From the NCBI RefSeq assembly GCF_006334915.2, contig NZ_VDMA02000027.1:1-64000 (forward strand): a stretch of 64,000 nt of DNA, given 5' to 3'. The DNA is from Microbispora catharanthi (lineage in GTDB: Bacteria; Actinomycetota; Actinomycetes; Streptosporangiales; Streptosporangiaceae). The notes under the pieces are model-generated. The model did not search any database. It had not been told where the DNA came from and worked only from the letters and a program-made list of their open reading frames with translations. The translations under genes were made by a program, and so were the position numbers. Shown here piece by piece: positions 1-64,000 of this stretch (position 1 is its first letter; each line of letters opens with the position of its first letter).

Positions 1-104
1 GAATCGCCACCCGCTACGACAAGACTCCTGCGAGCTACCTCGCCGGCCTCCACCTCCGCGCTGCGATGATCTGGATCAAAGACCTCACCCGGACCACCCC
101 TTGA
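1..104 (+). CDS. IS5-like transposase, C-terminal end (cut by window edge)
   Basis: An open frame enters from the left edge (codons in phase with base 3) and stops with TGA at 102-104, giving 33 visible residues. The tail contains LAGLHLRAAMIWIK, which resembles the extreme C-terminus of IS5/IS4-type DDE transposases common in actinomycetes. The catalytic core lies outside the window, so I cannot say whether the gene is intact. I could not identify the terminal inverted repeat beyond the stop. The DNA after it is unusually AT-rich at about 170-240 and leads into gene fragments, which fits insertion into older sequence. Family assignment from a tail this short is tentative. Confidence 0.55.
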   Translation, partial: IATRYDKTPASYLAGLHLRAAMIWIKDLTRTTP

Positions 105-339
105 TCACAACCCGATACGCGCCCTAGCGCGCCCTGGCACAGGGCTAGGCGGATCGGGCACTATGTCATCACAACTCCTTGTATATGAATAGGCACTCTG
201 TGTATTTATCCAAGAGAAGGATGTTATGTGAGGTATGTGGAAAACCTGCGAGGACCGCCTGGCGCACTGGCTTCCACATTCACGCTGCGGCACTCCGACA
301 GCTCAGGTCTCGGCTACGGCGGAGGCGTGTGCTCGTCCC

Positions 340-597
340 GCCCTGCTGGCGCTGCTCCTCGCCCTGAAGTACGTCCCTGTCGTGCCCAACGTGCTGCTGT
401 TCTGGCTCGCCTTCGTCCTGACCCGACCCTTCGGCGCCACCGCAGGTGATCTCCTCACCAAGCCGACCACCATGGGGGGTCTCGACCTCGGAACCGCCGG
501 CTCCTCCGCCGTCCTCCTCGCCGTTCTGTTCGGCCTCATGGGATGGGCCCATCTCCAGGAACGCCGCAACACCCTCGCCACGGCAAGCATCTCCTGA
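340..597 (+). pseudogene. C-terminal remnant of a COG4705-type membrane protein
   Basis: Only the last part of a gene is recognisable. From about base 340 the frame reads a hydrophobic helix, then FWLAFVLTRPFGATAGD, KPTTMGGLDLGT, a second helix and an ER/R-rich tail ending at TGA 595-597. The TRPxGAtxGD...KP...GGLxLGT pattern is typical of the last repeat of COG4705 (DUF347-like) multi-span membrane proteins, normally around 250 residues. Upstream in the same frame the sequence is not protein-like and no complete N-terminus exists, so I read this as a gene truncated by the neighbouring insertion sequence. It is probably not functional. The family function is poorly known. Confidence 0.6.
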
Positions 598-625
598 GCC
601 AGATACAGGCAGCTGAACGGAGCGG

Positions 626-826
626 GTCTTCTCCACGGGCGCCGTCATCGCGGACAGCCGCAACGACGGCGGTGTGGCGGGCTACGGCTACACCGGCACC
701 ACCATCCGCGACTCGATCGCGCTCAACCCGACGGTCACCGCACCGTCCTGGGCGCACCGCTTCCTGGGCCGGGTGCCGGCGAACAACGTCGCCACGCTGA
801 GCGACTGCGGGCGCCATTGCTGTAAC
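626..826 (+). pseudogene. Fragment of a secreted repeat protein (GLUG-like)
   Basis: One plus-strand frame (codon phase of base 626) reads VIADSRNDGGVAGYGYTG, then IRDSIALNPTV and SWAHRFLGRV before becoming non-coding-like around 826. The spacing of GGVAGYGY, IALNP and AHRxxGR resembles repeat units of secreted beta-rich surface proteins (GLUG-like or right-handed helix types). There is no start codon with a ribosome binding site, and the frame continues meaninglessly to 916, so it is a gene relic. Together with the fragment at 340-597 it shows that the left end of the window is a decayed insertion zone. The family call rests on pattern memory only. Confidence 0.35.
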
Positions 827-905
827 GGATTAGTCACCTATTGTGTATGGTCACCAAAAGTGACGCCTAGGCAACATGGAGTCTCCCCGAACAGCGGAGG
901 CGGAT

Positions 906-1433
906 GTGGCCAGTGAGTTCCAGCGGAAAAAGGTCAGCGGAGTCTTCCGGGCGATGGACGTGGACGGAGACGGCCGGCTGACCGAGGCCGACTTCCAGGC
1001 GCTCGCCCGCCGCTGGACGGCCGTCGCCGGATCCGTCGATCCGGAGCGACTCGCCTCCGTCATGACCGGCTGGTGGCCGGTGCTCCGTGCCGCCTCCGGC
1101 CCCGACGGCGACAACGCCGTCACCCTCGACGAGGTGCTCCTCGTCGTCGAAGGCCTCGGCGACAGGGCGGACGCCGTCTCCGCCACCGCCGACGCGATGT
1201 TCGAGGCCGTCGACCTCAACGGGGACGGCCTCATCTCCCGTTCCGAGTACGGCGTGCTCGTCGAGACGTGGAACGGGACGCCGGCGGCGACCGACGAGAT
1301 CTTCCCGCGCCTGGACCTGGACGGTGACGGCCACCTCACCCGCGACGAGTTCCGCACCCTCTGGACGGAGTTCTGGGCGGGCGACAACCCGAACGCTCCC
1401 GGGACCTACGTCTTCGGCGCGCTGGTGGAATAG
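906..1433 (+). CDS. Calerythrin-like EF-hand calcium-binding protein
   Basis: A 175-residue soluble protein with four EF-hand positions. Three loops are canonical (MDVDGDGRLTEADF, VDLNGDGLISRSEY and LDLDGDGHLTRDEF) with Asp/Asn at the metal ligand positions and an acidic residue at loop position 12. The second loop (GPDGDNAVTLDEV) is degenerate. This is the layout of calerythrin/CasA-type cytosolic calcium buffers or sensors of actinomycetes, which are usually about 170-180 residues. I chose the GTG at 906 because GGAGG (896-900) lies 5 bases upstream and the product then begins with the family-typical ASEFQRKK. An in-frame ATG at 876 has no ribosome binding site. No partner gene is obvious: a relic lies upstream and the SDR gene 100 bp downstream. 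Confidence 0.85.
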   Translation: MASEFQRKKVSGVFRAMDVDGDGRLTEADFQALARRWTAVAGSVDPERLASVMTGWWPVLRAASGPDGDNAVTLDEVLLVVEGLGDRADAVSATADAMFEAVDLNGDGLISRSEYGVLVETWNGTPAATDEIFPRLDLDGDGHLTRDEFRTLWTEFWAGDNPNAPGTYVFGALVE

Positions 1434-1466
1434 CCCAGGGTCGGCGTCACCGCCGCGGCTCGCGCG

Positions 1467-1493
1467 CGTCACAGATGGGGGCCCTGTCCTGTC
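1467..1493 (+). promoter_or_regulatory. Candidate ECF41-type promoter for the SDR gene
   Basis: CGTCACA (1467-1473), a 16-base spacer, then TGTC (1490-1493) lies 43 bases before the SDR start codon. From memory the ECF41 promoter consensus is TGTCACA, 16 bases, CGTC, so this differs only in the first base of each box. An ECF41 sigma gene lies directly downstream, convergent, and such sigma factors usually control an adjacent oxidoreductase-type gene. The link is inference. Confidence 0.4.
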
Positions 1494-1535
1494 TTGTCGG
1501 CAGACCGGAACTCTCTGTCGACCAGGAGGTTTGCT

Positions 1536-2465
1536 GTGGATGCCGTGAGCGTGCCCGATTTGACCGGCAGGGTGGCCGTGGTGACGGGCGGCAGTGACGG
1601 GCTCGGTCTCGGCTTGGCCATACGCCTGGCCCGGGCCGGGGCCGAGGTCGTGCTGCCGGTCCGCAATCCCGCCAAGGGCGCCGCCGCCGTCCAGAAGATC
1701 CACGCGGCTGTGCCGGAGGCCACCGTCTCCACTCGTGAGCTCGACCTGGCCTCGCTGGAATCGATCGCGGCGCTCGCCGCCACCCTTCGACGCGAGGCCC
1801 GCCCGATCGACATCCTGATCAACAATGCGGGCGTGATGGCCCCCGCCACCCGGCAGACCACCGTGGACGGCCTGGAGTTGCAGTTCGGCACCAACCACGT
1901 CGGCCACGTGGCGCTGGTGGCACGACTCCTGCCGCTGCTGCGTCTCAGAGGGGCGCGAGTCACCACGATGTCCAGCAGCGCCGCCCGCTCCGCCGCTGTC
2001 GACTGGGACGACCTGCAGAGTGAACGGAAGTACTCGCCGATCCGCTCGTACGGTCAGTCGAAGCTGGCCAACCTTCTCTTCGGGCTCGAACTGGACCGGC
2101 GCAGCAAGGCCGGCGGGTGGGGCGTCGTCAGCACCATCGCGCATCCCGGCACGACCCTGACCAATCTCTACGCGTCCGGCCCGAACCTGGGCCGCACCCG
2201 CTCCGCGCCCTACGAGAGGATCATGAAGCGGCTCCTCCGGTGGGGTCTGTTCGTACAGACGGTCGACGCCGGGCTGCAGCCGGCCCTGTACGCGGCCACC
2301 AGTCCACAGGCGCGGGGCGGCCGTTTCTACGGCCCCGACGGCATCGGCCAGTTCACCGGTCGGCCGACGGAGTTGCCCCTCTACAAATCGGTCCGGGTCG
2401 AGCGCGATGCGGCCCGGCTGTGGACCGTCTCCGAGCGACTGGCCCGGGTCGAGTTCCCCGCCTGA
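1536..2465 (+). CDS. Short-chain dehydrogenase/reductase (SDR)
   Basis: A 309-residue cytosolic NAD(P)-dependent oxidoreductase of the classical/extended retinol-dehydrogenase-like SDR type. The cofactor motif TGGSDGLG is at residues 17-24, NNAG at 96-99, the serine region TTMSSSAA near 150, and the catalytic Tyr172/Lys176 in SYGQSKLAN. The start is GTG 1536: AGGAGG at 1524-1529 sits 6 bases upstream and the product opens with a short leader before the Rossmann fold. An earlier in-frame start at 1494 lacks a ribosome binding site. The gene converges with an ECF41 sigma factor 53 bp downstream, and ECF41 regulons typically contain such neighbouring redox enzymes. The substrate cannot be told from sequence. 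Confidence 0.88.
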
Positions 2466-2518
2466 GGAAAGAAGGATCCGGCCTCATGCCCATCGGCCGC
2501 TACCCGGCGCGCGGCGGG

Positions 2519-3427
2519 TCAGCTCGCGGCGGACAGTGCGGCGATCTTGGCGGGGTTCATCATCCACAGCACCTGGTCGATGCCCTCGTCGGAGGCGTTG
2601 ACGGTGAGGACCGTGAACAGCTCGCCGTCGTGGCGCAGCAAAGCGGCCGCCTGCCCGTTCACGTCGGCCCATTCCACCTCGACCCCGGCCCAGAACCGGT
2701 CCGCGAACGCTCTGATGTACTTCGCGACCCGGAACGCGCCGATCACGGGGATGCGCGAGGCCCGTACGGCACCGCCGCCGTCGGAGTAACTGATGACGTC
2801 CGCGGCGAGGAGCTCCTCCAACGCGGCAAGGTCGCCGGAGCGGGCGGCGGCGACGAAGGCGGTGAGCAGCCTGCGCTGGTCGGCTCGCTTCACCGGTGCT
2901 CGGCGCTCGGAGACGATGCGTTTGCGTGCCCTGCTGACGAGTTGCCGCACCGCGACCTCACTCGCCTCGATGATCTCGGCGATCTGCCGATAGGGATAGT
3001 CGAACGCTTCTCGCAGCACGTAGGCCGCGCGTTCGGTGGGCGAGAGCTTCTCCAGCAGGAGCAGGACCGCGAAGCCGAGGGCTTCGCCTCGCTCGGCGCC
3101 GAGGTGAGGGTCACTACTGGTGTCGACGGGTTCGGGAAGCCACGGGCCGACGTACGTCTCGCGGCGGACCCGCGCGGACTGGAGCGCGTTGATGGCGAGG
3201 CGCGTGGTCACCGTCGCCAGGAACGCCCCCGGGTCGGTCACGGTGCTGCGGTCGTAAGCCTGCCAGCGCAGCCAGACGTCCTGTAACAGGTCTTCCGCTT
3301 CGGTGGAACTGCTCAGGATCCGGTACGCGATTCCGAACAGGCGTGGCCGCACGCTCTCGAAGGTTGCCGCCGCCTGGTCGAGGTCTTCCGTCCCGCCGCG
3401 ATGGCTCCCCGCACCGATATCCCCCAT
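2519..3427 (-). CDS. sigJ: RNA polymerase sigma factor, ECF41 group (SigJ-like)
   Basis: A 302-residue sigma factor. Sigma-2 spans roughly residues 24-90 (FGIAYRILSSSTEAEDLLQD, LATVTTRLAINAL), followed by a linker with the ECF41 signature WLPEP. Sigma-4 is around 120-175 (LSPTERAAYVLREAFDYPY, VRQLVSRARKR). The C-terminus is a fused SnoaL-like domain (about 190-302) carrying DGGGAVRA and a terminal NPAKI, a variant of the NPDKL motif. In ECF41 proteins this domain, rather than a separate anti-sigma factor, controls activity, and none is encoded nearby. The start codon ATG 3427 follows a purine-rich stretch. The gene ends 53 bp from the convergent SDR gene, its probable target. Confidence 0.9.
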   Translation of the reverse strand: MGDIGAGSHRGGTEDLDQAAATFESVRPRLFGIAYRILSSSTEAEDLLQDVWLRWQAYDRSTVTDPGAFLATVTTRLAINALQSARVRRETYVGPWLPEPVDTSSDPHLGAERGEALGFAVLLLLEKLSPTERAAYVLREAFDYPYRQIAEIIEASEVAVRQLVSRARKRIVSERRAPVKRADQRRLLTAFVAAARSGDLAALEELLAADVISYSDGGGAVRASRIPVIGAFRVAKYIRAFADRFWAGVEVEWADVNGQAAALLRHDGELFTVLTVNASDEGIDQVLWMMNPAKIAALSAAS

Positions 3428-3793
3428 GGTGATGGCCCCGTTCCGCCGGCGGATGGACCCATACAGCTTTTCACCTGCCCGCCCGGGGCTTCGACAGGGG
3501 ATCGCGGTTCGTGACGCCGGGTGGTGGTGATCCGGTCGCGTCCTTCTGCCGCCGGCCCTGGGATCTATCTCAAAAGGTTCCGAATTGCCTTCGTGTGATA
3601 TTGATCTCCACTCGCATTTCCGTATGGCGTCGTTTCTTTCGGGGAATTTAGCGGGAGGATGATTGACGGCTCTTCGCTTCGCAGTGGTCTGAGGCCCGAG
3701 AGGCGGGGCCTGCGTTTATCGATCCCAGGCGCGGGGACGGTTGCCGTCGTAATCGCCTAAACCGGGCGAGTCGAACGGATCCAGGAGGCTGAC
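3428..3793. other. Intergenic region between sigJ and the 31-codon ORF
   Basis: About 366 bases without a supported gene. The stretch 3570-3660 is clearly lower in GC than the surroundings and probably carries divergent promoters for the sigma factor (minus) and for the small ORF / oligopeptidase unit (plus). I could not assign convincing -35/-10 boxes. The only strong signal is AGGAGG at 3783-3788, the ribosome binding site of the small ORF. Confidence 0.5.
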
Positions 3794-3889
3794 ATGACTG
3801 GATACCTGCCGTATCGCGATTCCACTCCCGCTGCCCGCATCGGCGGCGTACGCGGCTGGCAGGCGGACATTCTCCGCGGCGAGTCGTAG
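3794..3889 (+). CDS. 31-residue peptide ORF upstream of prolyl oligopeptidase
   Basis: ATG 3794 is preceded by a perfect AGGAGG (3783-3788) at 5 bases spacing and the frame closes with TAG at 3887-3889, giving 31 residues. The peptide starts MTGYLPYRDSTPAARIGG and ends with WQADILRGES. It has two prolines (positions 6 and 12), an internal Gly-Gly (17-18), one Trp, no Cys, and no signal peptide or membrane segment. A strong hairpin follows at 3901-3934 and a prolyl oligopeptidase gene starts at 3974 on the same strand. A short gene with a perfect ribosome binding site, then a hairpin, then an enzyme is the arrangement of many ribosomal-peptide precursor genes, but a leader peptide controlling translation is equally possible. 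I do not recognise a known precursor family. Confidence 0.5.
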   Translation: MTGYLPYRDSTPAARIGGVRGWQADILRGES

Positions 3890-3900
3890 CCGAGTGAATC

Positions 3901-3934
3901 GAGGTACTGCGGCGCATGCGGGCCGCAGTGCCTC
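3901..3934 (+). terminator. Hairpin between the small ORF and the oligopeptidase gene
   Basis: A 13-bp stem, GAGGTACTGCGGC (3901-3913) with GCCGCAGTGCCTC (3922-3934), contains one U-G pair and an 8-base loop. No U-tract follows, so it is either an actinomycete-type terminator or, more likely given its place inside a probable transcription unit, an attenuator that lowers transcription of the oligopeptidase relative to the small ORF. Confidence 0.6.
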
Positions 3935-3973
3935 GACCTGTTACGGGGACCTGATAGAGGCGGGGGGAATTCA

Positions 3974-6115
3974 ATGGCGCGATTGTTCTACCCTGCCGCT
4001 TGGCGCAGCGATGTGGTGGAGGATCTGTTCGGATTCCGGGTGTCCGATCCTTATCGGTGGTTGGAAGACGGCGATGACGCGCGCGTGCGGGACTGGGGCG
4101 CGGCCCAGGATCGTCTCTTCCTGGCCCACCGCGAGCAATGGCGTGAGAAGGAATCCTGGGCGTCTTCGGTGGACCAGGTGTCCTCCTTCGGCGTGTCGGA
4201 GCCCCCGATGGTGCGGGGCTCGCTCATGTTCCTCGCCGAGCAACTCCGCGGGGACGAGCAGCGGCGCCTGCTCGTCGTCGACGCCGAGGGCGACAGGCGG
4301 GTGCTGGTCGATCCGGTGGACGTCGATCCGTCCGGCCACACTGGGATCTACGCCTGGTGGCCGTCCCGCGAGGGCGAACGCGTGGCCGTCCAGATGGAGG
4401 TCGCCGAGCAGCCCGGCAGCGACATCACGGTGCTCGACGTGCGCACCGGCGAGGTGGTGGACGGACCGTTGCCGCGTGCCCGCAACACCTCGCTCGCCTG
4501 GCTGCCGGGAGGGGCCGCGTTCTACTACGTCAGCCGGGTCCCCGACGAGGAACTGGCCCCGGGCGACATGCGGCTGCACCGGCGGGTGCGGCTGCACCGG
4601 ATCGGCGCGCCCTGGCAGGCCGACACGGTGGTGTTCGGCGGGGAGGACGCCCCGGACCACTATTACGGGCTCACGGTCGGTGCGGACGGTCGTCATCTCG
4701 CCGTCACCGCCGTGGTCGGGCCCGCCGCGCGGAACGACGTGTACGTGGCGGAACTCGTCGATCCGGAAGCTCCGCGCTTCGTCAAGGTCGTGGACGGGGC
4801 GGCCGTCGGCGCCCGCGTCCTCCCCCGCTTCCTCGCGGACGGCACCCTGCTGCTCGTCACCGACCACCAGGCTCCATGCGGCCGCGTCTGCGTGGCGGAC
4901 CGGTACGACGCCGGCCCGGCCGCCTGGCGCACGCTGGTAGCCGAAGATCCTGCGGCTCCCCTGGACGAGTGCGTGGTCCTGGACGGCCCGGCGCTTGCGC
5001 GGCCTGTCCTGCTGGTGGCACGCGCCCGTCATGGCACCTCCGCCCTGACACTGCACGACCTGGCCGACGGCCGGCCGCTCACCGCGCTGCCCCTTCCCGG
5101 CGCGGGCGTCGTGTCCTCCCTGCGGACGAGCGTCCCGCACGGGCACCAGGCGTGGTTCAGCTACTGCGACGCGACCACACCTCCCACCATCTACCGCTAC
5201 GACGCGGTGCTCGGCACGACGGAGCAGGAAGCCGGCGCCGCGACGGCGGGCCACACTCCGGAGATCCGCAGCCGCGCCGTCCGCTATCGCGCCGGCGACG
5301 GCACGGAGATCACGCTGTTCCTGTTCACTCCGGACGAGGACCACCAGGGGCCGCGCCCCACCCTCCTGTACGGCTACGGCAGCTTCGGCATGCCGATGCG
5401 CCCCTGGTTCTTCCCCCTGGCGGCCGCATGGGTCGGCGCCGGCGGCACCTACGCGGTCGCCTGCGTACGCGGAGGCGGCGAAGAGGGCCAACGCTGGCAC
5501 GACGCGGGCCGGGGACCACACAAACACCGCGCGATCAGCGACTTCAACGACGCCGCGGCGTGGCTCATCGAGACCGGCGCGACCACCCGCGACCAACTGG
5601 CGATATACGGCCAATCAGCGGGCGGTCTACTGGTCACGGCCGCCGCCGTCCGGCGACCGGACCTGTACGCCGCGGTCGTCGCCGAAGGCCCGCTGTGTGA
5701 CATGGTGCGCTACGAACGATTCGGCCTGGGATGCACATGGACCGACGAATTCGGCAGCGCCTCCCAGCCCGAACAACTCCAATGGCTCCTGTCGTGCTCC
5801 CCCTACCACAACGTCACGCCCGGAACCCTCTATCCCGCCTTCCTCTTCACCGGCGCGGTGACCGATCTGCAGACCGGAGAGGCCCATGTCACCAAAATGT
5901 GCGCGGCCCTCCAGCACGCCACCGCCGGCGACCGGCCGATCCTCATGCGCCGGGAACCCGACACCGCCCACGCCGCCTCGCCCGCGAGCAAGGAACGTGC
6001 CCTGACCGCGGACATCCTGGCCTTCGCCGCCGAACACACCGGCCTGTCACCGAAGACGACGGCCATGCCCCTTCGCGACCCCGCGGCGGAGCGTGGTCTT
6101 CCGGCGGCGCCGTGA
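3974..6115 (+). CDS. Prolyl oligopeptidase family serine peptidase (S9A)
   Basis: A 713-residue cytosolic enzyme of normal S9A length. The N-terminus has the typical DPYRWLED (residues about 25-32), a seven-bladed beta-propeller follows (about 75-430), and the C-terminal alpha/beta-hydrolase domain contains Ser548 in GQSAGG, Asp631 and His666, with spacings close to those of porcine POP. The nucleophile elbow GQSAGG and the loops around Asp (TDLQTG) and His (TAHAAS) differ from the usual GGSNGG, DxDRV and GHGxGK, so specificity may be shifted. The enzyme would cleave after proline in short peptides. A GGGGGGA tract precedes ATG 3974. The adjacent 31-codon ORF makes a peptide-maturation role conceivable, as for POP-type proteases in class III lanthipeptide pathways. 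The 3' end overlaps the next gene convergently by 69 bp. Confidence 0.9.
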   Translation: MARLFYPAAWRSDVVEDLFGFRVSDPYRWLEDGDDARVRDWGAAQDRLFLAHREQWREKESWASSVDQVSSFGVSEPPMVRGSLMFLAEQLRGDEQRRLLVVDAEGDRRVLVDPVDVDPSGHTGIYAWWPSREGERVAVQMEVAEQPGSDITVLDVRTGEVVDGPLPRARNTSLAWLPGGAAFYYVSRVPDEELAPGDMRLHRRVRLHRIGAPWQADTVVFGGEDAPDHYYGLTVGADGRHLAVTAVVGPAARNDVYVAELVDPEAPRFVKVVDGAAVGARVLPRFLADGTLLLVTDHQAPCGRVCVADRYDAGPAAWRTLVAEDPAAPLDECVVLDGPALARPVLLVARARHGTSALTLHDLADGRPLTALPLPGAGVVSSLRTSVPHGHQAWFSYCDATTPPTIYRYDAVLGTTEQEAGAATAGHTPEIRSRAVRYRAGDGTEITLFLFTPDEDHQGPRPTLLYGYGSFGMPMRPWFFPLAAAWVGAGGTYAVACVRGGGEEGQRWHDAGRGPHKHRAISDFNDAAAWLIETGATTRDQLAIYGQSAGGLLVTAAAVRRPDLYAAVVAEGPLCDMVRYERFGLGCTWTDEFGSASQPEQLQWLLSCSPYHNVTPGTLYPAFLFTGAVTDLQTGEAHVTKMCAALQHATAGDRPILMRREPDTAHAASPASKERALTADILAFAAEHTGLSPKTTAMPLRDPAAERGLPAAP

Positions 6116-7087
6116 GGCGAGAGCCGCGACGAAGAGCCCGCAGAGGACGACGAGGACAAGCAACAGCGCCCAGGGGAGGGTCCACGCGTGCGCGGTGCTC
6201 TCCACGACGGCGAGCGGGGCGACCGAGCCCGCCGCGTCGGTGAGCAGCGGGACGAGCGTGACCGTCCCCGTCAGTCTCAGCGCGGGAGTCACTCCGTGCA
6301 CCGGTACGGAGACCTTCCAGGTGTCGCCGGGGAGCAGCCGGGGCGAGTCGTCGATGCGTCCCGCGCGGGCGCCCCAGTGCCCGAAGGGTCCGGACAGGGA
6401 CACCGCCTGACGAGCGGTGAGAACGCTGTCGCCGCCGTTGCGGATCGTGTAGGTGACGGTGGCGTCGCCCGTCCCGAGCGGATTGGGCGTGCCGGAATAG
6501 CGCACCCGCAGGTCCTCCACCGACAGGCTCGGCTTCAGTTCTCCGCCCACGCGCAGGCGGATCCGGATGCCGCGACGCCGCCCGTCCGCCGCGCCGGTCG
6601 GGGCCGGTGCGGCGACGATGCCGCCCATGTACTCGCCGGGCGCGGCGTCGTCCGGAAGCGTGACCGTGAACGGGACCTCGGCCGACTCTCCGGGCCGGAC
6701 CGTCACGTCGGGCCGGTCCGGGTGGACCCATGCACCCACCCCGGTCGACGTCGCGTCCTGGCCGAGCAGGTCGAGCCGGCCCTGCCGGGTGGTGAACGCG
6801 TCCGCGGCGTACACGCTGAGGTGGAGCGGCGTCGTGCCGTGGTTGGCGACCACGAGACCGTCCTCGATCCGCCCGCCCGGATCCAGTGTGTAGCTGTAGT
6901 TCCGCCGGTCGGACCCGAAGTCGCCGGAGGCCGTCGCGACCGTCCAGGAGACCTCGCCGTCCGCCGCCGCGGCGGGGCCCGTTCCCGCTCCCAACAGGCC
7001 GAACGCGGCGAGCAGCGCCACGACGACGGCCCGGGCGAGGGAGCCTGCTGCGGTTGTCGTACGCGGTCTCGGCGGGTGCATCTGCAT
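6047..7087 (-). CDS. Exported DUF916-like (WxL-interacting) membrane-anchored protein
   Basis: A 346-residue exported protein. Residues 1-43 form a signal peptide (long n-region, hydrophobic core AVVVALLAAFGLLG, AAAA end). Two beta-sandwich parts follow, with the DUF916-type features RNYSYTLDPGGRIEDGL, VPFTVTLPDDAAPGEYMGG and a second immunoglobulin-like half. A transmembrane helix (LPWALLLVLVVLCGLF) and an RRRRK cytoplasmic tail end the protein. DUF916/WxLIP proteins are cell-surface adaptors in Gram-positives. It is the third gene of a minus-strand run with the phosphatase (70 bp upstream) and the HupE-like gene. The last 23 codons lie opposite the end of the oligopeptidase gene. Confidence 0.75.
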   Translation of the reverse strand: MQMHPPRPRTTTAAGSLARAVVVALLAAFGLLGAGTGPAAAADGEVSWTVATASGDFGSDRRNYSYTLDPGGRIEDGLVVANHGTTPLHLSVYAADAFTTRQGRLDLLGQDATSTGVGAWVHPDRPDVTVRPGESAEVPFTVTLPDDAAPGEYMGGIVAAPAPTGAADGRRRGIRIRLRVGGELKPSLSVEDLRVRYSGTPNPLGTGDATVTYTIRNGGDSVLTARQAVSLSGPFGHWGARAGRIDDSPRLLPGDTWKVSVPVHGVTPALRLTGTVTLVPLLTDAAGSVAPLAVVESTAHAWTLPWALLLVLVVLCGLFVAALASRRRRKTTLRRGVAKGHGRRLR

Positions 7088-7157
7088 GATCCTCGGGTGG
7101 TCTCGGGGAGTGGGGCCGGATCGGCTGATCGTGAGGGCCCCACTCGCCCTCGGTCGT

Positions 7158-8687
7158 CTACTGGAGCCAGTCGGACTCGGCCGCGGCCTGCTTGTCCTCG
7201 CCGGCCTTGCCTTCGTTCGTGTGGATCACGACCTTGTCGACGGTGGAGCCGACCGGCTGAGCGGCGCTCGCGCCGCTGTCCGGGCCGCACCAGGACTCCT
7301 GGCCCAGCTCCACCGCGGCGTTGGGGGCGGCGCAGGTGCCGCTGCGGATGTTCTCGACGACGAGCTTGTTCCCGCGCACCTGGACCCGCACGTACGTACG
7401 GACGTGCTCCTGGTTCTCGACCGAGTTGGCCCAGTGGCTCTTGGGGTTCAGCGGGTCGGGACCGTAGTTCGGGTCCTTGGTCGTGTCCGGAGCGGTGAGG
7501 TCGTAGTACTTCGAACCCGACGCCGAGTTCGCCGTCACGTAGATGACGCCGCCCGGGCCCTTGGACACCTCGGTGGCGCCGGGCTGCTCGTCCTTGTCCG
7601 CCTTCTGCCCGTTCTTGATCACGTAGCTGCGGGAGTAGCTGTGGTCGTGACCCTGCAGGACCAGGTCGACGCCGAGCTTCGAGAAGGCCGTCGGGAAGTC
7701 CTGGCGGCGCACCTTGTTGTCGGCGTCGTTCGCGTGGCTGGCCGGCGAGTAGATCGCGTGGTGGTAGATGAGCACCGTGTGCTTGGCGCCGGCGCCGTGC
7801 TTGTTGACGACATCGGTGATGTAGGCGATGTGCGCGGCGTCGGAGCCGCTGGCGTACGCGTTGCTGTTGATGTCGATGAACAGGATGTTCTTGTACGTGA
7901 ACCAGTAGTCGCCGCCCGACCGGGTCGTCGCGCTGCCGTTGTAGTACGGCGCGGAGCGGTCGGTGTTCGGCGTCCAGAAGTGCTGCTCGTACGCCTTGCC
8001 GCCGACGTCGTGGTTGCCGATGGTGGCGGCCCAGGGGTACTGGCGCAGCTTGTCGGACGCGAGGAACGCGTTCCACTGCGTCTCGGTGTTGGCGGACTCG
8101 ACCTGGTCGCCGCCGGAGACCAGCAGCTCGGCCTTCGGGTTGGCGGCGAGGGCGACGTTCAGGGTGTCCTCCCACCCGGCGCCGTCCTTCGCCACGTTGC
8201 CGGACGAGCCGATCTGCGGGTCGCCGAAGAACAGGAAGTCGAGATTGTCGCCGTTGAAGTCCTGGGTCGTGAAGGAGTACGTCGGGGACCAGTCGCCCTC
8301 GGCTCCGACCCGGTAGGAGTAGGCGGTGTTCTGCTTCAGGCTGTCGATCGTGGCGTGCGCGTTGTAGCCGCCGTTGACGACGTTCGCGGTGACCGTGGCG
8401 GGGAAGGTGACGGCGTTCGCGGGGAACCGGCCGTCGACGACCTCGGACGCCGGCGCGACCTGGACCACCTGCGCGGTGCCGGCCGAGGAGTACCACGACA
8501 GGACGCGCTGCGTCTCGTCGGCGCCCACCCCGAGGACGACGCCGGTGAGCGTCGCGCTGTCGGCGTGGGCCGCGGTGGCCAGGCCGCCGCCGAACACGGC
8601 GCCGGCGCTGAGGGCTGCCGCGGTGGCGCTCATGGCCACCCGGCGCAGGACGAGCCCGGGGCCCTGAGTCCCCTTGTCGAGCTTCAT
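7158..8687 (-). CDS. Secreted purple-acid-phosphatase-like metallophosphoesterase
   Basis: A 509-residue exported enzyme. A signal peptide with Arg-Arg (RRVAMSATAAALSAG) ends near residue 43. A fibronectin-like PAP N-terminal domain follows, then the calcineurin-type core with GDPQIG (about 155), GGDQVE (about 192), GNHD (about 225), YHHAIYS (about 310) and GHDHSYSRS (about 346), which are all the metal-binding blocks. It would hydrolyse phosphate esters outside the cell. The start ATG 8687 has GGAAAG upstream. It lies between the HupE-like gene (116 bp upstream) and the DUF916-like gene. The HupE neighbour hints at metal supply or homeostasis, which is inference. Confidence 0.88.
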   Translation of the reverse strand: MKLDKGTQGPGLVLRRVAMSATAAALSAGAVFGGGLATAAHADSATLTGVVLGVGADETQRVLSWYSSAGTAQVVQVAPASEVVDGRFPANAVTFPATVTANVVNGGYNAHATIDSLKQNTAYSYRVGAEGDWSPTYSFTTQDFNGDNLDFLFFGDPQIGSSGNVAKDGAGWEDTLNVALAANPKAELLVSGGDQVESANTETQWNAFLASDKLRQYPWAATIGNHDVGGKAYEQHFWTPNTDRSAPYYNGSATTRSGGDYWFTYKNILFIDINSNAYASGSDAAHIAYITDVVNKHGAGAKHTVLIYHHAIYSPASHANDADNKVRRQDFPTAFSKLGVDLVLQGHDHSYSRSYVIKNGQKADKDEQPGATEVSKGPGGVIYVTANSASGSKYYDLTAPDTTKDPNYGPDPLNPKSHWANSVENQEHVRTYVRVQVRGNKLVVENIRSGTCAAPNAAVELGQESWCGPDSGASAAQPVGSTVDKVVIHTNEGKAGEDKQAAAESDWLQ

Positions 8688-8803
8688 TGCTTTCCATCCA
8701 TTTGGGGGTATTGGAGCGGTTTGCACGATTTCGGGACTCGATGGCGCGGAGATGAACGTGGAGCAGGCGGGCCGTTGCGCTTGCCGGAAGTTGTGAGGTG
8801 ATC

Positions 8804-10036
8804 TCAGATTCCGGGAATTCTCTGCACGAACCACACCAGGCCCATCGCGGACACACCCGCCGCGATCGCCCCGGTCGTCCACAGCCCCACGATCGGCCGC
8901 CGGTGACGCAGCAGGGCGAGCAGCGGGAAGACGGCGACGATAACCGTCAGCTGGACGACCTCGATGCCCACGTTGAAGACGAGCAGCGACCACAAGAGCG
9001 TCCACGACCAGGCCTGATCGATGCCCAGTGCCGCGGCGAAGCCGAGACCGTGCACGAGGCCGAAGCAGAAGACCACCGCGAGCCGCGTCCAGCCCGTGCC
9101 GTCCAGGCCGAGGCGGCCGTGACCGGCCGTCTCCAGATCTGCGGCGTGCGACCGGTGTCGCCAGACGCGCCACAGATGCCAGCCCGCGACGACCGCGATC
9201 GAGAGGGCGATGACGGGCTCGACGAACGACGCGGGCGCCTCCACGAGGCCGAGGGCGGCGAGGACGAAGGTCACCGAGTGGGCCAGTGTGAAGGTCGTCG
9301 CCGCCAGCACGATCTCGCGCAGGCGGCGTGACCCCGCGATGAGCGCCAGCAGGAACAGGATGTGGTCGAGCCCGCCGAGCAGGTGCTCGGCTCCGAGCCG
9401 GAAGAACTCCCAGAACCGCTCGAACCAGGACTGGTGCGTGGAGAACGACCGATGCTGAGCGTCGAGGGCGGTGCTTCCGGACTTCAGGTCGAGATCGTAG
9501 GTGACGATCGTCTTGCTGTCGCGCACGTACCCCTCGGAGCCGGCGAACAGCGCGCTGCGCACCTCGTGCGCTTCGGCGGACCCCGGGCACCGGTAGTCGA
9601 GGGTCAGCCGCGCGTACGGGACGCCCTCGCGTCGCCCGATCGTGAAGCCGCCGTCCCTGACCGGGGCGCACGCCTCGCCCCCGGCGGTGACGCCGAAGCG
9701 TTCGCTGACGTACGCGACGACCGAGCCGGCGTGGGCGTCGAGAGCGGCGGCCTGCTGACCCGAGTCACCGGCCTCGAACGCCGCGGTGCCCGCTCTGAAG
9801 AGCGGGTCGTCCTTCTCGTAGTCGGCGGCGGAGACGACGAGCAGGTCGTACTCCAGCTGGAGCTCGGTGCGGACGTGCCCGGCCTGGGGCGAGTCGAGGT
9901 TGACGTAAACCGTCGAGGTGAACCCGTGAGCGAGGGCGGGCGGGGCGCCGAGCGGAGCGGAGAGGGCACTGAACAGGACGGCCACGGCTGCGGCGGCGAT
10001 GACAGCACAGACACGACGCCGAGCGGCGGGGGACAT
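8804..10036 (-). CDS. HupE/UreJ-family membrane protein
   Basis: A 410-residue protein. A signal peptide ends at about residue 36, an extracytoplasmic domain of about 180 residues with two cysteines follows, and then a membrane domain with about seven helices containing the family signature LGGLDHILFLLALI (near 220) and further His residues (TLAHSVTF, GLVHGLGFA). HupE/UreJ proteins are putative nickel/cobalt or other metal transporters. The large exported N-terminal domain marks the HupE/UreJ_2 subtype. ATG 10036 has AAGGAG four bases upstream. It is first in the run with the metallophosphoesterase and the DUF916-like gene. I looked for a cobalamin riboswitch in front and saw none. Confidence 0.85.
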   Translation of the reverse strand: MSPAARRRVCAVIAAAAVAVLFSALSAPLGAPPALAHGFTSTVYVNLDSPQAGHVRTELQLEYDLLVVSAADYEKDDPLFRAGTAAFEAGDSGQQAAALDAHAGSVVAYVSERFGVTAGGEACAPVRDGGFTIGRREGVPYARLTLDYRCPGSAEAHEVRSALFAGSEGYVRDSKTIVTYDLDLKSGSTALDAQHRSFSTHQSWFERFWEFFRLGAEHLLGGLDHILFLLALIAGSRRLREIVLAATTFTLAHSVTFVLAALGLVEAPASFVEPVIALSIAVVAGWHLWRVWRHRSHAADLETAGHGRLGLDGTGWTRLAVVFCFGLVHGLGFAAALGIDQAWSWTLLWSLLVFNVGIEVVQLTVIVAVFPLLALLRHRRPIVGLWTTGAIAAGVSAMGLVWFVQRIPGI

Positions 10037-10211
10037 ATGACTCCTTTTCGGCTTTGCCGTACGAAATCTGCTCGATTGAGATGAACGAGCGGTATCTCGG
10101 ACGAGAACCGTCGAGGAACCACGCCCGGCGGAGGCGGCCGCGGCGTCGGAGGCCGCAAATCATGCGGTAGGAAATAGGCGCACTTCCCACCGCCCCCGAA
10201 GGACGATCCCC

Positions 10212-10883
10212 ATGCGCTCTCGGCTTCTGCCTGCCTGCACACTGGCCGCGGCAGTCGCGACCGCCCTGCTGGCCGGCGGATGCGGCTCCGGCGACGACTG
10301 GTCCCGGCCGCATGCGAAGCCCACCGCCGTCGGCACCCCCGGCCCGGGCTTCTTCCCGGCCGCGTCACCCGCCCCGGAGGCGACGATCACGCCCCGGCCC
10401 GGCTCCTGGAACGGGGTCCGTCCGCCGGAGGGCTACCGCGTGGTGCTGCTCACCGCGGGGGAGGACCGCCAGACCACGACGCTGGTGAGCGCGGTGACGG
10501 CGTGGGCCGAGGAGGAGCGCGTCAGCCTCAGGACCCTCACGGCCACGCGGCCGGACCAGTTCGTGCCGACCATCAGCAGGGCGATCGACATGAGGCCCGA
10601 CCTCATCGTCAGCGCCGGCGACGCCCTCGTCGACCCCCTGGCCCTGGTCACCCCCAACCACCTCGACCAGCAGTTCCTCGTGGTCGGCGCGGAGCTGGCC
10701 GAGCCCACGGAGAACGTCACCGCCGCCGACTGGACCGGTGCGTCGTTCCGCGGCGAGGGGCTCGGCATGTCCTCGGCGTACGATCCCGCCAGCTTCACCC
10801 CCGAGCGCGCCGGGCGTGCGGTCCGGGCGGGTGCCGCGGCCGTGCTCAACGGCATGACCGGCATCGTGCTCTGGCTCGATTAG
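10212..10883 (+). CDS. Lipoprotein, BMP-type periplasmic-binding-like
   Basis: A 223-residue exported lipoprotein. The signal peptide ends in the lipobox LLAGGC, after which a proline-rich linker leads to a Rossmann-like domain (YRVVLLTAGED, PDLIVSAGDALVDPL, FLVVGAEL). It resembles half of a basic-membrane-protein/sugar-binding fold, shorter than a full solute-binding protein, and no ABC transporter is encoded beside it. It is divergent from the HupE-like gene, with about 175 bp between them. A 6-bp hairpin, AGTGGA/TCCACT (10882-10896), overlaps the stop codon. Its ligand is unknown. Confidence 0.75.
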   Translation: MRSRLLPACTLAAAVATALLAGGCGSGDDWSRPHAKPTAVGTPGPGFFPAASPAPEATITPRPGSWNGVRPPEGYRVVLLTAGEDRQTTTLVSAVTAWAEEERVSLRTLTATRPDQFVPTISRAIDMRPDLIVSAGDALVDPLALVTPNHLDQQFLVVGAELAEPTENVTAADWTGASFRGEGLGMSSAYDPASFTPERAGRAVRAGAAAVLNGMTGIVLWLD

Positions 10884-11062
10884 TGGAGTGTCCACTCAGG
10901 TTCGCCGGGCCGCTTCCGGGCCTTTGGTGATCAGACTCCGGGATCACCGTCGGCACGATGATGCGACTGCGGTCGCACGAAAGCGGGGACTCCAGGAGGA
11001 CGCGCGAGCGGCCTGCGTGATCAACGATTGGTCGCGTGATCGAGACCATCGGGGGGATCGGC

Positions 11063-12547
11063 ATGTCACCCCTGGAGATCCTGCTTCTGCTGGGCGTCGT
11101 CGGCCTGCTGTCGTCGCGGTGGTGCCCGCCCCGAGCCCGGCGGCCGGTCGCGCTCGCCGCGGCGGCGGTCGTCGCCGTGTCCGGGATCGTGCTGACCGTG
11201 CGCGGATTGCGCTGGCAGATGGCGCCCGCGCTCGCCGGCGTCCTGGTCGCGCTCGCGTTCGCCGTGCCAGTGCTCGCCGGACGCCCGGCGCGGCGGGTGA
11301 GACGGTGGCTCGCCCTGCCGGGAGTCGTGGTCTGCATCGGCCTGGTTTGCGCGAGCGCGACCGCTGCCTGGGCAGTGCCCGTGCCCGTGTTCCCCGGGCC
11401 GTCCGGTCCGTACGCGGTGGGCACGGCCGTGATGCAGTGGACCGACGTCTCTCGCCCGGAGCCCGCCACCGATGAGCCCGGCGACCACCGCACGGTCGTG
11501 GTCCAGTTGTGGTACCCCGCCCCCAAGGGCACGGCCGGTCCCCGTGCCCGGTATCTCGGCCGCACAGAGCGGGAGGCGCGCACGGTCGCCGACGGCCTGA
11601 CCGGCTACATCGGCGTGCCCGCCTTCCTGCTCGACGACGCGGTCCGTGCCCGCACCGGCGCCGTGTACGACGCGCCCGCGGCGGCCGGGCGGTTCCCGAT
11701 CGTGCTGTTCTCTCCCGGGCTGGGAGGCGTGCGCACCCAGAACACCGCGTGGGCGGAGGAACTGGCCGGCCGCGGCTACGTCGTCGCGGCCCTCGACCAC
11801 CCGTACGACTCCGCCGCCGTCGTGCTCGACGATGGACGGACGATCCGCACGCGGGTCGTGGCCACCGGCGACGACGAGGAGGACAGACGGCTCGCGACCG
11901 GCTGGACGGCGGTCAGGGCCGCCGATCTCAGCTTCGTCCTCACCCAGCTCGGCCGCCTCGACAGGGGCGAGATCCGCGGCCCGCTGACCGGACGGCTCGA
12001 CACCGCGCGGGCGGCGGCGACCGGGCACTCCATGGGCGGAGGCGCCGCCCTGCGGGCCGCCCGCCAGGACTCCCGGTTCGCGGCGGTGATCGACCTGGAC
12101 GGCTACCCGTACGACCCCGCGCCCGGGTCCTACCATCAGCCGGTGCTCGCGCTCACCCATCCCGTCGACCCGGCCGACAACCCGTCGTACATCCCTCGTC
12201 TCACCCGGATCCTCTCGCTGAGCACGTCGGAGAGCTACCGGATCACGGTCCCCGGCGCGGCGCACCTCACCTTCGCCGACGCGCCGCTCTACATGCCGCC
12301 GGTGCCGTCCGTTGTCGGCTCCCTGGGCCGCACCGGGGGCCTGACCGTCACCACGGCGGCCACCATGGCCTTCCTCGACGCCACCCTGCGTGACAAACCC
12401 GGCGACCTGGCCACGCTCCTGCGCCCGTACGGCGATCTCACCGTCCACCGGCCCGTGCGGAAGGACGACACGGGGAACCGTGACGCTGACGACGGCCACG
12501 ACGGTCTCGATCGGGTCAGGGCCGGACGGCCAGCACCCGGAAGCTGA
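11063..12547 (+). CDS. Membrane-anchored alpha/beta hydrolase (PAF-acetylhydrolase-like)
   Basis: About 494 residues. Four N-terminal hydrophobic segments (residues about 3-15, 30-45, 60-75 and 90-110) precede an alpha/beta-hydrolase domain with an oxyanion-type motif (FPIVLFSPGLGG), the nucleophile elbow GHSMGGG, and a late His in PGAAHLTF. The fold matches bacterial platelet-activating-factor acetylhydrolase/dienelactone-hydrolase-like enzymes. I prefer ATG 11063, which has GGGGGGA at 11051-11057. GTG 11036, in frame, has no ribosome binding site. The last 32 bases overlap the convergent methyltransferase gene. The substrate is unknown. Confidence 0.82.
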   Translation: MSPLEILLLLGVVGLLSSRWCPPRARRPVALAAAAVVAVSGIVLTVRGLRWQMAPALAGVLVALAFAVPVLAGRPARRVRRWLALPGVVVCIGLVCASATAAWAVPVPVFPGPSGPYAVGTAVMQWTDVSRPEPATDEPGDHRTVVVQLWYPAPKGTAGPRARYLGRTEREARTVADGLTGYIGVPAFLLDDAVRARTGAVYDAPAAAGRFPIVLFSPGLGGVRTQNTAWAEELAGRGYVVAALDHPYDSAAVVLDDGRTIRTRVVATGDDEEDRRLATGWTAVRAADLSFVLTQLGRLDRGEIRGPLTGRLDTARAAATGHSMGGGAALRAARQDSRFAAVIDLDGYPYDPAPGSYHQPVLALTHPVDPADNPSYIPRLTRILSLSTSESYRITVPGAAHLTFADAPLYMPPVPSVVGSLGRTGGLTVTTAATMAFLDATLRDKPGDLATLLRPYGDLTVHRPVRKDDTGNRDADDGHDGLDRVRAGRPAPGS

Positions 12548-13142
12548 TTCCGCGGGCCGTCCGCGTCACCGACTCGATCGCGAAACCGGCCTGCTCCAGG
12601 TAGGGCCGGGGATCGCGGGTGAGATAGTCGGCCTCGAACCGCACCGACAGCGGTTCCAGCAGCCGCATCCCGGCCCGGATGACCGGGTTGCTCGACGGTC
12701 CGTGCTCGGCGAGCACGAACCGCCCGCCCGGCCTGAGCACGCGGTAGGCCTCGCGCGCGGCGGCCAGCGGATCCGGGATGGTGCACATCGTGAACGTGGA
12801 CAGCACCGTGTCGGCGACGCCGTCGGGCAGGTCCAGGCGCTGCACGTCGCCCTGCCGCAGCTCGACCCGCTCGCCGAGGCCGGCCTCCGCCACCCGCCGC
12901 CGCGCCAGTTCCAGCATGCGCTCGGACAACTCGATCCCGACGACCGTGGTGCCGGCGCCGTACAGCGGGAGGTTGAGCCCCGTGCCGACCGCCAGCTCCA
13001 CCACGTGACCGCGCGCCTGCCCGACGGCCCACTCCCGGCTGCCCGGAAACAGGCGGCGCTCCCAGGCCTGCATCTGGCTGTCATACCGGTCCGCCAGCCG
13101 GTCGAACACCCGGCGTACGTCGGCATCCGTGGTAGCCCGCAT
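12516..13142 (-). CDS. Class I SAM-dependent methyltransferase (UbiE-like)
   Basis: A 208-residue cytosolic methyltransferase. VRRVFDRLADRYD opens the domain, motif I is VVELAVGTGLNLPLY, an acidic end of beta-2 is in VVGIELSERML, motif II is around DGVADTVLSTFTMC, and AYRVLRPGGRFVLAEHG follows. The layout is that of UbiE/COQ5 or phospholipid methyltransferases. I prefer ATG 13142, with AAAGG 7-8 bases upstream and the family-typical beginning. An in-frame ATG at 13187 would add 15 residues and also has a purine-rich upstream. It overlaps the hydrolase gene tail to tail. The substrate is unknown. Confidence 0.85.
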   Translation of the reverse strand: MRATTDADVRRVFDRLADRYDSQMQAWERRLFPGSREWAVGQARGHVVELAVGTGLNLPLYGAGTTVVGIELSERMLELARRRVAEAGLGERVELRQGDVQRLDLPDGVADTVLSTFTMCTIPDPLAAAREAYRVLRPGGRFVLAEHGPSSNPVIRAGMRLLEPLSVRFEADYLTRDPRPYLEQAGFAIESVTRTARGISFRVLAVRP

Positions 13143-13211
13143 CCCACGACCTTTCACGATGGGGGAGGTCTCCGCGAATCGTTCCACGGCATGGGCCCCC
13201 TCCGGGAGGGC

Positions 13212-14087
13212 CTATTCGGCGGCGACCCTGTCATCCGGGTGAATAACCAGTGGGATTCCGAAGTTCGGCTGCCGGTTCGCCGGCAGGTCGTTGAAGTCCA
13301 CGATGGCGGATGCCGGCGGCGCCGTGATCTTCACGTTCGCGTGCCATCGGTATCGGGTGTCCACCACGTTCCTCTGAATCCTCCGGACCCATTCGCCGTC
13401 GCGGGTGTAGTCATATTCCTTCGAGGAGTACCGCGTGACCAGGCGGACGGGCAACCCGGCCTTGTCCACGAACAACCTGAACGAAACCGTGTACTTGTAC
13501 GGATTGTAAGGACCCTGCTCGCTGTACAGGTTCTGCGTCTTCAGGGTGCCGCGATACTCACCGGAGCGGAGGGAAGAGGCCTTCGAGATCACGAACTTGA
13601 GCCTCGCCGGGCTGAGGACGTCGACGAGCTGGTCGCCGCGCTGGCCGTAGTCCTGCCAGGACGGGTTGTCCTCGCCGAACGTGACCCAGGTCTTGCCTTC
13701 CGGCATCGGACCCCAGTGGAAACCCTGGACGTAGGTATAGCGGCCGACGTTGACCGCGCGAAGGGGAGTGCGCATGGCTTCCAGCTCTTCAGGGGGCAGG
13801 GCGGCCCGGAGACCGGGGGTGATCACCCCCCGGGAGGTGAGGTCGTAGCCGACTACTCCGGACTTTCCGAACCCGATCCTGCCGGTGGTCCGGCGGATAT
13901 AGGTCTGCTTGTCTTCCGAAATGCTCGTCCGGGCCGTCTCGGAAACCAGAACCCCTCGCCCCGCCGCGAACTGCTGCCGGAGAGCGTGGACCGGGTCGGC
14001 GGATGAAGCGGCATGAGCGGCGCCGGCGCCGGTGAACAGCGCGGCGAGCACACCGAACAGAACGGCAAGCACATTGAGGCGCTTCAT
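13212..14087 (-). CDS. Exported protein of unknown function, LolA/LprG-like size
   Basis: A 291-residue protein with a clear signal peptide (MKRLNVLAVLFGVLAALFTG, cleavage near AHA-AS). The mature part is beta-rich with many aromatic residues. Repeated features such as TYVQGFHWGPMPEGK, LVDVLSPARLK and the hydrophobic LPVRLVTRY resemble actinomycete exported proteins with a LolA/LppX/LprG-like half-barrel, but there is no lipobox cysteine. I cannot name a function. It stands alone between the methyltransferase and the NmrA-like gene, with about 130 bp of AT-richer DNA upstream that probably carries its promoter. Confidence 0.7.
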   Translation of the reverse strand: MKRLNVLAVLFGVLAALFTGAGAAHAASSADPVHALRQQFAAGRGVLVSETARTSISEDKQTYIRRTTGRIGFGKSGVVGYDLTSRGVITPGLRAALPPEELEAMRTPLRAVNVGRYTYVQGFHWGPMPEGKTWVTFGEDNPSWQDYGQRGDQLVDVLSPARLKFVISKASSLRSGEYRGTLKTQNLYSEQGPYNPYKYTVSFRLFVDKAGLPVRLVTRYSSKEYDYTRDGEWVRRIQRNVVDTRYRWHANVKITAPPASAIVDFNDLPANRQPNFGIPLVIHPDDRVAAE

Positions 14088-14217
14088 ATCGCTCCCTGAT
14101 TCGCGGCACGGGATGGAAATCCTGCCGCCTGCGAATCACGAAGTGATCTCGAAGACGGGCGTTTTTTCACTCTTCATCGATTTCCGTACGCCCGGCTGAG
14201 CCGTGGTCTGCCAGAAG

Positions 14218-14850
14218 TCAGTACGCGACGGTGAAACGGGTCCGGTGGTGGCGCGGTTGTTCGGCTTCGTCGAGCAACGCCACCGCGAGGTCCTCCATCG
14301 AGATCCGGGACTCGCCGTCGGCGTCGACCACCAGCTCGTCGCCGCCCACCCGGTACACGCCGGTCCGCTCGCCGGGGACGAGCAGGTCGGCCGGGCTCAG
14401 GTAGGCCCAGTCCACGATGGTGTTGGCCCGGCAGGCCGCCAGCTGCTCGACGCACGCCGCCGCGATCGGCAGCAGGAAGGACGGATAGCCCGCCCGGTCC
14501 ATCAGGCGGCCGCCGCCCTCGACGGTCAGGCTGCCCGCACCGCCGACGAGCAGCAGGCGTACGCCGGTCTTGGCGCACGCCGCGAGCAGTGTGGTGGCGA
14601 CCGTGACCAGTTGGCCCTCGTCGCCGGGCGCCGGGCAGGTCGCGGTGATCACCAGGTCCTGCCCGGCGGTCAGCGCGACGACGTCGTTCACGTCGGTCGC
14701 GTCGCCGACCCGGGCCCGTGCCTCGCCGGGCAGTCCGGCGAGCCGTACCGGATTGCGGGCCACGCCGGTCACCTCGTGTCCGCGGGACACGGCCTCGGCG
14801 ACGACGCGCCTGCCCACGTTCCCGGTCGCCCCGAACACTGTGATGCGCAT
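14218..14850 (-). CDS. NAD(P)-binding NmrA-like oxidoreductase
   Basis: A 210-residue atypical SDR. GATGNVG at residues 7-13 is the dinucleotide-binding glycine motif, and the rest follows the NmrA/YesF (BVR-B-like) pattern: VGDATDVNDVV, LLLVGGAGSLTVEGG, then a short C-terminal part ISMEDLAVALLDE. There is no Tyr-x-x-x-Lys pair, as usual for this group. It is divergent from a MarR-type regulator with only 52 bp between the start codons, the usual arrangement of a regulator with its target. It may act as an NAD(P)H-dependent reductase or redox sensor. The substrate is unknown. Confidence 0.85.
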   Translation of the reverse strand: MRITVFGATGNVGRRVVAEAVSRGHEVTGVARNPVRLAGLPGEARARVGDATDVNDVVALTAGQDLVITATCPAPGDEGQLVTVATTLLAACAKTGVRLLLVGGAGSLTVEGGGRLMDRAGYPSFLLPIAAACVEQLAACRANTIVDWAYLSPADLLVPGERTGVYRVGGDELVVDADGESRISMEDLAVALLDEAEQPRHHRTRFTVAY

Positions 14851-14890
14851 GCCGCTACTTCCTCTCGATTTGTGGGGGTGCCGCGGGCGG

Positions 14891-14903
14891 TACCCTTGCC
14901 GTG
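14891..14903 (+). promoter_or_regulatory. -10 box of a leaderless transcript (MarR gene)
   Basis: TACCCT (14891-14896) ends 7 bases before the GTG at 14903, so transcription would begin at or next to the start codon. No ribosome binding site is present. This is the standard actinobacterial leaderless arrangement. Confidence 0.55.
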
Positions 14904-15382
14904 TGCCGGATCATGTGGACCACGTCCTGCAGCAGTGGGCCGATGCCCGCCCTGACCTGGACGTGTCCCCGATGGCGGTCTTCGGCCGGCTGTCGCGGCT
15001 GACGCAGCTCGTCAACAACGAGCTGCGCCGCACCTTCGCCGCACACGACCTGGACCCCTCGTCGTTCGACGTCCTGGCCACCCTCCGCCGCGGCGGCCGG
15101 CAGGCCCCGGCCGAGCTGATGCGCTCCGCCATGATCACCTCAGGGGCGGTCACCCAGCGCCTCGACCGGCTGGAGGCGCGGGGCCTGGTGACGCGGACGC
15201 CCAGCGACGTCGACGGCCGTGGTGTCCACGTCGATCTGACCGACGCCGGTCGCGAGCTCATCGACCGGGCGCTGCCCGACCACGTGGACACCGAACGGCG
15301 CCTGCTCGCCGGGCTCACCCCCGCCCAGCGGGAGAACCTGGCCGAGACCCTCAGGCAACTGCTGATGTCGCTGGGCGACTAG
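14903..15382 (+). CDS. MarR-family transcriptional regulator
   Basis: A 159-residue winged-helix repressor. Dimerisation helices flank a wHTH core (SSFDVLATLRRGGRQAPAEL, ITSGAVTQRLDRLEARGLV, wing TPSDVDGRGVHVDLT), and the C-terminal helix ends LRQLLMSLGD. The start GTG 14903 is chosen from the TACCCT box 7 bases upstream and from the typical length. It is divergent from the NmrA-like oxidoreductase and overlaps the MFS gene by 4 bp tail to tail. The MFS promoter carries a large TTAG/CTAA inverted repeat of MarR/SlyA type, so it probably controls both neighbours. The ligand is unknown. Confidence 0.88.
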   Translation: MPDHVDHVLQQWADARPDLDVSPMAVFGRLSRLTQLVNNELRRTFAAHDLDPSSFDVLATLRRGGRQAPAELMRSAMITSGAVTQRLDRLEARGLVTRTPSDVDGRGVHVDLTDAGRELIDRALPDHVDTERRLLAGLTPAQRENLAETLRQLLMSLGD

Positions 15383-16569
15383 ACCCGCTTGGCGGCGGAC
15401 ACCACCAGCGACGTCAGGATCACGAGCCCCGCCGCGACCCACAGCACACCGGTCACCGCGACCGCCCCGACGATGAGGCTGGCGAACAGCGCTCCCAGCG
15501 CGATCGCCAGGTTGAACATGCAGGTGTTCAGCCCGGTGGCGGCCTCGATGCCCTGCGGCGCCGCCTTGATGATCCAGGTCTGCACGCTCACCGGCAGGCC
15601 GCCGAACGCGAAACCCCACGCGATCAGCAGGATCGACCCGGTGACCGCGTTGCCGCCGAGGAACGGGAACGCCGCCAGGATGACCGCGAGCGCGACGCTG
15701 ACCACGACGATCGTGCCGCGGACGTTGCGGCCCGCCCACGAGCCGGCGATGAGGTTGCCGACCATCCCGGCCACGCCGTACGCCAGCAGCAGCGGGCCGA
15801 CGAACGCCGGGCCGACCCCGGAGATGTCCTGCAGGATCGGGCTGACGAACGTGAAGGCGCCGTAGTGCCCGGACACCAGCAGGAAGGTGGCGACGACACC
15901 GATCCGGACGGCGGGCGTGCGCAGCTGCTCGCCCAGCGTGCGCAGCCGGACGGGCTCGGTCGCCGGCATCTTCGGCAGCAGCACGGACAGCGCGATCACC
16001 AGCAGGAGCGCGACTGCGGCGACCGCGCCGAACGCGATGCGCCAGCCGGTGAGTTCGCCGACGAGCGTGCCGGCGGGGACACCGAGGACGTTGGCGGCCA
16101 TGGCACCGAAGAAGATCAACGAGGTGGCCTTGGCGACATGCGACTCGGGCACCAGCCGGACACCGAGGCCCGCGGCGAGCGACCAGAAGCCGCCGATGCT
16201 GACGCCCACGAACAGCCGGGCCACCATCAGCACGGCGTACGTGGGGGTCACCGCGGACACGACGTTGGCCACCAGCGCCAGCAGGATCAGGCCGAGCAGG
16301 ACCACCCGCCGGTCCAGCCCGCGGATCGCCACGGGGAGCAGCGGCGCGGTGACGGCGGCGACCAGGCCGGACACGGTCACCATCAGGCCGACCTCGCCGT
16401 CGGTGACGTGCAGGCCGTCGCCGATGGCCGTGAGCAGGCCCATGGGCAGGTTCTCGACGGTCACCACCAGGAAGGTCCCCAGCGCGACGGCGATCACCGC
16501 GATCCAGTTCTTGAGGGGGACGCGATCTGGCCTGTCGGTCCCGGCGGAGACGGACTCGATGACTGTCAT
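15379..16569 (-). CDS. MFS transporter, DHA1-type exporter
   Basis: A 396-residue protein with 12 predicted membrane helices. The first helix follows PLKNWIAVIAVALGTFLVV. The loop 2-3 signature is degenerate (RGLDRRVVLL), and ARLFVGVSIGGFWSLAAG matches the drug/arabinose-type exporter motif of the DHA1 family (YdhP/AraJ-like). The start ATG 16569 has AGGAGG 6 bases upstream. A further in-frame start at 16686 has no support. It converges with the MarR gene (4-bp overlap) and its promoter region carries the inverted repeat at 16690-16726. It faces away from the NRPS locus that begins 0.7 kb to the right, so an export role for that product is possible but unproven. Confidence 0.87.
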   Translation of the reverse strand: MTVIESVSAGTDRPDRVPLKNWIAVIAVALGTFLVVTVENLPMGLLTAIGDGLHVTDGEVGLMVTVSGLVAAVTAPLLPVAIRGLDRRVVLLGLILLALVANVVSAVTPTYAVLMVARLFVGVSIGGFWSLAAGLGVRLVPESHVAKATSLIFFGAMAANVLGVPAGTLVGELTGWRIAFGAVAAVALLLVIALSVLLPKMPATEPVRLRTLGEQLRTPAVRIGVVATFLLVSGHYGAFTFVSPILQDISGVGPAFVGPLLLAYGVAGMVGNLIAGSWAGRNVRGTIVVVSVALAVILAAFPFLGGNAVTGSILLIAWGFAFGGLPVSVQTWIIKAAPQGIEAATGLNTCMFNLAIALGALFASLIVGAVAVTGVLWVAAGLVILTSLVVSAAKRV

Positions 16570-16689
16570 CTGGTTCCTCCTGTGCGCGTGGGCCCGGTCC
16601 GGGCAGGCGTGAACGAACGTCGTGCGTCGGTTGGGTCGAGCTGTCGTGCCGATCGGCCCCGGCGGCCGTGGATCAGTGGCAGGCAAGTT

Positions 16690-16726
16690 CGCTTAGCACT
16701 AAGAGACATTACCTTAGTGCTAAGCG
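16690..16726. promoter_or_regulatory. Large inverted-repeat operator (MarR/SlyA type)
   Basis: CGCTTAGCACTAAG (16690-16703) and CTTAGTGCTAAGCG (16713-16726) form a perfect 14-bp inverted repeat with a 9-bp spacer. Each arm is itself nearly palindromic (CTTAG-CA-CTAAG), so the site offers two dimer boxes with centres about 21 bp, two helical turns, apart. The half-sites resemble the SlyA consensus TTAGCAAGCTAA. It lies 121 bp before the MFS start codon. Confidence 0.7.
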
Positions 16727-17286
16727 ATTGGCCAGACGGGAGGCCGTCCGGGTTCGAGGTGCGCGGGCCGGTGGCGGCACCCGGGCAGCGTGGACGGGCG
16801 CGAGATCCGGTGATCGCGGCGCCCGGTGCCCGGGAACCGCGCCGGCGAACGATCTGGGGAAAGCGCTTGCTTGTGGTGCATTCTCACCACCGTTTCTCGC
16901 GCGTGCTCGTCGGGGCACTCCGAAACGGAGGCTAGTTCCGCGTTTCCCGTCGGGTCAACGAGAGTCGCACGCGACTCGGGGCGGGCCGTCAAACGATAGG
17001 GGTTGTAAGGGGTTGCCGGCCGTCTCTTCCGCGTTCGGCCCCGGGGCACCCGAAAAGTCCAAAGGTGTCACGGATCGTCCTGACATGCTGTGGGGCTGCT
17101 AGGGGTTGTGGGAAAAGCCCGTCGCCGCGAATTCTGAATACGCCTCGCAGGCCGGAGTATTCGCGCCGTTGCGAATTCCATCTCGACAGGCCGAACTTTC
17201 GCGGGCTGCTCAATGCCATCGTTCGTGGCCGATTGCAATTCGTTTCCGACCGAGGCCGCTCAGGCCGGTTCGAAAGGCGGGTCAAC
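16727..17286. other. Intergenic region upstream of the TrpF-NRPS locus, with short repeats
   Basis: About 560 bases with no supported gene. Direct repeats GGGGTTG occur at 16999, 17009 (exactly 10 bp apart) and 17102. GCGAATTC occurs at 17127 and 17171, and GAATAC (17136-17141) is inverted as GTATTC (17157-17162). The last 150 bases are AT-richer and probably hold the promoter of the cluster. Heptamer direct repeats of this sort are typical activator (for example SARP-type) sites, but no activator gene is in the window. Confidence 0.45.
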
Positions 17287-17979
17287 ATGCAGGGACTGAT
17301 TCAGGTAGCCGGTGTCATCGACCAGGCCGAGGCGGACCTGATCCGCGAGGAAGGCGCGGACTGGCTCGGCTTCGCCTTGCGGCTGCCGGCGAAGAACGAG
17401 GACCTGTCCGAGGAGGAGGCCGCGGCGATCGTCAAGGAGATCCAGCCGGAGCACAGGGGCGTCGTGATCACCTACCTGACCGACGCCGAGGAGATCAAGA
17501 CCTTCTGCGAGGAGCTGGGCGTCACCGCGATCCAGCTGCACGGCGACGTGACGGGCGAGGAACTGCGGAAGCTGCGGCGCATCGCCCCCGACCTGTACGT
17601 GCTCAAGAGCCTCGTGGTCAAGCAGGACAACCTCGACGAGCTGGCCAAGATCGTGGACGAGGCGGCCGAGTGGGTCGACATGTTCATCACCGACACCTTC
17701 AACCCGGCCACCGGTGCCAAGGGCGCCACCGGACTGCTGCACGACTGGTCGATCAGCGCGGAACTGGTCCGGATCTCACCCAAGCCGCTGATGCTCGCCG
17801 GCGGGCTGAACCCGGACAACGTCGCCGCCGCCATCGCCGAGGTTCGCCCGGCCGCGGTCGACGCGCACACCGGCCTGGAGGACCCGGTGACGCGTCGCAA
17901 GGACCGGCTGAAGGTGCGCAAGTTCGTCCAGGAGGCCCGCAGGGCCTTCGCCCAGCTGGAGGCGGGTGAGAAGGCATGA
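17287..17979 (+). CDS. TrpF-like (phosphoribosylanthranilate isomerase-like) protein lacking the catalytic Cys
   Basis: A 230-residue TIM-barrel protein. The barrel blocks match TrpF in order: GADWLGFALRLP, VTAIQLHGDV, MFITDTFNP with Asp136 at the general-acid position, GAKGATG, LMLAGGLNPDNV and VDAHTGLEDPVTRRKD. The N-terminal KICG of true PRA isomerases, whose Cys is the general base, is replaced by QVAG (Ala8), so ordinary tryptophan-pathway activity is unlikely. ATG 17287 follows AAAGGCGGG. It overlaps the UPRT gene by ATGA, hence is translationally coupled, and opens the NRPS/C-glycosidase locus. No trp genes are nearby. I infer a role in handling a ribose-5-phosphate adduct in this pathway; the exact reaction is unknown. 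Confidence 0.8.
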   Translation: MQGLIQVAGVIDQAEADLIREEGADWLGFALRLPAKNEDLSEEEAAAIVKEIQPEHRGVVITYLTDAEEIKTFCEELGVTAIQLHGDVTGEELRKLRRIAPDLYVLKSLVVKQDNLDELAKIVDEAAEWVDMFITDTFNPATGAKGATGLLHDWSISAELVRISPKPLMLAGGLNPDNVAAAIAEVRPAAVDAHTGLEDPVTRRKDRLKVRKFVQEARRAFAQLEAGEKA

Positions 17980-18659
17980 CCATCACGGCGACGCAGGCGG
18001 CCGGCACCACGAACGACACCGTGCATCTGCTGCCGCAGACCAGGCAGTTGCGGGCGCTGCACACGATCATCCGCGACCGGAACGCCGACCTGGAGCGCTT
18101 CGTCACCACGTCGGGCCGGATCATCCGCCAGCTCATCGAGACGGCCATGGATCTCCTGCCGTTCGAGCCGCTCGACGTGCAGACCCCGGTGGGGCGCACC
18201 TACCACGGCCTGCGGCCGGCCAGGCCGATCTGCGGGGTGTCCGTCCTGCGCGCCGGGGAGAGCATGGAGCACGAGCTGCGCGTGATGTCGCCGGGAGTGC
18301 GGATCGGCAAGATCCTCATCCAGCGGGACAAGGTCACGAAGCTGCCGCGGCTGTACTACTCCGCGCTGCCCGCGGACATCGACCGGCACAGCGTGCTGCT
18401 GCTGGACCCGATGCTGGCCACCGGCGGGACCGCGCTGGCCGCCATCGAGGTGCTGCTCGCCCACGGGGTCGCGGAGGACGACATCGTCTTCGTCACCCTG
18501 CTGTCGGCGCCGGAGGGCATCGACGCGGTCCACGCGCGTCACCCGAACCTGCGGATCGTGACCTCGGCCATCGAGGAACGGCTGAACGAGAACGCCTACA
18601 TGATCCCCGGCATCGGCGACTTCGGCGACCGCTACTTCGGTACGGACGTCCCACGTTGA
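17976..18659 (+). CDS. upp: Uracil phosphoribosyltransferase (MinD-like, cluster-associated)
   Basis: A 227-residue type I phosphoribosyltransferase converting uracil and PRPP to UMP. The PRPP loop LLLDPMLATGGTALAA begins at about residue 142, with Asp144, and the UPRT-specific uracil-binding end PGIGDFGDRYFGT is at about 209-221. The start overlaps the TrpF-like stop as ATGA. A salvage enzyme inside a secondary-metabolite operon is unusual. In the minimycin cluster the UPRT MinD protects the producer by raising the UMP pool against the toxic C-nucleotide, and that role fits here. Whether it replaces or duplicates a housekeeping upp elsewhere cannot be seen. An IS605 relic follows directly after the stop. 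Confidence 0.88.
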   Translation: MTITATQAAGTTNDTVHLLPQTRQLRALHTIIRDRNADLERFVTTSGRIIRQLIETAMDLLPFEPLDVQTPVGRTYHGLRPARPICGVSVLRAGESMEHELRVMSPGVRIGKILIQRDKVTKLPRLYYSALPADIDRHSVLLLDPMLATGGTALAAIEVLLAHGVAEDDIVFVTLLSAPEGIDAVHARHPNLRIVTSAIEERLNENAYMIPGIGDFGDRYFGTDVPR

Positions 18660-18907
18660 CGTCTCCCCTCCCCGAGGGGAGGGGATTCCAACCGTCGCCG
18701 GTCAGATTCTTCCTGCTCCACCGGCGACAGCCCCGGGACGAACCCACCCCAGGGTTTCACGTGGCCTCCACAGGCTTCACGTCCCGTCGGCCCGGCGGTA
18801 GGCCCGACCGGCCTGCGGCGCAGGCCGGTCACCCCCGCGGGTGAGCGCGGGAAACGGGTGACGGCGTCCGAGGGCCACGGCTTCCCAGTAAACCCTTGTC
18901 CGTCCAT
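18655..18907 (-). mobile_element. IS605-family relic: TnpB C-terminus and right end (minus orientation)
   Basis: Directly after the UPRT stop lies a perfect 10-bp hairpin, TCCCCTCCCC/GGGGAGGGGA (18664-18685). Read on the minus strand it gives GGAATCCCCT, the hairpin, then GGGGAGACGTCAA, the form of actinomycete IS200/IS605 right ends at the 3' side of tnpB and its omega RNA. Upstream on the minus strand an open frame contains SPVEQEES and RRRLESPP, like the tails of TnpB proteins. Two further inverted repeats occur: GTCGCCGGT/ACCGGCGAC (18694-18702, 18720-18728) and a 12-bp GACCGGCCTGCG repeat (18806-18830). No transposase core remains. The hairpin may also terminate part of the transcription coming from the UPRT gene. 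Confidence 0.55.
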
Positions 18908-18921
18908 CGCAGGGGGAGGAA

Positions 18922-21900
18922 ATGATCACCACTCCAGTCGCTGAAGCGAGGCGGGAATCACCCGAGGACACCTGTCTTCCCGATCTGCTCGACGCTCAGG
19001 CCCGGTCGCGCCCCGATGCCACGGCGGTCGTCTGCGGAGAGCGGCGGCTGACCTTCCGCGAGCTCGCGGAGGGCGGCGCGGCCCTCGGCGGGCACCTGCG
19101 GGAGCTCGGCGTGGACCTCGACGAATGTGTGGGGCTCTTCGTAGAGCCGTCGATCGACCTGATGGTCGGCGTATGGGGGATCCTGCGGGCCGGCGGCGCC
19201 TACCTGCCGCTGTCCCCCGAATACCCGGAAGAGCGCCTCCGCTACATGATCGAGGACGCCGGCGTGCGGGTCGTCGTCACCCAGGACGAGCTCGTGGACA
19301 GGCTGACCGAGCTGGCGCCCGCCGGGACGCGGATCGTCACCCTGAAGGACGCGGAAGGCTTCGCGGGTTCGCCCGTAGGCGACCGGCACTCCGACCGCCA
19401 CCCGGGCCTGCGTCCCGGCAACCTCGCGTACGTCATCTACACCTCCGGCAGCACCGGCAAGCCGAAGGGCGTGATGATCGAGCACCGCAGCATCGTCAGC
19501 CAGATGCGGTGGCTGCACGCCGGCTACGGGATCGACCAGGACAAGGTCATCGTGCAGAAGACGCCGATGAGCTTCGACGCGGCGCAGTGGGAGATCCTCG
19601 CGCCGGTCTGCGGCTCCGTGGTCGTCGTGGGCCCGCCCGGGGTCTACCGGGACGCCGAGCGGCTGATCGACGTCATCAGGACGCACGACGTCACCACGCT
19701 GCAGTGCGTTCCGACGCTGCTGACGGCGCTGCTGGACACCGAGGAGCTGCAGAGCTGCACCTCGCTCACGCAGGTCTTCACCGGCGGCGAGGTCCTGTCC
19801 AAGGTGCTGGCGACGAGCTTCTTCGACACCATGCCCGGGTGCGCGCTGGTCAACCTGTACGGCCCCACCGAGTGCACGATCAACTCGTCGGCGTACACCG
19901 TGGACCCGGCGACCGTCGACGAGGGCCCGAACGCGATCTCGATCGGGGCGCCGGTCGACCACACCGACTACCACATCCTCGACCTGGCCGGGGCGCCTGT
20001 GGCCGTCGGCGAGATCGGCGAGCTGTTCATCGGAGGCATCCAGGTGGCCCGCGGCTACCTGCACAAGCCCGAGCTGACCGCCGAGCGGTTCGTGGACAAC
20101 CCGCTCGGCGAGGGGAGGCTGTTCAAGACCGGTGACCTCGCGTACTGGAACGCCGACGGCACCGTCCAGTTCGTCGGCCGCGCGGACAACCAGGTCAAGC
20201 TGCGGGGGTTCCGGGTCGAGCTGGACGAGATCAAGCTGGCCATCGAGACCCACGAGTGGGTCAAGCACGCCGCGGTCATCGTCAAGGACGACCCGCGCAC
20301 CGGGTTCCAGAACCTGATCGCCTGCGTGGAGCTGAATCCCAAGGAAGCGGCGCTGATGGACCAGGGCAACCACGGCGCCCACCACCAGTCCAAGGCCAGC
20401 CGGCTCCAGGTCAAGGCGCAGCTGTCCAACGCCGGGGTCCGGGACGCCGCGGAGCTCGACGGCAGGCCGGTGATCGACCTGCCCGGTAAGCAGGCGACCG
20501 CGCGGCAACGCGGGCTGGCGTTCGCCCGCAAGACCTACCGGTTCTACGAGGGCGGGGAGGTCGGCCGGGGCGACATCCTGAAGCTGCTGGACAGGAAGGC
20601 CGAGGGCGCGCGCTCCCGCGGCCTCGACACCGTCGGCCTGGAGGATCTCGGCGAGATCCTGCGCTACCTCGGCCAGCACCTCAGCGAGGAACGCCTGCTG
20701 CCGAAGTACGCGTACGCCTCGCCGGGGGCGTTGTACGCGACGCAGCTCTACCTGGAGATCAACGGGATCGGCGACCTCCGGCCGGGCTTCTACTACCACC
20801 ACCCGGTGGAGCACCGGCTCGTGCTGATCGGTCCGGCCGCCGGGGGAGCGGAGCCTCGGGTGAGGCTGCACTTCGTCGGCAAGAAGCGGGCGATAGAACC
20901 GGTCTACAAGAACAACATCCGCGAGGTCCTGGAGATCGAGACCGGCCACATGGTCGGCCTGTTCGAGGAGGTGCTGCCCGACTACGGCCTGGACATCAGG
21001 CCCCTGGAGTACGCGCCGGCCACGAAGGACCACCTGGACTGCGCCGCCGAGGACTACTACCTCGGCACGTTCGAGCTGGTCCCGTACGCGGGGCCGCGGC
21101 AGGACGAGGTCGACCTCTACGTCCAGGCGCATCCCGGGAAGATCGCCGACCTGCGGGCGGGCCAGTACGCCTACGAGAACGGGCGGCTGCGGCTGATCTC
21201 CGACGAGCTCATCCTCAAGAAGCACGTCATCGCGATCAACCAGCAGGTCTACGACCGGTCGAGCCTCGGGATCTCGGTGATCAGCAGGAACGCCGAGGAC
21301 TGGCTGCACTACATCGACCTGGGACGCACGCTGCAGCACCTGTCGATGAACGACGTCAACATCGGGTTCATGTCGTCCGGATACAGCTCCAAGTCCGGCG
21401 ACGACCTGCCCTCGGCGCGCCGGATCGACGGCATCCTCCGCTCCAACGGCCGGCCCACCGGCCCGTCCTACTTCTTCATCGGCGGCCGCGTGAGCGACGA
21501 GCAGCGGCTGAGCGAGGGGATGAAGGAGGACTCGGTCCACATGAAGGGACCGGCGGAGATGATCAGGGACGACCTGATCAACTTCCTGCCGGACTACATG
21601 ATCCCGAACAAGGTCGTCGTGCTGGACCGGCTCCCGTTCACGGCGAACGGGAAGATCGACGTCAGAGGGCTGGCCGAGTCCGACGCGACGAACGTGGACA
21701 ACGCCGACCGGCCGTACGTCGCGCCGCGGACGATGACCGAGCGCAGGATCGCCGAGCTGTGGAAGAAGGCGATGAAGCGGGAGACCGTCTCGGTGGAGGA
21801 CGACTTCTTCGCCTCCGGTGGCAACTCGCTCATCGCCGTCGGGCTGATCAACAAGATCAACCGGGAGTTCTGCGGCTCGCTGCCCCTCCAGGTGCTGTTC

Positions 21901-23019
21901 GAGTGCCCCACCATCGAGAAGCTCGCCCGGCGGCTCGACGGAACCGAGTCCGAGGCGTGCTCCCGGCTCGTGCCGCTGCAGCGGGAGGGCTCCGACCAGC
22001 CCATCTACTGCTGGCCGGGCCTCGGTGGCTACACGATGAACCTGCGCACGCTGGCCGCCAGGATGGGCGTCACCCAGCCCTTCTACGGAATCCAGGCGTA
22101 CGGCATCAACCCCGAGGAGGTGCCGTACGCGACCATCGGCGAGATGGCGGCCGAGGACGTCAAGGCGATCCGGCGGCTGCAGCCGTCCGGTCCCTACACG
22201 CTGTGGGGATACTCGTTCGGCGCGCGCGTCGCGTTCGAGGCCGCCTACCAGCTGGAGCAGGCCGGTGAGCGGGTGGAGCACCTCTTCCTGATCGCACCGG
22301 GCTCGCCGAAGGTCCATCTGGCGGGCACGTCCGAGCACGAGCGCGAGGCGGGTTTCGGCAACAAGGCGTACGTGACGATCCTCTTCTCGGTCTTCGCCGG
22401 CACGATCACCGGGCCGCTGCTGGAACGGTGCCTGGCCGAGGCCGTGGACGAGGAGAGCTTCGCCGCCTTCATCCACCGCAACTTCCCCGACCTGGACATC
22501 GACCTCGTACGCCGGATCATGCGGGTGGTGGGCGAGACCTTCGAGTTCAGTTACACCTTCCGTGAGCTGGCCCAGCGAAGGATCGACGCACCGATCACCA
22601 TCTTCAAGGCCAGGGGCGACGACTACTCGTTCCTGGAGAACAGCAGCGGCTATTCGGCGACGGCCCCGGTCGTCGTCGACCTGGAAGCCGATCACTACGG
22701 CCTGCTCAAGGAACCGGAGATCGACGAGCTGGTCGCAGCCATCAGGGATCGTCTCGGGACGCACTGTAAGGAGATCATCATGCCGCACGTCAGCATCAAG
22801 CACTTCCCGGTCCCCCTTACCGAGCAGCAGCACTCCGACCTGGTCGCCGCGGTGACCAAGGCCATGACGAGCGCCTTCGGCTGCGAGGAGGGCTCGGTGT
22901 CGATCATTCTGGAGCCGGTCGCGAAGGAGCAGTGGGACGAGAAGGTCTACATCCCGGAGATCCTCAACCAGAAGCACAAGCTGAACAAGCTGCCGAACTA
23001 CGGCCCGGCCGCGAACTGA
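18922..23019 (+). CDS. indC: Indigoidine-synthetase-type NRPS (A-Ox-T-TE) with fused tautomerase domain
   Basis: A 1365-residue single-module NRPS with no condensation domain. The A domain has TSGSTGKPKG near 175, FDAAQWEI, NLYGPTEC near 310, GRADNQVKLRGFRVE near 418 and LPFTANGKID near 903. By hand alignment its specificity code reads D-A-W-Q-F-G-L-I-N-K, close to the Gln code of BpsA/IndC. An FMN-dependent Ox domain is inserted at about 515-770 (YASPGALYATQLYLE). The carrier serine is Ser969 (GGNS) and the TE has Ser1098 (GYSFG) and His1258. BpsA-type enzymes end near residue 1282. Here codon 1282 is TGT and the frame runs on into a 79-residue 4-oxalocrotonate-tautomerase domain from Met1287. 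The start ATG 18922 follows GGGGGAGG. The PsuG-like gene starts 9 bp downstream. Confidence 0.93.
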   Translation: MITTPVAEARRESPEDTCLPDLLDAQARSRPDATAVVCGERRLTFRELAEGGAALGGHLRELGVDLDECVGLFVEPSIDLMVGVWGILRAGGAYLPLSPEYPEERLRYMIEDAGVRVVVTQDELVDRLTELAPAGTRIVTLKDAEGFAGSPVGDRHSDRHPGLRPGNLAYVIYTSGSTGKPKGVMIEHRSIVSQMRWLHAGYGIDQDKVIVQKTPMSFDAAQWEILAPVCGSVVVVGPPGVYRDAERLIDVIRTHDVTTLQCVPTLLTALLDTEELQSCTSLTQVFTGGEVLSKVLATSFFDTMPGCALVNLYGPTECTINSSAYTVDPATVDEGPNAISIGAPVDHTDYHILDLAGAPVAVGEIGELFIGGIQVARGYLHKPELTAERFVDNPLGEGRLFKTGDLAYWNADGTVQFVGRADNQVKLRGFRVELDEIKLAIETHEWVKHAAVIVKDDPRTGFQNLIACVELNPKEAALMDQGNHGAHHQSKASRLQVKAQLSNAGVRDAAELDGRPVIDLPGKQATARQRGLAFARKTYRFYEGGEVGRGDILKLLDRKAEGARSRGLDTVGLEDLGEILRYLGQHLSEERLLPKYAYASPGALYATQLYLEINGIGDLRPGFYYHHPVEHRLVLIGPAAGGAEPRVRLHFVGKKRAIEPVYKNNIREVLEIETGHMVGLFEEVLPDYGLDIRPLEYAPATKDHLDCAAEDYYLGTFELVPYAGPRQDEVDLYVQAHPGKIADLRAGQYAYENGRLRLISDELILKKHVIAINQQVYDRSSLGISVISRNAEDWLHYIDLGRTLQHLSMNDVNIGFMSSGYSSKSGDDLPSARRIDGILRSNGRPTGPSYFFIGGRVSDEQRLSEGMKEDSVHMKGPAEMIRDDLINFLPDYMIPNKVVVLDRLPFTANGKIDVRGLAESDATNVDNADRPYVAPRTMTERRIAELWKKAMKRETVSVEDDFFASGGNSLIAVGLINKINREFCGSLPLQVLFECPTIEKLARRLDGTESEACSRLVPLQREGSDQPIYCWPGLGGYTMNLRTLAARMGVTQPFYGIQAYGINPEEVPYATIGEMAAEDVKAIRRLQPSGPYTLWGYSFGARVAFEAAYQLEQAGERVEHLFLIAPGSPKVHLAGTSEHEREAGFGNKAYVTILFSVFAGTITGPLLERCLAEAVDEESFAAFIHRNFPDLDIDLVRRIMRVVGETFEFSYTFRELAQRRIDAPITIFKARGDDYSFLENSSGYSATAPVVVDLEADHYGLLKEPEIDELVAAIRDRLGTHCKEIIMPHVSIKHFPVPLTEQQHSDLVAAVTKAMTSAFGCEEGSVSIILEPVAKEQWDEKVYIPEILNQKHKLNKLPNYGPAAN
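22780..23019 (+). CDS. 4-Oxalocrotonate tautomerase-like domain with its own start signals
   Basis: Within the NRPS frame, AAGGAG (22768-22773), six bases and ATG 22780 form a complete initiation signal. From there 79 residues read as a 4-OT family protein: MPHVSIKHFP, then LTEQQHSDLVAAVTKAM, SAFGCEEGSVSIILE and KEQWDEKVYIPEI. In 4-OT enzymes the catalytic base is Pro1, which must be N-terminal after Met removal. Pro1288 can meet this only if translation starts at 22780, not in the fusion. I therefore annotate an overlapping product of 79 residues as possible. It could help the imine/enamine tautomerisation of the oxidised glutamine product. Independent translation is inference. Confidence 0.45.
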   Translation: MPHVSIKHFPVPLTEQQHSDLVAAVTKAMTSAFGCEEGSVSIILEPVAKEQWDEKVYIPEILNQKHKLNKLPNYGPAAN

Positions 23020-23028
23020 GGGGCGACG

Positions 23029-23970
23029 ATGACCCGGGAGCATGGGCGCGTCCCGCTGGTTTACAGCGAGGAGGTCGCGGACGCACTCGCCGAGAGGCGG
23101 CCGGTGGTGGCGCTGGAGTCGAACGTCATCACCCACGGCCTGCCCTATCCGGACAACGCCGCGACCGCGCGGAAGGTCGAGGACGCGGTCCGGGCGGGCG
23201 GCGCGATCCCGGCCACGATCTGCGTCGAGGGCGGCCAGATCAAGGTCGGGATGACGGACGAGGACGTCGAGCGGTTCGCCTCGACGCCCGGCATCCCCAA
23301 GGTCAGCAGCCGGGACCTGCCGGTGATCCTGGCCCAGGGCGGGCTCGGCGCGCTGACGGTGGCCAGCTCGGTGGTGGCGGCCGAACTGGCCGGCATCCCG
23401 TTCTTCTCGTCGGCCGGCATCGGCGGCGTGCACCGGGGCGCGGAGAAGACCATGGACGTCTCCTCCGACCTGATCCAGTTCACCCGGTCGAAGGTGGCCG
23501 TCGTCTGCGCCGGGGCCAAGAGCATCCTCGACCTGAACCTGACGATGGAGTATCTGGAGACCCACTGCGTGCCGGTGGTGTCGTACCGGTCGGACGACTT
23601 CCCCGCGTTCTACTGCGTCTCCAGCGGCATCCGCAGCCCGCAGCGGCTGGACGACGAGCGGGTGATCGCGCGGGCGGTGGAGAACCACTGGGCGCTCGGC
23701 AACAACAGTTCGTTCCTGATCACCACGCCGGTGCGGGAGGAGGACGCGATCGACGCGTCCGAGGTGGACGCGGCCATCGCCGGTGCGATGGCCGCCGCCG
23801 AGCGGGACGGCGTGCGCGGCAACGCGATCACCAAGTATCTGATGCGCGCCGTGGACGCGGCCACCGAGGGCCGGTCGTCCAAGGCGAACATGTCCGTGCT
23901 CGTCAGCACGGCGGAGGTCGGCGGGCGCCTGGCCGCCGCCCACGCGCGGTATCTCGAAGAGACCGCCTGA
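23029..23970 (+). CDS. indA: IndA/PsuG-type pseudouridine-5'-phosphate glycosidase (C-glycosynthase)
   Basis: A 313-residue protein of the PsuG/IndA family. The conserved blocks are [15 protein letters not shown] with Glu30, [17 protein letters not shown] with Asp147, [19 protein letters not shown] with the Schiff-base Lys164, and DDFPAFY. The blocks differ from housekeeping PsuG in places ([15 protein letters not shown] in place of ANPIPEED), as expected for a pathway enzyme. PsuG joins ribose-5-phosphate and a nucleobase reversibly through a C-C bond. Homologues sit in the indigoidine (IndA), minimycin, showdomycin and alnumycin (AlnA) clusters. It starts 9 bp after the NRPS stop, with GGGGCGA upstream, and is the last gene before a strong terminator. 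No HAD phosphatase (IndB-type) is encoded here. Confidence 0.9.
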
Positions 23971-23982
23971 TCCGAGCCCTGG

Positions 23983-24014
23983 ACCGCCCCGGAGCCTGCC
24001 CGCTCCGGGGCGGT
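23983..24014 (+). terminator. Strong intrinsic terminator after the NRPS/C-glycosidase operon
   Basis: A perfect 13-bp stem, ACCGCCCCGGAGC (23983-23995) with GCTCCGGGGCGGT (24002-24014), has a 6-base loop and is followed by TCGGCGTTTT. It lies 12 bp after the C-glycosidase stop. Confidence 0.85.
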
Positions 24015-24125
24015 TCGGCGTTTTGGGGGAGCCGTGTCCGAAAAATCAAGGGATAGCGCCGGGGCCGGTTCGCGCGGTACAAACATCCCACACATTTTTT
24101 CAGGGCTTGATACAAGGCGGGCCCG

Positions 24126-24157
24126 CGAGAGAGCGCTCTCTCGGCTGCGTACGCAGC
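24126..24157. promoter_or_regulatory. Two adjacent perfect palindromes (LacI-type operator candidate)
   Basis: CGAGAGAGCGCTCTCTCG (24126-24143) is an 18-bp perfect palindrome centred on GAGCGCTC, like LacI-family operators of actinomycetes (the CebR site TGGGAGCGCTCCCA shares the core). It is followed without a gap by GCTGCGTACGCAGC (24144-24157), a 14-bp perfect palindrome. Both lie just upstream of the ribosome binding site of the GH55-like gene, where a bound repressor would block transcription. Confidence 0.6.
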
Positions 24158-24173
24158 GGAAAGGACGAACCGT

Positions 24174-26084
24174 ATGACGACCCAGACTCCTGGCATGGGG
24201 AGTCCCAGGAGGCGGCGCTCCGGCCGCCGGTTGATCGGCCGGGCGTTCACGTTCGGTCTCGTGCTGACGACCGCCGTCGTGACGGCGGGAACGACGGCCG
24301 CCACCGCCGCACCGGCCCCGGCCCACGGAAACCACGGGAACGGAGGAGCCCCCGACCTCGGGCCCGACGTCACCGTCTTCGACCCCGGCATGCCGGTCGA
24401 CCAGATCCAGGCGACCCTGGACGCGGCGCACACGGCGCAGGTCGACAACGAGATGGGCGCCGAGCGCCACGCCTACCTCTTCAAGCCCGGCACGTACGGC
24501 ACCGCCGAGCACCCGCTCCAGATCAAGGTCGGCTACTACACCGAGATCGCCGGTCTCGGCGCCTCGCCCACCGACGTCGTCATCAACGGCAAGGTCGAGG
24601 TCTACAACCGCTGCCTGGAGAACAACGGCACCGGCAACTGCCTCGCGCTCGTCAACTTCTGGCGCACGCTGTCGAACCTGTCGGTCAACATCAACGCGGC
24701 GGGGCAGGACGGCTGCCGCCAGACGGCGAACTTCTGGGCCGTCTCCCAGGCGGTCTCCATGCGCCGCCTCAACGTCAGCGGCGGCACCCTGTCGCTGATG
24801 GACTACTGCACCGCCGGCCCGCAGTACGCCAGCGGGGGCTTCATCGCCGACTCCCGGCTGCCGTCCGTCACCAACGGTTCCCAGCAGCAGTGGCTGACCC
24901 GCAACACCGAGATCGCCGGGTGGTCCAACGGCGTGTGGAACCAGGTCTTCTCGGGCGTCGTCGGCGCGCCGGACGAGTCCGGCTTCCCGAACCCGCCCTA
25001 CACCACGGTGGAGAACACCCCCGTCAGCCGGGAGAAGCCCTACCTGTACGCCGACGCGCAGGGCGGGCTCAACGTCCGCGTGCCCGCCGCGAGGAAGAAC
25101 ACGCGCGGCGTCTCGTGGGCGAACGGCATGACGCCGGGCCGCACGGTGCCGCTGTCGGACTTCTACGTCGCCAAGCCGTCCGACTCGGTGCAGGTCATCA
25201 ACAGCCAGCTCGCGCGCGGCAAGAACCTGCTGCTCACGCCCGGCGTGTACGACATCGCGCGGAGCATCGAGGTCAAGCGCCCCGACACGGTGGTCCTCGG
25301 CCTCGGGCACGCCACCCTCACCGCCGTACGCGGCGCGACCCCGATCGACGTCGCCGACGTCCCCGGCGTGGTCGTCGCCGGCGTCACCGTCGACGCGGGT
25401 CTCCAGAAGTCCCCCGTCCTGCTGCGGGTGGGCAGGGAACACGGCGGCCACCGGACCTCGGCGGACAACCCGACGACCCTGTCCGACGTGTACTTCCGGG
25501 TCGGCGGGCCGCACGTCGGCAAGACCGAGACCGCTCTCGAGGTCGACAGCGACAACGTGCTCATCGACCACACCTGGGTGTGGCGCGCCGACCACGGCGT
25601 CGAGGGCTTCACCGACACGCAGCGCTGGAACACCAACATCGGCCGCTACGGCGTCGTCGTCAACGGCGACCACGTGACGGCGACCGGCCTGTTCGTCGAG
25701 CACTTCCAGCGCTACAACACGGTCTGGAACGGCGAGGACGGCACGACGATCCTCTACCAGAACGAGCTGCCGTACGACCCGCCGACGCAGGCCGACTGGA
25801 TGAACGGATCCGTGGAGGGCTACGCCGGCTACAAGGTCGGCGACCGCGTGAAGAGGCACACCCTCTACGGCGCGGGCGTCTACGTCTTCAACCAGAACAA
25901 CCCGCAGATCCACACCGAGAACGGCTTCGAGGTGCCGCAGACCCCGGGCGTGCGGCTGCACCACATCATGACGGTCAACCTCAGCGCCGGGACGATCGAC
26001 CACGTCGTCAACGGCGTCGGCGACGCGGCCGACACGACCAAGGTCGGCGCGCCGCAGTACGTCGCGGACTACCCGGCCCAGTAG
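24174..26084 (+). CDS. Exported GH55-like right-handed beta-helix protein
   Basis: A 636-residue exported protein. A long signal peptide with RRRR and a hydrophobic core (AFTFGLVLTTAVVTAG) ends near residue 45. The body shows two pectate-lyase-like beta-helix halves (YLFKPGTYG ... GLGASPTDVVINGKVEV ... NLLLTPGVYDIARSIEV ... VVLGLGHATL), the architecture of glycoside hydrolase family 55 beta-1,3-glucanase relatives. Many actinomycete homologues are mislabelled coagulation-factor-type or adenylyl cyclase. The start ATG 24174 has GGAAAGGA upstream. Expression is probably controlled by the palindromes at 24126-24157, suggesting induction by a sugar. It follows the NRPS operon's terminator and is likely unrelated to it. 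Confidence 0.75.
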   Translation: MTTQTPGMGSPRRRRSGRRLIGRAFTFGLVLTTAVVTAGTTAATAAPAPAHGNHGNGGAPDLGPDVTVFDPGMPVDQIQATLDAAHTAQVDNEMGAERHAYLFKPGTYGTAEHPLQIKVGYYTEIAGLGASPTDVVINGKVEVYNRCLENNGTGNCLALVNFWRTLSNLSVNINAAGQDGCRQTANFWAVSQAVSMRRLNVSGGTLSLMDYCTAGPQYASGGFIADSRLPSVTNGSQQQWLTRNTEIAGWSNGVWNQVFSGVVGAPDESGFPNPPYTTVENTPVSREKPYLYADAQGGLNVRVPAARKNTRGVSWANGMTPGRTVPLSDFYVAKPSDSVQVINSQLARGKNLLLTPGVYDIARSIEVKRPDTVVLGLGHATLTAVRGATPIDVADVPGVVVAGVTVDAGLQKSPVLLRVGREHGGHRTSADNPTTLSDVYFRVGGPHVGKTETALEVDSDNVLIDHTWVWRADHGVEGFTDTQRWNTNIGRYGVVVNGDHVTATGLFVEHFQRYNTVWNGEDGTTILYQNELPYDPPTQADWMNGSVEGYAGYKVGDRVKRHTLYGAGVYVFNQNNPQIHTENGFEVPQTPGVRLHHIMTVNLSAGTIDHVVNGVGDAADTTKVGAPQYVADYPAQ

Positions 26085-26141
26085 TCACCCGCGTGGGCCG
26101 GGGTCCCCGATCGGACTCCGGCCCACCGTCGGCAGAACCGC

Positions 26142-26570
26142 TCACACGGCGTCGCCGGATTCGCAGCGCCGTCTGAGGCTCTCGGCCTCCGTGCGTACGA
26201 ACCTGCGGGTCCGGCCGCCCAGCAGCAGGCCCATCACAGGCGCCAGCGGTCCTGACTGGTCGATCCCGAGCAGGACCGACACCCCGCTCTCCCCGGGCGT
26301 GAGCACGTGCGTCCCGACCGTGGTGACGCCCCCGCCGGTCGCCCGCCAGGCGAAGGAAGCGCCCTCGGTGAACTCGGTCACCTGCCAGACCATCGGGGGA
26401 AGCCCCGGCTGCTTGATCCGGACTCGGCCGCCGAGGCTCAGCGGGCCGTCGCCGAGGGGCTCGACCGTGGTCATGGTGGGGGTGAACTCGGGCCATCTGG
26501 CGACGTCCGTCATGACCCGCCAGACCCGCTCCGCGGCGGCGTCGATGTCGACGCTGGTCTCGAACCGCAT
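26142..26570 (-). CDS. SRPBCC-family (polyketide cyclase/START-like) protein
   Basis: A 142-residue protein. The typical SRPBCC opening FETSVDIDAAAERVW, the helix WRVMTDVARWPEFTPTM and the beta strands VRIKQPGLPPMVWQVTEF lead to a C-terminal helix FVRTEAESLRRRC. The fold binds hydrophobic ligands in a cavity, and members range from aromatase/cyclases to stress proteins. The start ATG 26570 is chosen because the domain begins there. The longer open frame upstream is not protein-like. It is transcribed toward the GH55-like gene and lies downstream of the class F sortase gene on the same strand (70 bp apart). No ligand can be inferred. Confidence 0.8.
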   Translation of the reverse strand: MRFETSVDIDAAAERVWRVMTDVARWPEFTPTMTTVEPLGDGPLSLGGRVRIKQPGLPPMVWQVTEFTEGASFAWRATGGGVTTVGTHVLTPGESGVSVLLGIDQSGPLAPVMGLLLGGRTRRFVRTEAESLRRRCESGDAV

Positions 26571-26640
26571 GCCCGCCGTCACTCCCTCTTCGTCTCCGAC
26601 CCGATAGGCCCGGCGGCTCGTGCGAGAGCCGCGGACACCC

Positions 26641-27309
26641 TTACGATGATGCAGCCGTCCCCTGCGGTCGATCAACGGGGCGAGGGCCGGCGACGAGGTG
26701 GGCGTAGACGATGACATTGTCACGGTAGTGGCCACTGGCGGTGTCGAAGGCTCCGCCGCAGGTGATGAGGCGCAGGCCGGGGAACTTCACCATTCCGTAG
26801 ACCTTGCGGGTGGGGAAGCGGTCCTTCGGCACGCTCTCCAGGGAATCCACCTCGAAGATCGCCTGAGTGCGGTCCTTCCTGGAGATCCTCACCGTGTCGC
26901 CCGGCCGCAGGTCCCCGAGCCGGAAGAAGACGCCGGGCCCCTTCTTCGAGTCGACGTGACCGGCGATGACCGCGGGGCCGGTCGACCCGGGTGACGGGCC
27001 GAGGCGGTACCACCCGGCCTCGTCGACCCTGTCGAGAGGCGGGACCTCCAGCGTCCCGTCCGGATTCTTGCCCAGCGTCATCAGCGTGGTCCGCACCCCG
27101 ATCCTCGGAATCTCCAGCATGACCGGGGGTGACGACGACAGGGCGCGTGCGGTGGCCTTCGGATGCGCCCGGGGGGCCGAGGCGCTGACGGGAGGCGCGG
27201 GCGGCGCCGCCTGACGGTCGCCGGAGCGCCCGGCGGCGACCGTTAAGGCGACCGTGACGGCGGCGGCCGCGGACAGGCCCAGAAGGGCGGCGACAGCGGC
27301 CCTGCCCAT
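26641..27309 (-). CDS. Class F sortase
   Basis: A 222-residue membrane-anchored transpeptidase. An N-terminal uncleaved signal/anchor (AAVAALLGLSAAAAVTVALTV) and a Pro/Ala linker precede the sortase barrel, with the class F features RIGVRTTL, GPAVIAGHVDSKKG (catalytic His118), LITCGGAFD (catalytic Cys184) and GHYRDNVIVYAHL (the Arg). Class F enzymes are widespread in actinobacteria. It is divergent from a GT2 glycosyltransferase whose partner is a 54-residue membrane protein, and such small proteins can resemble sorting-signal substrates. I see no LPXTG substrate in the window. Confidence 0.88.
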   Translation of the reverse strand: MGRAAVAALLGLSAAAAVTVALTVAAGRSGDRQAAPPAPPVSASAPRAHPKATARALSSSPPVMLEIPRIGVRTTLMTLGKNPDGTLEVPPLDRVDEAGWYRLGPSPGSTGPAVIAGHVDSKKGPGVFFRLGDLRPGDTVRISRKDRTQAIFEVDSLESVPKDRFPTRKVYGMVKFPGLRLITCGGAFDTASGHYRDNVIVYAHLVAGPRPVDRPQGTAASS

Positions 27310-27448
27310 TTCATCACCGTTCCCGCGCTGAAATCTCCCGGCACATCTTATGTCGCTTTGATGTCAACCAGTCACCCCCGTCACGCGTGTAACCTTCTGG
27401 AAGTAGTCACCACAATGCGGCGGTTTGCTGGGAGCTGGACGGTTTTAA

Positions 27449-28681
27449 GTGGTTCAGTCGGAAATTCTGACCAGGCCGCCGGAGACCGGGCGCGGTCACG
27501 GGCCCGATGCCGGACACCGCGGACATGCCGCCGGGCCGGTCCGCCCGGGAAACCTCGCGGAGGTCCGCACGGGCCGGCACCGGGCCGTGAAGGGCGCCGA
27601 CGGCAAGCGGGATCTCCCGGAGGTCGACCCCTCGCGCATGCACGTCACCGTGCTGGTCCCGGCACACGACGAAGAGGACCAGATCGCCGAGACGATCACG
27701 TCGCTGCACGGCCAGCGGCGCAGGCCCAACCGCGTCATCGTGATCGCGGACAACTGCACCGACAGGACCGCGGACATCGCACGCGCGCACGGCGCCGAGG
27801 TGATCAAAACGGTCGGCAACCGCCACAAGAAGGCGGGCGCGCTCAACCAGGTGCTCGAAGTTCTGCTGCCCCAGCTGGGGTCCCGGCATGCCGTACTGGT
27901 CATGGACGCGGACTCCGCGCTGGATCCCGGTTTCATCCACCACGCCGTCCTCCGGCTGGCCACCGGCGAACTGGCCGCGGTGGGAGGCACCTTCACCGGC
28001 AAGCCGGGCGGCGGACTGGTGGGCATGTTCCAGCGCAACGAGTACGCGCGCTACGCCCGGGACGTGCGGCGACTGCACGGAAAGGCGCTGGTGCTCACCG
28101 GGACGGCGACGCTGTTTCGCGCGCTCGCGCTCAAGGAGGTCGTCAGGGCCCGCCGCGGCGGTCGTCTCCCCGGCCGCGACCAGGTGTACGACGTGCGCGT
28201 CCTGACCGAGGACAACGAGCTCACCCTGGCGCTGCTGCATCTGAGGTTCCGCATCCTGTGTCCTGCGGAGTGCACGCTCACCACCGAGGTCATGGAGACC
28301 TGGAAGGACCTGTTCAAGCAGCGGCTGCGGTGGAAGCGGGGGGCGCTGGAGAACCTCACCGACTACGGCTGGACGCGGGTCACGTTCGCCTACTGGGGCC
28401 GCCAGCTCCTGTCGCTGGTCGGGATCATTGTGATCTTCGCGTACCTGGGCGCCACGGCCTGGTCGATCGCGGTCACGGGCACGCTCGACTTCCATCCGCT
28501 CTGGGTGGCGGTGACGGGCGTCTTCATGGTCGAGCGGATCGTGACCGTACGGAGCAGGGGCGGCGTGCAGATGGCCGTCGCCGCCCTGCTGGTCGTCGAA
28601 ATGATCTTCGATGTCTTCCTGCAGATCACGCAGGCGAAAGCATTCTGGGACGCCGCCTGGCGTCGGGAAAGGAAATGGTGA
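27449..28681 (+). CDS. Membrane-bound family 2 glycosyltransferase
   Basis: A 410-residue processive-type GT2. After a poorly conserved, basic N-terminus of about 60 residues come HVTVLVPAHDEEDQIAET, the nucleotide/metal motif VLVMDADSALD, TEDNELTLALL and QRLRWKRGALE (the QxxRW block), then about three C-terminal membrane helices. This is the hyaluronan/cellulose/chitin-synthase-like plan, so it probably polymerises or exports a glycan at the membrane. GTG 27449 has no good ribosome binding site. An in-frame ATG at 27640 right before the catalytic domain is an alternative. It is coupled to the 54-residue membrane protein gene downstream and divergent from the sortase. Confidence 0.85.
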   Translation: MVQSEILTRPPETGRGHGPDAGHRGHAAGPVRPGNLAEVRTGRHRAVKGADGKRDLPEVDPSRMHVTVLVPAHDEEDQIAETITSLHGQRRRPNRVIVIADNCTDRTADIARAHGAEVIKTVGNRHKKAGALNQVLEVLLPQLGSRHAVLVMDADSALDPGFIHHAVLRLATGELAAVGGTFTGKPGGGLVGMFQRNEYARYARDVRRLHGKALVLTGTATLFRALALKEVVRARRGGRLPGRDQVYDVRVLTEDNELTLALLHLRFRILCPAECTLTTEVMETWKDLFKQRLRWKRGALENLTDYGWTRVTFAYWGRQLLSLVGIIVIFAYLGATAWSIAVTGTLDFHPLWVAVTGVFMVERIVTVRSRGGVQMAVAALLVVEMIFDVFLQITQAKAFWDAAWRRERKW

Positions 28682-28683
28682 AC

Positions 28684-28848
28684 ATGTACAACAACCCACC
28701 CATCGGGGGCGTCGCGGCGGGCTTCGGCGGTGCGGCGCTGACCGCCCCGTTCGTGGGCTGGAACGCGCTCTGGATCGCCCTGGGCCTGTTCACGCTGGTC
28801 TCGGCAGCGGTGGCGGTCAAGCGGATCATCCCGAAGCGCGGGGCCTGA
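28684..28848 (+). CDS. Small membrane protein downstream of the glycosyltransferase
   Basis: 54 residues: MYNNPPIGGVAAGFGG, then a hydrophobic helix (about residues 27-45) and the basic tail KRIIPKRGA. The start ATG 28684 follows GGAAATGG, and an in-frame ATG at 28675 overlapping the GT2 stop is an alternative. A short extracytoplasmic head, one helix and a positive tail resemble a free-standing cell-wall sorting signal, and a class F sortase gene is divergent from the GT2 gene. However, the expected LPXTG-like pentapeptide before the helix is not evident (the region reads ALTAPFVGW). It may be a GT2 subunit instead. Confidence 0.65.
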   Translation: MYNNPPIGGVAAGFGGAALTAPFVGWNALWIALGLFTLVSAAVAVKRIIPKRGA

Positions 28849-28875
28849 CCCACCCCGCCCCCTCCGTAGAGCGCT

Positions 28876-28937
28876 GGGCCGGCCGAACGCCGGCTCAGCG
28901 CCCGCCGGGCCGGCCGAACGCCGGCTCAGCGCCCGCC
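28876..28937. repeat. Perfect 31-bp tandem duplication over the end of the response-regulator gene
   Basis: Two identical 31-bp units lie head to tail at 28876-28906 and 28907-28937, each starting GGGCCGGCCGAACGCCGG and ending AGCGCCCGCC. Each can fold through GCCGGC inverted repeats, so the block probably acts as a terminator between the converging small membrane protein gene and the response regulator. The second copy contains the stop codon of the regulator (28926-28928). Confidence 0.8.
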
Positions 28938-29585
28938 GGGCAGGCCGGCGCCGAGCCCGGCGTCCCTGGCCCGGGCCACCGCGGCGGCCCGGTCGCCGAC
29001 GCCGAGCTTGCCGTACACCGAGCTGACGTAGTTGCGGACCGTCTTGTCCGAGACGTAGAGCCGGGAGGCGATCGCGGCGTTCGACAGCCCGCGCGCCATC
29101 AGGTCGAGGATCTCGACCTCGCGCTCGGTGAGCTCGGGCAGGACGGGGTTGGCGACGGGCCGTCGGGACTCGGCGCCGACGAGCCCGGCGAGCGCCCGGG
29201 CGGCGTTCCGGCCGAAGTAGGCGCCGCCGTCCCGACACGCCTCGAGCGCCCGCAGGATCTCGGCCCGGCCCGCCCCCTTGAGCAGATAACCGCGCGCGCC
29301 CGCGCGTACGGCCGCCGCCAGCGACTCGTCGGACTCCAGCATCGTCAGCACCACGACGGCAACGTCCGGAAGCTCCGCCCGCAACCGCCCCGTGGCCTCC
29401 ACGCCGTTCATGACCGGCATGTGAAGGTCCATCAGGACGACGTCGGGCGCGAGCCGGACCGCCAGTTCGACGGCGGCCGCGCCGTCACCCGCCTCGCCCA
29501 CGACCGTCACGTCGGGACGGCCGGACAGCGCCGCGATCAGCCCCTCGCGGTACATGGGGTGGTCGTCCACGATCAGCACGCGCAT
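28926..29585 (-). CDS. NarL/LuxR-type response regulator
   Basis: A 219-residue DNA-binding regulator. The receiver domain has MRVLIVDDHPMYREGL, phospho-acceptor Asp53 in VLMDLHMPVMNG, and a conserved Lys in RGYLLKGAG. The LuxR-type HTH is LTEREVEILDLMARGLSN through VSDKTVRNYVSSVYGKLG. ATG 29585 lies 1 base after the TGA of the histidine kinase gene, so the two are translationally coupled. The C-terminus is encoded by one copy of the 31-bp tandem repeat. The likely targets are itself and the divergent membrane protein gene at 31728, which is inference. Confidence 0.92.
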   Translation of the reverse strand: MRVLIVDDHPMYREGLIAALSGRPDVTVVGEAGDGAAAVELAVRLAPDVVLMDLHMPVMNGVEATGRLRAELPDVAVVVLTMLESDESLAAAVRAGARGYLLKGAGRAEILRALEACRDGGAYFGRNAARALAGLVGAESRRPVANPVLPELTEREVEILDLMARGLSNAAIASRLYVSDKTVRNYVSSVYGKLGVGDRAAAVARARDAGLGAGLPGGR

Positions 29586-29586
29586 C

Positions 29587-31575
29587 TCACACCTCGACTC
29601 TCGGCAGCCGCACGCGGATCTCGGTGCCGCCGCCCGCCGGGGCCAGGATCTCGCATTTCCCGTCAAGCTGGGCGGCGGCCTCGGTCATCGACTCCAGGCC
29701 GACCCCTGCGCGCCAGCCCGGGGCGGAGCCGGTCATGCCGACGCCGTCGTCTCGAACGGTGAAGTGCAGCGCGCCGGGAGACAGCGCCACGTCGATGTCG
29801 CAGCGGCCGGCACGCGAGTGCCGGGCGGTGTTGGCCAGCGCCTCGCCCACGATGCGCAGAGCCGCCGCCTCGGTGGCGGCAGGAAGCGGGGGCAGGCCCT
29901 GCGCGGGCAGGTTCAGCCGGACCGCGAGGCCGGGGCGGTCGAAGGCCGCCGCCTGTGCGCGGAGCGCCTCGGCCAGGCCGAGGTCGTCGAGGGCGGACGG
30001 GCCGAGGCCGTCCACGATCCTGCGGACGTCGCCCACGGCGCCGGCCAGCCACACGGCGCAGCGGTCGGCCAGCTCACCCGCACCGTCCGGGTCGTCGGCC
30101 GCCAGGTCGCGGATGGTCTCCAGCTGCAGCTGTACGGCCGACAGGCTCGGCCCGAGATGGTCGTGGAGGTCGCGGCGCAGCCGGCGGCGTTCCTCGGCGC
30201 GCGCGGCGACCAACGCCCGCCGTGACCGGTCCAGGTCCGCGGCGAGCCGGGCGGCGTGCGCCGCCGCGCCCGCCTGCCGGGCCAGCACGTTCAGCAGCCG
30301 GGCCTCGGCGGGGCGGAACTCACCGGCCCGCGGCCGGGTCAGCACGAGCTCTCCCACGGCCTCCCCTGCGTGCACCAGCGGCACCCGCACCGGGTCGGCG
30401 CCGACGTCGTCCCCGTGGCGGGACTCCGGCCCGTCGAGCACCAGCACCCACACGGCCGGCACCCGCAGGATCCTGGCGACGTCCCCGGCCAGCCGTTCCA
30501 GTGCCTCGGCGGGGGCCGCCGCCGTCTCCAGCGTCGCCCCCAGCCGCCCCAGCGCGTCGTACGGGTCGGCCGCGTCGCCGTACAGCAGCCGCCGGACGCC
30601 CCGCTGCAGCAAGCGGTGGACGGGAGCCACGCTGATGGCCACCACGGCCGCGGCGACGAGGGGAGCGCCGAGGCTACGGCCCAGCAGGTCCCCGAGCAAC
30701 GCGACGACCACCGTGTAGCAGAGGGCGATCTCGGCCGACATGAGCGCCCAGACCAGGCCGCGGCGCAGCACGGTCTCCATGTCCCACAGCCGGTATCGCT
30801 GGATCGCCGCCACCACGGAGACCGGCAACGGCACGGCGGACGCCGCCAGCAGCACCCCCGAGCCGCGCGCCGGCACCGCCTGGGCGGCGGCCAGCAGGAG
30901 CAGCGTGCCGGCCATTCCCGCGAGGACCCAGGCCAGCCGGCCGCGCTCGTCGCCCTCGGCCCGGCGCAGGCGTACGCCCAGGGAGGCGAGCCCACCGAGG
31001 GACGCCACGGCGATCAGTGCCAGGCTGACCGGCAGCAGCGCCTCGGCACCCGCGACTCCCAGAGGGTTGGCCAGGCCGCTTTCGGCCAGCGCCGGGTCGT
31101 CGCCGTGCTCCCAGGGCAGCAGCGCCCAGGCGGCCGACCCCGTCGCCGCGGCCGAGCAACCGGCGTACATCAGGGGGCGGAACACCCGCGACGGCCGTTC
31201 CCCGGACGGCAGCCAGTAGGGGACGACGGCCGCCACGATCACATAGGCGGGCAGCCAGCTCCAGGTCGACAGCCACAGCACGGCCAGGTGGCCGGGCCAG
31301 TGCAGCACGGCCGCGGTGGCGGCGTACTCCGCGGTGAGGGCGCCGGTCGCGGCGCTCACGCTCACCGCGAGGAAGAGCCGGCCCAGGACGGCCCGACCGC
31401 GCCGGATGAGGAACGCGCCGGGCGGGCCGTACACGAGAGCCGTCACCGAGATCCACAGCCAGTAGTCGTCGGCGAACCCCGCCGGCGACCGCAGCCGCAG
31501 TCCGAACGCGGCCAGGGTCGCCGCCGCGGCGGCTCCCGCGACCGACTCCCCGATCAGCACCGTACGCGCATGCAT
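29587..31575 (-). CDS. Sensor histidine kinase, HisKA_3 type
   Basis: A 662-residue membrane sensor. The N-terminal half has about eight to ten hydrophobic segments. A GAF-like cytoplasmic region follows (about 330-440, VPLVHAGEAVGELVLTRP), then the NarX-type dimerisation helix EERRRLRRDLHDHLGPS with His471, and the ATPase end IVGEALANTARHS / VRDDGVGM / GVGLESMTEAAAQLDG. It phosphorylates the coupled response regulator. ATG 31575 is used; the divergent small membrane protein gene starts 153 bp away. The multi-helix sensor resembles those detecting membrane or small hydrophobic signals. The ligand is unknown. Confidence 0.9.
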   Translation of the reverse strand: MHARTVLIGESVAGAAAAATLAAFGLRLRSPAGFADDYWLWISVTALVYGPPGAFLIRRGRAVLGRLFLAVSVSAATGALTAEYAATAAVLHWPGHLAVLWLSTWSWLPAYVIVAAVVPYWLPSGERPSRVFRPLMYAGCSAAATGSAAWALLPWEHGDDPALAESGLANPLGVAGAEALLPVSLALIAVASLGGLASLGVRLRRAEGDERGRLAWVLAGMAGTLLLLAAAQAVPARGSGVLLAASAVPLPVSVVAAIQRYRLWDMETVLRRGLVWALMSAEIALCYTVVVALLGDLLGRSLGAPLVAAAVVAISVAPVHRLLQRGVRRLLYGDAADPYDALGRLGATLETAAAPAEALERLAGDVARILRVPAVWVLVLDGPESRHGDDVGADPVRVPLVHAGEAVGELVLTRPRAGEFRPAEARLLNVLARQAGAAAHAARLAADLDRSRRALVAARAEERRRLRRDLHDHLGPSLSAVQLQLETIRDLAADDPDGAGELADRCAVWLAGAVGDVRRIVDGLGPSALDDLGLAEALRAQAAAFDRPGLAVRLNLPAQGLPPLPAATEAAALRIVGEALANTARHSRAGRCDIDVALSPGALHFTVRDDGVGMTGSAPGWRAGVGLESMTEAAAQLDGKCEILAPAGGGTEIRVRLPRVEV

Positions 31576-31727
31576 GAGGTGAATTGTCCGTTATTTGATG
31601 TCCCGTCCGCATGGGACAAATCGTCCTTATCCCAGAAGGGGGCGGCGGGCTCAGGCGGCCCGGGACAGGGCCACGTCAGTGTTTCGGCATGCGGCGGACG
31701 GGCCGCCACGCACGAAGGAAACACGTC

Positions 31728-32393
31728 ATGAGAACCAACAAGCCCTACCTGCTCGCCGCGGCGGTCCTCGCCGGCCCGATCGCCGGAGTGGTCTGGCATC
31801 TGGTCGACACGGTCGGTCTGCCCCGCACCGACGCGGCGGACTACCTCGCCCAGGTGGCCGCCGACCGGGACGGCTACGCCCTCGGCACCCTGCTTTACAT
31901 GATCTTCGTCGGATGTTCCATCCCCGGCGGCCTGGCGGTCGCGCGGGTGCTGCGCGACCGGGCGCCACTGGCCGGGACGATCTCCGGGCTGCTGCTCGCC
32001 CTGGCCGGGGTGCTCGGCCTGATCGTTTCCGGCATGCGGCCGGTGGTGCTGGGCCTGGCGCCCGAGGGCGGCGTGGCCGCCGAGGCCGTCGCGGCCTACG
32101 AGAGATACCAGGGCTCGGCGTGGTTCGGCGGGATCATGCTGCCCATGCTGGCCTCGGCCGTGGTCGGGCTGGTCACGCAGGTCGCCGCGATCCTGCGCAC
32201 CGGCGCACTGCCGCGCTGGACGGCTCCGCTCCTGGTGGCGGGTTTCGTCCTGTCCAGCGGAGAGTTCTCCCTCGCCGTCACGGTGGCGGGCGCGCTGCTC
32301 CAGCTCGCGGGCACCGTGCCGCTGGCCGCCAGGCTCCTCGCGGCCCCCGGGGCCGCGAGCGAGGCCGAGCCGGCGCCGGCGGTCCTCGCCTGA
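31728..32393 (+). CDS. Six-helix membrane protein of unknown function
   Basis: A 221-residue protein with about six membrane helices (LLAAAVLAGPIAGVVW near the N-terminus, GLLLALAGVLGLIVS in the middle, AGALLQLAGTVPLAARLL near the C-terminus). The layout resembles DUF4386-like actinomycete membrane proteins. ATG 31728 has AAGGAA 7-8 bases upstream. It is divergent from the histidine kinase operon, which often marks the target of such a two-component system. It ends at a strong terminator shared with the convergent gene. I cannot assign a function. Confidence 0.75.
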   Translation: MRTNKPYLLAAAVLAGPIAGVVWHLVDTVGLPRTDAADYLAQVAADRDGYALGTLLYMIFVGCSIPGGLAVARVLRDRAPLAGTISGLLLALAGVLGLIVSGMRPVVLGLAPEGGVAAEAVAAYERYQGSAWFGGIMLPMLASAVVGLVTQVAAILRTGALPRWTAPLLVAGFVLSSGEFSLAVTVAGALLQLAGTVPLAARLLAAPGAASEAEPAPAVLA

Positions 32394-32405
32394 GGCCGAG
32401 ACGGC

Positions 32406-32444
32406 GGAAGGCCCCTCCCGTCGCCGTGACGAGAGGGGCCTTCC
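32406..32444. terminator. Bidirectional intrinsic terminator
   Basis: A perfect 12-bp stem, GGAAGGCCCCTC (32406-32417) with GAGGGGCCTTCC (32433-32444). The loop contains a further CGTC/GACG pairing (32419-32422 with 32428-32431). It sits between the convergent genes ending at 32393 and 32455. Confidence 0.85.
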
Positions 32445-32454
32445 CGCTTGGTGA

Positions 32455-33858
32455 TCAGGGACGGACGCCGTATAGAAGACGCCTGCCCACTCCCGGGAAC
32501 TCGGTGACGGACCAGAGCATCGGCGTGCTCGTGGCCCGATTCCAGTAGAGGTCCTGGACGCCAGTGCCGGCGTAATGACGGGCCACCGCCGTCGAGCCCG
32601 GCCGGGTCACGAAGCGCCCGGCGGCGCCTCCGTGGCTCGTGGTGAACTGGTACGTCCCCTTCCACGACACGCCGCCCTGCGCGTAGCGGACCGGCTGGCC
32701 GAACACCTCGGTCGGCCTCGCGGTGCCGCCGGAGGTCCGCAGACAGCCCCTGGTGCAGGGGGTGCTGTCCGGCAGCAGCGGGAAGCGCGCCACGCGTCCC
32801 TTGCCGCAGGCCGAGCTCGTGCACCACTCACCCGTGAGGAAGCTCGGCGGCGAGGTGCTCCTGTCGAGACCCGCGTACGTGTAGCACGGTGGGTAGTGGA
32901 GGTCGCCCGCCCGGCACTTCTGCGGCGTGGTCAGAGGGCCGACCGACGGCCGCCAGATGCCGCGCAGCGGCAGGATGAAGCGGTAACCCTTGGAATAGAA
33001 CCGGCCTTTGTACAGACCGAAGGGGCGGGTGGCGGCCTGCGGCGACGTCAGGTCGGTGCGCGGGCTGAGCGCCAGGTCGATCAGGTTGTGCAGGTCGAAG
33101 ACGAGTATCCCGTTGAAGTCGTGCCTCGGGCCGTCGTCCGCGACCAGAAGGTATTGGTGATACCAAACGAAACCGCCCGCGTGGGTCGGCACCGATTCGA
33201 ACGTGACCCCGTTCTTCCCGTATCGCGGCAGCGCCAGCAGCACATGCTGATAGCGGTGTGCGAAGGACCCCATCGGCGCCTGCTCGTCCAGGAACGTCAC
33301 CCTGGAGGCGATGGGCGTCCTGTTGGTCGCGCTCGCCCGGCGATACCAGCCGAACGCGAAGGCCCGCTCCCCGTCGACGACCCCGTTCGCGTTCGCGTCC
33401 CAGGTGCCGCTGACTCCCTGGGGGAACCACCTGTTCGTCGTGGAATCCACGGTGTTGAGGCAGATCCAGTAATCGCTGCGGACCGGATACGGGCCGCCCA
33501 GCGCGCCGTGGGAACGCTTCGCCTCCGGACAGCCGACGGGACCGCTCAAGGCGGTGTGGTCGGACTGGCCCAGCAGTTGGGAAAGGTTCGTGTACCGGTA
33601 CGACTTCGGCAGGGCAAGGGCACCGCGCAACTGGGTGATGAGCTGCCGGTACGACCTCTTGTCGGGTCCGATCTCATCCCAGCGCAGCGAGTAGAGGGTG
33701 TTCGTGTTCGTGCCGAGCCTGGTCATCGGTGTCGGATGGTTCGACGGATCGTGGGCCTGCGGCACGCCGGCCGCCGCGCTCTGGCTCACCGCCAACGCCG
33801 CCGTGAGCACGGCGGCGGCCGACGCCGCCATCAGCGCGCGGAAGGGACGGGATCTCAC
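32455..33858 (-). CDS. Large exported protein of unknown function
   Basis: 467 residues from GTG 33858, which has AGGAGA five bases upstream and opens a good signal peptide (RPFRALMAASAAAVLTAALA, cleavage near AAAG). The mature part is rich in Tyr, Trp and Gly with at least eight cysteines in the C-terminal half, for example CRAGDLHYPPCYTYAG and CTSSACGKGRV, suggesting disulfides outside the cell. DWICLNTVDSTT-like and DANANGVVDGE segments look like beta-propeller or lectin-like sequence, but I recognise no family. A frame extending to 34068 upstream is not protein-like. Nothing nearby explains its role. Confidence 0.7.
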   Translation of the reverse strand: MRSRPFRALMAASAAAVLTAALAVSQSAAAGVPQAHDPSNHPTPMTRLGTNTNTLYSLRWDEIGPDKRSYRQLITQLRGALALPKSYRYTNLSQLLGQSDHTALSGPVGCPEAKRSHGALGGPYPVRSDYWICLNTVDSTTNRWFPQGVSGTWDANANGVVDGERAFAFGWYRRASATNRTPIASRVTFLDEQAPMGSFAHRYQHVLLALPRYGKNGVTFESVPTHAGGFVWYHQYLLVADDGPRHDFNGILVFDLHNLIDLALSPRTDLTSPQAATRPFGLYKGRFYSKGYRFILPLRGIWRPSVGPLTTPQKCRAGDLHYPPCYTYAGLDRSTSPPSFLTGEWCTSSACGKGRVARFPLLPDSTPCTRGCLRTSGGTARPTEVFGQPVRYAQGGVSWKGTYQFTTSHGGAAGRFVTRPGSTAVARHYAGTGVQDLYWNRATSTPMLWSVTEFPGVGRRLLYGVRP

Positions 33859-34125
33859 GTGTTCTCCTGACTGGCCCGGATGATTTCGGGCGTGCTTGTC
33901 CGCAAGGACGGTGCTGAATGCAGTTGGAATACGCGCGACGGCGAATCGCCTTTCACGCGTGTCGGGCCGCGCCGAATTCCCCGGCGGCCATGCGTCGAAA
34001 CATAGCAATGGCAGGTCAGGACGTGCGTGGTGCTTGAAGTGCGCTCGCCTTAATGAAACCGCAAACAAACGAGGCGGACGCGTTTGGCGCCGCTCGTTCG
34101 ATGTGATGTGGCCGGACTTGTCTTT

Positions 34126-35514
34126 TCAGTCGGAGCCGGAGCCGGTTTCTGCGGGGTGGGCGCCGTGCCGCACGGTCTGCTCGTGCCGTCCGTCGGCCTC
34201 CTTCGCGACCGCCCGGCCCCCGCGCAGGGCGGCGGTCGCCGTCGCGACGGCGGGGACCAGGATGACCGCGGCCGCGATGTTGACCGCACGGAAGCCGCCG
34301 GCGGCGAGGATCGGCCCGGCCAGCGCGGCCGCAGCGGCGCCCGCGTAGTTCATGCCGGCGTCGGTGGCGCCCTGCAGCGGCACCCGGACGTGGTCGGCGG
34401 CGGTGCCGGCGAGCAGCGCGGACGCGGAGATCACCGACGCCGACCAGCCCACGCCGAGGACGGTCAGCGCGAGCGCGGTGAGGGCGCTGCCCTCCGCGGC
34501 GGAGGCGGCCACGAAACCGAGCACGACGGCCGTCGCGAGCATCAGCATCCCGGCGCACGCCATGCGGACCGCGCCGAGCCGGTCGGCCAGCCAGCCGAAG
34601 ACCGGGCTGAGGGCGTACATGCCGAGCACGTGCAGGCTGATCACCACGCCCACCAGCTGCAGTGACATGCCGTGGTGCTGCATGTGCAGCGGCGTCATCA
34701 CCATGACCATGACCATCATCGCGTGCGCCACCGCGATGAGCACGACCGCGAAGCGCGCCGCCGGGTCGGCCGCCGCCCAGCGCAGCGCCGCCACCGCTCC
34801 CACTGCCCGGGTGCTCTTGTCCGCCTCGCCGGCGGCCGGCGCGGACGACCGTGCGGCGGGTCGGAGGAACACCGCCACCACCGCGCCCGCCAGGGCGAAG
34901 GACACGACCGAGAACACGTAGGGGCCGGTGAGGCCGGGCAGCCCGAGCCACCGGCCGAACCGGTCGGCCACCTCGCTGAGGTTGGGGCCGGCCACGGACC
35001 CGATCGTGGTCGCCCAGATGACGATCGACATCGCCCTGGCCCGGGCGCCGGGAGCCGCGCCGTCCGCGGCGGCGTACCGGGACTGCAGGTTCACCGCCTG
35101 CCCGACGCCGAACAAGGCCAGCCCGGCCAGCAGCACGACGAGCTGTGCGACGACGGCGGCCGCGACGATCAACGCGCCGCCGAGCACGGCGATCGCGTAC
35201 CCGAGGGCGAGCGAACGGCGCCGGCCGTGCCGGGCCGCGACGCCGGCCAGCGGCACCGCGGCCACCGCCGCGCCGAGCACGCTCGCCGCCTGTCCGAGCC
35301 CCGCGAGGGACGTGCCGCCGAGCCGCTCCAGGAGCAGCCCGCCGACCGCGATGCCGGAGGCGACCGCGACGCCGCCGAGCAGGTTGCTGGTGACGAGGGC
35401 ACCGATGCCCCCACTGCGCTTCACGCTCGGCACGGACATCACTGCCGGAACCACCTTCCCCTCGGGCCGGTCCGGTGTGATCCGGGAAACGGCACTCGAT
35501 GATATGTCCGGCAT
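34126..35514 (-). CDS. MFS transporter, 12 helices
   Basis: A 462-residue exporter-like MFS protein. The helices start at GIGALVTSNLLGGVAVASG, loop 2-3 has ARHGRRRSLALG, and the second half begins AVVLIAVAHAMMVMVMVMTPL. A run of Met-rich sequence in helix 7 (AHAMMVMVMVMT) is notable. ATG 35514 is the longest sensible start. ATG 35439, closer to helix 1, is an alternative, and neither has a clear ribosome binding site. The gene is divergent from the fused 5-oxoprolinase, with 79 bp between starts, so the two may share regulation. An imperfect hairpin at 34067-34100 follows its 3' end. The substrate is unknown. Confidence 0.83.
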   Translation of the reverse strand: MPDISSSAVSRITPDRPEGKVVPAVMSVPSVKRSGGIGALVTSNLLGGVAVASGIAVGGLLLERLGGTSLAGLGQAASVLGAAVAAVPLAGVAARHGRRRSLALGYAIAVLGGALIVAAAVVAQLVVLLAGLALFGVGQAVNLQSRYAAADGAAPGARARAMSIVIWATTIGSVAGPNLSEVADRFGRWLGLPGLTGPYVFSVVSFALAGAVVAVFLRPAARSSAPAAGEADKSTRAVGAVAALRWAAADPAARFAVVLIAVAHAMMVMVMVMTPLHMQHHGMSLQLVGVVISLHVLGMYALSPVFGWLADRLGAVRMACAGMLMLATAVVLGFVAASAAEGSALTALALTVLGVGWSASVISASALLAGTAADHVRVPLQGATDAGMNYAGAAAAALAGPILAAGGFRAVNIAAAVILVPAVATATAALRGGRAVAKEADGRHEQTVRHGAHPAETGSGSD

Positions 35515-35593
35515 GAGGTGATGCGTCTCCCCCCGAGAGCCGGGGGCGCGCGGCCTTGATACAAGGGATGTACGGGCGTGCGGAGGGGGTCCG

Positions 35594-38500
35594 ATGCCTG
35601 GAGACCGGTGGCAGTTCTGGGTGGACCGTGGCGGGACGTTCACCGACGTCGTCGCCCGGCGCCCGGACGGGCGGCTGGTGACGCGCAAGCTCCTGTCGGA
35701 GAACCCCGCCCGCTATCCCGACGCGGCGGTGGCGGGCATCCGCGCCCTGCTGGACGTCCCCGCGGGCGAACCGATCCCGGTCGAGCGGATCGAGTCGGTG
35801 CGGATGGGCACCACGGTCGCCACCAACGCACTGCTGGAACGCCGGGGCGAGCGCACGGCGCTGGTGATCACCAAGGGGTTCGGCGACGCGCTGCGCATCG
35901 GCTACCAGAACCGCCCGCGCATCTTCGACCGGCGGATCGTGCTGCCGGAGATGCTCTACGAGCGCGTGGCCGAGGTGGACGAGCGGATCACCGCCGACGG
36001 CACGGTGCTCCGGCCGCCCGACCTCGAAGGGCTCGCGCCGCGGCTGCGGCGGCTGCGCGAGGAGGGCGTCCGGGCGGTCGCGGTGGTCTGCCTGCACAGC
36101 CACCTGCACCCGGCGCACGAACGGGCGATCGGGAGCCTGGCCAGGCGCTCGGGCTTCGCGCAGGTGTCCTGCTCCAGCGAGGTCAGCCCGCTGATGAAGC
36201 TGGTGCCGCGCGGGGACACCACCGTGGTCGACGCCTACCTTTCTCCCGTCCTGCGGCGGTACGTCGAGGCGGTGGCCCGGCAACTGCCCGGCGTACGGCT
36301 GATGTTCATGCAGTCGAACGGCGGGCTGGCGGAGGCCGGGCACTTCCGCGGCAAGGACGCGATCCTGTCCGGCCCGGCCGGCGGCATCGTCGGCATGGCG
36401 CGCATGTCCCGGCTGGCCGGTCTCGACAAGGTGATCGGCTTCGACATGGGCGGCACCTCGACCGACGTGTCCCACTACGCGGGCGCGTACGAGCGGGTGG
36501 TCCAGACCCAGGTGGCCGGCGTGCGGCTGTCGGCGCCGATGATCGCCATCCACACGGTGGCGGCGGGCGGCGGGTCCGTCCTGCGTTTCGACGGCGGGCG
36601 ATACCGGGTCGGCCCGGACTCCGCGGGGGCCGACCCCGGCCCGGCCTGCTACCGCAACGGCGGCCCGCTGTGCCTCACCGACGCCAACGTGATGCTCGGC
36701 CGCATCCAGCCCGGCCACTTCCCCGAGGTCTTCGGCCCGGACGGCGACCTGCCGCTGGACGCGGATGAGGTGCGGCGGCGGTTCGCCGAGACGGCCGCGG
36801 ACATCCGCGGGCGCACCGGCGACGAACGCGACCCCGAGCAGGTCGCCGAGGGCTACGTGCGGGTCGCGGTCGAGAACATCGCCAACGCGATCAAGCAGAT
36901 CTCCGTGCGGAAGGGCCGTGACGTCACCGAGTACGCCCTCACCACGTTCGGCGGGGCCGGAGGGCAGCACGCCTGCGCGGTGGCCGACGCGCTCGGCATC
37001 CGCACCGTGCTGGTGCCGCCGATGGCGGGCGTGCTGTCCGCCCTGGGCATCGGGCTCGCCGACACGACCGTGATGCGGGAGCAGTCGGTCGAGGCCCGGC
37101 TGGAGCCCGCCGCAATCCGGCGCCTGACCGGCCTCGCCGACACCCTTGAGGTGGCGGCCCGCCGCGAACTGTCCGACGAGGGGGTGCCGGACGGGCGGAT
37201 CCGGGTGACCCGGCGGGTGCGGCTGCGCTACGACGGCACCGACACGTCGCTGCAGGTGGACCTGACCGGGACGGACACGATGGTGACCGCGTTCGAGGCC
37301 GCCCACCTGCGGACGTACTCCTTCCTCATGGACCGGCCGCTGGTCGCGGAGGCGGTCTCCGTGGAGGCGGTGGGCCTGACCGAGCAGCCCGATCTCTCGG
37401 ACCTCGCCTCCGCGGCCCCCGCCGGGGCGCGGACGGCGATCACCGTGCGGATGTACACCGGCGGCGTGTGGCGCGAGGTGCCGCTCTACCGGCGGGAACG
37501 GCTGCGCCCCGGCGACACGCTCAGCGGCCCGGCGATCGTGGCCGAGGCCGACGCGACCACCGTCGTCGACGACGGCTGGCGGGCCGGTGTGACGGCGTAC
37601 GGGCACCTCCTCCTGGAGCGGGAGCGGGCGCGCCCCCGGGCCGCCGGCGTGGGCACCGAAGCCGACCCCGTGATGCTGGAAGTCTTCAACAACCTCTTCA
37701 TGTCCGTCGCCGAGCAGATGGGCGCCCGGCTGGGGGCCACCGCGCAGTCGGTGAACATCCGGGAGCGGCTCGACTTCTCCTGCGCGTTGTTCGACTCCGG
37801 CGGCGACCTCATCGCCAACGCGCCGCACATCCCGGTGCACCTCGGGTCGATGGGCGCGAGCGTCAAGGAGGTGGTGCGCCGCCGGGGCGGCGGGATGCGG
37901 CCCGGAGACGTGTACGCGATCAACGACCCCTACCACGGCGGCACCCACCTGCCGGACATCACGGTCGTCACCCCCGTCTTCGACGACGCGGGCCGGGAGA
38001 TCCTGTTCTTCGTGGCCTCCCGCGGACACCACGCCGAGATCGGCGGGCTGACGCCCGGCTCCATGCCCGCGAGCAGCAGGAGCGTGCGGGAGGAGGGCGT
38101 GCTGTTCGACTGCCGGCTGCTGGCGGACCGTGACGGCCTGCGCGAGAAGGAGACGTGGCGGCTGCTCACCGAGGGGCCGTACCCGTCCAGGGACCCCGCG
38201 ACCAATCTGGCCGACCTGCGCGCGCAGATCGCCGCGAACGCCAAGGGCGTCGAGGAGGTCGGCGCGATGATCGGCCACTTCGGCCTCGACGTCGTGCGGG
38301 CCTACATGCGGCACGTGCAGGACAACGCCGAGAGCGCGGTCCGCGCGGTGATCGACGCCCTCAGCGAGGGCCGCTACCGCTACGAGATGGACTCCGGCGC
38401 CGTGATCTCGGTGGGCGTCTCGGTGGACCGCGCCCGCCGCACCGCGACGATCGACTTCACCGGCACCTCGCCCCAGCTCGGCACCAACCTCAACGCGCCG

Positions 38501-39205
38501 TCGGCCGTGGTCGCCGCCGCCGTCCTGTACGTCTTCCGCACCCTGGTGGCCGACGAGATCCCGCTCAACGACGGCTGCCTGCGGCCCCTGCGCATCGTCG
38601 TGCCCGAGGGGTCGATGCTGGCCCCGGCGTACCCCGCGGCCGTGGTCGCCGGCAACGTCGAGACCTCGCAGGCGATCACCGGCGCGATCTACGCCGCGCT
38701 CGGCGTCCAGGCCGAGGGGTCGGGGACGATGAACAACGTCAGCTTCGGCGACGAAAGGCGCCAGTACTACGAGACCGTCGCCTCGGGGTCCGGGGCGGGA
38801 GACGGATTCGACGGGGCGGCGGCGGTGCAGACCCACATGACGAACTCCCGGCTGACCGACCCCGAGGTGCTCGAATGGCGGTTCCCCGTGCTGCTGGAGG
38901 AGTTCGCCGTCCGGCGCGGCAGCGGAGGTGCCGGACGGTGGCGCGGCGGGGACGGGGCCGTGCGCCGCATCCGGTTCCGTGCGCCGATGACGGTCAGCGT
39001 GCTGTCCGGCCACCGCCGGGTGCCGCCGTACGGCATGGCCGGCGGCGCCCCGGGCGCGCTGGGCGTCAACCGGGTGCGGCGCGCGGACGGAAGCGTCGTC
39101 CATCTGGCGGGATGCGACTCGGCCGGGGTGGAGCCGGGCGACGTGCTGGAGATCGAGACACCCGGCGGCGGGGGATACGGGCCCCCGGACGGCGGCCCCT
39201 CCTGA
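35594..39205 (+). CDS. 5-Oxoprolinase / hydantoinase, fused HyuA-HyuB
   Basis: A 1203-residue cytosolic ATP-dependent amidohydrolase. The HyuA half (about 1-680) has [40 protein letters not shown] and [13 protein letters not shown], the actin-like ATPase motifs. The HyuB half (about 690-1203) has [32 protein letters not shown] and the usual Gly-rich end PGGGGYGPP. The single-chain A+B arrangement is that of eukaryotic-type 5-oxoprolinases, which open 5-oxoproline to glutamate. Related fused enzymes act on hydantoins. ATG 35594 has GGAGGGGG upstream. It is divergent from an MFS gene and followed by a strong terminator hairpin. Confidence 0.92.
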
Positions 39206-39225
39206 ACGTGCTCCCTGAATAGGCT

Positions 39226-39259
39226 CCGCCCTCCTCGGCCTTCGCGGCGAGGAGGGCGG
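39226..39259 (+). terminator. Terminator hairpin after the 5-oxoprolinase gene
   Basis: A perfect 12-bp stem, CCGCCCTCCTCG (39226-39237) with CGAGGAGGGCGG (39248-39259), and a 10-base loop, 21 bp beyond the stop codon and 160 bp before the convergent glycosidase gene. Confidence 0.8.
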
Positions 39260-39417
39260 GCTTCCAGCGGTTTCGCCGTTACCACACCGGGCGGCTTTTT
39301 CTGGCGATGGGCCGCGGGGTTCGCGCCTGACACGGCAGGCGCTTGCTCAGGAGTCTCTCATCCGGCCCTCACGGCCGGGTGCAAGACGACTCCATGATCA
39401 CTCCAAGAATTCGCCGG

Positions 39418-41499
39418 TCACAGCGTCGAGCAGACGGTGCCGTTCAGGCGGAACACGGTGGGAGAGGGGTAGGCCCCCTCGTTGGCGCCGACGAACCCGA
39501 CGGTGACAGAGCCGCCCGCCGGGATCGTCCTGGTCGTTTCTCCTGCTTGCTCACCGGGGACGACCCGCACGTCCTGTCCTTCGGACGTCCACGTGCCGCC
39601 CGACCCGCTGGAGACCCGCTCCCCGGCGACCGGGAACCGGAACGTCAGCGCCCAGTCCGTGAGGTCGGCCGCGCCGCGGTTGGTGACCGTAACCTCGGCG
39701 ATGAAGCCCCGCCCCCAGCCCTGCGTCACCCGGTAGCGGACCGCGCAGGTGCTGTCCGGCGGCGTGGGGGCGGTGAAGGTCACCGGCGCGGACGGCCGCG
39801 ACAACCGCCCGGCCCGGTCCCTGGCCAGCACGTTGACCGTGTAGGAGGCGCCGGGCTCCAGGCCGCGCAGCGTCAGCGAGGTGCCCCGGGTCGTGCCCAG
39901 CAGGACGGTGTCCGCGCCCGTCTGCCGGTACACCTCATACCTGTCCACGTACCTGTCGACGGTGCGACCGGCCGGCGGCCAGCTCACCGTGACACCGCCC
40001 GGGACGCCGTCCGCCGTCGGTGTGCCCGGGGCCGGTGCGGGCTTCGGGCCCTTCGCCGCCCGCACGGTCATGGTCGTGATCGAGTACGGCGGGAGCGTCC
40101 GGGTGTACGCGTCGCCCTGCTCGGCCCGGACGATCGTGGCCGCCCCCCTCGTGAAGGTGTACGTCACCGGCGCCCGGCCGGAGGGGGTGAACCCGGTGTA
40201 GCGGAGCCGCACGGGGTAGGCGGTGGCCGGGTCCTTGTTGATCATTACGACCGCCAGGTCGCCGCCGGCCTGCCGTACGGCGTGCACGGCCACCTTCGCC
40301 CGGTCGGAGGCCGCCCTGACCAGGTCGTCGCCGGGCCGGGCGGCGGTGCCGAGGATCTCGATGCCGTGGTAGGAGGGGAACGGCGTGTTGACGGGGGGTT
40401 CGCAGACGCCGTCGGCGCACTGGCCGAGCGACAGGAAGCCGATGTCCTGGAAGTCGGTCTCGCCGTCGATCGTGCTGATCCTCTCGACCGCGTTGTGGGT
40501 GTCGAACCAGTCCACGGTGAAGACGCCGTTCTCCAGCGCGGTCAGGTAGGCGTCGGCGGCGAACAGCCCGGCCGCGTGCACGTTGCGCCCGATGTTGGAG
40601 GCGACCTCGGTCAGCGCGAGCGGCACGTCGCGGCCGCCCAGGGCGGCCACGTCGGCCCGCACCTGGGCCAGCATCTCGGCGAGCCCCGGCGGGGACGCCA
40701 GCAGCTTGGCGACGTCGCCGGTCGTGTCCGGGATGCTCGTGCCCGGATACCAGTGCACGGTGAAGAAGTCGATCTCGGGCGCCACGACCGGGATGACCGT
40801 GTGGTTCCAGCCGGCCGAGTCGCCGGCGGCGACCACGCCGTCCGGCCAGCTCCCGGGGATGGTGAGCACCGCCCCGACCTTGATCGTGGGATCGACGGCC
40901 TTCATCGCCCGGACGAACTCGAGCGTGGTGCGGGCGTAGGCCGCGGGGCTCTTGTCCGGGTGGTCGTCGGTCTCCCAGGTGGCGCCGTAGTGGCCGTTGC
41001 CGTAGAGCTCGTTGCCGACCTCCCAGTACTTCACGCCGTACTTCTTGGTCTTGTTGGCGTAGCGGACCCACCCGGCGGCCTCCTCCGGGGTGCCGGTGCC
41101 GTAGTTCGCGATCACCACGGCCTGCGCGCCCGCCGCCCTGACCGTGCCCATGAACTGGTCGAACCCCGTGCCCGGGGCCACGGTCCCGCCCGGCGCCGTG
41201 TGGGTCTCCCAGTGGTAGAGGTCGCCGTACGACCCGCCGGGATAACGCACCGCGGCGATGTGCGCCCGCTTGTACAGCCGCGCCACCTCAGGGTCGTTCA
41301 TGTGCGGGTCCCAGATGGCGGCGTTGGCGCCGTACGCCGCCTCGTGGAGGGTGCCCAGCCCGGCGTTCGCGTTCACCGTGATCTCGACGGCTCCGGCCTG
41401 TCCCGGTGGGGCGGGCGGCGGACTCTGGGCGGGGTCCGCCGCCGCGAGCAGGGAGGCGGCAAGGAACGCGGCGAGCGGAACGGCCAGGGCGCGGCGCAT
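39418..41499 (-). CDS. Secreted GH-A clan arabinofuranosidase-like enzyme with Fn3 and CBM2
   Basis: 693 residues. A signal peptide (AVPLAAFLAASLLAA) precedes a TIM-barrel catalytic domain with VRYPGGSYGDLYHW, acid/base Glu164 in YWEVGNELYG and nucleophile Glu298 in PLALTEVASN, followed by a beta-sandwich as in GH51/GH39-like alpha-L-arabinofuranosidases. A fibronectin type III domain (about 495-580) and a C-terminal family 2 carbohydrate-binding module (about 585-693, with conserved Trp and terminal Cys) complete it. It would attack plant arabinan/arabinoxylan outside the cell. ATG 41499 has GGAG upstream; TTG 41502 directly before is less likely. No transporter or regulator for arabinose is adjacent. 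Confidence 0.83.
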   Translation of the reverse strand: MRRALAVPLAAFLAASLLAAADPAQSPPPAPPGQAGAVEITVNANAGLGTLHEAAYGANAAIWDPHMNDPEVARLYKRAHIAAVRYPGGSYGDLYHWETHTAPGGTVAPGTGFDQFMGTVRAAGAQAVVIANYGTGTPEEAAGWVRYANKTKKYGVKYWEVGNELYGNGHYGATWETDDHPDKSPAAYARTTLEFVRAMKAVDPTIKVGAVLTIPGSWPDGVVAAGDSAGWNHTVIPVVAPEIDFFTVHWYPGTSIPDTTGDVAKLLASPPGLAEMLAQVRADVAALGGRDVPLALTEVASNIGRNVHAAGLFAADAYLTALENGVFTVDWFDTHNAVERISTIDGETDFQDIGFLSLGQCADGVCEPPVNTPFPSYHGIEILGTAARPGDDLVRAASDRAKVAVHAVRQAGGDLAVVMINKDPATAYPVRLRYTGFTPSGRAPVTYTFTRGAATIVRAEQGDAYTRTLPPYSITTMTVRAAKGPKPAPAPGTPTADGVPGGVTVSWPPAGRTVDRYVDRYEVYRQTGADTVLLGTTRGTSLTLRGLEPGASYTVNVLARDRAGRLSRPSAPVTFTAPTPPDSTCAVRYRVTQGWGRGFIAEVTVTNRGAADLTDWALTFRFPVAGERVSSGSGGTWTSEGQDVRVVPGEQAGETTRTIPAGGSVTVGFVGANEGAYPSPTVFRLNGTVCSTL

Positions 41500-41627
41500 C
41501 AATCACTCCGGTGTCGAAGGGGGACCGGTTCGTGGAGCCAGGCCCCGACGATCATCCGCGGTGATCTCCTGGTCAAGTGCCCGGGGCGTCACCCCTGATC
41601 AACGCGCTCGTCGCACTCGTGGTTCTT

Positions 41628-42107
41628 TCATCGGCGGCCTCCCGTCGTGCCCTCGGGGAGCGTGTCGGAGAGGTAGGCGCCGAGGTCGGGGTCGCCGGGA
41701 GCGAGCATGTGCCGCACCCACGCGTCGCGTTCGTGCAGGATCGGCGGCAACTCCCAGACGCAGCCGATGAGCGGGCGTTCCAGCCGGATGAAATGGGTGG
41801 GATCCCGGTCGGGGCAGCCCAGCACGGGCTGACCGGCCACCGCGTTGCCGTAGTGCAGGGCGTTGTCCCACGCCCAGGTGTAGGCGTTGATGTAGGCCCC
41901 GTCGTCCCCGCCCCGGTGGAGGACGACGAAGGCGGCCGGGGGCGTGCCGTCCGGTTCCGGCAGCAGCTCGGGCAGGACGGCGTACGCCGCCTTCTCGACC
42001 TCGGGGTCGATGCCGGCCGGGTCGGCGGTGACGTGGTAGCGCTTGACGTGGTAGCCGCTCACCTCGATCGGGGGCGGCACGAAAAGCAGTTTCTCCGCGA
42101 AAGCCAT
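41628..42107 (-). CDS. Conserved hypothetical protein next to a WYL regulator
   Basis: A 159-residue cytosolic protein: MAFAEKLLFVPPPIEVSGY, ERPLIGCVWELPPILHERD, GAYINAYTWAWDNALHYG. Such proteins are commonly found divergent from YafY/WYL-type regulators in actinomycetes, as here (70 bp apart). A TACCGT box ends seven bases before ATG 42107 and there is no ribosome binding site, so its mRNA is probably leaderless. I do not recognise a fold with confidence. It is presumably the main target of the divergent regulator. Confidence 0.7.
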   Translation of the reverse strand: MAFAEKLLFVPPPIEVSGYHVKRYHVTADPAGIDPEVEKAAYAVLPELLPEPDGTPPAAFVVLHRGGDDGAYINAYTWAWDNALHYGNAVAGQPVLGCPDRDPTHFIRLERPLIGCVWELPPILHERDAWVRHMLAPGDPDLGAYLSDTLPEGTTGGRR

Positions 42108-42145
42108 GACGGGCACGGTAGGACCGCTTCGCTGACATCTTCTGG

Positions 42146-42178
42146 CAGTGGAGTCGTGACAGTGGAATCCTGACACTG
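42146..42178. promoter_or_regulatory. Repeat-rich operator between the divergent pair
   Basis: CAGTGGA occurs at 42146-42152 and 42160-42166 (14 bp apart), with the inverted CACTG at 42174-42178. TGACA occurs at 42133, 42157 and 42171. The block lies immediately before the WYL start codon and is the likely autoregulatory site. Confidence 0.5.
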
Positions 42179-43167
42179 TGCGCGCGTCCCGGCTGCTGTC
42201 GATCCTCCTGTTGCTGCAGTCGCGCGGCCGGGTGACGGCCCGGCAGCTCGCCGAAGAGCTGGAGGTGAGTGTTCGCACGATCTACCGGGACGTCGAGTCG
42301 CTGCACGCCGCCGGCATCCCGTTGTACGGCGAGGCCGGGCACGAGGGCGGCTACCGGCTGATGGACGGCTTCCGCACCCGGCTCACCGGCCTGACCGAGC
42401 GGGAGGCCGGGGCGCTGTTCCTGGCCGGGCTGCCGGGACCGGCCGCCGACCTCGGCCTCGGCGCTCTGCTGGCCGCGGCGGAGCTGAAGGTCGAGGCCGC
42501 GCTCCCCGCCGGTCTGCGGGAGGAGGCCCGGCGGGTGCGGGAGCACTTCCATCTCGACGCGCCCGGCTGGTACTACGACGGCGACCGTTCGCCCTACCTG
42601 CCGGAGGTCGCCGAGGCCGTCTGGAACGCCCGGGTCGTCCACGTCCGCTACCGCCGCTGGGCGGAGCCCTGCGAGGTCGAGCGGAGGCTGGAGCCGTACG
42701 GGCTGGTCCTGAAGGGGGGAAAGTGGTATCTCGTCGCGCGGTGCGACGGAGCCCTGCGCACCTACCGGGTCGGCCAGATCCTCGCGCTCACGGTGACCGG
42801 TGAGACGTTCGCGCGCCCGGAGGGCTTCGACCTGGCGGGACACTGGCGCGAGCATCTGGCCGGCTTCCGCTCACGGCTGCTGCGGGGGCACGCGGTGATC
42901 CGGCTGTCGCCGGGGGGCAGGGAGCGGCTCGCGGAGGTCATGAGCTCGGCCGTCGCCGGGGCCGTGGACGAGACGGCGGGCCCGCCGGACGAGCGGGGCT
43001 GGGTCACCGCCACGGTGCCCGTCGAGTCGGTGACGCACGCGCGGACGGAGTTCCTCAAGCTCGGGGCCGAGGTGGAGGTCCTGGAGCCGGCCGAGTTGCG
43101 GCGCGAGATGGCGGCGGCCGCGCACGCTCTCGCGGCCCTCTATCCGCCACCGTCGAGGCTCGAATGA
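42178..43167 (+). CDS. YafY-family WYL-domain transcriptional regulator
   Basis: 329 residues. The N-terminal DeoR/HTH_11 winged helix reads [19 protein letters not shown] and [17 protein letters not shown], the linker contains GGYRLMDGF, and the WYL domain (about 145-230) has [27 protein letters not shown] and YRVGQI, followed by the WCX-type C-terminal part. WYL domains sense ligands, often nucleic acid or small molecules. The start GTG 42178 is at the end of the repeat block and without a ribosome binding site. It is divergent from the 159-residue hypothetical, its likely target. Confidence 0.9.
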
Positions 43168-43297
43168 AAATGCGTCCGCAATTGCGGCGGGTCCGATAAA
43201 AGCTGATACCAACTCGGCGAGCGCCCTGACAGAGTGCGGTCCGAGTTCTATCCTTGACGGCGTCACTGACAAGATTCTCGCGATTGCGGGAGAAGAA

Positions 43298-44803
43298 GTG
43301 CCCAAGACCACGCGTACGCCGCGAAGGGAGAAAGCGCGAAGCGAGGGCGCGCGAGTGGACGGGCTTCGTGATCCGGATGTCGAGACCTTCGTCGGCGCGA
43401 TGGGGACGCGCATGCGCGTGGACGCCGAGACGGTCGGAGTCGACCTCCGGACCCTGGAGATCCAGGTAAGACTGCACCTGCCCCGGTTGAGCAGGCCGGC
43501 CATCGCCGGCTGGTCTCCGGACAAGGTGTACGAGGAGATACGGCTGCAGGCCGTCATCCGGGCGGCCCAGGTGCGCCAGTCCGCGGAGGACGCCGCGTAC
43601 CAGGCCCACGCCTCCGTCCTCCTCAACGTGAACAAGGCGCACCGGGACCTGAGCCTGTCGTTCGGCGACGGCTACCGCACCCGCCTGCGCTTCGCCGAGG
43701 TCAGGCCGGGCATCGGCCATCTGGTCCAGTCGAGACTGCACTACCTGCACAGTGAGAGGGCCGACACCGTCCTCCAGTTCGGGCTCTTCCTGCCGGGCGC
43801 GACGATGCCGATCACGTACGTCGCCTTCTCGCGATGCGACCGCCAGTACGTCCTGGACGCGCTCACCGGGCACGGGCTGGACGTGAATCCCGACCGGATA
43901 ATGGTCCTGACAAGAATGCACGGGCTGGCGGGAATTCCGGCGAACCTCATGAGCCTGACCATCGCCCGCGCGGTCCGGGAGATCAGGGCGGAAAACGCCG
44001 GGGATTATGTCATCACGGCATACAATCCCATGCTCGGTTTCGACGGCACCTCGTTCCTCGCGTCGGGATTCAGGCCGATCGCCCTGTCACCCGTGGCGTA
44101 TCGCTACGACGACAAAGGCCTTTTCCAGACACGCCGGATATCCGGGGTGTCGGTGCCGCAACTCCTGGACACCCCGGACAACGTGCTCATGGTCCTCGGC
44201 GCCACCTCGGCCGCGAAGCGGAGCGTCGGCGGGATCGAGAGCCTGATCAGGGTGTCGCGCCGGACCCACTCCGGCGGCGACCACGTCAGACCCGTCAAGG
44301 CGGACTTCACCTCGCCGCAGTGGACGGACCGCCTGCTCGGCTACCGCCGGATGCTGGAGTCCTGCTGGTCGGACCGCACGGTCCATCCGCGCTATCAGGA
44401 GTCGCCGGTCCCCCAGGGCGACCCCCGGGGCCAGTGCGGGGTCACCTCCGTCTGGCTCGCCCGCAGGCTCCGCGCCGACCTGCTGCTCGAACCCGTCTAC
44501 TGCTACGGAAGGCTGCGCGTCGGCCGCGACGACGCCGAGGACGTGAGCCATCACTGCTGGGTCGAGATCGGCCCGGCCCACGACCCGCGGCGGTTCGTCA
44601 TCGACCTGACCGGCGACCAGTCGGACGGCGTACGCGAGCCGATCATCCTGGGCGAGCACCGGGCACTGGCGGACCGGGGGCTGCGGTACGAGACCGCGGC
44701 GAGCCTGCGCCTCGACGAACTGCCGAAGGACCGGGTGTGGCCGCGCTTCCTCGCGCTCGACGACCGCCTGCGCGACCTGGACGAGCTTCGGAGGCGGACA
44801 TGA
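43298..44803 (+). CDS. Unknown protein: GNAT-like region plus YunG-like papain-fold domain
   Basis: 501 residues. The region 165-290 (ITYVAFSRCDRQYVL, VLTRMHGLAGIPANLM, ITAYNPMLGFDGTSFLASGF) has the feel of a GNAT acyltransferase, loosely like Mom-type proteins. The C-terminal part has GQCGVTSVWLARRL (Cys380), SHHCWVEIG (His418/His419) and RFVIDLTGDQ (Asp436), the Cys/His/Asp order of YunG-like papain-fold proteins. The N-terminal 160 residues are charged and mostly helical. GTG 43298 has GGGAG six bases upstream. It overlaps the next gene as ATGA, so the two products are made together. I do not know its function. A two-gene effector or modification unit is a guess. Confidence 0.7.
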   Translation: MPKTTRTPRREKARSEGARVDGLRDPDVETFVGAMGTRMRVDAETVGVDLRTLEIQVRLHLPRLSRPAIAGWSPDKVYEEIRLQAVIRAAQVRQSAEDAAYQAHASVLLNVNKAHRDLSLSFGDGYRTRLRFAEVRPGIGHLVQSRLHYLHSERADTVLQFGLFLPGATMPITYVAFSRCDRQYVLDALTGHGLDVNPDRIMVLTRMHGLAGIPANLMSLTIARAVREIRAENAGDYVITAYNPMLGFDGTSFLASGFRPIALSPVAYRYDDKGLFQTRRISGVSVPQLLDTPDNVLMVLGATSAAKRSVGGIESLIRVSRRTHSGGDHVRPVKADFTSPQWTDRLLGYRRMLESCWSDRTVHPRYQESPVPQGDPRGQCGVTSVWLARRLRADLLLEPVYCYGRLRVGRDDAEDVSHHCWVEIGPAHDPRRFVIDLTGDQSDGVREPIILGEHRALADRGLRYETAASLRLDELPKDRVWPRFLALDDRLRDLDELRRRT

Positions 44804-45891
44804 TCTCGGACGTGAACATGACCGGGGTCCGGCCCTCGGTGCTGCTGCTGTCGTCCGACAGCAGGCGGCGGTACGCGGAGGACGTCCTGAGGGCGCTGGC
44901 CCTGCCCAGAGGGGCGATCATCCAGTTCCGGTACGAGACCGACTACGTGGCGGGCGCCCTGCAACAGGCGATCGCGAACGGCTCCGCGGTCGGCCGGCGG
45001 TGCCTCGTGGCCTTCCTCGCGGATCGGGAGTCGCCCGAGACGGAGCCCTTCGTCGTGCCCGTGCGCTTCGCGACGGTGGTGGCGACCGCCTGCGTGGCCG
45101 ACATGGCCGTGTTCCGGCTCAGGGTGGACGACTACGCGAACCTGGAGGAGTTCCCGCTGGCCGAGGCGGACATCAGGGCCAAGGGCGGCTGGTTCGTGGA
45201 CAGGCTCGCGGAGGCCAACGGCGGGCGGTGGTATCCGGCCACCACCCGCTTCCCCGACCTCCATCTGCACGAGCGGCCGGGCGACGACCCCGTCGCGTGG
45301 CTCGGGGTGGCCCGTCGGCTCGCCCGGCATCCCACCTACAGGTCCTCCTACTTCGTCCGCACCGAGGAACCGCTGCTGGGCAGGGACAGGACGGGCGCGC
45401 TCGACGCCGAGGGCCGGTTGCACCTGAGCGACGGCGACTCGGTGAAGATGCGGGTCAGCTTCTACTCCGACGGCTACACGCCGACCGCGAAGCGGCTCGT
45501 CTGCACGACCGACGGCACCTTCCTCAAGATCGCGTCCGACGACTCCTACGACGTGGCGTCGCGATACGACACCGTGGAGTTCTGGCTGCGGCCCGAGATG
45601 CTGGGCTTCGACGCGCTCGCGCGGGTCGGGATCACGCTGGCGGCCGACACCCGGGCGGGCCCGATGCCGGGAGGCGACTCACTGACGACGAGCGCCGGGT
45701 TTCCTGTGGTCGTGCGCCGCTCGCGGTCGCGCCTCCTCACGCGGGTGTCGGCCAGCGCGGCCGGGGCCGTCCTCGTCGCCCTGCCCGCCGTGCTCGGGCC
45801 GGGCGTCGGCCTGCCCGTGAGGGTGCTGTGCGCCGTCTGCGGAGCGGCCCTGCTCGCCGTCGCGAACATCGTCATCTCCCACGCCAGGTGA
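44800..45891 (+). CDS. Unknown protein with two C-terminal membrane helices, coupled to the YunG-like gene
   Basis: 363 residues. The N-terminal part reads VLLLSSDSRRRYAEDVLRAL, FRYETDYVAGALQQAI and RCLVAFLADRES, a globular domain. The middle is beta-rich (SVKMRVSFYSDGYTPTAKR). Two hydrophobic helices (about 305-325 and 335-355) place the C-terminus in the membrane. ATG 44800 overlaps the stop of the upstream gene (ATGA) with GGAGG before it. I recognise no family. The pairing of a soluble possible acyltransferase/papain-fold protein with a membrane protein suggests a joint function. Its last 213 bases are overlapped by the convergent HD-domain gene. Confidence 0.7.
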   Translation: MISDVNMTGVRPSVLLLSSDSRRRYAEDVLRALALPRGAIIQFRYETDYVAGALQQAIANGSAVGRRCLVAFLADRESPETEPFVVPVRFATVVATACVADMAVFRLRVDDYANLEEFPLAEADIRAKGGWFVDRLAEANGGRWYPATTRFPDLHLHERPGDDPVAWLGVARRLARHPTYRSSYFVRTEEPLLGRDRTGALDAEGRLHLSDGDSVKMRVSFYSDGYTPTAKRLVCTTDGTFLKIASDDSYDVASRYDTVEFWLRPEMLGFDALARVGITLAADTRAGPMPGGDSLTTSAGFPVVVRRSRSRLLTRVSASAAGAVLVALPAVLGPGVGLPVRVLCAVCGAALLAVANIVISHAR

Positions 45892-46524
45892 CACCCCACC
45901 GGAGAACAGGTGCGGGCGCCGCGCGAACTCCCGGCACAGCTCGTCGAACAACGGCAGCAGTGCCGGGCAGCTCATGCGGATCTTCCGCCTGGCCGTGATC
46001 TCGGTGTGCTTGTACGCCGCCCAGGTCGGCCGCAGCGGATGGTGGTCGGCCAGCAGCACGTTGACGTGGGGGAGCAGCTTGTCCAGCGCGTAGACGAACC
46101 TGCTCTCCGGGTCGCGCTGCGCCTTGTAGCCGTACAGGTCCTCGACGAGCCAGGGGAAGGTCCCGCCGAAGTCGCGGGTGATGATCTCCCGTGCCTCCTC
46201 CTCGCGTACGGCCTTCTTCTCCCGTTCCGCCGGGTCGGCGTAGACCGAGACGTCCCCCGCGTGGACCTCCGGCAGGTCGTGGACCAGCGCATACCTGGCG
46301 ATCCTGCCCGGGTCCAGGGCCGGGTCGATCAGCGGGGCGAGGCAGACCGCGACCAGGCCCAGGGCGAAGGAGTGCTCCGCGTCGTTCTCACGCCGGGTGA
46401 CGTCCTGCGGCACCACCGAGGACCGTTCGATCACGCACGGCGGGAAGACCAGTTCGCGCATGAGGGCCATCAGAGTGTTCGCGCCGACCGGGGAGCCGGT
46501 GTTTTCCGCGTCGTCCCTCGCCAT
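45679..46524 (-). CDS. HD-domain phosphohydrolase (YfbR/HDDC2-like) with antisense-derived tail
   Basis: 281 residues by reading frame. The first ~210 are an HD-domain nucleotidase-like protein: NDAEHSFALGLVAV, YALVHDLPEVHAGDVSVYAD, and YALDKLLPHVNVLLADHH with the further conserved Asp. YfbR/HDDC2 enzymes are 5'-deoxynucleotidases of about 190-210 residues. After RRPHLFSGG no stop occurs and the frame runs 213 bp into the opposite strand of the neighbouring membrane-protein gene, giving a low-complexity Asp/Arg/His/Gly-rich tail. ATG 46524 has a GAGGGCGG stretch upstream. The tail is either a real overprinted extension or evidence of a lost stop or a sequencing error. Confidence 0.78.
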   Translation of the reverse strand: MARDDAENTGSPVGANTLMALMRELVFPPCVIERSSVVPQDVTRRENDAEHSFALGLVAVCLAPLIDPALDPGRIARYALVHDLPEVHAGDVSVYADPAEREKKAVREEEAREIITRDFGGTFPWLVEDLYGYKAQRDPESRFVYALDKLLPHVNVLLADHHPLRPTWAAYKHTEITARRKIRMSCPALLPLFDELCREFARRPHLFSGGVSPGVGDDDVRDGEQGRSADGAQHPHGQADARPEHGGQGDEDGPGRAGRHPREEARPRAAHDHRKPGARRQ

Positions 46525-46682
46525 CGGGCCGCCCTCGCATTGTTCGCCCGTACGCGGCCACGGCATTTCGCGCACGGCCTGATTCCCAGCGTAACCGACC
46601 ATTCATCGACGCCGTGGGAAGTGTTTCCTGTGTGAATGGCGCGGAAGCCGAATGCCTGTTCGGTAATCGGCATTTCCGCATT

Positions 46683-47864
46683 TCAGGCCGCATAGTCCCG
46701 GAGCGTTATCGAGGTGGCCGCCTTGGTGCTCATCTTGTCGAGCACGCGCATCAGCGGCCCGGCCGTGAGCACCCGGTAGGCCAGATTGCGCCGCCGGATC
46801 GCGCCCCGCGTCGCCGGGGCGAGGAAGGAGCCCGCGTTGCCCGCGACCCGCTGGCACGCCTTGGCGAACCCTCTGATCAATCGCTCGTACTCCGGGAACG
46901 CGGCGCGGTGGTCGCCGCGGGCGGCGGCCAGCTCGCCCGCCAGCACGTACGCGGCCACGACGGCCATGCCGGCCCCCATGCCGCCGCAGGTGGCGCCGTA
47001 GCCGGCGTCGCCGAGCAGCGCGATCCGCCCGCTCGTGTAGTGGTCCATGTGGACGAGGCTGATCGAGTCGAAGTAGAAGTCGGACGCGTCCGGGACGGCC
47101 TCGATCAGCCGGGGGACCTCCCAGCCCGCTCCCGCGTACTCGTTCATGACGATCTTCTTCTGCTGCGCCACGTCGCGGTGGTCGAACTCCAGCCCGGGGG
47201 CACGGAAGACGCACATCACCCCGGCGGTCGCCCCGTCCCTGGCGCCCGCGGCCGCCACTCCGCGGCCGGGCTCGTTGTAGAGCAGCGTGTCGCGGCCGAG
47301 CCCCAGGTGGTCGGGCGCACTGAAGATCGCGACGTGGTGGCCGGACGGCCGCACGAACCGCGATTCGGGGCCGAAGGCCAGCCGCCGCACGTTCGAGTGC
47401 AGGCCGTCCGCGCCGATCACGAGGTCGAACGTCCGGGGCGCTCCACGCTCGAAGGTCACCTCCACCCCGTCCGGGGTCTCGGTCATGGACGCGATGGAGT
47501 CGCCGAAGACGTACTCCACGTCGTCCCTGGTGAGGTCGTACAGCACGCGGGCGAGGTCGCCGCGCAGGATCTCCACCTCGCCGCCGGCGAACTCGGTGGG
47601 CAGCGCGACGACCTGTTCGCCGCGCCAGTCGACCACCCGCCACGGGCCGGGATCGGTGCGCAGGCGGCGGATCTCGTCCAGGACGCCCATCCGCCGCAGC
47701 ACGTTCATGTGGACCGCCCCCCGGAAGTCGACCGCCTGGCCGCCCTCGCGCAGGGCCGGAGCCCGCTCGACGACCGTGGGGGCGAAGCCGTGCCGGCGCA
47801 GCCAGTAGGCGACGGCGGGCCCGGCGATGCTCGCGCCGGAGATCAGAACCGATGGGGTCGTCAT
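46683..47864 (-). CDS. FAD-dependent monooxygenase (PHBH family)
   Basis: A 393-residue group A flavoprotein hydroxylase. VLISGASIAGPAVAYWLRR is the FAD-binding GxGxxG variant, DLVIGADGLHSNVRRLAFG the DG motif, and ALLGDAGYGATCGGMGAGM the GD motif with the flavin-contacting loop. The rest resembles tetracycline-destructase/OxyS-like and antibiotic-tailoring enzymes. ATG 47864 has GAGGAG 5-6 bases upstream. It sits beside lpdA on the same strand but with about 115 bp between, so it is probably transcribed separately. The substrate is unknown; aromatic hydroxylation or drug inactivation are both possible. Confidence 0.9.
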   Translation of the reverse strand: MTTPSVLISGASIAGPAVAYWLRRHGFAPTVVERAPALREGGQAVDFRGAVHMNVLRRMGVLDEIRRLRTDPGPWRVVDWRGEQVVALPTEFAGGEVEILRGDLARVLYDLTRDDVEYVFGDSIASMTETPDGVEVTFERGAPRTFDLVIGADGLHSNVRRLAFGPESRFVRPSGHHVAIFSAPDHLGLGRDTLLYNEPGRGVAAAGARDGATAGVMCVFRAPGLEFDHRDVAQQKKIVMNEYAGAGWEVPRLIEAVPDASDFYFDSISLVHMDHYTSGRIALLGDAGYGATCGGMGAGMAVVAAYVLAGELAAARGDHRAAFPEYERLIRGFAKACQRVAGNAGSFLAPATRGAIRRRNLAYRVLTAGPLMRVLDKMSTKAATSITLRDYAA

Positions 47865-47979
47865 GCGCGCTCCTCTGGATCGGAGGCCGCCTGGTGTCGC
47901 GGCCACGAGAAGAGCGTCGGCCCCGGCGCTGACGGACCACCCACCGGCGGCTGACCGGCCGCCACCGGCGCCGACCGGC

Positions 47980-49380
47980 TCACATGTTGATCATGTGTCC
48001 GGCCAGACCGTGGATCGCCTCCTTCACCGCCTCGCCCAGGGTCGGGTGGGCGTGGACGTTGCGCGCCACCTCGTGCACGGTGAGGTCCCACTGCTGGGCC
48101 AGGGTCAGCTCGGGCAGCAGCTCGGTCACTTCGGGCCCGATGAGGTGGGCGCCGAGGATCTCGCCGTACTTCGCGTCGCTGAGCACCTTGACGAACCCGT
48201 TGGGGTCGCCCAGGCCGTGGGCCTTGCCGTTGGCGGTGAACGGGAACTTGACCACCTTCACGTCGAAGCCCTGCTCGCGCGCCTGGGCCTCGGTGTAGCC
48301 GAAGCTCGCGATCTGCGGCTGGCAGTAGGTCGCCCGGGGGATCATCACGTAGTCGAGCTCCATCGTCTCCGCGCCCGCGATGGTCTCGGCGGCGATGACG
48401 CCCATCGACTCGGCGGCGTGCGCCAGCATGAGCTTCGCGGTGACGTCCCCGATGGCGAAGATGTGCGGCACGTTCGTGCGGCAGCGGCCGTCGACGGCGA
48501 TCGCGCCCCGCTCGGTCAGCCGTACGCCGGTGTGCTCCAGGCCGTATCCCTCGACGCGCGGCTGGAAGCCGATGGCCTGCAGCACCTTGTCGGCCTCCAG
48601 CACGGAGGTCTCGCCGTTCCTGGAGACCGTGACCCGCACCTTGTCGCCGCTGTCGTCGATCGACTCGACCCGGGTGGAGGTCAGCACCTCGATGCCGAGC
48701 CGGCGGTAGCGCCGCGCCAGCTCCGCCGAGACCTCCTGGTCCTCCAGCGGGACCATCCGGTCGAGGAACTCGACGATCGTGACCTTCACGCCGTAGTTGT
48801 GCAGGACGTACGCGAACTCGACGCCGATCGCCCCGGCGCCCGCGATGATCACGCTCTCCGGCAGCGCCTCGCTGAGGATCTGCTCCTCGTACGTCACCAC
48901 GCGCTCGGACAGGGACGTCCCCGGCAGCAGGCGGGTCGTCGCCCCGGCCGCGATGATGCAGTGGTCGAACGTCACCGTGCGCACCGAGCCGTCCGCGCCG
49001 CGCACCTCCATGGAGTCCGGGCCGGTGAAGGTGCCGCGGCCGTCATACTCGGTGATGCCGTTCTTCTTCATCAGGTAGTGGACACCCTTGACGCGCCCGT
49101 CCGCCACCTGGCGGCTGCGGCGGAAGGCCGCACCGTAGTCGAGCGTGATCGGGCCGTCCGCCTGGATGCCGAACGTCTTGGTCTCGTTCGTCAGGATGTG
49201 GGCGAGTTCGGCGTTGCGCAGCAGCGCCTTGGAGGGGATGCAGCCGACGTTGAGGCACACACCGCCCCAGTAGCGCTCCTCGACGACCGCTGTGCTGAGC
49301 CCGAGCTGGGCCGAACGGACCGCGGCGGTGTAGCCGCCGGGCCCGGCGCCGAGGACGACGACATCGTAATGATCGGTCAT
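47980..49380 (-). CDS. lpdA: Dihydrolipoyl dehydrogenase
   Basis: A 466-residue flavoprotein, the E3 component of 2-oxoacid dehydrogenase complexes. The FAD motif is [19 protein letters not shown], the redox-active pair is in [16 protein letters not shown], the NAD motif is [21 protein letters not shown], the second FAD block is IFAIGDVT, and the C-terminal catalytic His-Glu pair is in [20 protein letters not shown]. All catalytic residues and a normal length are present. ATG 49380 is directly before the conserved [11 protein letters not shown] opening. No E1/E2 genes are adjacent, which is common for the shared lpdA copy in actinomycetes. Confidence 0.95.
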
Positions 49381-49554
49381 GGACCGGACCCTACGCCGCC
49401 GTGCGCATCCGTCCGGGGAGGGGGTGCCCACCAGGCGCCGACGTCGTGGGACCGGCTCGGGGCCGCTGCGCGGCCTCGCGTGGTGAGACGGAGGATGGAC
49501 CGGACGGCGGCGGGTAGGGGCTCCCTACGTCGTCAGAGGGAGGAGTGACGGACC

Positions 49555-49953
49555 ATGACCGAGTTCGAGCGGTCCCGCAGGATGCCCGCGCCGGCCGACC
49601 AGGTGTTCCGCCAGGCGTGCGACGTCGGCAAACTCGATCTCTGGATGCCCCGTGAGCTGCACGTACACGCGGAGGAGCCGCCCGCGGTCACCGTCCACGA
49701 GGACGAGACGGGACAGGACGAACGCGCGCTGCTGCGGGCCGAGCAGGACCAACTGCGGATGGAGTGGGGCACGCGCGATGTGGACCGGTACGCCGGATGG
49801 CTGCAGGTCGCCGGCATCGACGACGACAGCAGCGACGTGACGGTCCACCTGTCCTTCTTCGACGAGCGGCACGCGCCCCCGGCCGAGGCGGTGGAGCGGG
49901 CGCTGGACGACAGCCTCGAACGGCTGGCCGAGCAGGTGCGTCAGGCGGCCTGA
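49555..49953 (+). CDS. Small SRPBCC-like protein
   Basis: A 132-residue protein: TEFERSRRMPAPADQVFRQACD, then beta-rich sequence (LRMEWGTRDVDRYAGWLQVAG, SDVTVHLSFFDERH) and a C-terminal helix of Glu/Arg/Ala. The pattern (N-terminal strand, helix around a Trp, antiparallel strands, long helix) fits the START/SRPBCC fold. ATG 49555 has GGAGG about 12 bases upstream. It is divergent from lpdA, about 175 bp apart. Small single-domain SRPBCC proteins bind hydrophobic ligands; nothing here tells which. Confidence 0.72.
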   Translation: MTEFERSRRMPAPADQVFRQACDVGKLDLWMPRELHVHAEEPPAVTVHEDETGQDERALLRAEQDQLRMEWGTRDVDRYAGWLQVAGIDDDSSDVTVHLSFFDERHAPPAEAVERALDDSLERLAEQVRQAA

Positions 49954-49966
49954 CCGTCTGCCCGGC

Positions 49967-50188
49967 CTACTCGGCCTGCCCGTCGGGGTCCAAGCGGTCC
50001 GCGTCCCCCGGGTGGTCCCGGTCGGCGGACGGGGTGAGCGGCAGGGGCGGGGCGAACGCGGAGGCCCGGGCGCCGGCCAGGCCGAGAACCTGGCGTATCC
50101 ACGCCTCCAGGCCCGTCGGGTCCGGCGGGGTCAGAGGCTCCTGCCCGCCGTGTTCTCCGCGTCCCCGCCCGGGAGTCGCCGCGGTCAC
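49967..50188 (-). CDS. Small acidic-tailed protein coupled to the LLM oxidoreductase
   Basis: A 73-residue frame starting with GTG 50188, four bases after the TGA of the upstream LLM gene. It reads VTAATPGRGRGEHGGQEPLT, then GLEAWIRQVLGLAGARASAF and a proline/Asp-rich tail. The short helix and coupled position make a real small gene plausible. There is no strong ribosome binding site, so it would depend on translational coupling. I recognise no family. It may also be non-coding. Confidence 0.35.
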   Translation of the reverse strand: MTAATPGRGRGEHGGQEPLTPPDPTGLEAWIRQVLGLAGARASAFAPPLPLTPSADRDHPGDADRLDPDGQAE

Positions 50189-50192
50189 GCCG

Positions 50193-51116
50193 TCACCCCA
50201 GGAGGGCGGGGGCCAGCAGCCGAAGGTGCTCGATCTGCGTGCCGACCGAGTCGGCCAGTGGTTGAACGCACACGTGGTCGGCCCCCGCGTCGTGGTGGGC
50301 GCGTACCCGCTCGGCGATCGTCTCCGGCTCGCCCCAGACCACGATCGCGTCGATGAGCCGGTCACTGCCCCCGCCCGCGAGGTCGTCGTCGGAGAAGCCC
50401 AGTTCGCGCAGGTTGTTGGTGTAGTTGGGCAGGGAGAGGTACATCGCGGCGTACTCGCGGGCGATCTCCCGTGCGCGGTCCGCGTCCGCCTCGACCACCA
50501 CGGCCTGCTCCGGGGCGAGGACCGGGTCCGGTCCGAGGATCTCGCGGGCCTTGGCGGTGTGCTCGGGTGGCACGAAGTAGGTGTGGGCGCCCTGGGTGCG
50601 CCGCGCCGCGAGTTCGAGCATCCGGCGCCGGAGCGCCGCGAGCATCCGGGGCGGCGTCTCCGCCTGCGGCAGCTCGATCGACGCCCGGTCCATCCCGTCG
50701 AGATAGTCCCGCATGTACTCGAGCGGCGCGGAGTAGTCGTGGCCGCGAGGGGCGACCAGCGGCTTGTGACTGACGCCGAGGCCGAGCACGAACCGCTGGT
50801 CCCACGCCTCCGCGAGGGTCGCGGCGCCGTTGGCGGCGGCGACGGGGTCGCGGCCGTAGACGTTGGCGATGCCCGTGGCCACGTGCAGCCGTCCGGTGGC
50901 CGACAGCAACAGCGCGGCGTGCGTGAACGCCTCTCGTCCGGCCGGGGTCTCACCGATCCACAGCGCCGGGTATCCGAGCTCCTCGATCTCCGCCGCGGCC
51001 TTCCTCGCCCGTGCCGCCGGGGTCGCCGCCAGAGAGGACAGCCACACTCCCGTACGGCCGAGGCGGCGCCTCAGCTGGGACGGTTCCACGGTGGACGGTT
51101 GCGTGCGCTCGGCCAT
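50193..51116 (-). CDS. F420-dependent LLM-class oxidoreductase (TIGR03620 type)
   Basis: A 307-residue luciferase-like monooxygenase-fold enzyme. RRRLGRTGVWLSSLA at the start, EIEELGYPALWIGETPAGREAF, TGIANVYGRDPVAAANGA, QRFVLGLGVSHKPLV and GADHVCVQPLA are the usual blocks of the F420-using TIGR03620 group. The missing FMN monooxygenase catalytic pattern and the actinomycete setting favour F420 as cofactor. ATG 51116 is used. The substrate is unknown; members reduce or oxidise diverse small molecules. A short frame follows with coupled spacing. Confidence 0.88.
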   Translation of the reverse strand: MAERTQPSTVEPSQLRRRLGRTGVWLSSLAATPAARARKAAAEIEELGYPALWIGETPAGREAFTHAALLLSATGRLHVATGIANVYGRDPVAAANGAATLAEAWDQRFVLGLGVSHKPLVAPRGHDYSAPLEYMRDYLDGMDRASIELPQAETPPRMLAALRRRMLELAARRTQGAHTYFVPPEHTAKAREILGPDPVLAPEQAVVVEADADRAREIAREYAAMYLSLPNYTNNLRELGFSDDDLAGGGSDRLIDAIVVWGEPETIAERVRAHHDAGADHVCVQPLADSVGTQIEHLRLLAPALLG

Positions 51117-51499
51117 CCGGACGCTCCTTGTCTGTCAACGCGAGATCGGGCGAAGGGGGCGGTTCGCCAGGGACGTCGCCCCCGCGGGGCCGGACGGCCG
51201 CGCCGGCGGGCGTCGCAGCCTCAGCATCGCATCGCACGCGCCGGTGACCTCGGCACCTCCCCGCGATCGGTTCACGTGTCGGGGCGCACCGCCGCGCCCG
51301 TACGGCTTACTCCGATTTCCCCGAATCCGGCGGTTCATCCGCATTGGTCGCTGATTCGCCCCAGGGGCGGCGAGAGGTCCGTGAGGCGGAACCCACGAAA
51401 CGGCAAAGGCATGTCCCGGATCCTCGCGTCCGGGCGGCGGGGCCGCCCTCGCCGCGTGTCTCCTGGGAGCCGACTCGCTCACTTCCCAGGAGGCCGAAC
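51117..51499. promoter_or_regulatory. Divergent promoter region with a hairpin covering a ribosome binding site
   Basis: 383 bases without a gene, between the LLM oxidoreductase and the lipoprotein. CTCCTGGGA (51460-51468) pairs perfectly with TCCCAGGAG (51484-51492) across a 15-base loop. The second arm contains most of the lipoprotein's AGGAGG (51488-51493), so folding would hide it. Upstream, GGAACC (51388-51393) and a GTC 19 bases later resemble a weak ECF-type promoter. No other structure was seen. Confidence 0.5.
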
Positions 51500-52072
51500 A
51501 TGAGGAAACTGCTGTATGCCGGCGCGGTCGCGATCAGCCTGCTGGCCGCCGGATGCGGCGGTGCCGGCGACGAGGGCGCCAGCCGCGTCGCCAACGACCA
51601 GCTCAACGAGTCGCAGACGCCCGAGCCCTCCGAGTACCCCTCGGGGACGACGCCGTCCGCCACCGGATACTCGGCGTCGCCGACATCGCCCGTCCAGGCG
51701 TCCCCCACGGGGCCCGCGCGCATCGACGCGGCGCCCACCTCGCTCGGCAGCGTGCTGGTCGGCGTGGACGGCCGCACGGTGTACCTGTTCACCAAGGACA
51801 AGGGCGGCGCGTCCGCCTGCACCCAGGCGTGCGCCGCCGCGTGGCCGCCCGTGCTCACCGCCGGTGCGCCCCAGGCCGGTACGGGCGTGCACGCGAACCT
51901 GCTCGGGACGCTCCACCGGGAGGACGGCACCACGCAGGTGACCTACAACAAGCACCCGCTCTACTACTACGCGAAGGACCAGAAGGCCGGCGACGTGCTC
52001 GGCCAGGGCCTGAAGGACTTCGGCGGCGAGTGGTACGCCGTCACCCCGGAGGGCAAGAAGGCCAAGCGTTAG
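51500..52072 (+). CDS. Lipoprotein with COG4315-type secreted repeats
   Basis: A 190-residue lipoprotein. The signal peptide ends with the lipobox SLLAAGC, followed by a Ser/Thr/Pro-rich linker and the Lipoprotein_15 repeat region: LGSVLVGVDGRTVYLFTKDK, ACTQACAAAWPPVLT and QVTYNKHPLYYYAKDQKAGD, with two conserved cysteines. Such proteins are anchored on the outside of the membrane, and related ones have been suggested to bind haem or copper or to respond to oxidative conditions. ATG 51500 has AGGAGG six bases upstream, but this sequence is paired in the hairpin 51460-51492, suggesting translational control. It stands alone. Confidence 0.88.
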   Translation: MRKLLYAGAVAISLLAAGCGGAGDEGASRVANDQLNESQTPEPSEYPSGTTPSATGYSASPTSPVQASPTGPARIDAAPTSLGSVLVGVDGRTVYLFTKDKGGASACTQACAAAWPPVLTAGAPQAGTGVHANLLGTLHREDGTTQVTYNKHPLYYYAKDQKAGDVLGQGLKDFGGEWYAVTPEGKKAKR

Positions 52073-52090
52073 TCCCGGAGCGCGGGGCCA

Positions 52091-52200
52091 TGCTGTGCGA
52101 CAGCCGGGCGAGCAGGGCCGACAACTGCCCGCGCTCGTCCGGCGACAGCGGCGCCAGGGGCGACTCCAGCTCCCCGAACGTGGTCCTCGACGCTGCGCTC
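52091..52200 (-). pseudogene. C-terminal remnant of a MarR-family regulator
   Basis: On the minus strand about 35 residues read RTTFGELESPLAPLSPDERG then QLSALLARLSHSM, the form of the last helices of MarR proteins (the adjacent-type pattern PLTPAERxxLxxLL). No wHTH part is present upstream, and no stop codon of its own follows before it runs into the lipoprotein gene. I read it as a decayed gene end. Confidence 0.5.
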
Positions 52201-52258
52201 GAGCAGAGTCGGTGGCCGCGGCGGGGGAGAGCAGGCCCCGTTGCCCCGTCCGTTCCCG

Positions 52259-52287
52259 ATCCGCCTTCCCCCCGCAGGAGGGCGGAT
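52259..52287 (+). terminator. Terminator-like hairpin upstream of the GAF operon
   Basis: ATCCGCCTTCC (52259-52269) pairs with GGAGGGCGGAT (52277-52287), 11 bp with one U-G pair and a 7-base loop, followed by TTTCTCG. It lies 190 bp beyond the lipoprotein stop. Confidence 0.6.
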
Positions 52288-52429
52288 TTCTCGTGTCCTC
52301 TCCAGTTCTGCCGGCCAACCCTTTCGGCAACCCTGGGGATCACCTGGCTACCACTGCTCGGAGCCCACTAGGCTTAGGGCACTCCGCCCTGTGTCCGCGG
52401 CCGCTTGATCATCTGAAAGTGGGCTCGCG

Positions 52430-52903
52430 ATGGCCTCGGACGCGTCGTCTCTTCTCGAGAACATCCTCACCGGCATGGCCGACCTCTTCGGGGTCGACGG
52501 CGCCGCGTTGATGCTGCTCGACGGCCAGGACCGCCTCCGCGCGATCGGGGCGACCGACGACGACGGCGTACTGCTGGAGTCCGCCCAGGAGTCCGTGGGC
52601 GACGGTCCCGCCATCGAGAGCGCCGCCAGTGGCGGCCTCGTCGCGATCCCCGATCTGCACGCCGCGAGGCCCATGGGGTTCCCGCACGTGGCCGTCCACG
52701 CCCCGCCGGTCCGGGCCGTCCTCTCCGTACCGCTCATCGAGGATCGCGAACTCATCGGCGTCCTGGACTTCTACGCCCGCGACGGGCGCGCCTGGGACCG
52801 CACGGAGGCGGAGGCCGGATCACGTCTCGGCGAGCTGATGGTCATCGTTCTTCAGGTCCTGGCAGAGATCAGGACTGATCGAGCCCCCTCCGGGCAGTTG
52901 TGA
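52430..52903 (+). CDS. GAF-domain protein
   Basis: A 157-residue single GAF domain: DASSLLENILTGMADLFGVD, GAALMLLDGQDRLRAIGATD, VRAVLSVPLIEDRELIGVLD, then a closing helix. GAF domains bind small ligands or serve as dimer sensors. This is the first of three consecutive plus-strand genes (GAF, GAF-ANTAR, STAS) that look like a signalling group. The spacing to the next gene is 66 bp. It lacks any output domain, so it probably works with its neighbours. ATG 52430 has only a weak upstream signal. Confidence 0.82.
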   Translation: MASDASSLLENILTGMADLFGVDGAALMLLDGQDRLRAIGATDDDGVLLESAQESVGDGPAIESAASGGLVAIPDLHAARPMGFPHVAVHAPPVRAVLSVPLIEDRELIGVLDFYARDGRAWDRTEAEAGSRLGELMVIVLQVLAEIRTDRAPSGQL

Positions 52904-52969
52904 TGGCCGAATCGGCGCCTCTCCCCCAGGCCACAGCGGTGCGAGGTGAGGTTCACGAGAGGATACGGA

Positions 52970-53698
52970 ATGACCCATATCGATCCTGAGGCTCTTGTCG
53001 CCAGCCTGCGACGTCTGCAGAAGGACAGGGCGGCGACCGGGATCGTGCACCACCTTGAGCGCATCGTCCAAGTGGTCGACCGGCTTTTCGGATACTCCGG
53101 CGCCGGCCTGATGTTCGCCGAGGAGGACCGCACACTTCGCTATCTTTTCGCCACCGACGAGCGTGGCCGCAGCCTCGAGCGCGCTCAGGCGGTGACGGGC
53201 CAGGGCCCGTGTGTGGCGGCGTACGTGGGCGACACCGCGGTGACGACGGTCGACGTGCGGGACGACCGGCGGTGGCCGGCCCTGCGTGAACTGCTGCACC
53301 CCGAGGTGCGCGGGGTGGCGGGAGTGCCGATCCGGCTCGGCGGCGTGCCCGTGGGCACCCTCAACGTCTACCAGGACGCGCCGCACGAGTGGCAGGAGAG
53401 CGACACCCAGGCCCTCCACGCGTACGCCCACGTGATCGAGCAGGTCCTCGTGGCGTCGATGGAGGCGGACGAGAAGGCGGAGCTCGCCGACCAGCTCCAG
53501 TACGCCCTGGACTACCGGGTCGTGATCGAGCGGGCCATCGGCTATCTCATGGGCAAGCACGATCTGACGGCCTCGCAGGCATTCACCGGGCTGCGCAAGC
53601 AGGCCAGGGACAGTAGACGGAAGGTGTCCGAGCTCGCGGCGGAGCTGCTGGGCGAGCAGGGCCAGAGGAATGTTGCGAATCCAGACCACGTCGTCTGA
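52970..53698 (+). CDS. GAF-ANTAR RNA-binding regulator
   Basis: 242 residues. A GAF domain (about 20-165, GAGLMFAEEDRTLRYLFATD, GVPIRLGGVPVGTLNVYQD) is followed by a C-terminal ANTAR domain (about 175-235, DYRVVIERAIGYLMGKHDL, AFTGLRKQARDSRRKVSELA) that binds paired RNA hairpins and acts as an antiterminator. ATG 52970 has AGAGGA 6-7 bases upstream. An in-frame GTG at 52946 is weaker. It overlaps the STAS gene by 29 bases. Such proteins sense small molecules or redox state and control elongation. The target RNA is not visible here. Confidence 0.88.
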   Translation: MTHIDPEALVASLRRLQKDRAATGIVHHLERIVQVVDRLFGYSGAGLMFAEEDRTLRYLFATDERGRSLERAQAVTGQGPCVAAYVGDTAVTTVDVRDDRRWPALRELLHPEVRGVAGVPIRLGGVPVGTLNVYQDAPHEWQESDTQALHAYAHVIEQVLVASMEADEKAELADQLQYALDYRVVIERAIGYLMGKHDLTASQAFTGLRKQARDSRRKVSELAAELLGEQGQRNVANPDHVV

Positions 53699-54035
53699 GG
53701 CCGGCATCCGGATGGCCGTGAACGGCGACCTCGACGTGTCGGGGGTGCCGGAGTTCCACGCCTGCCTGCGGCAGGTGCTGGGGACCTACCGGCCCGGGCA
53801 CGTCGAGGTCGACCTGGCCGGGGTCGGCTTCCTCGACTGCGCGGGCGCGCGGAGCCTCCTGTGGGCCGACGCGCGCGTGCGGGAGTGGGGCGGCGGCGTG
53901 ACCTTCGTCCGCCCCGCCCCGCCGGTGCTGCGGCTGCTGCGGCTGCTGGGCTTCGACTCCGCGCTGTCCATCCGTACGGCGTCGCACGTGCCGCTGCCTC
54001 AGCCCACGGCCGAGGCCCGTCCCCGGCCCAACTGA
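53670..54035 (+). CDS. STAS-domain anti-sigma factor antagonist
   Basis: A 121-residue protein. MAVNGDLDVSGVPEFHACLR and VEVDLAGVGFLDCAGARSLL give the STAS fold of SpoIIAA/RsbV-type antagonists. The phosphorylatable position in the DxxGxxxL loop is Cys-Ala-Gly-Ala (DCAGA) in place of the usual Asp-Ser, so control by a serine kinase is doubtful. ATG 53670 lies inside the end of the GAF-ANTAR gene (29-bp overlap), so the two are co-translated. It may act as a partner of unlinked RsbW-type kinases or as a sensor module. Confidence 0.85.
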   Translation: MLRIQTTSSEAGIRMAVNGDLDVSGVPEFHACLRQVLGTYRPGHVEVDLAGVGFLDCAGARSLLWADARVREWGGGVTFVRPAPPVLRLLRLLGFDSALSIRTASHVPLPQPTAEARPRPN

Positions 54036-54101
54036 CCGGACGTACGGCCGGTGGGGCCGGCGGACGGAGGTGGGCCGTGACCGGGCGATAGTCTTGCCGT
54101 G

Positions 54102-55154
54102 ATGTATCGACTCGTGTTCACGCAGGTCCTGAGCCGCCTCGACGCGGAGGCCGTCCACCACCTCACGATCAGGCTGCTCCGCCTGCTCGGGATGTTCCCG
54201 CCCCTCGTGCGGCTGTTGCATCGGCTGCTCGCGCCGAGGGCGGAGTCGCTGCGCGTCCAGGCGTTCGGCGTCCACTTCGCCTCGCCGTTCGGGCTCGCCG
54301 CCGGGTTCGACAAGGACGCCGGATGCGCCGAGCCGCTGTCGGCGCTCGGATTCGGGCACGTCGAGGTCGGCACGATCACCGCGCACGCCCAGCCCGGCAA
54401 TCCCCGGCCGCGGCTTTTCCGCCTGCCCGAGAGCCGGGCGATCATCAACCGGATGGGCTTCAACAACGCCGGGGCGGCGGCCGCCGCCAAGCGGCTGCGC
54501 AGGGTGCGCCACATTCCGGCCGTGGTCGGCGTCAACATCGGCAAGACCAAGGTCGTGCCCGAGTCCGGTGCCGTGCGCGACTACGTGGACAGCGCGCGCA
54601 GGCTCGCGCCGCTCGCCGACTACCTCGTGGTCAACGTGAGCTCGCCCAACACCCCGGGCCTGCGCGACCTGCAGGCCGTGGACCGCCTGCGGCCGCTGCT
54701 GTCGGCGGTGAAGGAGGCGGCGGGGCGCACCCCGCTGCTCGTGAAGATCGCGCCGGACCTGGCGGACGAGGACGTGGACGCCGTGGCCGAGCTCGCCGCC
54801 GAGCTCGGGCTGGCGGGCGTCATCGCGACCAACACCACGATCAGCCGCGAGGGCGTCGCGAGCACCGAGGCGGGAGGCCTGTCGGGACAGCCGCTCAAGG
54901 CCCGCTCGCTGGAGGTGCTGCGCCGCCTGCGCCAGAAGGCCGGCGACCGGCTCACGCTCGTCTCCGTCGGCGGCGTGGAGGACGTCGACGACGTCTGGGA
55001 GCGGCTGCTGGCCGGTGCCACCCTCGTGCAGGGCTACACCGGCCTGATCTACGAGGGCCCCCTGTGGCCGTCGCGGATCAACCGGCAGCTCGCCCGCCGG
55101 CTGCGACGGCACGGCTACGGTTCGGTCCGCGAGATCGTCGGCCGCACCGCATGA
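54102..55154 (+). CDS. pyrD: Dihydroorotate dehydrogenase (quinone), class 2
   Basis: A 350-residue membrane-associated flavoenzyme oxidising dihydroorotate to orotate in pyrimidine synthesis. The N-terminal helix pair for quinone ([20 protein letters not shown]) is present. [38 protein letters not shown] (catalytic Ser of class 2), [21 protein letters not shown] and [11 protein letters not shown] are all conserved. A TAGTCT box (54089-54094) ends 8 bases before ATG 54102, so the mRNA is probably leaderless. GTG 54099 directly before is an alternative start. It is unlinked to other pyr genes, as usual in actinomycetes. Confidence 0.95.
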
Positions 55155-55183
55155 ATCCCCTTCTCCCGAGAATGGAGAGCCCC

Positions 55184-55381
55184 ATGGGCGTCAAGACCTA
55201 CACCGTGCAGGGCATGACCTGCGGCCACTGCGTGAGCTCGGTAAAGGAGGAGGTCGGCGAGATCCCCGGCGTCACCGGCGTCGAGGTGGATCTCGACAGC
55301 GGCCGCCTCGACGTCTCCGGCGACGTCGCCGACGACGCCGTGCGCAAGGCCGTCGAGGAGGCCGGCTACACGCTCGTGTGA
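55184..55381 (+). CDS. Heavy-metal-associated (CopZ-like) protein
   Basis: A 65-residue ferredoxin-like HMA domain. The metal site MTCGHC is at residues 15-20 and the rest (VSSVKEEVGEIPGVTGVEVD, ADDAVRKAVEEAGYTLV) is complete. It would bind Cu(I) and hand it to a P-type ATPase or regulator. ATG 55184 has GGAGAG four bases upstream. It follows pyrD by 29 bp, which may be accidental read-through. No copA or csoR is in the window. Confidence 0.9.
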   Translation: MGVKTYTVQGMTCGHCVSSVKEEVGEIPGVTGVEVDLDSGRLDVSGDVADDAVRKAVEEAGYTLV

Positions 55382-55456
55382 GCTTCGGCCGCGCCCATCG
55401 GTCGCGTCGACGCCACCCGCGCCCGCCCGCCTGCGCCGCCGGTAGGGTGATCCGCC

Positions 55457-55849
55457 ATGGGTGCCCTGGTCGACTACTTCACCGCCGATTCCGACCCGTC
55501 AGCCCGGCGTGCCCTGTCCGCCGGGCCGGGTGCGGTCGACCTGCCGTACGTCGACTGCAAGGGGTGGCTCGACGAGCTCGACACGCTGGTCGCCGAGCTC
55601 AGCGGACGCGACCTCAGCGAGTTCGGCGACGCCGAGACGGTCGTGGGGGACGACGAGGGGCCGGCCCTGGAGCGCATGGCGTCCGAGACCGTCGAGGCGC
55701 TCGCCGCCGTGGACGACGCGCGGCTGCGCGAGTACGCCGAGGAGGAACTGCTCGACGAGTTCGAGGTCGAGCAGTTCACGGCCCTGCGCGACCTGGCCCG
55801 CACGGCCATACGGCTCAACCAGGGGATGTACTGCTGGATGTGCCCCTGA
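55457..55849 (+). CDS. Small conserved hypothetical protein
   Basis: A 130-residue acidic cytosolic protein: MGALVDYFTADSDPSARRAL, CKGWLDELDTLVAELSGRDL, and a C-terminus ending YCWMCP. The helical, acidic pattern resembles DUF1877-like actinomycete proteins. A TAGGGT box (55443-55448) ends nine bases before ATG 55457 and there is no ribosome binding site, so it may be leaderless. Its 3' end overlaps the pentapeptide-repeat gene by 35 bp. The function is unknown. The closing CWMC may bind a metal, which is a guess. Confidence 0.72.
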   Translation: MGALVDYFTADSDPSARRALSAGPGAVDLPYVDCKGWLDELDTLVAELSGRDLSEFGDAETVVGDDEGPALERMASETVEALAAVDDARLREYAEEELLDEFEVEQFTALRDLARTAIRLNQGMYCWMCP

Positions 55850-56675
55850 ACGCCTCGAACAGCTCCTCGCGGAGGGCGGGCGGCAGCCTGCGGCCCATGT
55901 CCGGCGGGCTCACCACCGCGTGGTCGTCGTTGCGCTCCACGGCGTTTCCGGCGAGGAACTCCAGGCTGAAGCGGGCCTTCTCCCGGTGCTTCTCGACCGG
56001 CCAGGTCTCCACGAGCGGCAGCACCGCCCGCACCCGCGCGGTCACACGGTCGAGGAGCGCACAGCCGGGCGGGGGCCAGCGCTGCGCGTGCAGGTCGATG
56101 TGCCTGAAGGCGACGTCGTCCAGCTCGGCGGCGGTGAAGTCGTTGCCGGTGAACGCGTTGCGCTCCCTGCCCAGCGCGGCCTGCTCATCCATGGGGCGAC
56201 CCCAGAAGTTGATCTCGCGGAGCCGCCCGGAGAAGACGCAGTCGAGGAACTCGGCCTGCATCGTGAACGTCTGCTGCCTCAGCCGGGCTCGGTCGAACAC
56301 GCACCTCTCGAACCGCACGTTGCCGAACGAGGTGAGCGGCGCGAAGCGCGTACGCCGGAACACGCAGTCGCGGAAGACCGACTGCGGCCAGCTGACGCGG
56401 TCCCACGTCCCTCCGGCGGCGGTGGCGCCCATCGACAGATGCTCGAAGGTGGCGCCGGTGAAGTCGCATCCCTCGAACTCGCTGGAATGAGAGCTGAAGT
56501 CGGCGAACCGCGTTCCGGAGAAGTCGACGTTCACCAGCCGGGCCCGGTCGAAGCACACGCCCGGCACTCCGGGCGGCAGCTCGAAGCGCTGGTCGCGCAG
56601 CTCGCCACGGGCGATCCAGTCTCGCCGCCACTCTTCCGGGCTCGGCCGCAGGCTGAACCGCTCGGACGCGCTCAC
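55815..56675 (-). CDS. Pentapeptide-repeat protein
   Basis: 286 residues. From about residue 45 the five-residue repeat A(D/N)LxX/FxXCxF runs through DRARLVNVDFSGTRFADF, EFEGCDFTGATFEHL, VFRDCVFRRTRFAP and VRFERCVFDRARL, which would fold as a right-handed quadrilateral beta-helix. The C-terminal part is different (about 170-286, with AVLPLVETWPVEKHREK). Some pentapeptide proteins mimic DNA and protect gyrase, but that cannot be inferred here. The start GTG 56675 is used. It ends inside the preceding gene's 3' end (35-bp overlap). Confidence 0.88.
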   Translation of the reverse strand: MSASERFSLRPSPEEWRRDWIARGELRDQRFELPPGVPGVCFDRARLVNVDFSGTRFADFSSHSSEFEGCDFTGATFEHLSMGATAAGGTWDRVSWPQSVFRDCVFRRTRFAPLTSFGNVRFERCVFDRARLRQQTFTMQAEFLDCVFSGRLREINFWGRPMDEQAALGRERNAFTGNDFTAAELDDVAFRHIDLHAQRWPPPGCALLDRVTARVRAVLPLVETWPVEKHREKARFSLEFLAGNAVERNDDHAVVSPPDMGRRLPPALREELFEAFRGTSSSTSPG

Positions 56676-56801
56676 GCGGTCCGCCCGCCGCGGCCGTCGC
56701 CCGCGGAAAGGCGAATCACGATCATGCGCTCCGAAAGTACGAGATCATGCATGCGCGGAGTCTCGCAGCCCGCCCCGACAAAGCTAAGCGAGCGACCCCC
56801 C

Positions 56802-57272
56802 ATGAGCGCCATCTACGACCAGGCCGACGGCGAGCGGATCGCCGTGGCCGACAGCGGTGATTCCGTGAGCATCATCAACCGCTCCGGGAGGATCGTCGTC
56901 GCCAAGAAGGACGTACGCAGGCTCGCCGAGCGGGTCCTCGCCGCGGCGGGCCGGATGGCCGTCGTCCTGTTCCCGCCGGCCCTGCGGAAGGACACGCTGT
57001 CGGTCTCCGGCCCGTCCGGACGGTGGAAGGTCCGCGTCTCGCCGAAGAACGGCGCGCGCGTCCTCGTCGAGGTCGATCCGCAGGGTCTCGGGCCGGCCGA
57101 GGCCTACGAACTCGCCGCCGCCGTCGCGGTGGCCGGGCGCCACATCGGCGACGCCGCACAGGCCGACCTGCGCCTGACCGCGAGGATCCGCGAGGTGATC
57201 GACACCTACCAGGGCCTCGACGCGGAGAAGATCGCGGCCGCCATCGTCGCCGAGGTCCTCGACGGAGCGTGA
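56802..57272 (+). CDS. Conserved hypothetical protein
   Basis: A 156-residue cytosolic protein: a beta-rich N-terminal half (GERIAVADSGDSVSIINRSG, RWKVRVSPKNGARVLVEVD) and a helical C-terminal half ending DAEKIAAAIVAEVLDG. Codon usage and the coherent amino-acid composition support it as a gene. ATG 56802 lacks a clear ribosome binding site. It stands between the divergent pentapeptide-repeat gene and the DUF4037 gene. I recognise no family. Confidence 0.65.
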   Translation: MSAIYDQADGERIAVADSGDSVSIINRSGRIVVAKKDVRRLAERVLAAAGRMAVVLFPPALRKDTLSVSGPSGRWKVRVSPKNGARVLVEVDPQGLGPAEAYELAAAVAVAGRHIGDAAQADLRLTARIREVIDTYQGLDAEKIAAAIVAEVLDGA

Positions 57273-57417
57273 CACCCCGCCCGCCGCGTCCCCGGCACGC
57301 CTGATCGTGACAGTGCCCGCCGTATCTCCACCGGCACCTGCGGGCCCGCGCAGACGCGCGGTGACCCGGGGAAAAGCCGGTTGCCCCGTGCGACGGAGTC
57401 TGCGGAGGATGTCGGCC

Positions 57418-58506
57418 ATGGGAGACGGGCACGTGCGCGGACTGGAGCTGTCGCGGCGGTTCTACCTGGAGGCGGTGGCACCGCTGCTGGCGCGGCGCTT
57501 CGGCGGCCTCACACACACGGCGGCCCTCCTCGGGCCGGGTTCGGAGGTGCTCGGGTACGACACCGAGCGGTCCACCGACCACGACTGGGGTCCACGGCTG
57601 CAACTGTTCCTGAGCCCCGAGGACGCCGCCGTCCACGGCGAGGCCGTGGACGCCGCGCTCGCCGGGAGCCTGCCGCCGGACTTCCTCGGCTATCCCACGA
57701 ACTTCGGCCCGCCCGGGGCTGACGGCACCCGGCACATGGAGACGTCGGACGGGCCGCTCCGGCACGGAGTCGTGGTGGCCGACCTGACCGCGTGGCTCAC
57801 CGGGCATCTCGGGTTCGACCCGATCGCGGGCGTCGGCCTGTCCGACTGGCTGGCGACGCCCACCCAGACGCTCGCGGAGATCACGGCGGGAGAGGTCTTC
57901 CACGACGGCCTGGGCCTGCTCCTGCCGGTGCGCCGGCGCCTCGCCTGGTATCCCGGCGACGTCTGGCGCTACATCCTGGCCTGCCAATGGCGGCGGATAT
58001 GCCAGGAGGAGGCGTTCGTGGGCCGCGCCGGCGAGGCCGGTGACGAACTGGGCTCGGCCGTCACCTGCGCTCGCCTGGTGCGCGACCTCATCCGGCTCGC
58101 CCTGCTCATGCACCGCCGCTACCCGCCGTACGGCAAGTGGCTGGGCAGCGCCTTCGCCGCCCTGCCGTGCGCCCCGGCTCTGGCGCCCGTGCTCAGGGCG
58201 GCCATGTCGGCTACCGGGCGGCGGGACCGCGAGCACCACCTCGCCGGCGCCTACGAGGCCCTCGCGGCCCTGCACAACGCCCTCGGCCTCACCGCGCCCG
58301 TCGATCCGCGGACCCGGCCCTACCACAACCGGCCCTACCGGGTGCTGCGCGCCGAGCGCTTCACCGAGGCGCTGCTGGAGACCATCGCCGATCCGGAGGT
58401 GCGGCGGTTGCCTCTGACCGGCGCGGTGGACCAGTACGTCGACAGCACCGACGTGCTGGGCGACCGCCCCCGCGTGCGGCGCGTCGCCGACGCGGCGCGT
58501 CGTTAG
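57418..58506 (+). CDS. DUF4037 nucleotidyltransferase-like protein
   Basis: 362 residues. LLGPGSEVLGYDTERSTDHD followed by WGPRLQLFL is the DUF4037 nucleotidyltransferase signature (G-S plus paired acidic residues), and WRYILACQWRRICQEEAFVG and DLIRLALLMHRRYPPYGKW match the family's helical part. Members are of unknown role; minimal nucleotidyltransferases may modify nucleotides or small molecules. ATG 57418 has GGAGG (57404-57408) nine bases upstream. It ends 4 bp inside the convergent GH20 gene. Confidence 0.85.
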   Translation: MGDGHVRGLELSRRFYLEAVAPLLARRFGGLTHTAALLGPGSEVLGYDTERSTDHDWGPRLQLFLSPEDAAVHGEAVDAALAGSLPPDFLGYPTNFGPPGADGTRHMETSDGPLRHGVVVADLTAWLTGHLGFDPIAGVGLSDWLATPTQTLAEITAGEVFHDGLGLLLPVRRRLAWYPGDVWRYILACQWRRICQEEAFVGRAGEAGDELGSAVTCARLVRDLIRLALLMHRRYPPYGKWLGSAFAALPCAPALAPVLRAAMSATGRRDREHHLAGAYEALAALHNALGLTAPVDPRTRPYHNRPYRVLRAERFTEALLETIADPEVRRLPLTGAVDQYVDSTDVLGDRPRVRRVADAARR

Positions 58507-60143
58507 AGGCTGGGCCGGGTGGAGTCGGCCGACAGGCTGAGCTCGTGCAGGTGGCGCATCACGTCGTGCACGGCGACGGCGCCCGGGCGGTGGCGACGCC
58601 ATCCGCTGCCGCCCCGCTGCCAGGGCCGGGGGCCGGACAGCGGGCGATACTCCACGCCGAACGCGTCCAGCCGCGCCAGGTGGGCCTCGACGCGGCGGGC
58701 GAAGTCCTCGGGCCCGGCCGGGCCGCCGGTCCACGCGACCTCGGCCGCCGCGCAGCCCCGGGGCCAGGCGCGGTAGTCGAGCGTCCGGCCGTCCGGGATG
58801 CGCTCGCTCCACAGCTGGAACTGGACGCCGATCACCCGGGCACGCTCCTCCTCCGGCCACTCGGGCGGCGCGGGCGCGAAGGCCGCCACATCGGCCACGG
58901 TGATCGCGTCTCCGAGGCCGGCCGGCTCCTCGGGCGAGGCCGCCTCGGCGTAGTCGAAGTACATCGGGAAGACCGGCGTCGCCACCACGTCGTGTCCCGC
59001 CGCCGCGGCCCGGCGGGCGACGTGCTCGCCGCGCCAGGGCATCACGATCGTGTCCGGCCGCAGCCTGCCGCTGACGAACGCCTCGTCCCACACCACCGTG
59101 CGGCTGCCGTGTTCGGCCAGCGCGTCGGCGAGCCGCCGCAGGAACCAGGCGTGCAGGTCACCCGTGCTCTCCAGGCCCAGCGAGGCCTGGTGGGCCGAGA
59201 TCTCGGCCGATGCCGCCCAGTCGTCGAGGACGCACTCGTCGCCGCCGATATGGAAGTAGGGCACCTCGCCCAGGGCGTCGGCGATCTCGGCGAACACGGT
59301 GGTCAGGAAGTCGACGGTCGCCGGAAGCGGGGACAGGATCGCCGGCGAGATGCCCCACCGGTCCAGCACCTCGTAGCGCTCCTCCGGCCGGGACGCCAGC
59401 GCGGGATAGGCGGCAAGCACGGCGGAGGCGTGCCCCGGCACGTCGATCTCCGGCACGACGGTCACCGCGCGCGCCCGGGCGTATGCCGCGATCTCCGCCA
59501 GGTCGGCGAGCGTGTAGTGGCCGCCGTGGGGGACGCCGTCGAAGGCGAGTTCCTCCCCCTTGTGGCTGGTGATCGTCCGCGGGCGGTGCGAGCCCACCTC
59601 GTGCAGCAGCGGGAACGCCCTGCTCTCCACCCGCCAGCCCTGGTCGTCGGCCAGGTGGAGATGCAGCCGGTTCAGCTTGTGCAGCGCCATCAGGTCGATC
59701 ATCCGCAGCACCTCCCGCTTCGGCAGGAAGCTGCGGGCCACGTCGACGTGCGCGCCGCGCCAGGAGAACCCGGGCCCGTCCTCCACCCGCCCGCAGGGGA
59801 CCGTCCAGGACGTCCCGGGCACGAGGGCCGACCGGAACGCCTCGGCCGGCAGGAGCTGCCGCAGCGTCTGCCCGGCGTAGAAGGCGCCCGCCCGGTCTCC
59901 GGCCGCGATGCGCACGCCGTCGCCGGCGATCGTCATCGCATAGGCCTCCGGCCCGAGCCGGGGGTCCTCCTCCACCCGCACGGCCGACGTGGCGGCGTCG
60001 CCGGGCCTGAGGTCGAGCACAGGGAGCGCGAGCCGTACGGCGTCGGTGAGCGGGGCCGGGCCCGACACGGCGGAGCCGGGCGCGATCTCGGCCGACCCCG
60101 AGCCCGTCTCGACGAGCCTCGGCAGGGGAAGGAGATGCTTCAT
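58503..60143 (-). CDS. GH20 beta-N-acetylhexosaminidase
   Basis: A 546-residue enzyme. The N-terminal GH20b domain (about 1-130) precedes the TIM barrel (about 135-480) with RGAHVDVARSFLPKREVLRM, RLHLHLADDQGWRVE and the catalytic pair Asp302-Glu303 in HIGGDEC. It removes terminal GlcNAc/GalNAc from chitin oligomers or glycans with substrate assistance. There is no signal peptide, so it acts in the cytosol or is exported by another route. ATG 60143 is used; an upstream frame adds only improbable residues. A LacI regulator is encoded 1.4 kb upstream on the same strand, possibly its controller. Confidence 0.92.
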   Translation of the reverse strand: MKHLLPLPRLVETGSGSAEIAPGSAVSGPAPLTDAVRLALPVLDLRPGDAATSAVRVEEDPRLGPEAYAMTIAGDGVRIAAGDRAGAFYAGQTLRQLLPAEAFRSALVPGTSWTVPCGRVEDGPGFSWRGAHVDVARSFLPKREVLRMIDLMALHKLNRLHLHLADDQGWRVESRAFPLLHEVGSHRPRTITSHKGEELAFDGVPHGGHYTLADLAEIAAYARARAVTVVPEIDVPGHASAVLAAYPALASRPEERYEVLDRWGISPAILSPLPATVDFLTTVFAEIADALGEVPYFHIGGDECVLDDWAASAEISAHQASLGLESTGDLHAWFLRRLADALAEHGSRTVVWDEAFVSGRLRPDTIVMPWRGEHVARRAAAAGHDVVATPVFPMYFDYAEAASPEEPAGLGDAITVADVAAFAPAPPEWPEEERARVIGVQFQLWSERIPDGRTLDYRAWPRGCAAAEVAWTGGPAGPEDFARRVEAHLARLDAFGVEYRPLSGPRPWQRGGSGWRRHRPGAVAVHDVMRHLHELSLSADSTRPSL

Positions 60144-60237
60144 GCCGCCGATGATGCCAAACCCCATCGGCGGTCCCGCCACTCCGTCCACAGCCCCCTG
60201 AGAGCCGCCGAGAGCCGCTGAGGGCCCTGAGGCGCGA

Positions 60238-61113
60238 TCAGCGGGCGGAGGTGAGGTAGTCCGCCAGGCCCTTCGCCAGCGACCGCGCCATCCTCGCGCG
60301 GAACGCGGGGTCCTTGAACCTGGCGGCGTCCTTGGCGTTGCGCATGTTGCCGCACTCGATGAAGATCTTCGGCACCGTCGACAGGTTGAGCCCGCCGAGG
60401 TCGCTGCGGTAGTTCAGCGCCTGCTTGCCGATGTAGGTCGAGTACGGCAGGCCGGTGCCGCTGCGGAAGGCGTCCCGCACGTTCTGACCGAGCCGCGCCG
60501 AGTCCTTCACGACCGGATCGACCGGCCCGCCGATCTTCTTCGGCATGATGATGTGGAACCCGCGGAGGTTCGCCGCCGCGCCGTCGCCGTGGATGGAGAT
60601 CGCCGCGTCCGCGTGGGCCTTGTTCCCGATGGCGGCCCGCTGGTTGATGCAGGGACCCCACTCGGTGCTGCTCGTCCGGGTGAGCTTGACCGTGGCCCCT
60701 TCGGCTTTCAGGAGCTTCGCGAGCCTGTTGGACACGTCCCAGGTGAAGGCCGCCTCGGTGTAGCCGTCGTTCGTCGACGTGCCGGTCGTGTCGCAGGCCT
60801 TCTTCTGGTTGAAGATGTCGACCAGCTGGTTGATCTCCTTGGTGTGGCGGAAGTTGCCGCCGTTGTGGCCCGGGTCGATCACCACGACCTTCCCCGTCAG
60901 CGGCAGGGCCTCCGTCTCGGAGGAGGCCGTACGGGTGGTGGGGACGGTCGTCCCGGCGGCGTCAGACTGGTCCTGGGTCGCGGCCGGCCGTCCGAGCTGG
61001 GATGAGGTGGCGGGGGCCGCGGCCCCCGTGTCGGAGACCTCAGCGCCGCCGCAGGCGACGGCTCCAACCCCGCACAGGGCCAGGGCTGCGGCGGCGAGTG
61101 GTCGTCTGATCAC
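60238..61113 (-). CDS. N-acetylmuramoyl-L-alanine amidase, lipoprotein (Amidase_3)
   Basis: 291 residues. A signal peptide with lipobox GAVAC and a linker of about 45 residues precede an Amidase_3 zinc peptidase: VVVIDPGHNGGNF (His), EAAFTWDVSNRLAKLL (Glu), AISIHGDGAAANL (His) and KIFIECGNM with the catalytic Glu. It cleaves the amide between MurNAc and the stem peptide in cell-wall turnover. GTG 61113 is chosen with AAGGGA upstream; the longer frame adds a leader that would spoil the signal peptide. The gene shares its strand with the GH20 and LacI genes. Confidence 0.9.
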   Translation of the reverse strand: MIRRPLAAAALALCGVGAVACGGAEVSDTGAAAPATSSQLGRPAATQDQSDAAGTTVPTTRTASSETEALPLTGKVVVIDPGHNGGNFRHTKEINQLVDIFNQKKACDTTGTSTNDGYTEAAFTWDVSNRLAKLLKAEGATVKLTRTSSTEWGPCINQRAAIGNKAHADAAISIHGDGAAANLRGFHIIMPKKIGGPVDPVVKDSARLGQNVRDAFRSGTGLPYSTYIGKQALNYRSDLGGLNLSTVPKIFIECGNMRNAKDAARFKDPAFRARMARSLAKGLADYLTSAR

Positions 61114-61179
61114 GGTCGAAATCCCTTCCCGGAGGTGTGGTCTCCCCAACCTAACCGGAACGGAGTCGTGATCAGACCG

Positions 61180-61446
61180 TTACGCCGGAAACCTGCCCAC
61201 CCACGCCGGCTCGGGGACCTCCTGCCGATGCAGGAGAGCGGCCAGCTCACGGGCGTCCTCGGCGTCGAGGCCCAGCACCACGCGGGGCCGTCCCCAGGGG
61301 TGGTCGATCGAGTGGGCGACGTAGCTCGCCACCGACTCGGCGACGTCCTCGCTGCCCAGCCCCCGGCTCTCCCTCCAGTGCGCCCAGGCCCGCTCCAGTT
61401 CGCCGGCGGCCCGCTGAGCGCAGGAGACCAACTCAGGATCACGCAT
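61180..61446 (-). CDS. Small hypothetical protein
   Basis: 88 residues: MRDPELVSCAQRAAGELERA, HWRESRGLGSEDVAESVASY, DAEDARELAALLHRQEVPEP. It is helical and probably soluble. ATG 61446 has a GGGGGGA ribosome binding site, and codon bias is normal. It lies between the amidase gene and the LacI gene on the same strand, about 65 bp from the amidase. I recognise no family. Confidence 0.6.
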   Translation of the reverse strand: MRDPELVSCAQRAAGELERAWAHWRESRGLGSEDVAESVASYVAHSIDHPWGRPRVVLGLDAEDARELAALLHRQEVPEPAWVGRFPA

Positions 61447-61560
61447 GAATCCCCCCGATTCCCGGTCGCCGGTCCGCGGGCAGCCCTTCCGCGACCCGCC
61501 GGGGGCCGGCGCCACGGCTGAAGTCAACACCGGCCGCGAGGGGACACGTCGGTGATTGAC

Positions 61561-62664
61561 CTAGCTTTGGCCACCACTTGGAGCGGGCCCGGTGCTGCGC
61601 CGTACGACGAGCTGCGGGCTCACCTGCCGCAGCCGGGCGGTCTTGCCCGGCTCGGTGATGCGGTCGCTCAGCAGTGCCGCCGCCGAGCGGCCCATGGCCC
61701 GCCGGGGCTGGTCCACGCTGGTCAGCGAGATGTGGGTGACGGCCGCGAGATGGGTGTTGTCATATCCGACGACCGACAGGTCCTCGGGCACCCGTAGCCC
61801 CAGCTCGCTCGCCGCGGTCAGTACGCCCATGGCCACGATGTCGTTCGCCGCGAAGATCGCCGTCGGCCGGGGGTCGCGCTTCAGCAGCGCCAGCGCCGCG
61901 CGCCGGCCGCCCTCCTCGCTGAAGTCGCCGTGCTCGACCATGATGTACGGCGCCAGCGCGTGGCGGCGCATGGCCACCAGATAGCCCTCGCACCGGCAGC
62001 GGGCGGCCGACGAAGGAGCGCCCTCGATGTGGGCGATGCGCCGGTGGCCCAGCTCCACCAGGTGGTCCACGGCGTAGCGGGCGCCGAGCTGGTCGTCGTC
62101 GACGACGATGTCCACGCCCTCGAGCTCGACGTCGCGCTCGCCGACCACCACGGTGGGCGTATAGGCCGCGGCCTCGGCCAGCGTGTCGCTGGACGGCGCG
62201 ACCCCGAGCAGGACCAGGCCGTCCACCCGCAGCTCGAGGAACGCCTCGACGGCCTCGTCCTCGAACGCCGGGTCCCAGCGGCCGCTGCCGATCAGCAGCC
62301 GCAGCCCGTCGCCGTGCAGGCTCTCCTGCAGGCCGTCGAGGAACTCCGCGTAGAAGGGGTTGTGCAGGTCGGCCACGAGCGCGCCCACCAGATGGGTGCG
62401 CCCCTCGACCAGGCTGCGGGCGACCGCGTTCGGGCGGTAGCCGAGCTCCCGGGCGGCCTGGAGGACCGCCTCCCTGCGGTGCTCACTTACGTGCGGGGAG
62501 CCCCGCAGCACGAGAGACACCAGCGACTTGGAGACTCCTGCCCGCTCCGCCACGTTGCGGATCGTCGGGCGTGGCCGCGGGCTGAACCCATCGGACAGTC
62601 CGCCGGCGGGGATGGCGACCCCGACGTCTTTCCGGGCAGTGGTCTGCATGGACGGTCCTGACAT
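61561..62664 (-). CDS. LacI-family transcriptional regulator
   Basis: 367 residues. The N-terminal HTH (RPTIRNVAERAGVSKSLVSL) is preceded by about 26 leader residues, and a periplasmic-binding-protein-like sensor follows (VGALVADLHNPFYAEFLDGL, LLGVAPSS, TAIFAANDIVAMGVL, VPEDLSVVGYDNT). ATG 62664 has GGGGAG 5-6 bases upstream. It represses sugar genes until an inducer binds. Candidate targets in the window are the GH20 gene on the same strand and the GH55-like gene with the palindromic site at 24126-24157, but neither link is proven. Confidence 0.9.
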   Translation of the reverse strand: MSGPSMQTTARKDVGVAIPAGGLSDGFSPRPRPTIRNVAERAGVSKSLVSLVLRGSPHVSEHRREAVLQAARELGYRPNAVARSLVEGRTHLVGALVADLHNPFYAEFLDGLQESLHGDGLRLLIGSGRWDPAFEDEAVEAFLELRVDGLVLLGVAPSSDTLAEAAAYTPTVVVGERDVELEGVDIVVDDDQLGARYAVDHLVELGHRRIAHIEGAPSSAARCRCEGYLVAMRRHALAPYIMVEHGDFSEEGGRRAALALLKRDPRPTAIFAANDIVAMGVLTAASELGLRVPEDLSVVGYDNTHLAAVTHISLTSVDQPRRAMGRSAAALLSDRITEPGKTARLRQVSPQLVVRRSTGPAPSGGQS

Positions 62665-62886
62665 GGTTCTCCCCACGATGCGTGGACGTGCACCTGACAC
62701 ACCAAACGATCGAGTTGCCCTGAGGGTACGGGTTGATCGCGGTAAGACAGGATCCTTCCTCTAATCGGGCGTTGGGAAGGTTAGCCGCACCATGGGAAGG
62801 ACGGCGGAGCCGGGAGGGGGTTCCAAGGGGAAGCCTTGATATGGCCGCTCCCCCTCTCAGGGGGCCGATTCGCTAGGGTGCGGGAT

Positions 62887-63609
62887 GTGAGTGCCACAGG
62901 CCAAGCGGAAGACGGGGCACGGCCGGCGCGCCGCAGGCTCAGCGTGGACCGGCGGCGTGAAGAGCTCATCGCCGCCGCGCTCGAGCTGTTCAGCAGGCAC
63001 GACGCCGAGGACGTCTCGATCGACGACGTGGCGGCTTCCGCGGGCGCGTCGAGGGCGCTCGTCTACCACTACTTCGGTGGCAAGCAGGAGCTCTACGTGG
63101 CGGCCCTGCGCAGCGCGGCCGCCGAACTGCGGGCGCGGTTACAGCCGCAGGGCGAGGGCGGGCCGCTGGAGCAGCTCAGCTCGGGCCTGACGCGTTATTT
63201 CGACTTCGTCGAGGAGCACGCGGCCGGCTTCGCCGCGTTGCTCAGGGGAGGCCCGGCCAATCGCGCCGGGGAGATCGGCGAGATCGTCGACGGGGTGCGG
63301 CAGCGCATGCTGCGCATGATCGTGCATCAGATGGGGGTCGACGCGCCCGGTCCGGCGTTGCGCGTCACGCTGAGGTCGTGGGTCGCCTCGGTGGAGACGG
63401 CCGGCCTCGACTGGCTGGAGCACCGCGACATGGAGCGGGCCGAGCTGGAGCGCCTCCTGGTGGACCAGATGGTCGCGCTCCTGCGGGCGGCGAGCGGGCA
63501 CGATTCCCGGGTGCGGGTGCTGCTGGAGACCCTGCTGCCCGTGCACCCTGCCTCTGAGAACCGGGCCTCTGAGAACCGGGCATCTGCGAATCGCGAGGCC
63601 GTTCCCTGA
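62887..63609 (+). CDS. TetR-family transcriptional regulator
   Basis: 240 residues. The HTH domain is RRREELIAAALELFSRHDAE, ASAGASRALVYHYFGGKQEL, with a TetR ligand domain behind it (LTRYFDFVEEHAAGFAALLR, WLEHRDMERAELERLL). The C-terminus carries three copies of the five-residue repeat ASENR-like. The start GTG 62887 sits eight bases after a TAGGGT box (62874-62879) with no ribosome binding site, so the mRNA is probably leaderless. It is divergent from the LacI gene. The target genes are unknown. Confidence 0.9.
   Translation: MSATGQAEDGARPARRRLSVDRRREELIAAALELFSRHDAEDVSIDDVAASAGASRALVYHYFGGKQELYVAALRSAAAELRARLQPQGEGGPLEQLSSGLTRYFDFVEEHAAGFAALLRGGPANRAGEIGEIVDGVRQRMLRMIVHQMGVDAPGPALRVTLRSWVASVETAGLDWLEHRDMERAELERLLVDQMVALLRAASGHDSRVRVLLETLLPVHPASENRASENRASANREAVP
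63550..63594 (+). repeat. Three tandem 15-bp units inside the TetR gene
   Basis: GCCTCTGAGAACCGG is repeated exactly at 63550-63564 and 63565-63579, with a diverged third copy at 63580-63594. It encodes ASENR, ASENR and ASANR near the C-terminus of the TetR protein. Length variation by slippage is likely between strains. Confidence 0.85.
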
Positions 63610-63613
63610 ACCC

Positions 63614-63630
63614 CTCACGGCGTTCGTGAG
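63614..63630 (+). terminator. Weak hairpin after the TetR gene
   Basis: CTCACG (63614-63619) pairs with CGTGAG (63625-63630) across a 5-base loop just after the stop codon at 63609. No T-tract follows. The remaining bases to 63843 hold no recognisable feature. Confidence 0.4.
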
Positions 63631-63843
63631 ACGTTCCGAGGCGCGAAGGCCAGGGCCGTACGCATGGGGAGACGGGGGGAACCACCGGGGGCGAACGGAC
63701 CGTGTACGCGGGGAGGCGCCGGGCGGGCGGCGCCGACCCCAGATCCCCTCCCATGACCAGTAGCGGTCACGGGAGCGTGGTGGACGCGCTCACATCCCCG
63801 ACGCGAGCGCGCCGTCGTTCCCCCGTGGCGTGACGGCCACGTC

Positions 63844-64000
63844 CTACTCGGACCGCTGCTGCGGAATCCCCGCGAGCAGTGCCCGGACCTCGGTCTCCCG
63901 GTACCGCCGGTGACCGCCGAGGGTGCGGATGGACGTCAACTTGCCCGCCTTCGCCCACCGGGTGACGGTCTTGGGGTCGACGCGGAACATCGTGGCGACC
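63844..64000 (-). CDS. bldC: BldC-type MerR-like regulator, partial (N-terminus beyond the window)
   Basis: The last 51 or so residues of a BldC protein: TMFRVDPKTVTRWAKAGKL, SIRTLGGHRRYRETEVRALL, AGIPQQRSE with TAG at 63844-63846. BldC is a small MerR-like DNA-binding protein of about 68 residues that binds head-to-tail on direct repeats and controls the onset of differentiation in Streptomyces and relatives. The first residues lie outside the window. The HTH and wing residues seen are typical for actinomycete BldC, so this is a conserved chromosomal marker rather than an accessory gene. Confidence 0.93.
   Translation of the reverse strand, partial: VATMFRVDPKTVTRWAKAGKLTSIRTLGGHRRYRETEVRALLAGIPQQRSE

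Follow-up and report, generated by a model that had tools for sequence, protein, structure and literature searches.

We sought to understand how a tautomerase joined to the C-terminal end of a nonribosomal peptide synthetase (NRPS) could present the free N-terminal proline on which catalysis in its family is described as resting (PMC5818174, PMC6389900). The question was raised by a locus of Microbispora catharanthi, analysed here within a stretch of 64,000 nucleotides (hereafter the window), on whose forward (+) strand all of the features described below are located. Read directly from the letters, a single open frame runs from 18922 to 23019 without an internal stop (1365 codons, 1365 residues), and the Pfam matches along it identify a single-module NRPS of the MinA/IndC type with a C-terminal tautomerase (Tau) domain. 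These matches are AMP-binding (residues 24-380), AMP-binding_C (879-911), PP-binding (942-1005), Thioesterase (TE, 1027-1139) and Tautomerase (PF01361, 1288-1338). A single module that combines A, T and TE domains and has a long insertion ahead of the C-terminal part of the A domain is the MinA/IndC-type layout; the two A-domain matches are separated by ~500 residues, in which Pfam returned no oxidase family at E 0.001. As judged from its nearest relatives, which are Microbispora records (98% for M. rosea), the NRPS is a Microbispora enzyme of the MinA/IndC type. The tautomerase match scored 24 bits with the full-length protein as query and 29.5 bits when Tau was scanned alone (cut-off 22). 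Against the NCBIfam PptA equivalog Tau reached 73 bits, below the cut-off of 83, and we describe the domain as PptA/YdcE-like.

The neighbourhood is that of a minimycin-type cluster in two respects, since a MinB-like C-glycosidase and a uracil phosphoribosyltransferase (UPRT) both lie near the NRPS. The former, an Indigoidine_A protein that is a MinB/IndA-type C-glycosidase by family, follows at 23029-23970 (PF04227, E 3e-109). The latter, MinD-like, precedes the NRPS at 17976-18659 (PF14681, E 2e-74), with a TrpF-like protein identified by Pfam also upstream, and a UPRT was also found upstream of the NRPS in 13 of the 13 other loci of the window's clade whose 6-kb flanks were examined. Among the 15 window translations in the Pfam scan, one of which was the Tau part alone, none carried a domain of the MinC type (HAD phosphatase with DUF4243). 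For PF14027, which we take to be the present name of DUF4243, there was one partial match on another contig of the genome (model positions 42-115 of 340, 28.7 bits, cut-off 27). In the same genome the TE-Tau query gave a single match at E 1e-30, with 8 of 12 candidates scored, and the Tau query gave no second match at E 0.001.

At the junction the TE domain, taken from its Pfam start at residue 1027 to the end of the last helix predicted before the linker (model residue 245), occupies 22000-22764. Codon 1282 (22765-22767) is TGT, encoding Cys, and is followed by the Shine-Dalgarno-like hexamer AAGGAG (22768-22773), the six-base spacer ATCATC (22774-22779), the proposed internal start ATG (22780-22782) and the Pro1 codon CCG (22783-22785). 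Proline directly after methionine (22780-22785) is the arrangement seen in 4-OT and PptA tautomerases. From this ATG a complete tautomerase of Met plus 78 residues (79 codons with Met; 22780-23019) continues in frame to the TGA of the long frame at 23017-23019. In an AlphaFold2 model of TE-Tau the linker (model residues 248-253, 22762-22779) has pLDDT <50 and is followed by a beta-alpha-beta domain, so that a flexible tether between TE and Tau is plausible. An earlier interpretation of this DNA, the sequence-only reading, had described the TGT codon, the hexamer with its six-base spacing, the ATG and the complete in-frame tautomerase, and all of these were found in place. It had further proposed that the fusion arose by loss of a stop codon, that the tautomerase kept its own start codon and ribosome binding site, and that its activity would suit the chemistry of the pathway. 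As a whole this interpretation was partly supported, as described below.

Relatives were collected with a TE-Tau query against genome contigs, which gave 51 loci. The genome sets searched, which overlap, were the source family (19 of 250 genomes with a match), its class (11 of 394), four individually chosen genomes (all 4), a Streptomyces-like genus (64 of 392), the families of genomes G604 (41 of 297) and G286 (54 of 297) and, added after the counts, the family of a Rhizobium genome (2 of 199); six of 38 plasmid records were also taken in, and 71 further regions were added. The plasmid genes include a fused one on pSCL4 of S. clavuligerus (L246), a species named in the abstract of a published data set on Streptomyces transcriptomes and translatomes (PMC7210306). 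In all there were 242 sequences including the window, of which 219, also including the window, remained once those identical over the first 600 bases of TE had been collapsed. Scored within 900 bases after the TE match, 57 of these were fused, 75 had a separate tautomerase gene and 87 had none found; the discrete layout that the sequence-only reading had suggested looking for is thus common. Codons were counted in 54 of the 57 fused rows (L055, L129 and L130 have no Tau residue 1) and in 74 of the 75 separate rows (all except L110), and a TE tree was built from 216 rows, excluding three with a short TE match. L255 (separate, with a stop before the ATG) and L250-L254 were found later and stand outside the 219. 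Not taken in were G840, G683, G834, G1421 and G1311 (partial matches), G1441:C366 (score equal to that of C95), G1370 and G1481. The search that supplied 16 of the 54 fused rows used six patterns, one of which was a peptide that contained the internal Met. In none of the fused rows did the match start at Tau residue 2, and the requirement for residue 1 therefore removed no row with an odd residue before the proline.

We then considered the age of the fusion. A single change from TGA to TGT at codon 1282, the origin advanced in the sequence-only reading, is not supported by the relatives: the counterpart of this codon in sister species of Microbispora is AGT, CGT or GGT, it is missing in M. corallina, a stop was seen in none of them, and the fusion is older than the genus. 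Among 14 other genomes drawn from Microbispora, 9 contain the gene, and it is fused in all 9. The fused clade to which the window belongs (23 distinct members, support 97) extends to Saccharothrix, Actinocrispum, Actinosynnema, Sphaerimonospora, Streptomyces and Kitasatospora. Across the 14 members compared, identity to the window at four-fold third positions was 0.74-0.75 in the 2 nearest and 0.50-0.59 in the 12 more distant, where 0.45 is expected at saturation. Since four-fold sites are near saturation across this clade, the fusion is old there, and the change at codon 1282 was not its origin. On the TE tree (FastTree, 216 rows) the division into fused and not fused requires 11 changes, compared with 48.2 for shuffled labels, a figure that is the reading of one tree with many weak branches (73 of 213 inner branches open); the starred branches alone force at least 3 changes. 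The fused sequences fall into 11 groups on this tree, and these comparisons suggest several gains or losses of the fusion.

The main evidence for internal initiation comes from the codon that precedes the proline. The proline itself was kept in all 54 fused genes with a complete Tau N-terminus. The codon before it was ATG in 33, GTG in 17, TTG in 3 and CTG in 1, so that a start codon of the ATG/GTG/TTG set stands here in 53 of the 54; the 74 separate genes start with ATG (46) or GTG (28). Where the residue is valine, it is encoded by GTG in 17 of 17 cases, whereas the other 537 Val codons in the segments of those genes are 33% GTG and 65% GTC. Where it is leucine, the codon is TTG in three of four cases, while TTG accounts for none of the 111 Leu codons elsewhere in those four genes and for 3.0% of 1541 across all 54 fused genes. 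Fisher values for such comparisons treat related genes as independent, and their significance is therefore overstated. Two further comparisons take relatedness into account. Five separate fused groups use Val at this position, all as GTG, for which the chance is 0.33^5 = 0.004. Within single clades, conserved columns served as controls of the same phylogeny: in a nine-member clade (GTG in 8, ATG in 1 at the site) GTG is used throughout in just 1 of the 22 other conserved Val columns, in a six-member GTG clade in 0 of 21, and in a three-member TTG clade TTG is used throughout in 0 of the 29 conserved Leu columns. In the alignment of fused genes, three of 324 well-filled columns are at least 90% ATG, GTG or TTG; two of these are conserved methionines, and the third is the start site. 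In the window's own clade ATG is kept there in 22 of 23 members. Taken together, the codon choice points to a constraint that acts on the codon as a start and not on the residue alone, and the internal start is strongly supported by these sequence comparisons.

The single departure is an Actinocrispum gene (L014, the same gene as L124), which is fused, has CTG before the proline and lacks a Shine-Dalgarno-like site (-2.9 kcal/mol); no other tautomerase match was found in its genome. A long fusion devoid of an internal start signal had been named in the sequence-only reading as what would speak against it. Such a fusion does exist, in this one gene of 54, and the signal is kept in the other 53.

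The Shine-Dalgarno-like site was evaluated by its duplex energy with an actinobacterial anti-Shine-Dalgarno tail. The AAGGAG of the window reaches -8.2 kcal/mol. With this tail the mean was -8.90 kcal/mol for the 54 fused genes and -9.21 for the 74 separate genes. Two background sets from the same gene segments of the 54 fused genes gave means of -2.94 (16,700 other in-frame positions) and -0.94 (131 other internal ATGs). An energy of -6 kcal/mol or better was found in 53 of 54 fused and 67 of 74 separate genes, in 12% of the in-frame positions and at 4 of the 131 ATGs. We rejected the site alone as proof, however, because synonymous shuffling of the linker with its residues unchanged gave sites nearly as strong (mean -7.76 versus -8.90 for the real ones). 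Among the 11 groups, shuffles that equalled or surpassed the real site in strength made up a mean share ranging from 0.06 in the Rhizobium group to 0.88 for L085, with 0.65 in the window's clade. Amino-acid choice alone nearly explains the site, and the motif taken by itself could follow from it. Since the linker residues in these G+C-rich genes largely make the site, the case rests mainly on the start codon, with which the site agrees. The site lies in one reading phase in 47 of 52 genes, a regularity that amino-acid choice could likewise produce. The five residues before the start form 44 different sequences among the 54 genes, and one four-member clade has GGLVH, EEGIH, EEEIH and GGPVH at this place with the purine-rich site retained. 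Compared with other windows of the same gene, the 45 bases of mRNA around the start were more open; the mean z was +1.70 for fused genes, in which a median of 4.7% of windows were equally open, and +1.39 (8.6%) for separate genes. The proposal that the tautomerase retained its own start codon and Shine-Dalgarno-like site has held up in this comparison, where the codon behaves across relatives as a start under selection.

These observations have to be weighed against other explanations of the junction. One is that codon 1282 is really TGA, misread in sequencing, and that the locus consists of two ordinary genes. TGT is only a short distance from TGA, but the fusion is open in the other Microbispora assemblies (9 of 9 with the gene) and in other genera, and the sister species have AGT, CGT or GGT at the codon; a sequencing error is refuted by the fused frames of relatives, and we give it next to no weight. 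A second explanation accepts the fusion and regards the start codon and Shine-Dalgarno-like site as undecayed leftovers of repeated recent fusions, with only the long protein being of importance. Several gains or losses of the fusion (at least 11 label changes on the tree) and the abundance of separate genes in relatives (75 of 219) speak for it. If the elements were leftovers, however, they would have to have persisted in the window's clade to near synonymous saturation (0.50-0.59 versus 0.45), where ATG still stands in 22 of 23 members, and three other clades hold ATG/GTG or TTG at the site while comparable columns do not (1/22, 0/21 and 0/29). We regard this explanation as unlikely, although it is the strongest of the alternatives.

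The remaining alternatives concern how the proline is used. If the fused domain worked without a free N-terminus, as the published MinA scheme has it by showing Tau acting within the NRPS (PMC8724604), then Met, Val or Leu before the proline could be kept for packing, and the fused Actinocrispum gene with CTG and no Shine-Dalgarno-like site would be accommodated. Packing offers no reason for Val to be encoded by GTG in 17 of 17 cases and Leu by TTG in 3 of 4, and the family's catalysis is placed on the N-terminal proline (PMC5818174, PMC6389900), which leaves this explanation a little less probable than that of leftovers. Alternatively, a protease cutting in the linker could release Tau and thereby likewise free Pro1; the predicted flexibility of the linker (pLDDT <50) and the proline kept in 54 of 54 genes are compatible with such a cut. 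Proteolysis needs no start codon, yet ATG, GTG or TTG is present in 53 of 54, and the five residues before it, with 44 sequences in 54 genes, contain no obvious common protease site. Release by cleavage is accordingly quite improbable.

Shortened tautomerase domains provided a further comparison. Among the shortened fused Tau domains found, 15 of 16 lack the start and the proline, whereas complete ones keep both in 53 of 54. Met and Pro were lost in L055, L129 and L130 and in 12 genes that have a complete separate tautomerase gene downstream. In L055 (S. microflavus) the shortened Tau is in frame with AAHVS in place of Met-Pro, and a complete separate tautomerase is present elsewhere in the genome. 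In L035 GTG-Pro is kept in a shortened Tau, followed by an early stop. Half a tautomerase, consisting of the helix only and lacking Met-Pro, forms the end of the NRPS in 14 genes from the family of G604. In 12 of these a complete separate gene comes next, with the stop codon overlapping a Shine-Dalgarno-like site in most, and in the genomes of the other 2 no tautomerase was found. Over all pairs the helix has 302 synonymous versus 190 nonsynonymous codon differences, while the same pairs gave 119 versus 648 in the 12 residues before the helix and 249 versus 248 in a stretch of TE. From these counts the helix seems to be under purifying selection. Its conservation fits a docking role, but the helix also occurs in two genomes that gave no tautomerase match, which argues against docking alone. 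The half-domains were sought by a pattern from that clade, together with a look at 3 of the 87 rows with long tails, and further remnants may have been missed.

At the level of sequence the comparison demonstrates the fusion, the retained start codon with its Shine-Dalgarno-like site, and a constraint on that codon as a start; translation from it, removal of the methionine, catalysis and co-assembly are what we infer from there. We propose, with a probability of about 0.8, that each of these genes gives rise to two proteins, NRPS-Tau and a free Tau of 78 residues whose Pro1 is exposed. Ribosomes that initiate at 18922 would produce the 1365-residue NRPS with its covalently attached tautomerase, in which the proline, being part of an amide inside the long chain, could not serve as a free N-terminal amine. 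Ribosomes that initiate at the internal AAGGAG-N6-ATG (22768-22782) would produce the free tautomerase. An initiator methionine followed by proline is cleaved off, and its removal here would expose Pro1. The free Tau would then perform the Pro1-dependent step, which is probably the isomerisation of the oxidised, cyclised glutamine released by TE and would precede C-glycosylation by the neighbouring Indigoidine_A protein. That a tautomerase suits this chemistry, as the sequence-only reading supposed, is already in print, where the Tau domain of MinA is described as isomerising the TE product for C-glycosylation (PMC8724604). In our collection an Indigoidine_A gene is found in the first 700 bases downstream in 35 of 54 fused rows, 33 of 75 separate rows, 10 of 87 rows without Tau and 3 of 3 remnant rows; 19 of the 54 fused genes, including the Rhizobium plasmid genes L244 and L245, have none there. 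By this count Tau accompanies the C-glycosidase often but not always.

In the two-product reading the fused copy needs a role of its own. At most low-variation positions (e.g. Pro, His, Lys, Phe, Ser and Trp) conservation in fused Tau domains equals or exceeds that in separate ones, and positions 43 and 47 (Met = 1) are looser in the fused set; this conservation suggests that the fused domain is not idle. Tautomerases of the 4-OT/PptA family are oligomers, and for this reason the fused copy might serve as an anchor, probably holding free subunits at the NRPS by co-assembly, although we consider such co-assembly somewhat less likely than its absence. More speculative still is the idea that repeated fusion gives one gene both an anchor (the domain with a dead Pro1) and a catalyst (free subunits with a live Pro1). 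Both would join in a mixed oligomer at the synthetase, where the ring of the oxidised glutamine, being unstable, would be isomerised before it dimerises to pigment. The half-tautomerase helix in one clade with separate tautomerase genes would then be an anchor reduced to its docking part.

A tautomerase motif is known to be appended to a limited number of NRPSs, for example indigoidine synthetase (PMC5818174). The tautomerase is described as its own gene in S. albus and as fused in IndC of S. chromofuscus (PMC3992020), and both fused and discrete versions are reported in myxobacteria (PMC12766979). MinA, the minimycin NRPS, and S. chromofuscus IndC resemble the gene studied here as single-module NRPSs with a C-terminal tautomerase and an IndA/MinB-type gene in the cluster (PMC8724604, PMC3992020, PMC12766979, PMC5818174), but the passages describing them are silent on an internal start and on the difficulty that a blocked Pro1 poses. 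A family that depends on Pro1 and a MinA scheme that places Tau behind TE (PMC8724604), where its proline would be in an amide, contradict each other, and a hidden start would resolve the contradiction. It would also add a missed gene product at the branch point between indigoidine pigment and C-nucleoside antibiotic, and it may have gone unnoticed whether fused constructs, in vitro or in heterologous hosts, came with the free enzyme or without it. In the titles, abstracts and passages on such genes, which represent most of the papers in part only, no report of an internal start was found; in-frame internal translation is known and the tautomerase-NRPS fusion is known, and their combination is not met in the literature so covered.

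The separate tautomerase genes beside bpsA/indC, such as SSHG_00312 of S. albus J1074 (PMC3992020), share with the internal gene its family, gene order, Shine-Dalgarno site and ATG/GTG start, and differ in that a stop codon parts them from the NRPS and they yield free protein only. Among solved structures the nearest in sequence is PptA/YdcE of E. coli (PDB 1gyj, E 6.7e-8), a stand-alone protein that aligns with query residues 2-75, from Pro1 onwards. The nearest parallel in gene layout is Cas11b, for which a start inside the long frame of cas8b frees the C-terminal part (PMC11899642). Cas11b is an unrelated protein whose peptides were sought by mass spectrometry (PMC11899642), whereas the product here is deduced from the letters of the genes. 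A start codon and a ribosome-binding site conserved in frame, the pair of features used for Cas11-type products, are each present in 53 of the 54 fused genes, the site being inseparable from amino-acid choice. With its start codon preserved inside the frame in several lineages, the fused tautomerase appears, from these comparisons, to be an unusually clean case of such a gene within a gene.

Among the 54 complete fused tautomerase domains, the one from Actinocrispum wychmicini (locus L014, 6001-6951; the same gene as L124) was the sole case that had neither an ATG, GTG or TTG codon at the position of the proposed internal start nor a Shine-Dalgarno-like site, and no other tautomerase match was found in the genome of this organism. 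In Pseudonocardia acaciae (locus L035), an in-frame GTG-Pro-His-Val tautomerase start was preserved behind GGAGG at the NRPS end, followed by an early stop and then by the Indigoidine_A gene. This NRPS end is apparently a fused tautomerase in decay. A conserved half-tautomerase was observed at the NRPS end in 14 loci (L131, L133-L135, L137-L143, L209, L129 and L130), where it consisted of the helix only, without Met-Pro and without the second strand. Nonsynonymous differences were comparatively scarce in this helix, and a complete, separate tautomerase gene followed the NRPS in 12 of the 14 loci.

Upstream of the window NRPS lie genes for a TrpF-like protein (17287-17979), whose scores fell far short of the cut-offs that NCBIfam sets for the tryptophan enzyme, and for a uracil phosphoribosyltransferase (17976-18659), the two overlapping by four bases. 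Within the window's fused clade, 6-kb flanks were available for 13 other loci, and all of these had both genes 5' of the NRPS. A second indigoidine-synthetase-like gene was present in five genomes from the genus of the window (G139, G178, G194, G211 and G216); it was likewise fused in G216 and accompanied by a separate tautomerase gene in the other four. On the minus strand of the window, an open frame of 1661 codons (18958-23943) spans nearly the whole NRPS in antisense and runs beyond its end; high G+C codon usage most likely created it as a side effect. Elsewhere in the window, hydantoinase A and B / oxoprolinase parts are joined in a single 1203-residue protein (35594-39205).

Fused NRPS-tautomerase genes were also present on two Rhizobium plasmids, pAtK84c (L244, 2950-7002) and pTiK1_93 (L245, 947-4999). 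Their neighbours were a cysteine synthase, a nickel/cobalt transporter and a phosphopantetheinyl transferase, with a cupin protein also annotated in L245. Since these are the gene neighbours and neither locus contained an Indigoidine_A match, the plasmid loci probably make a different product.
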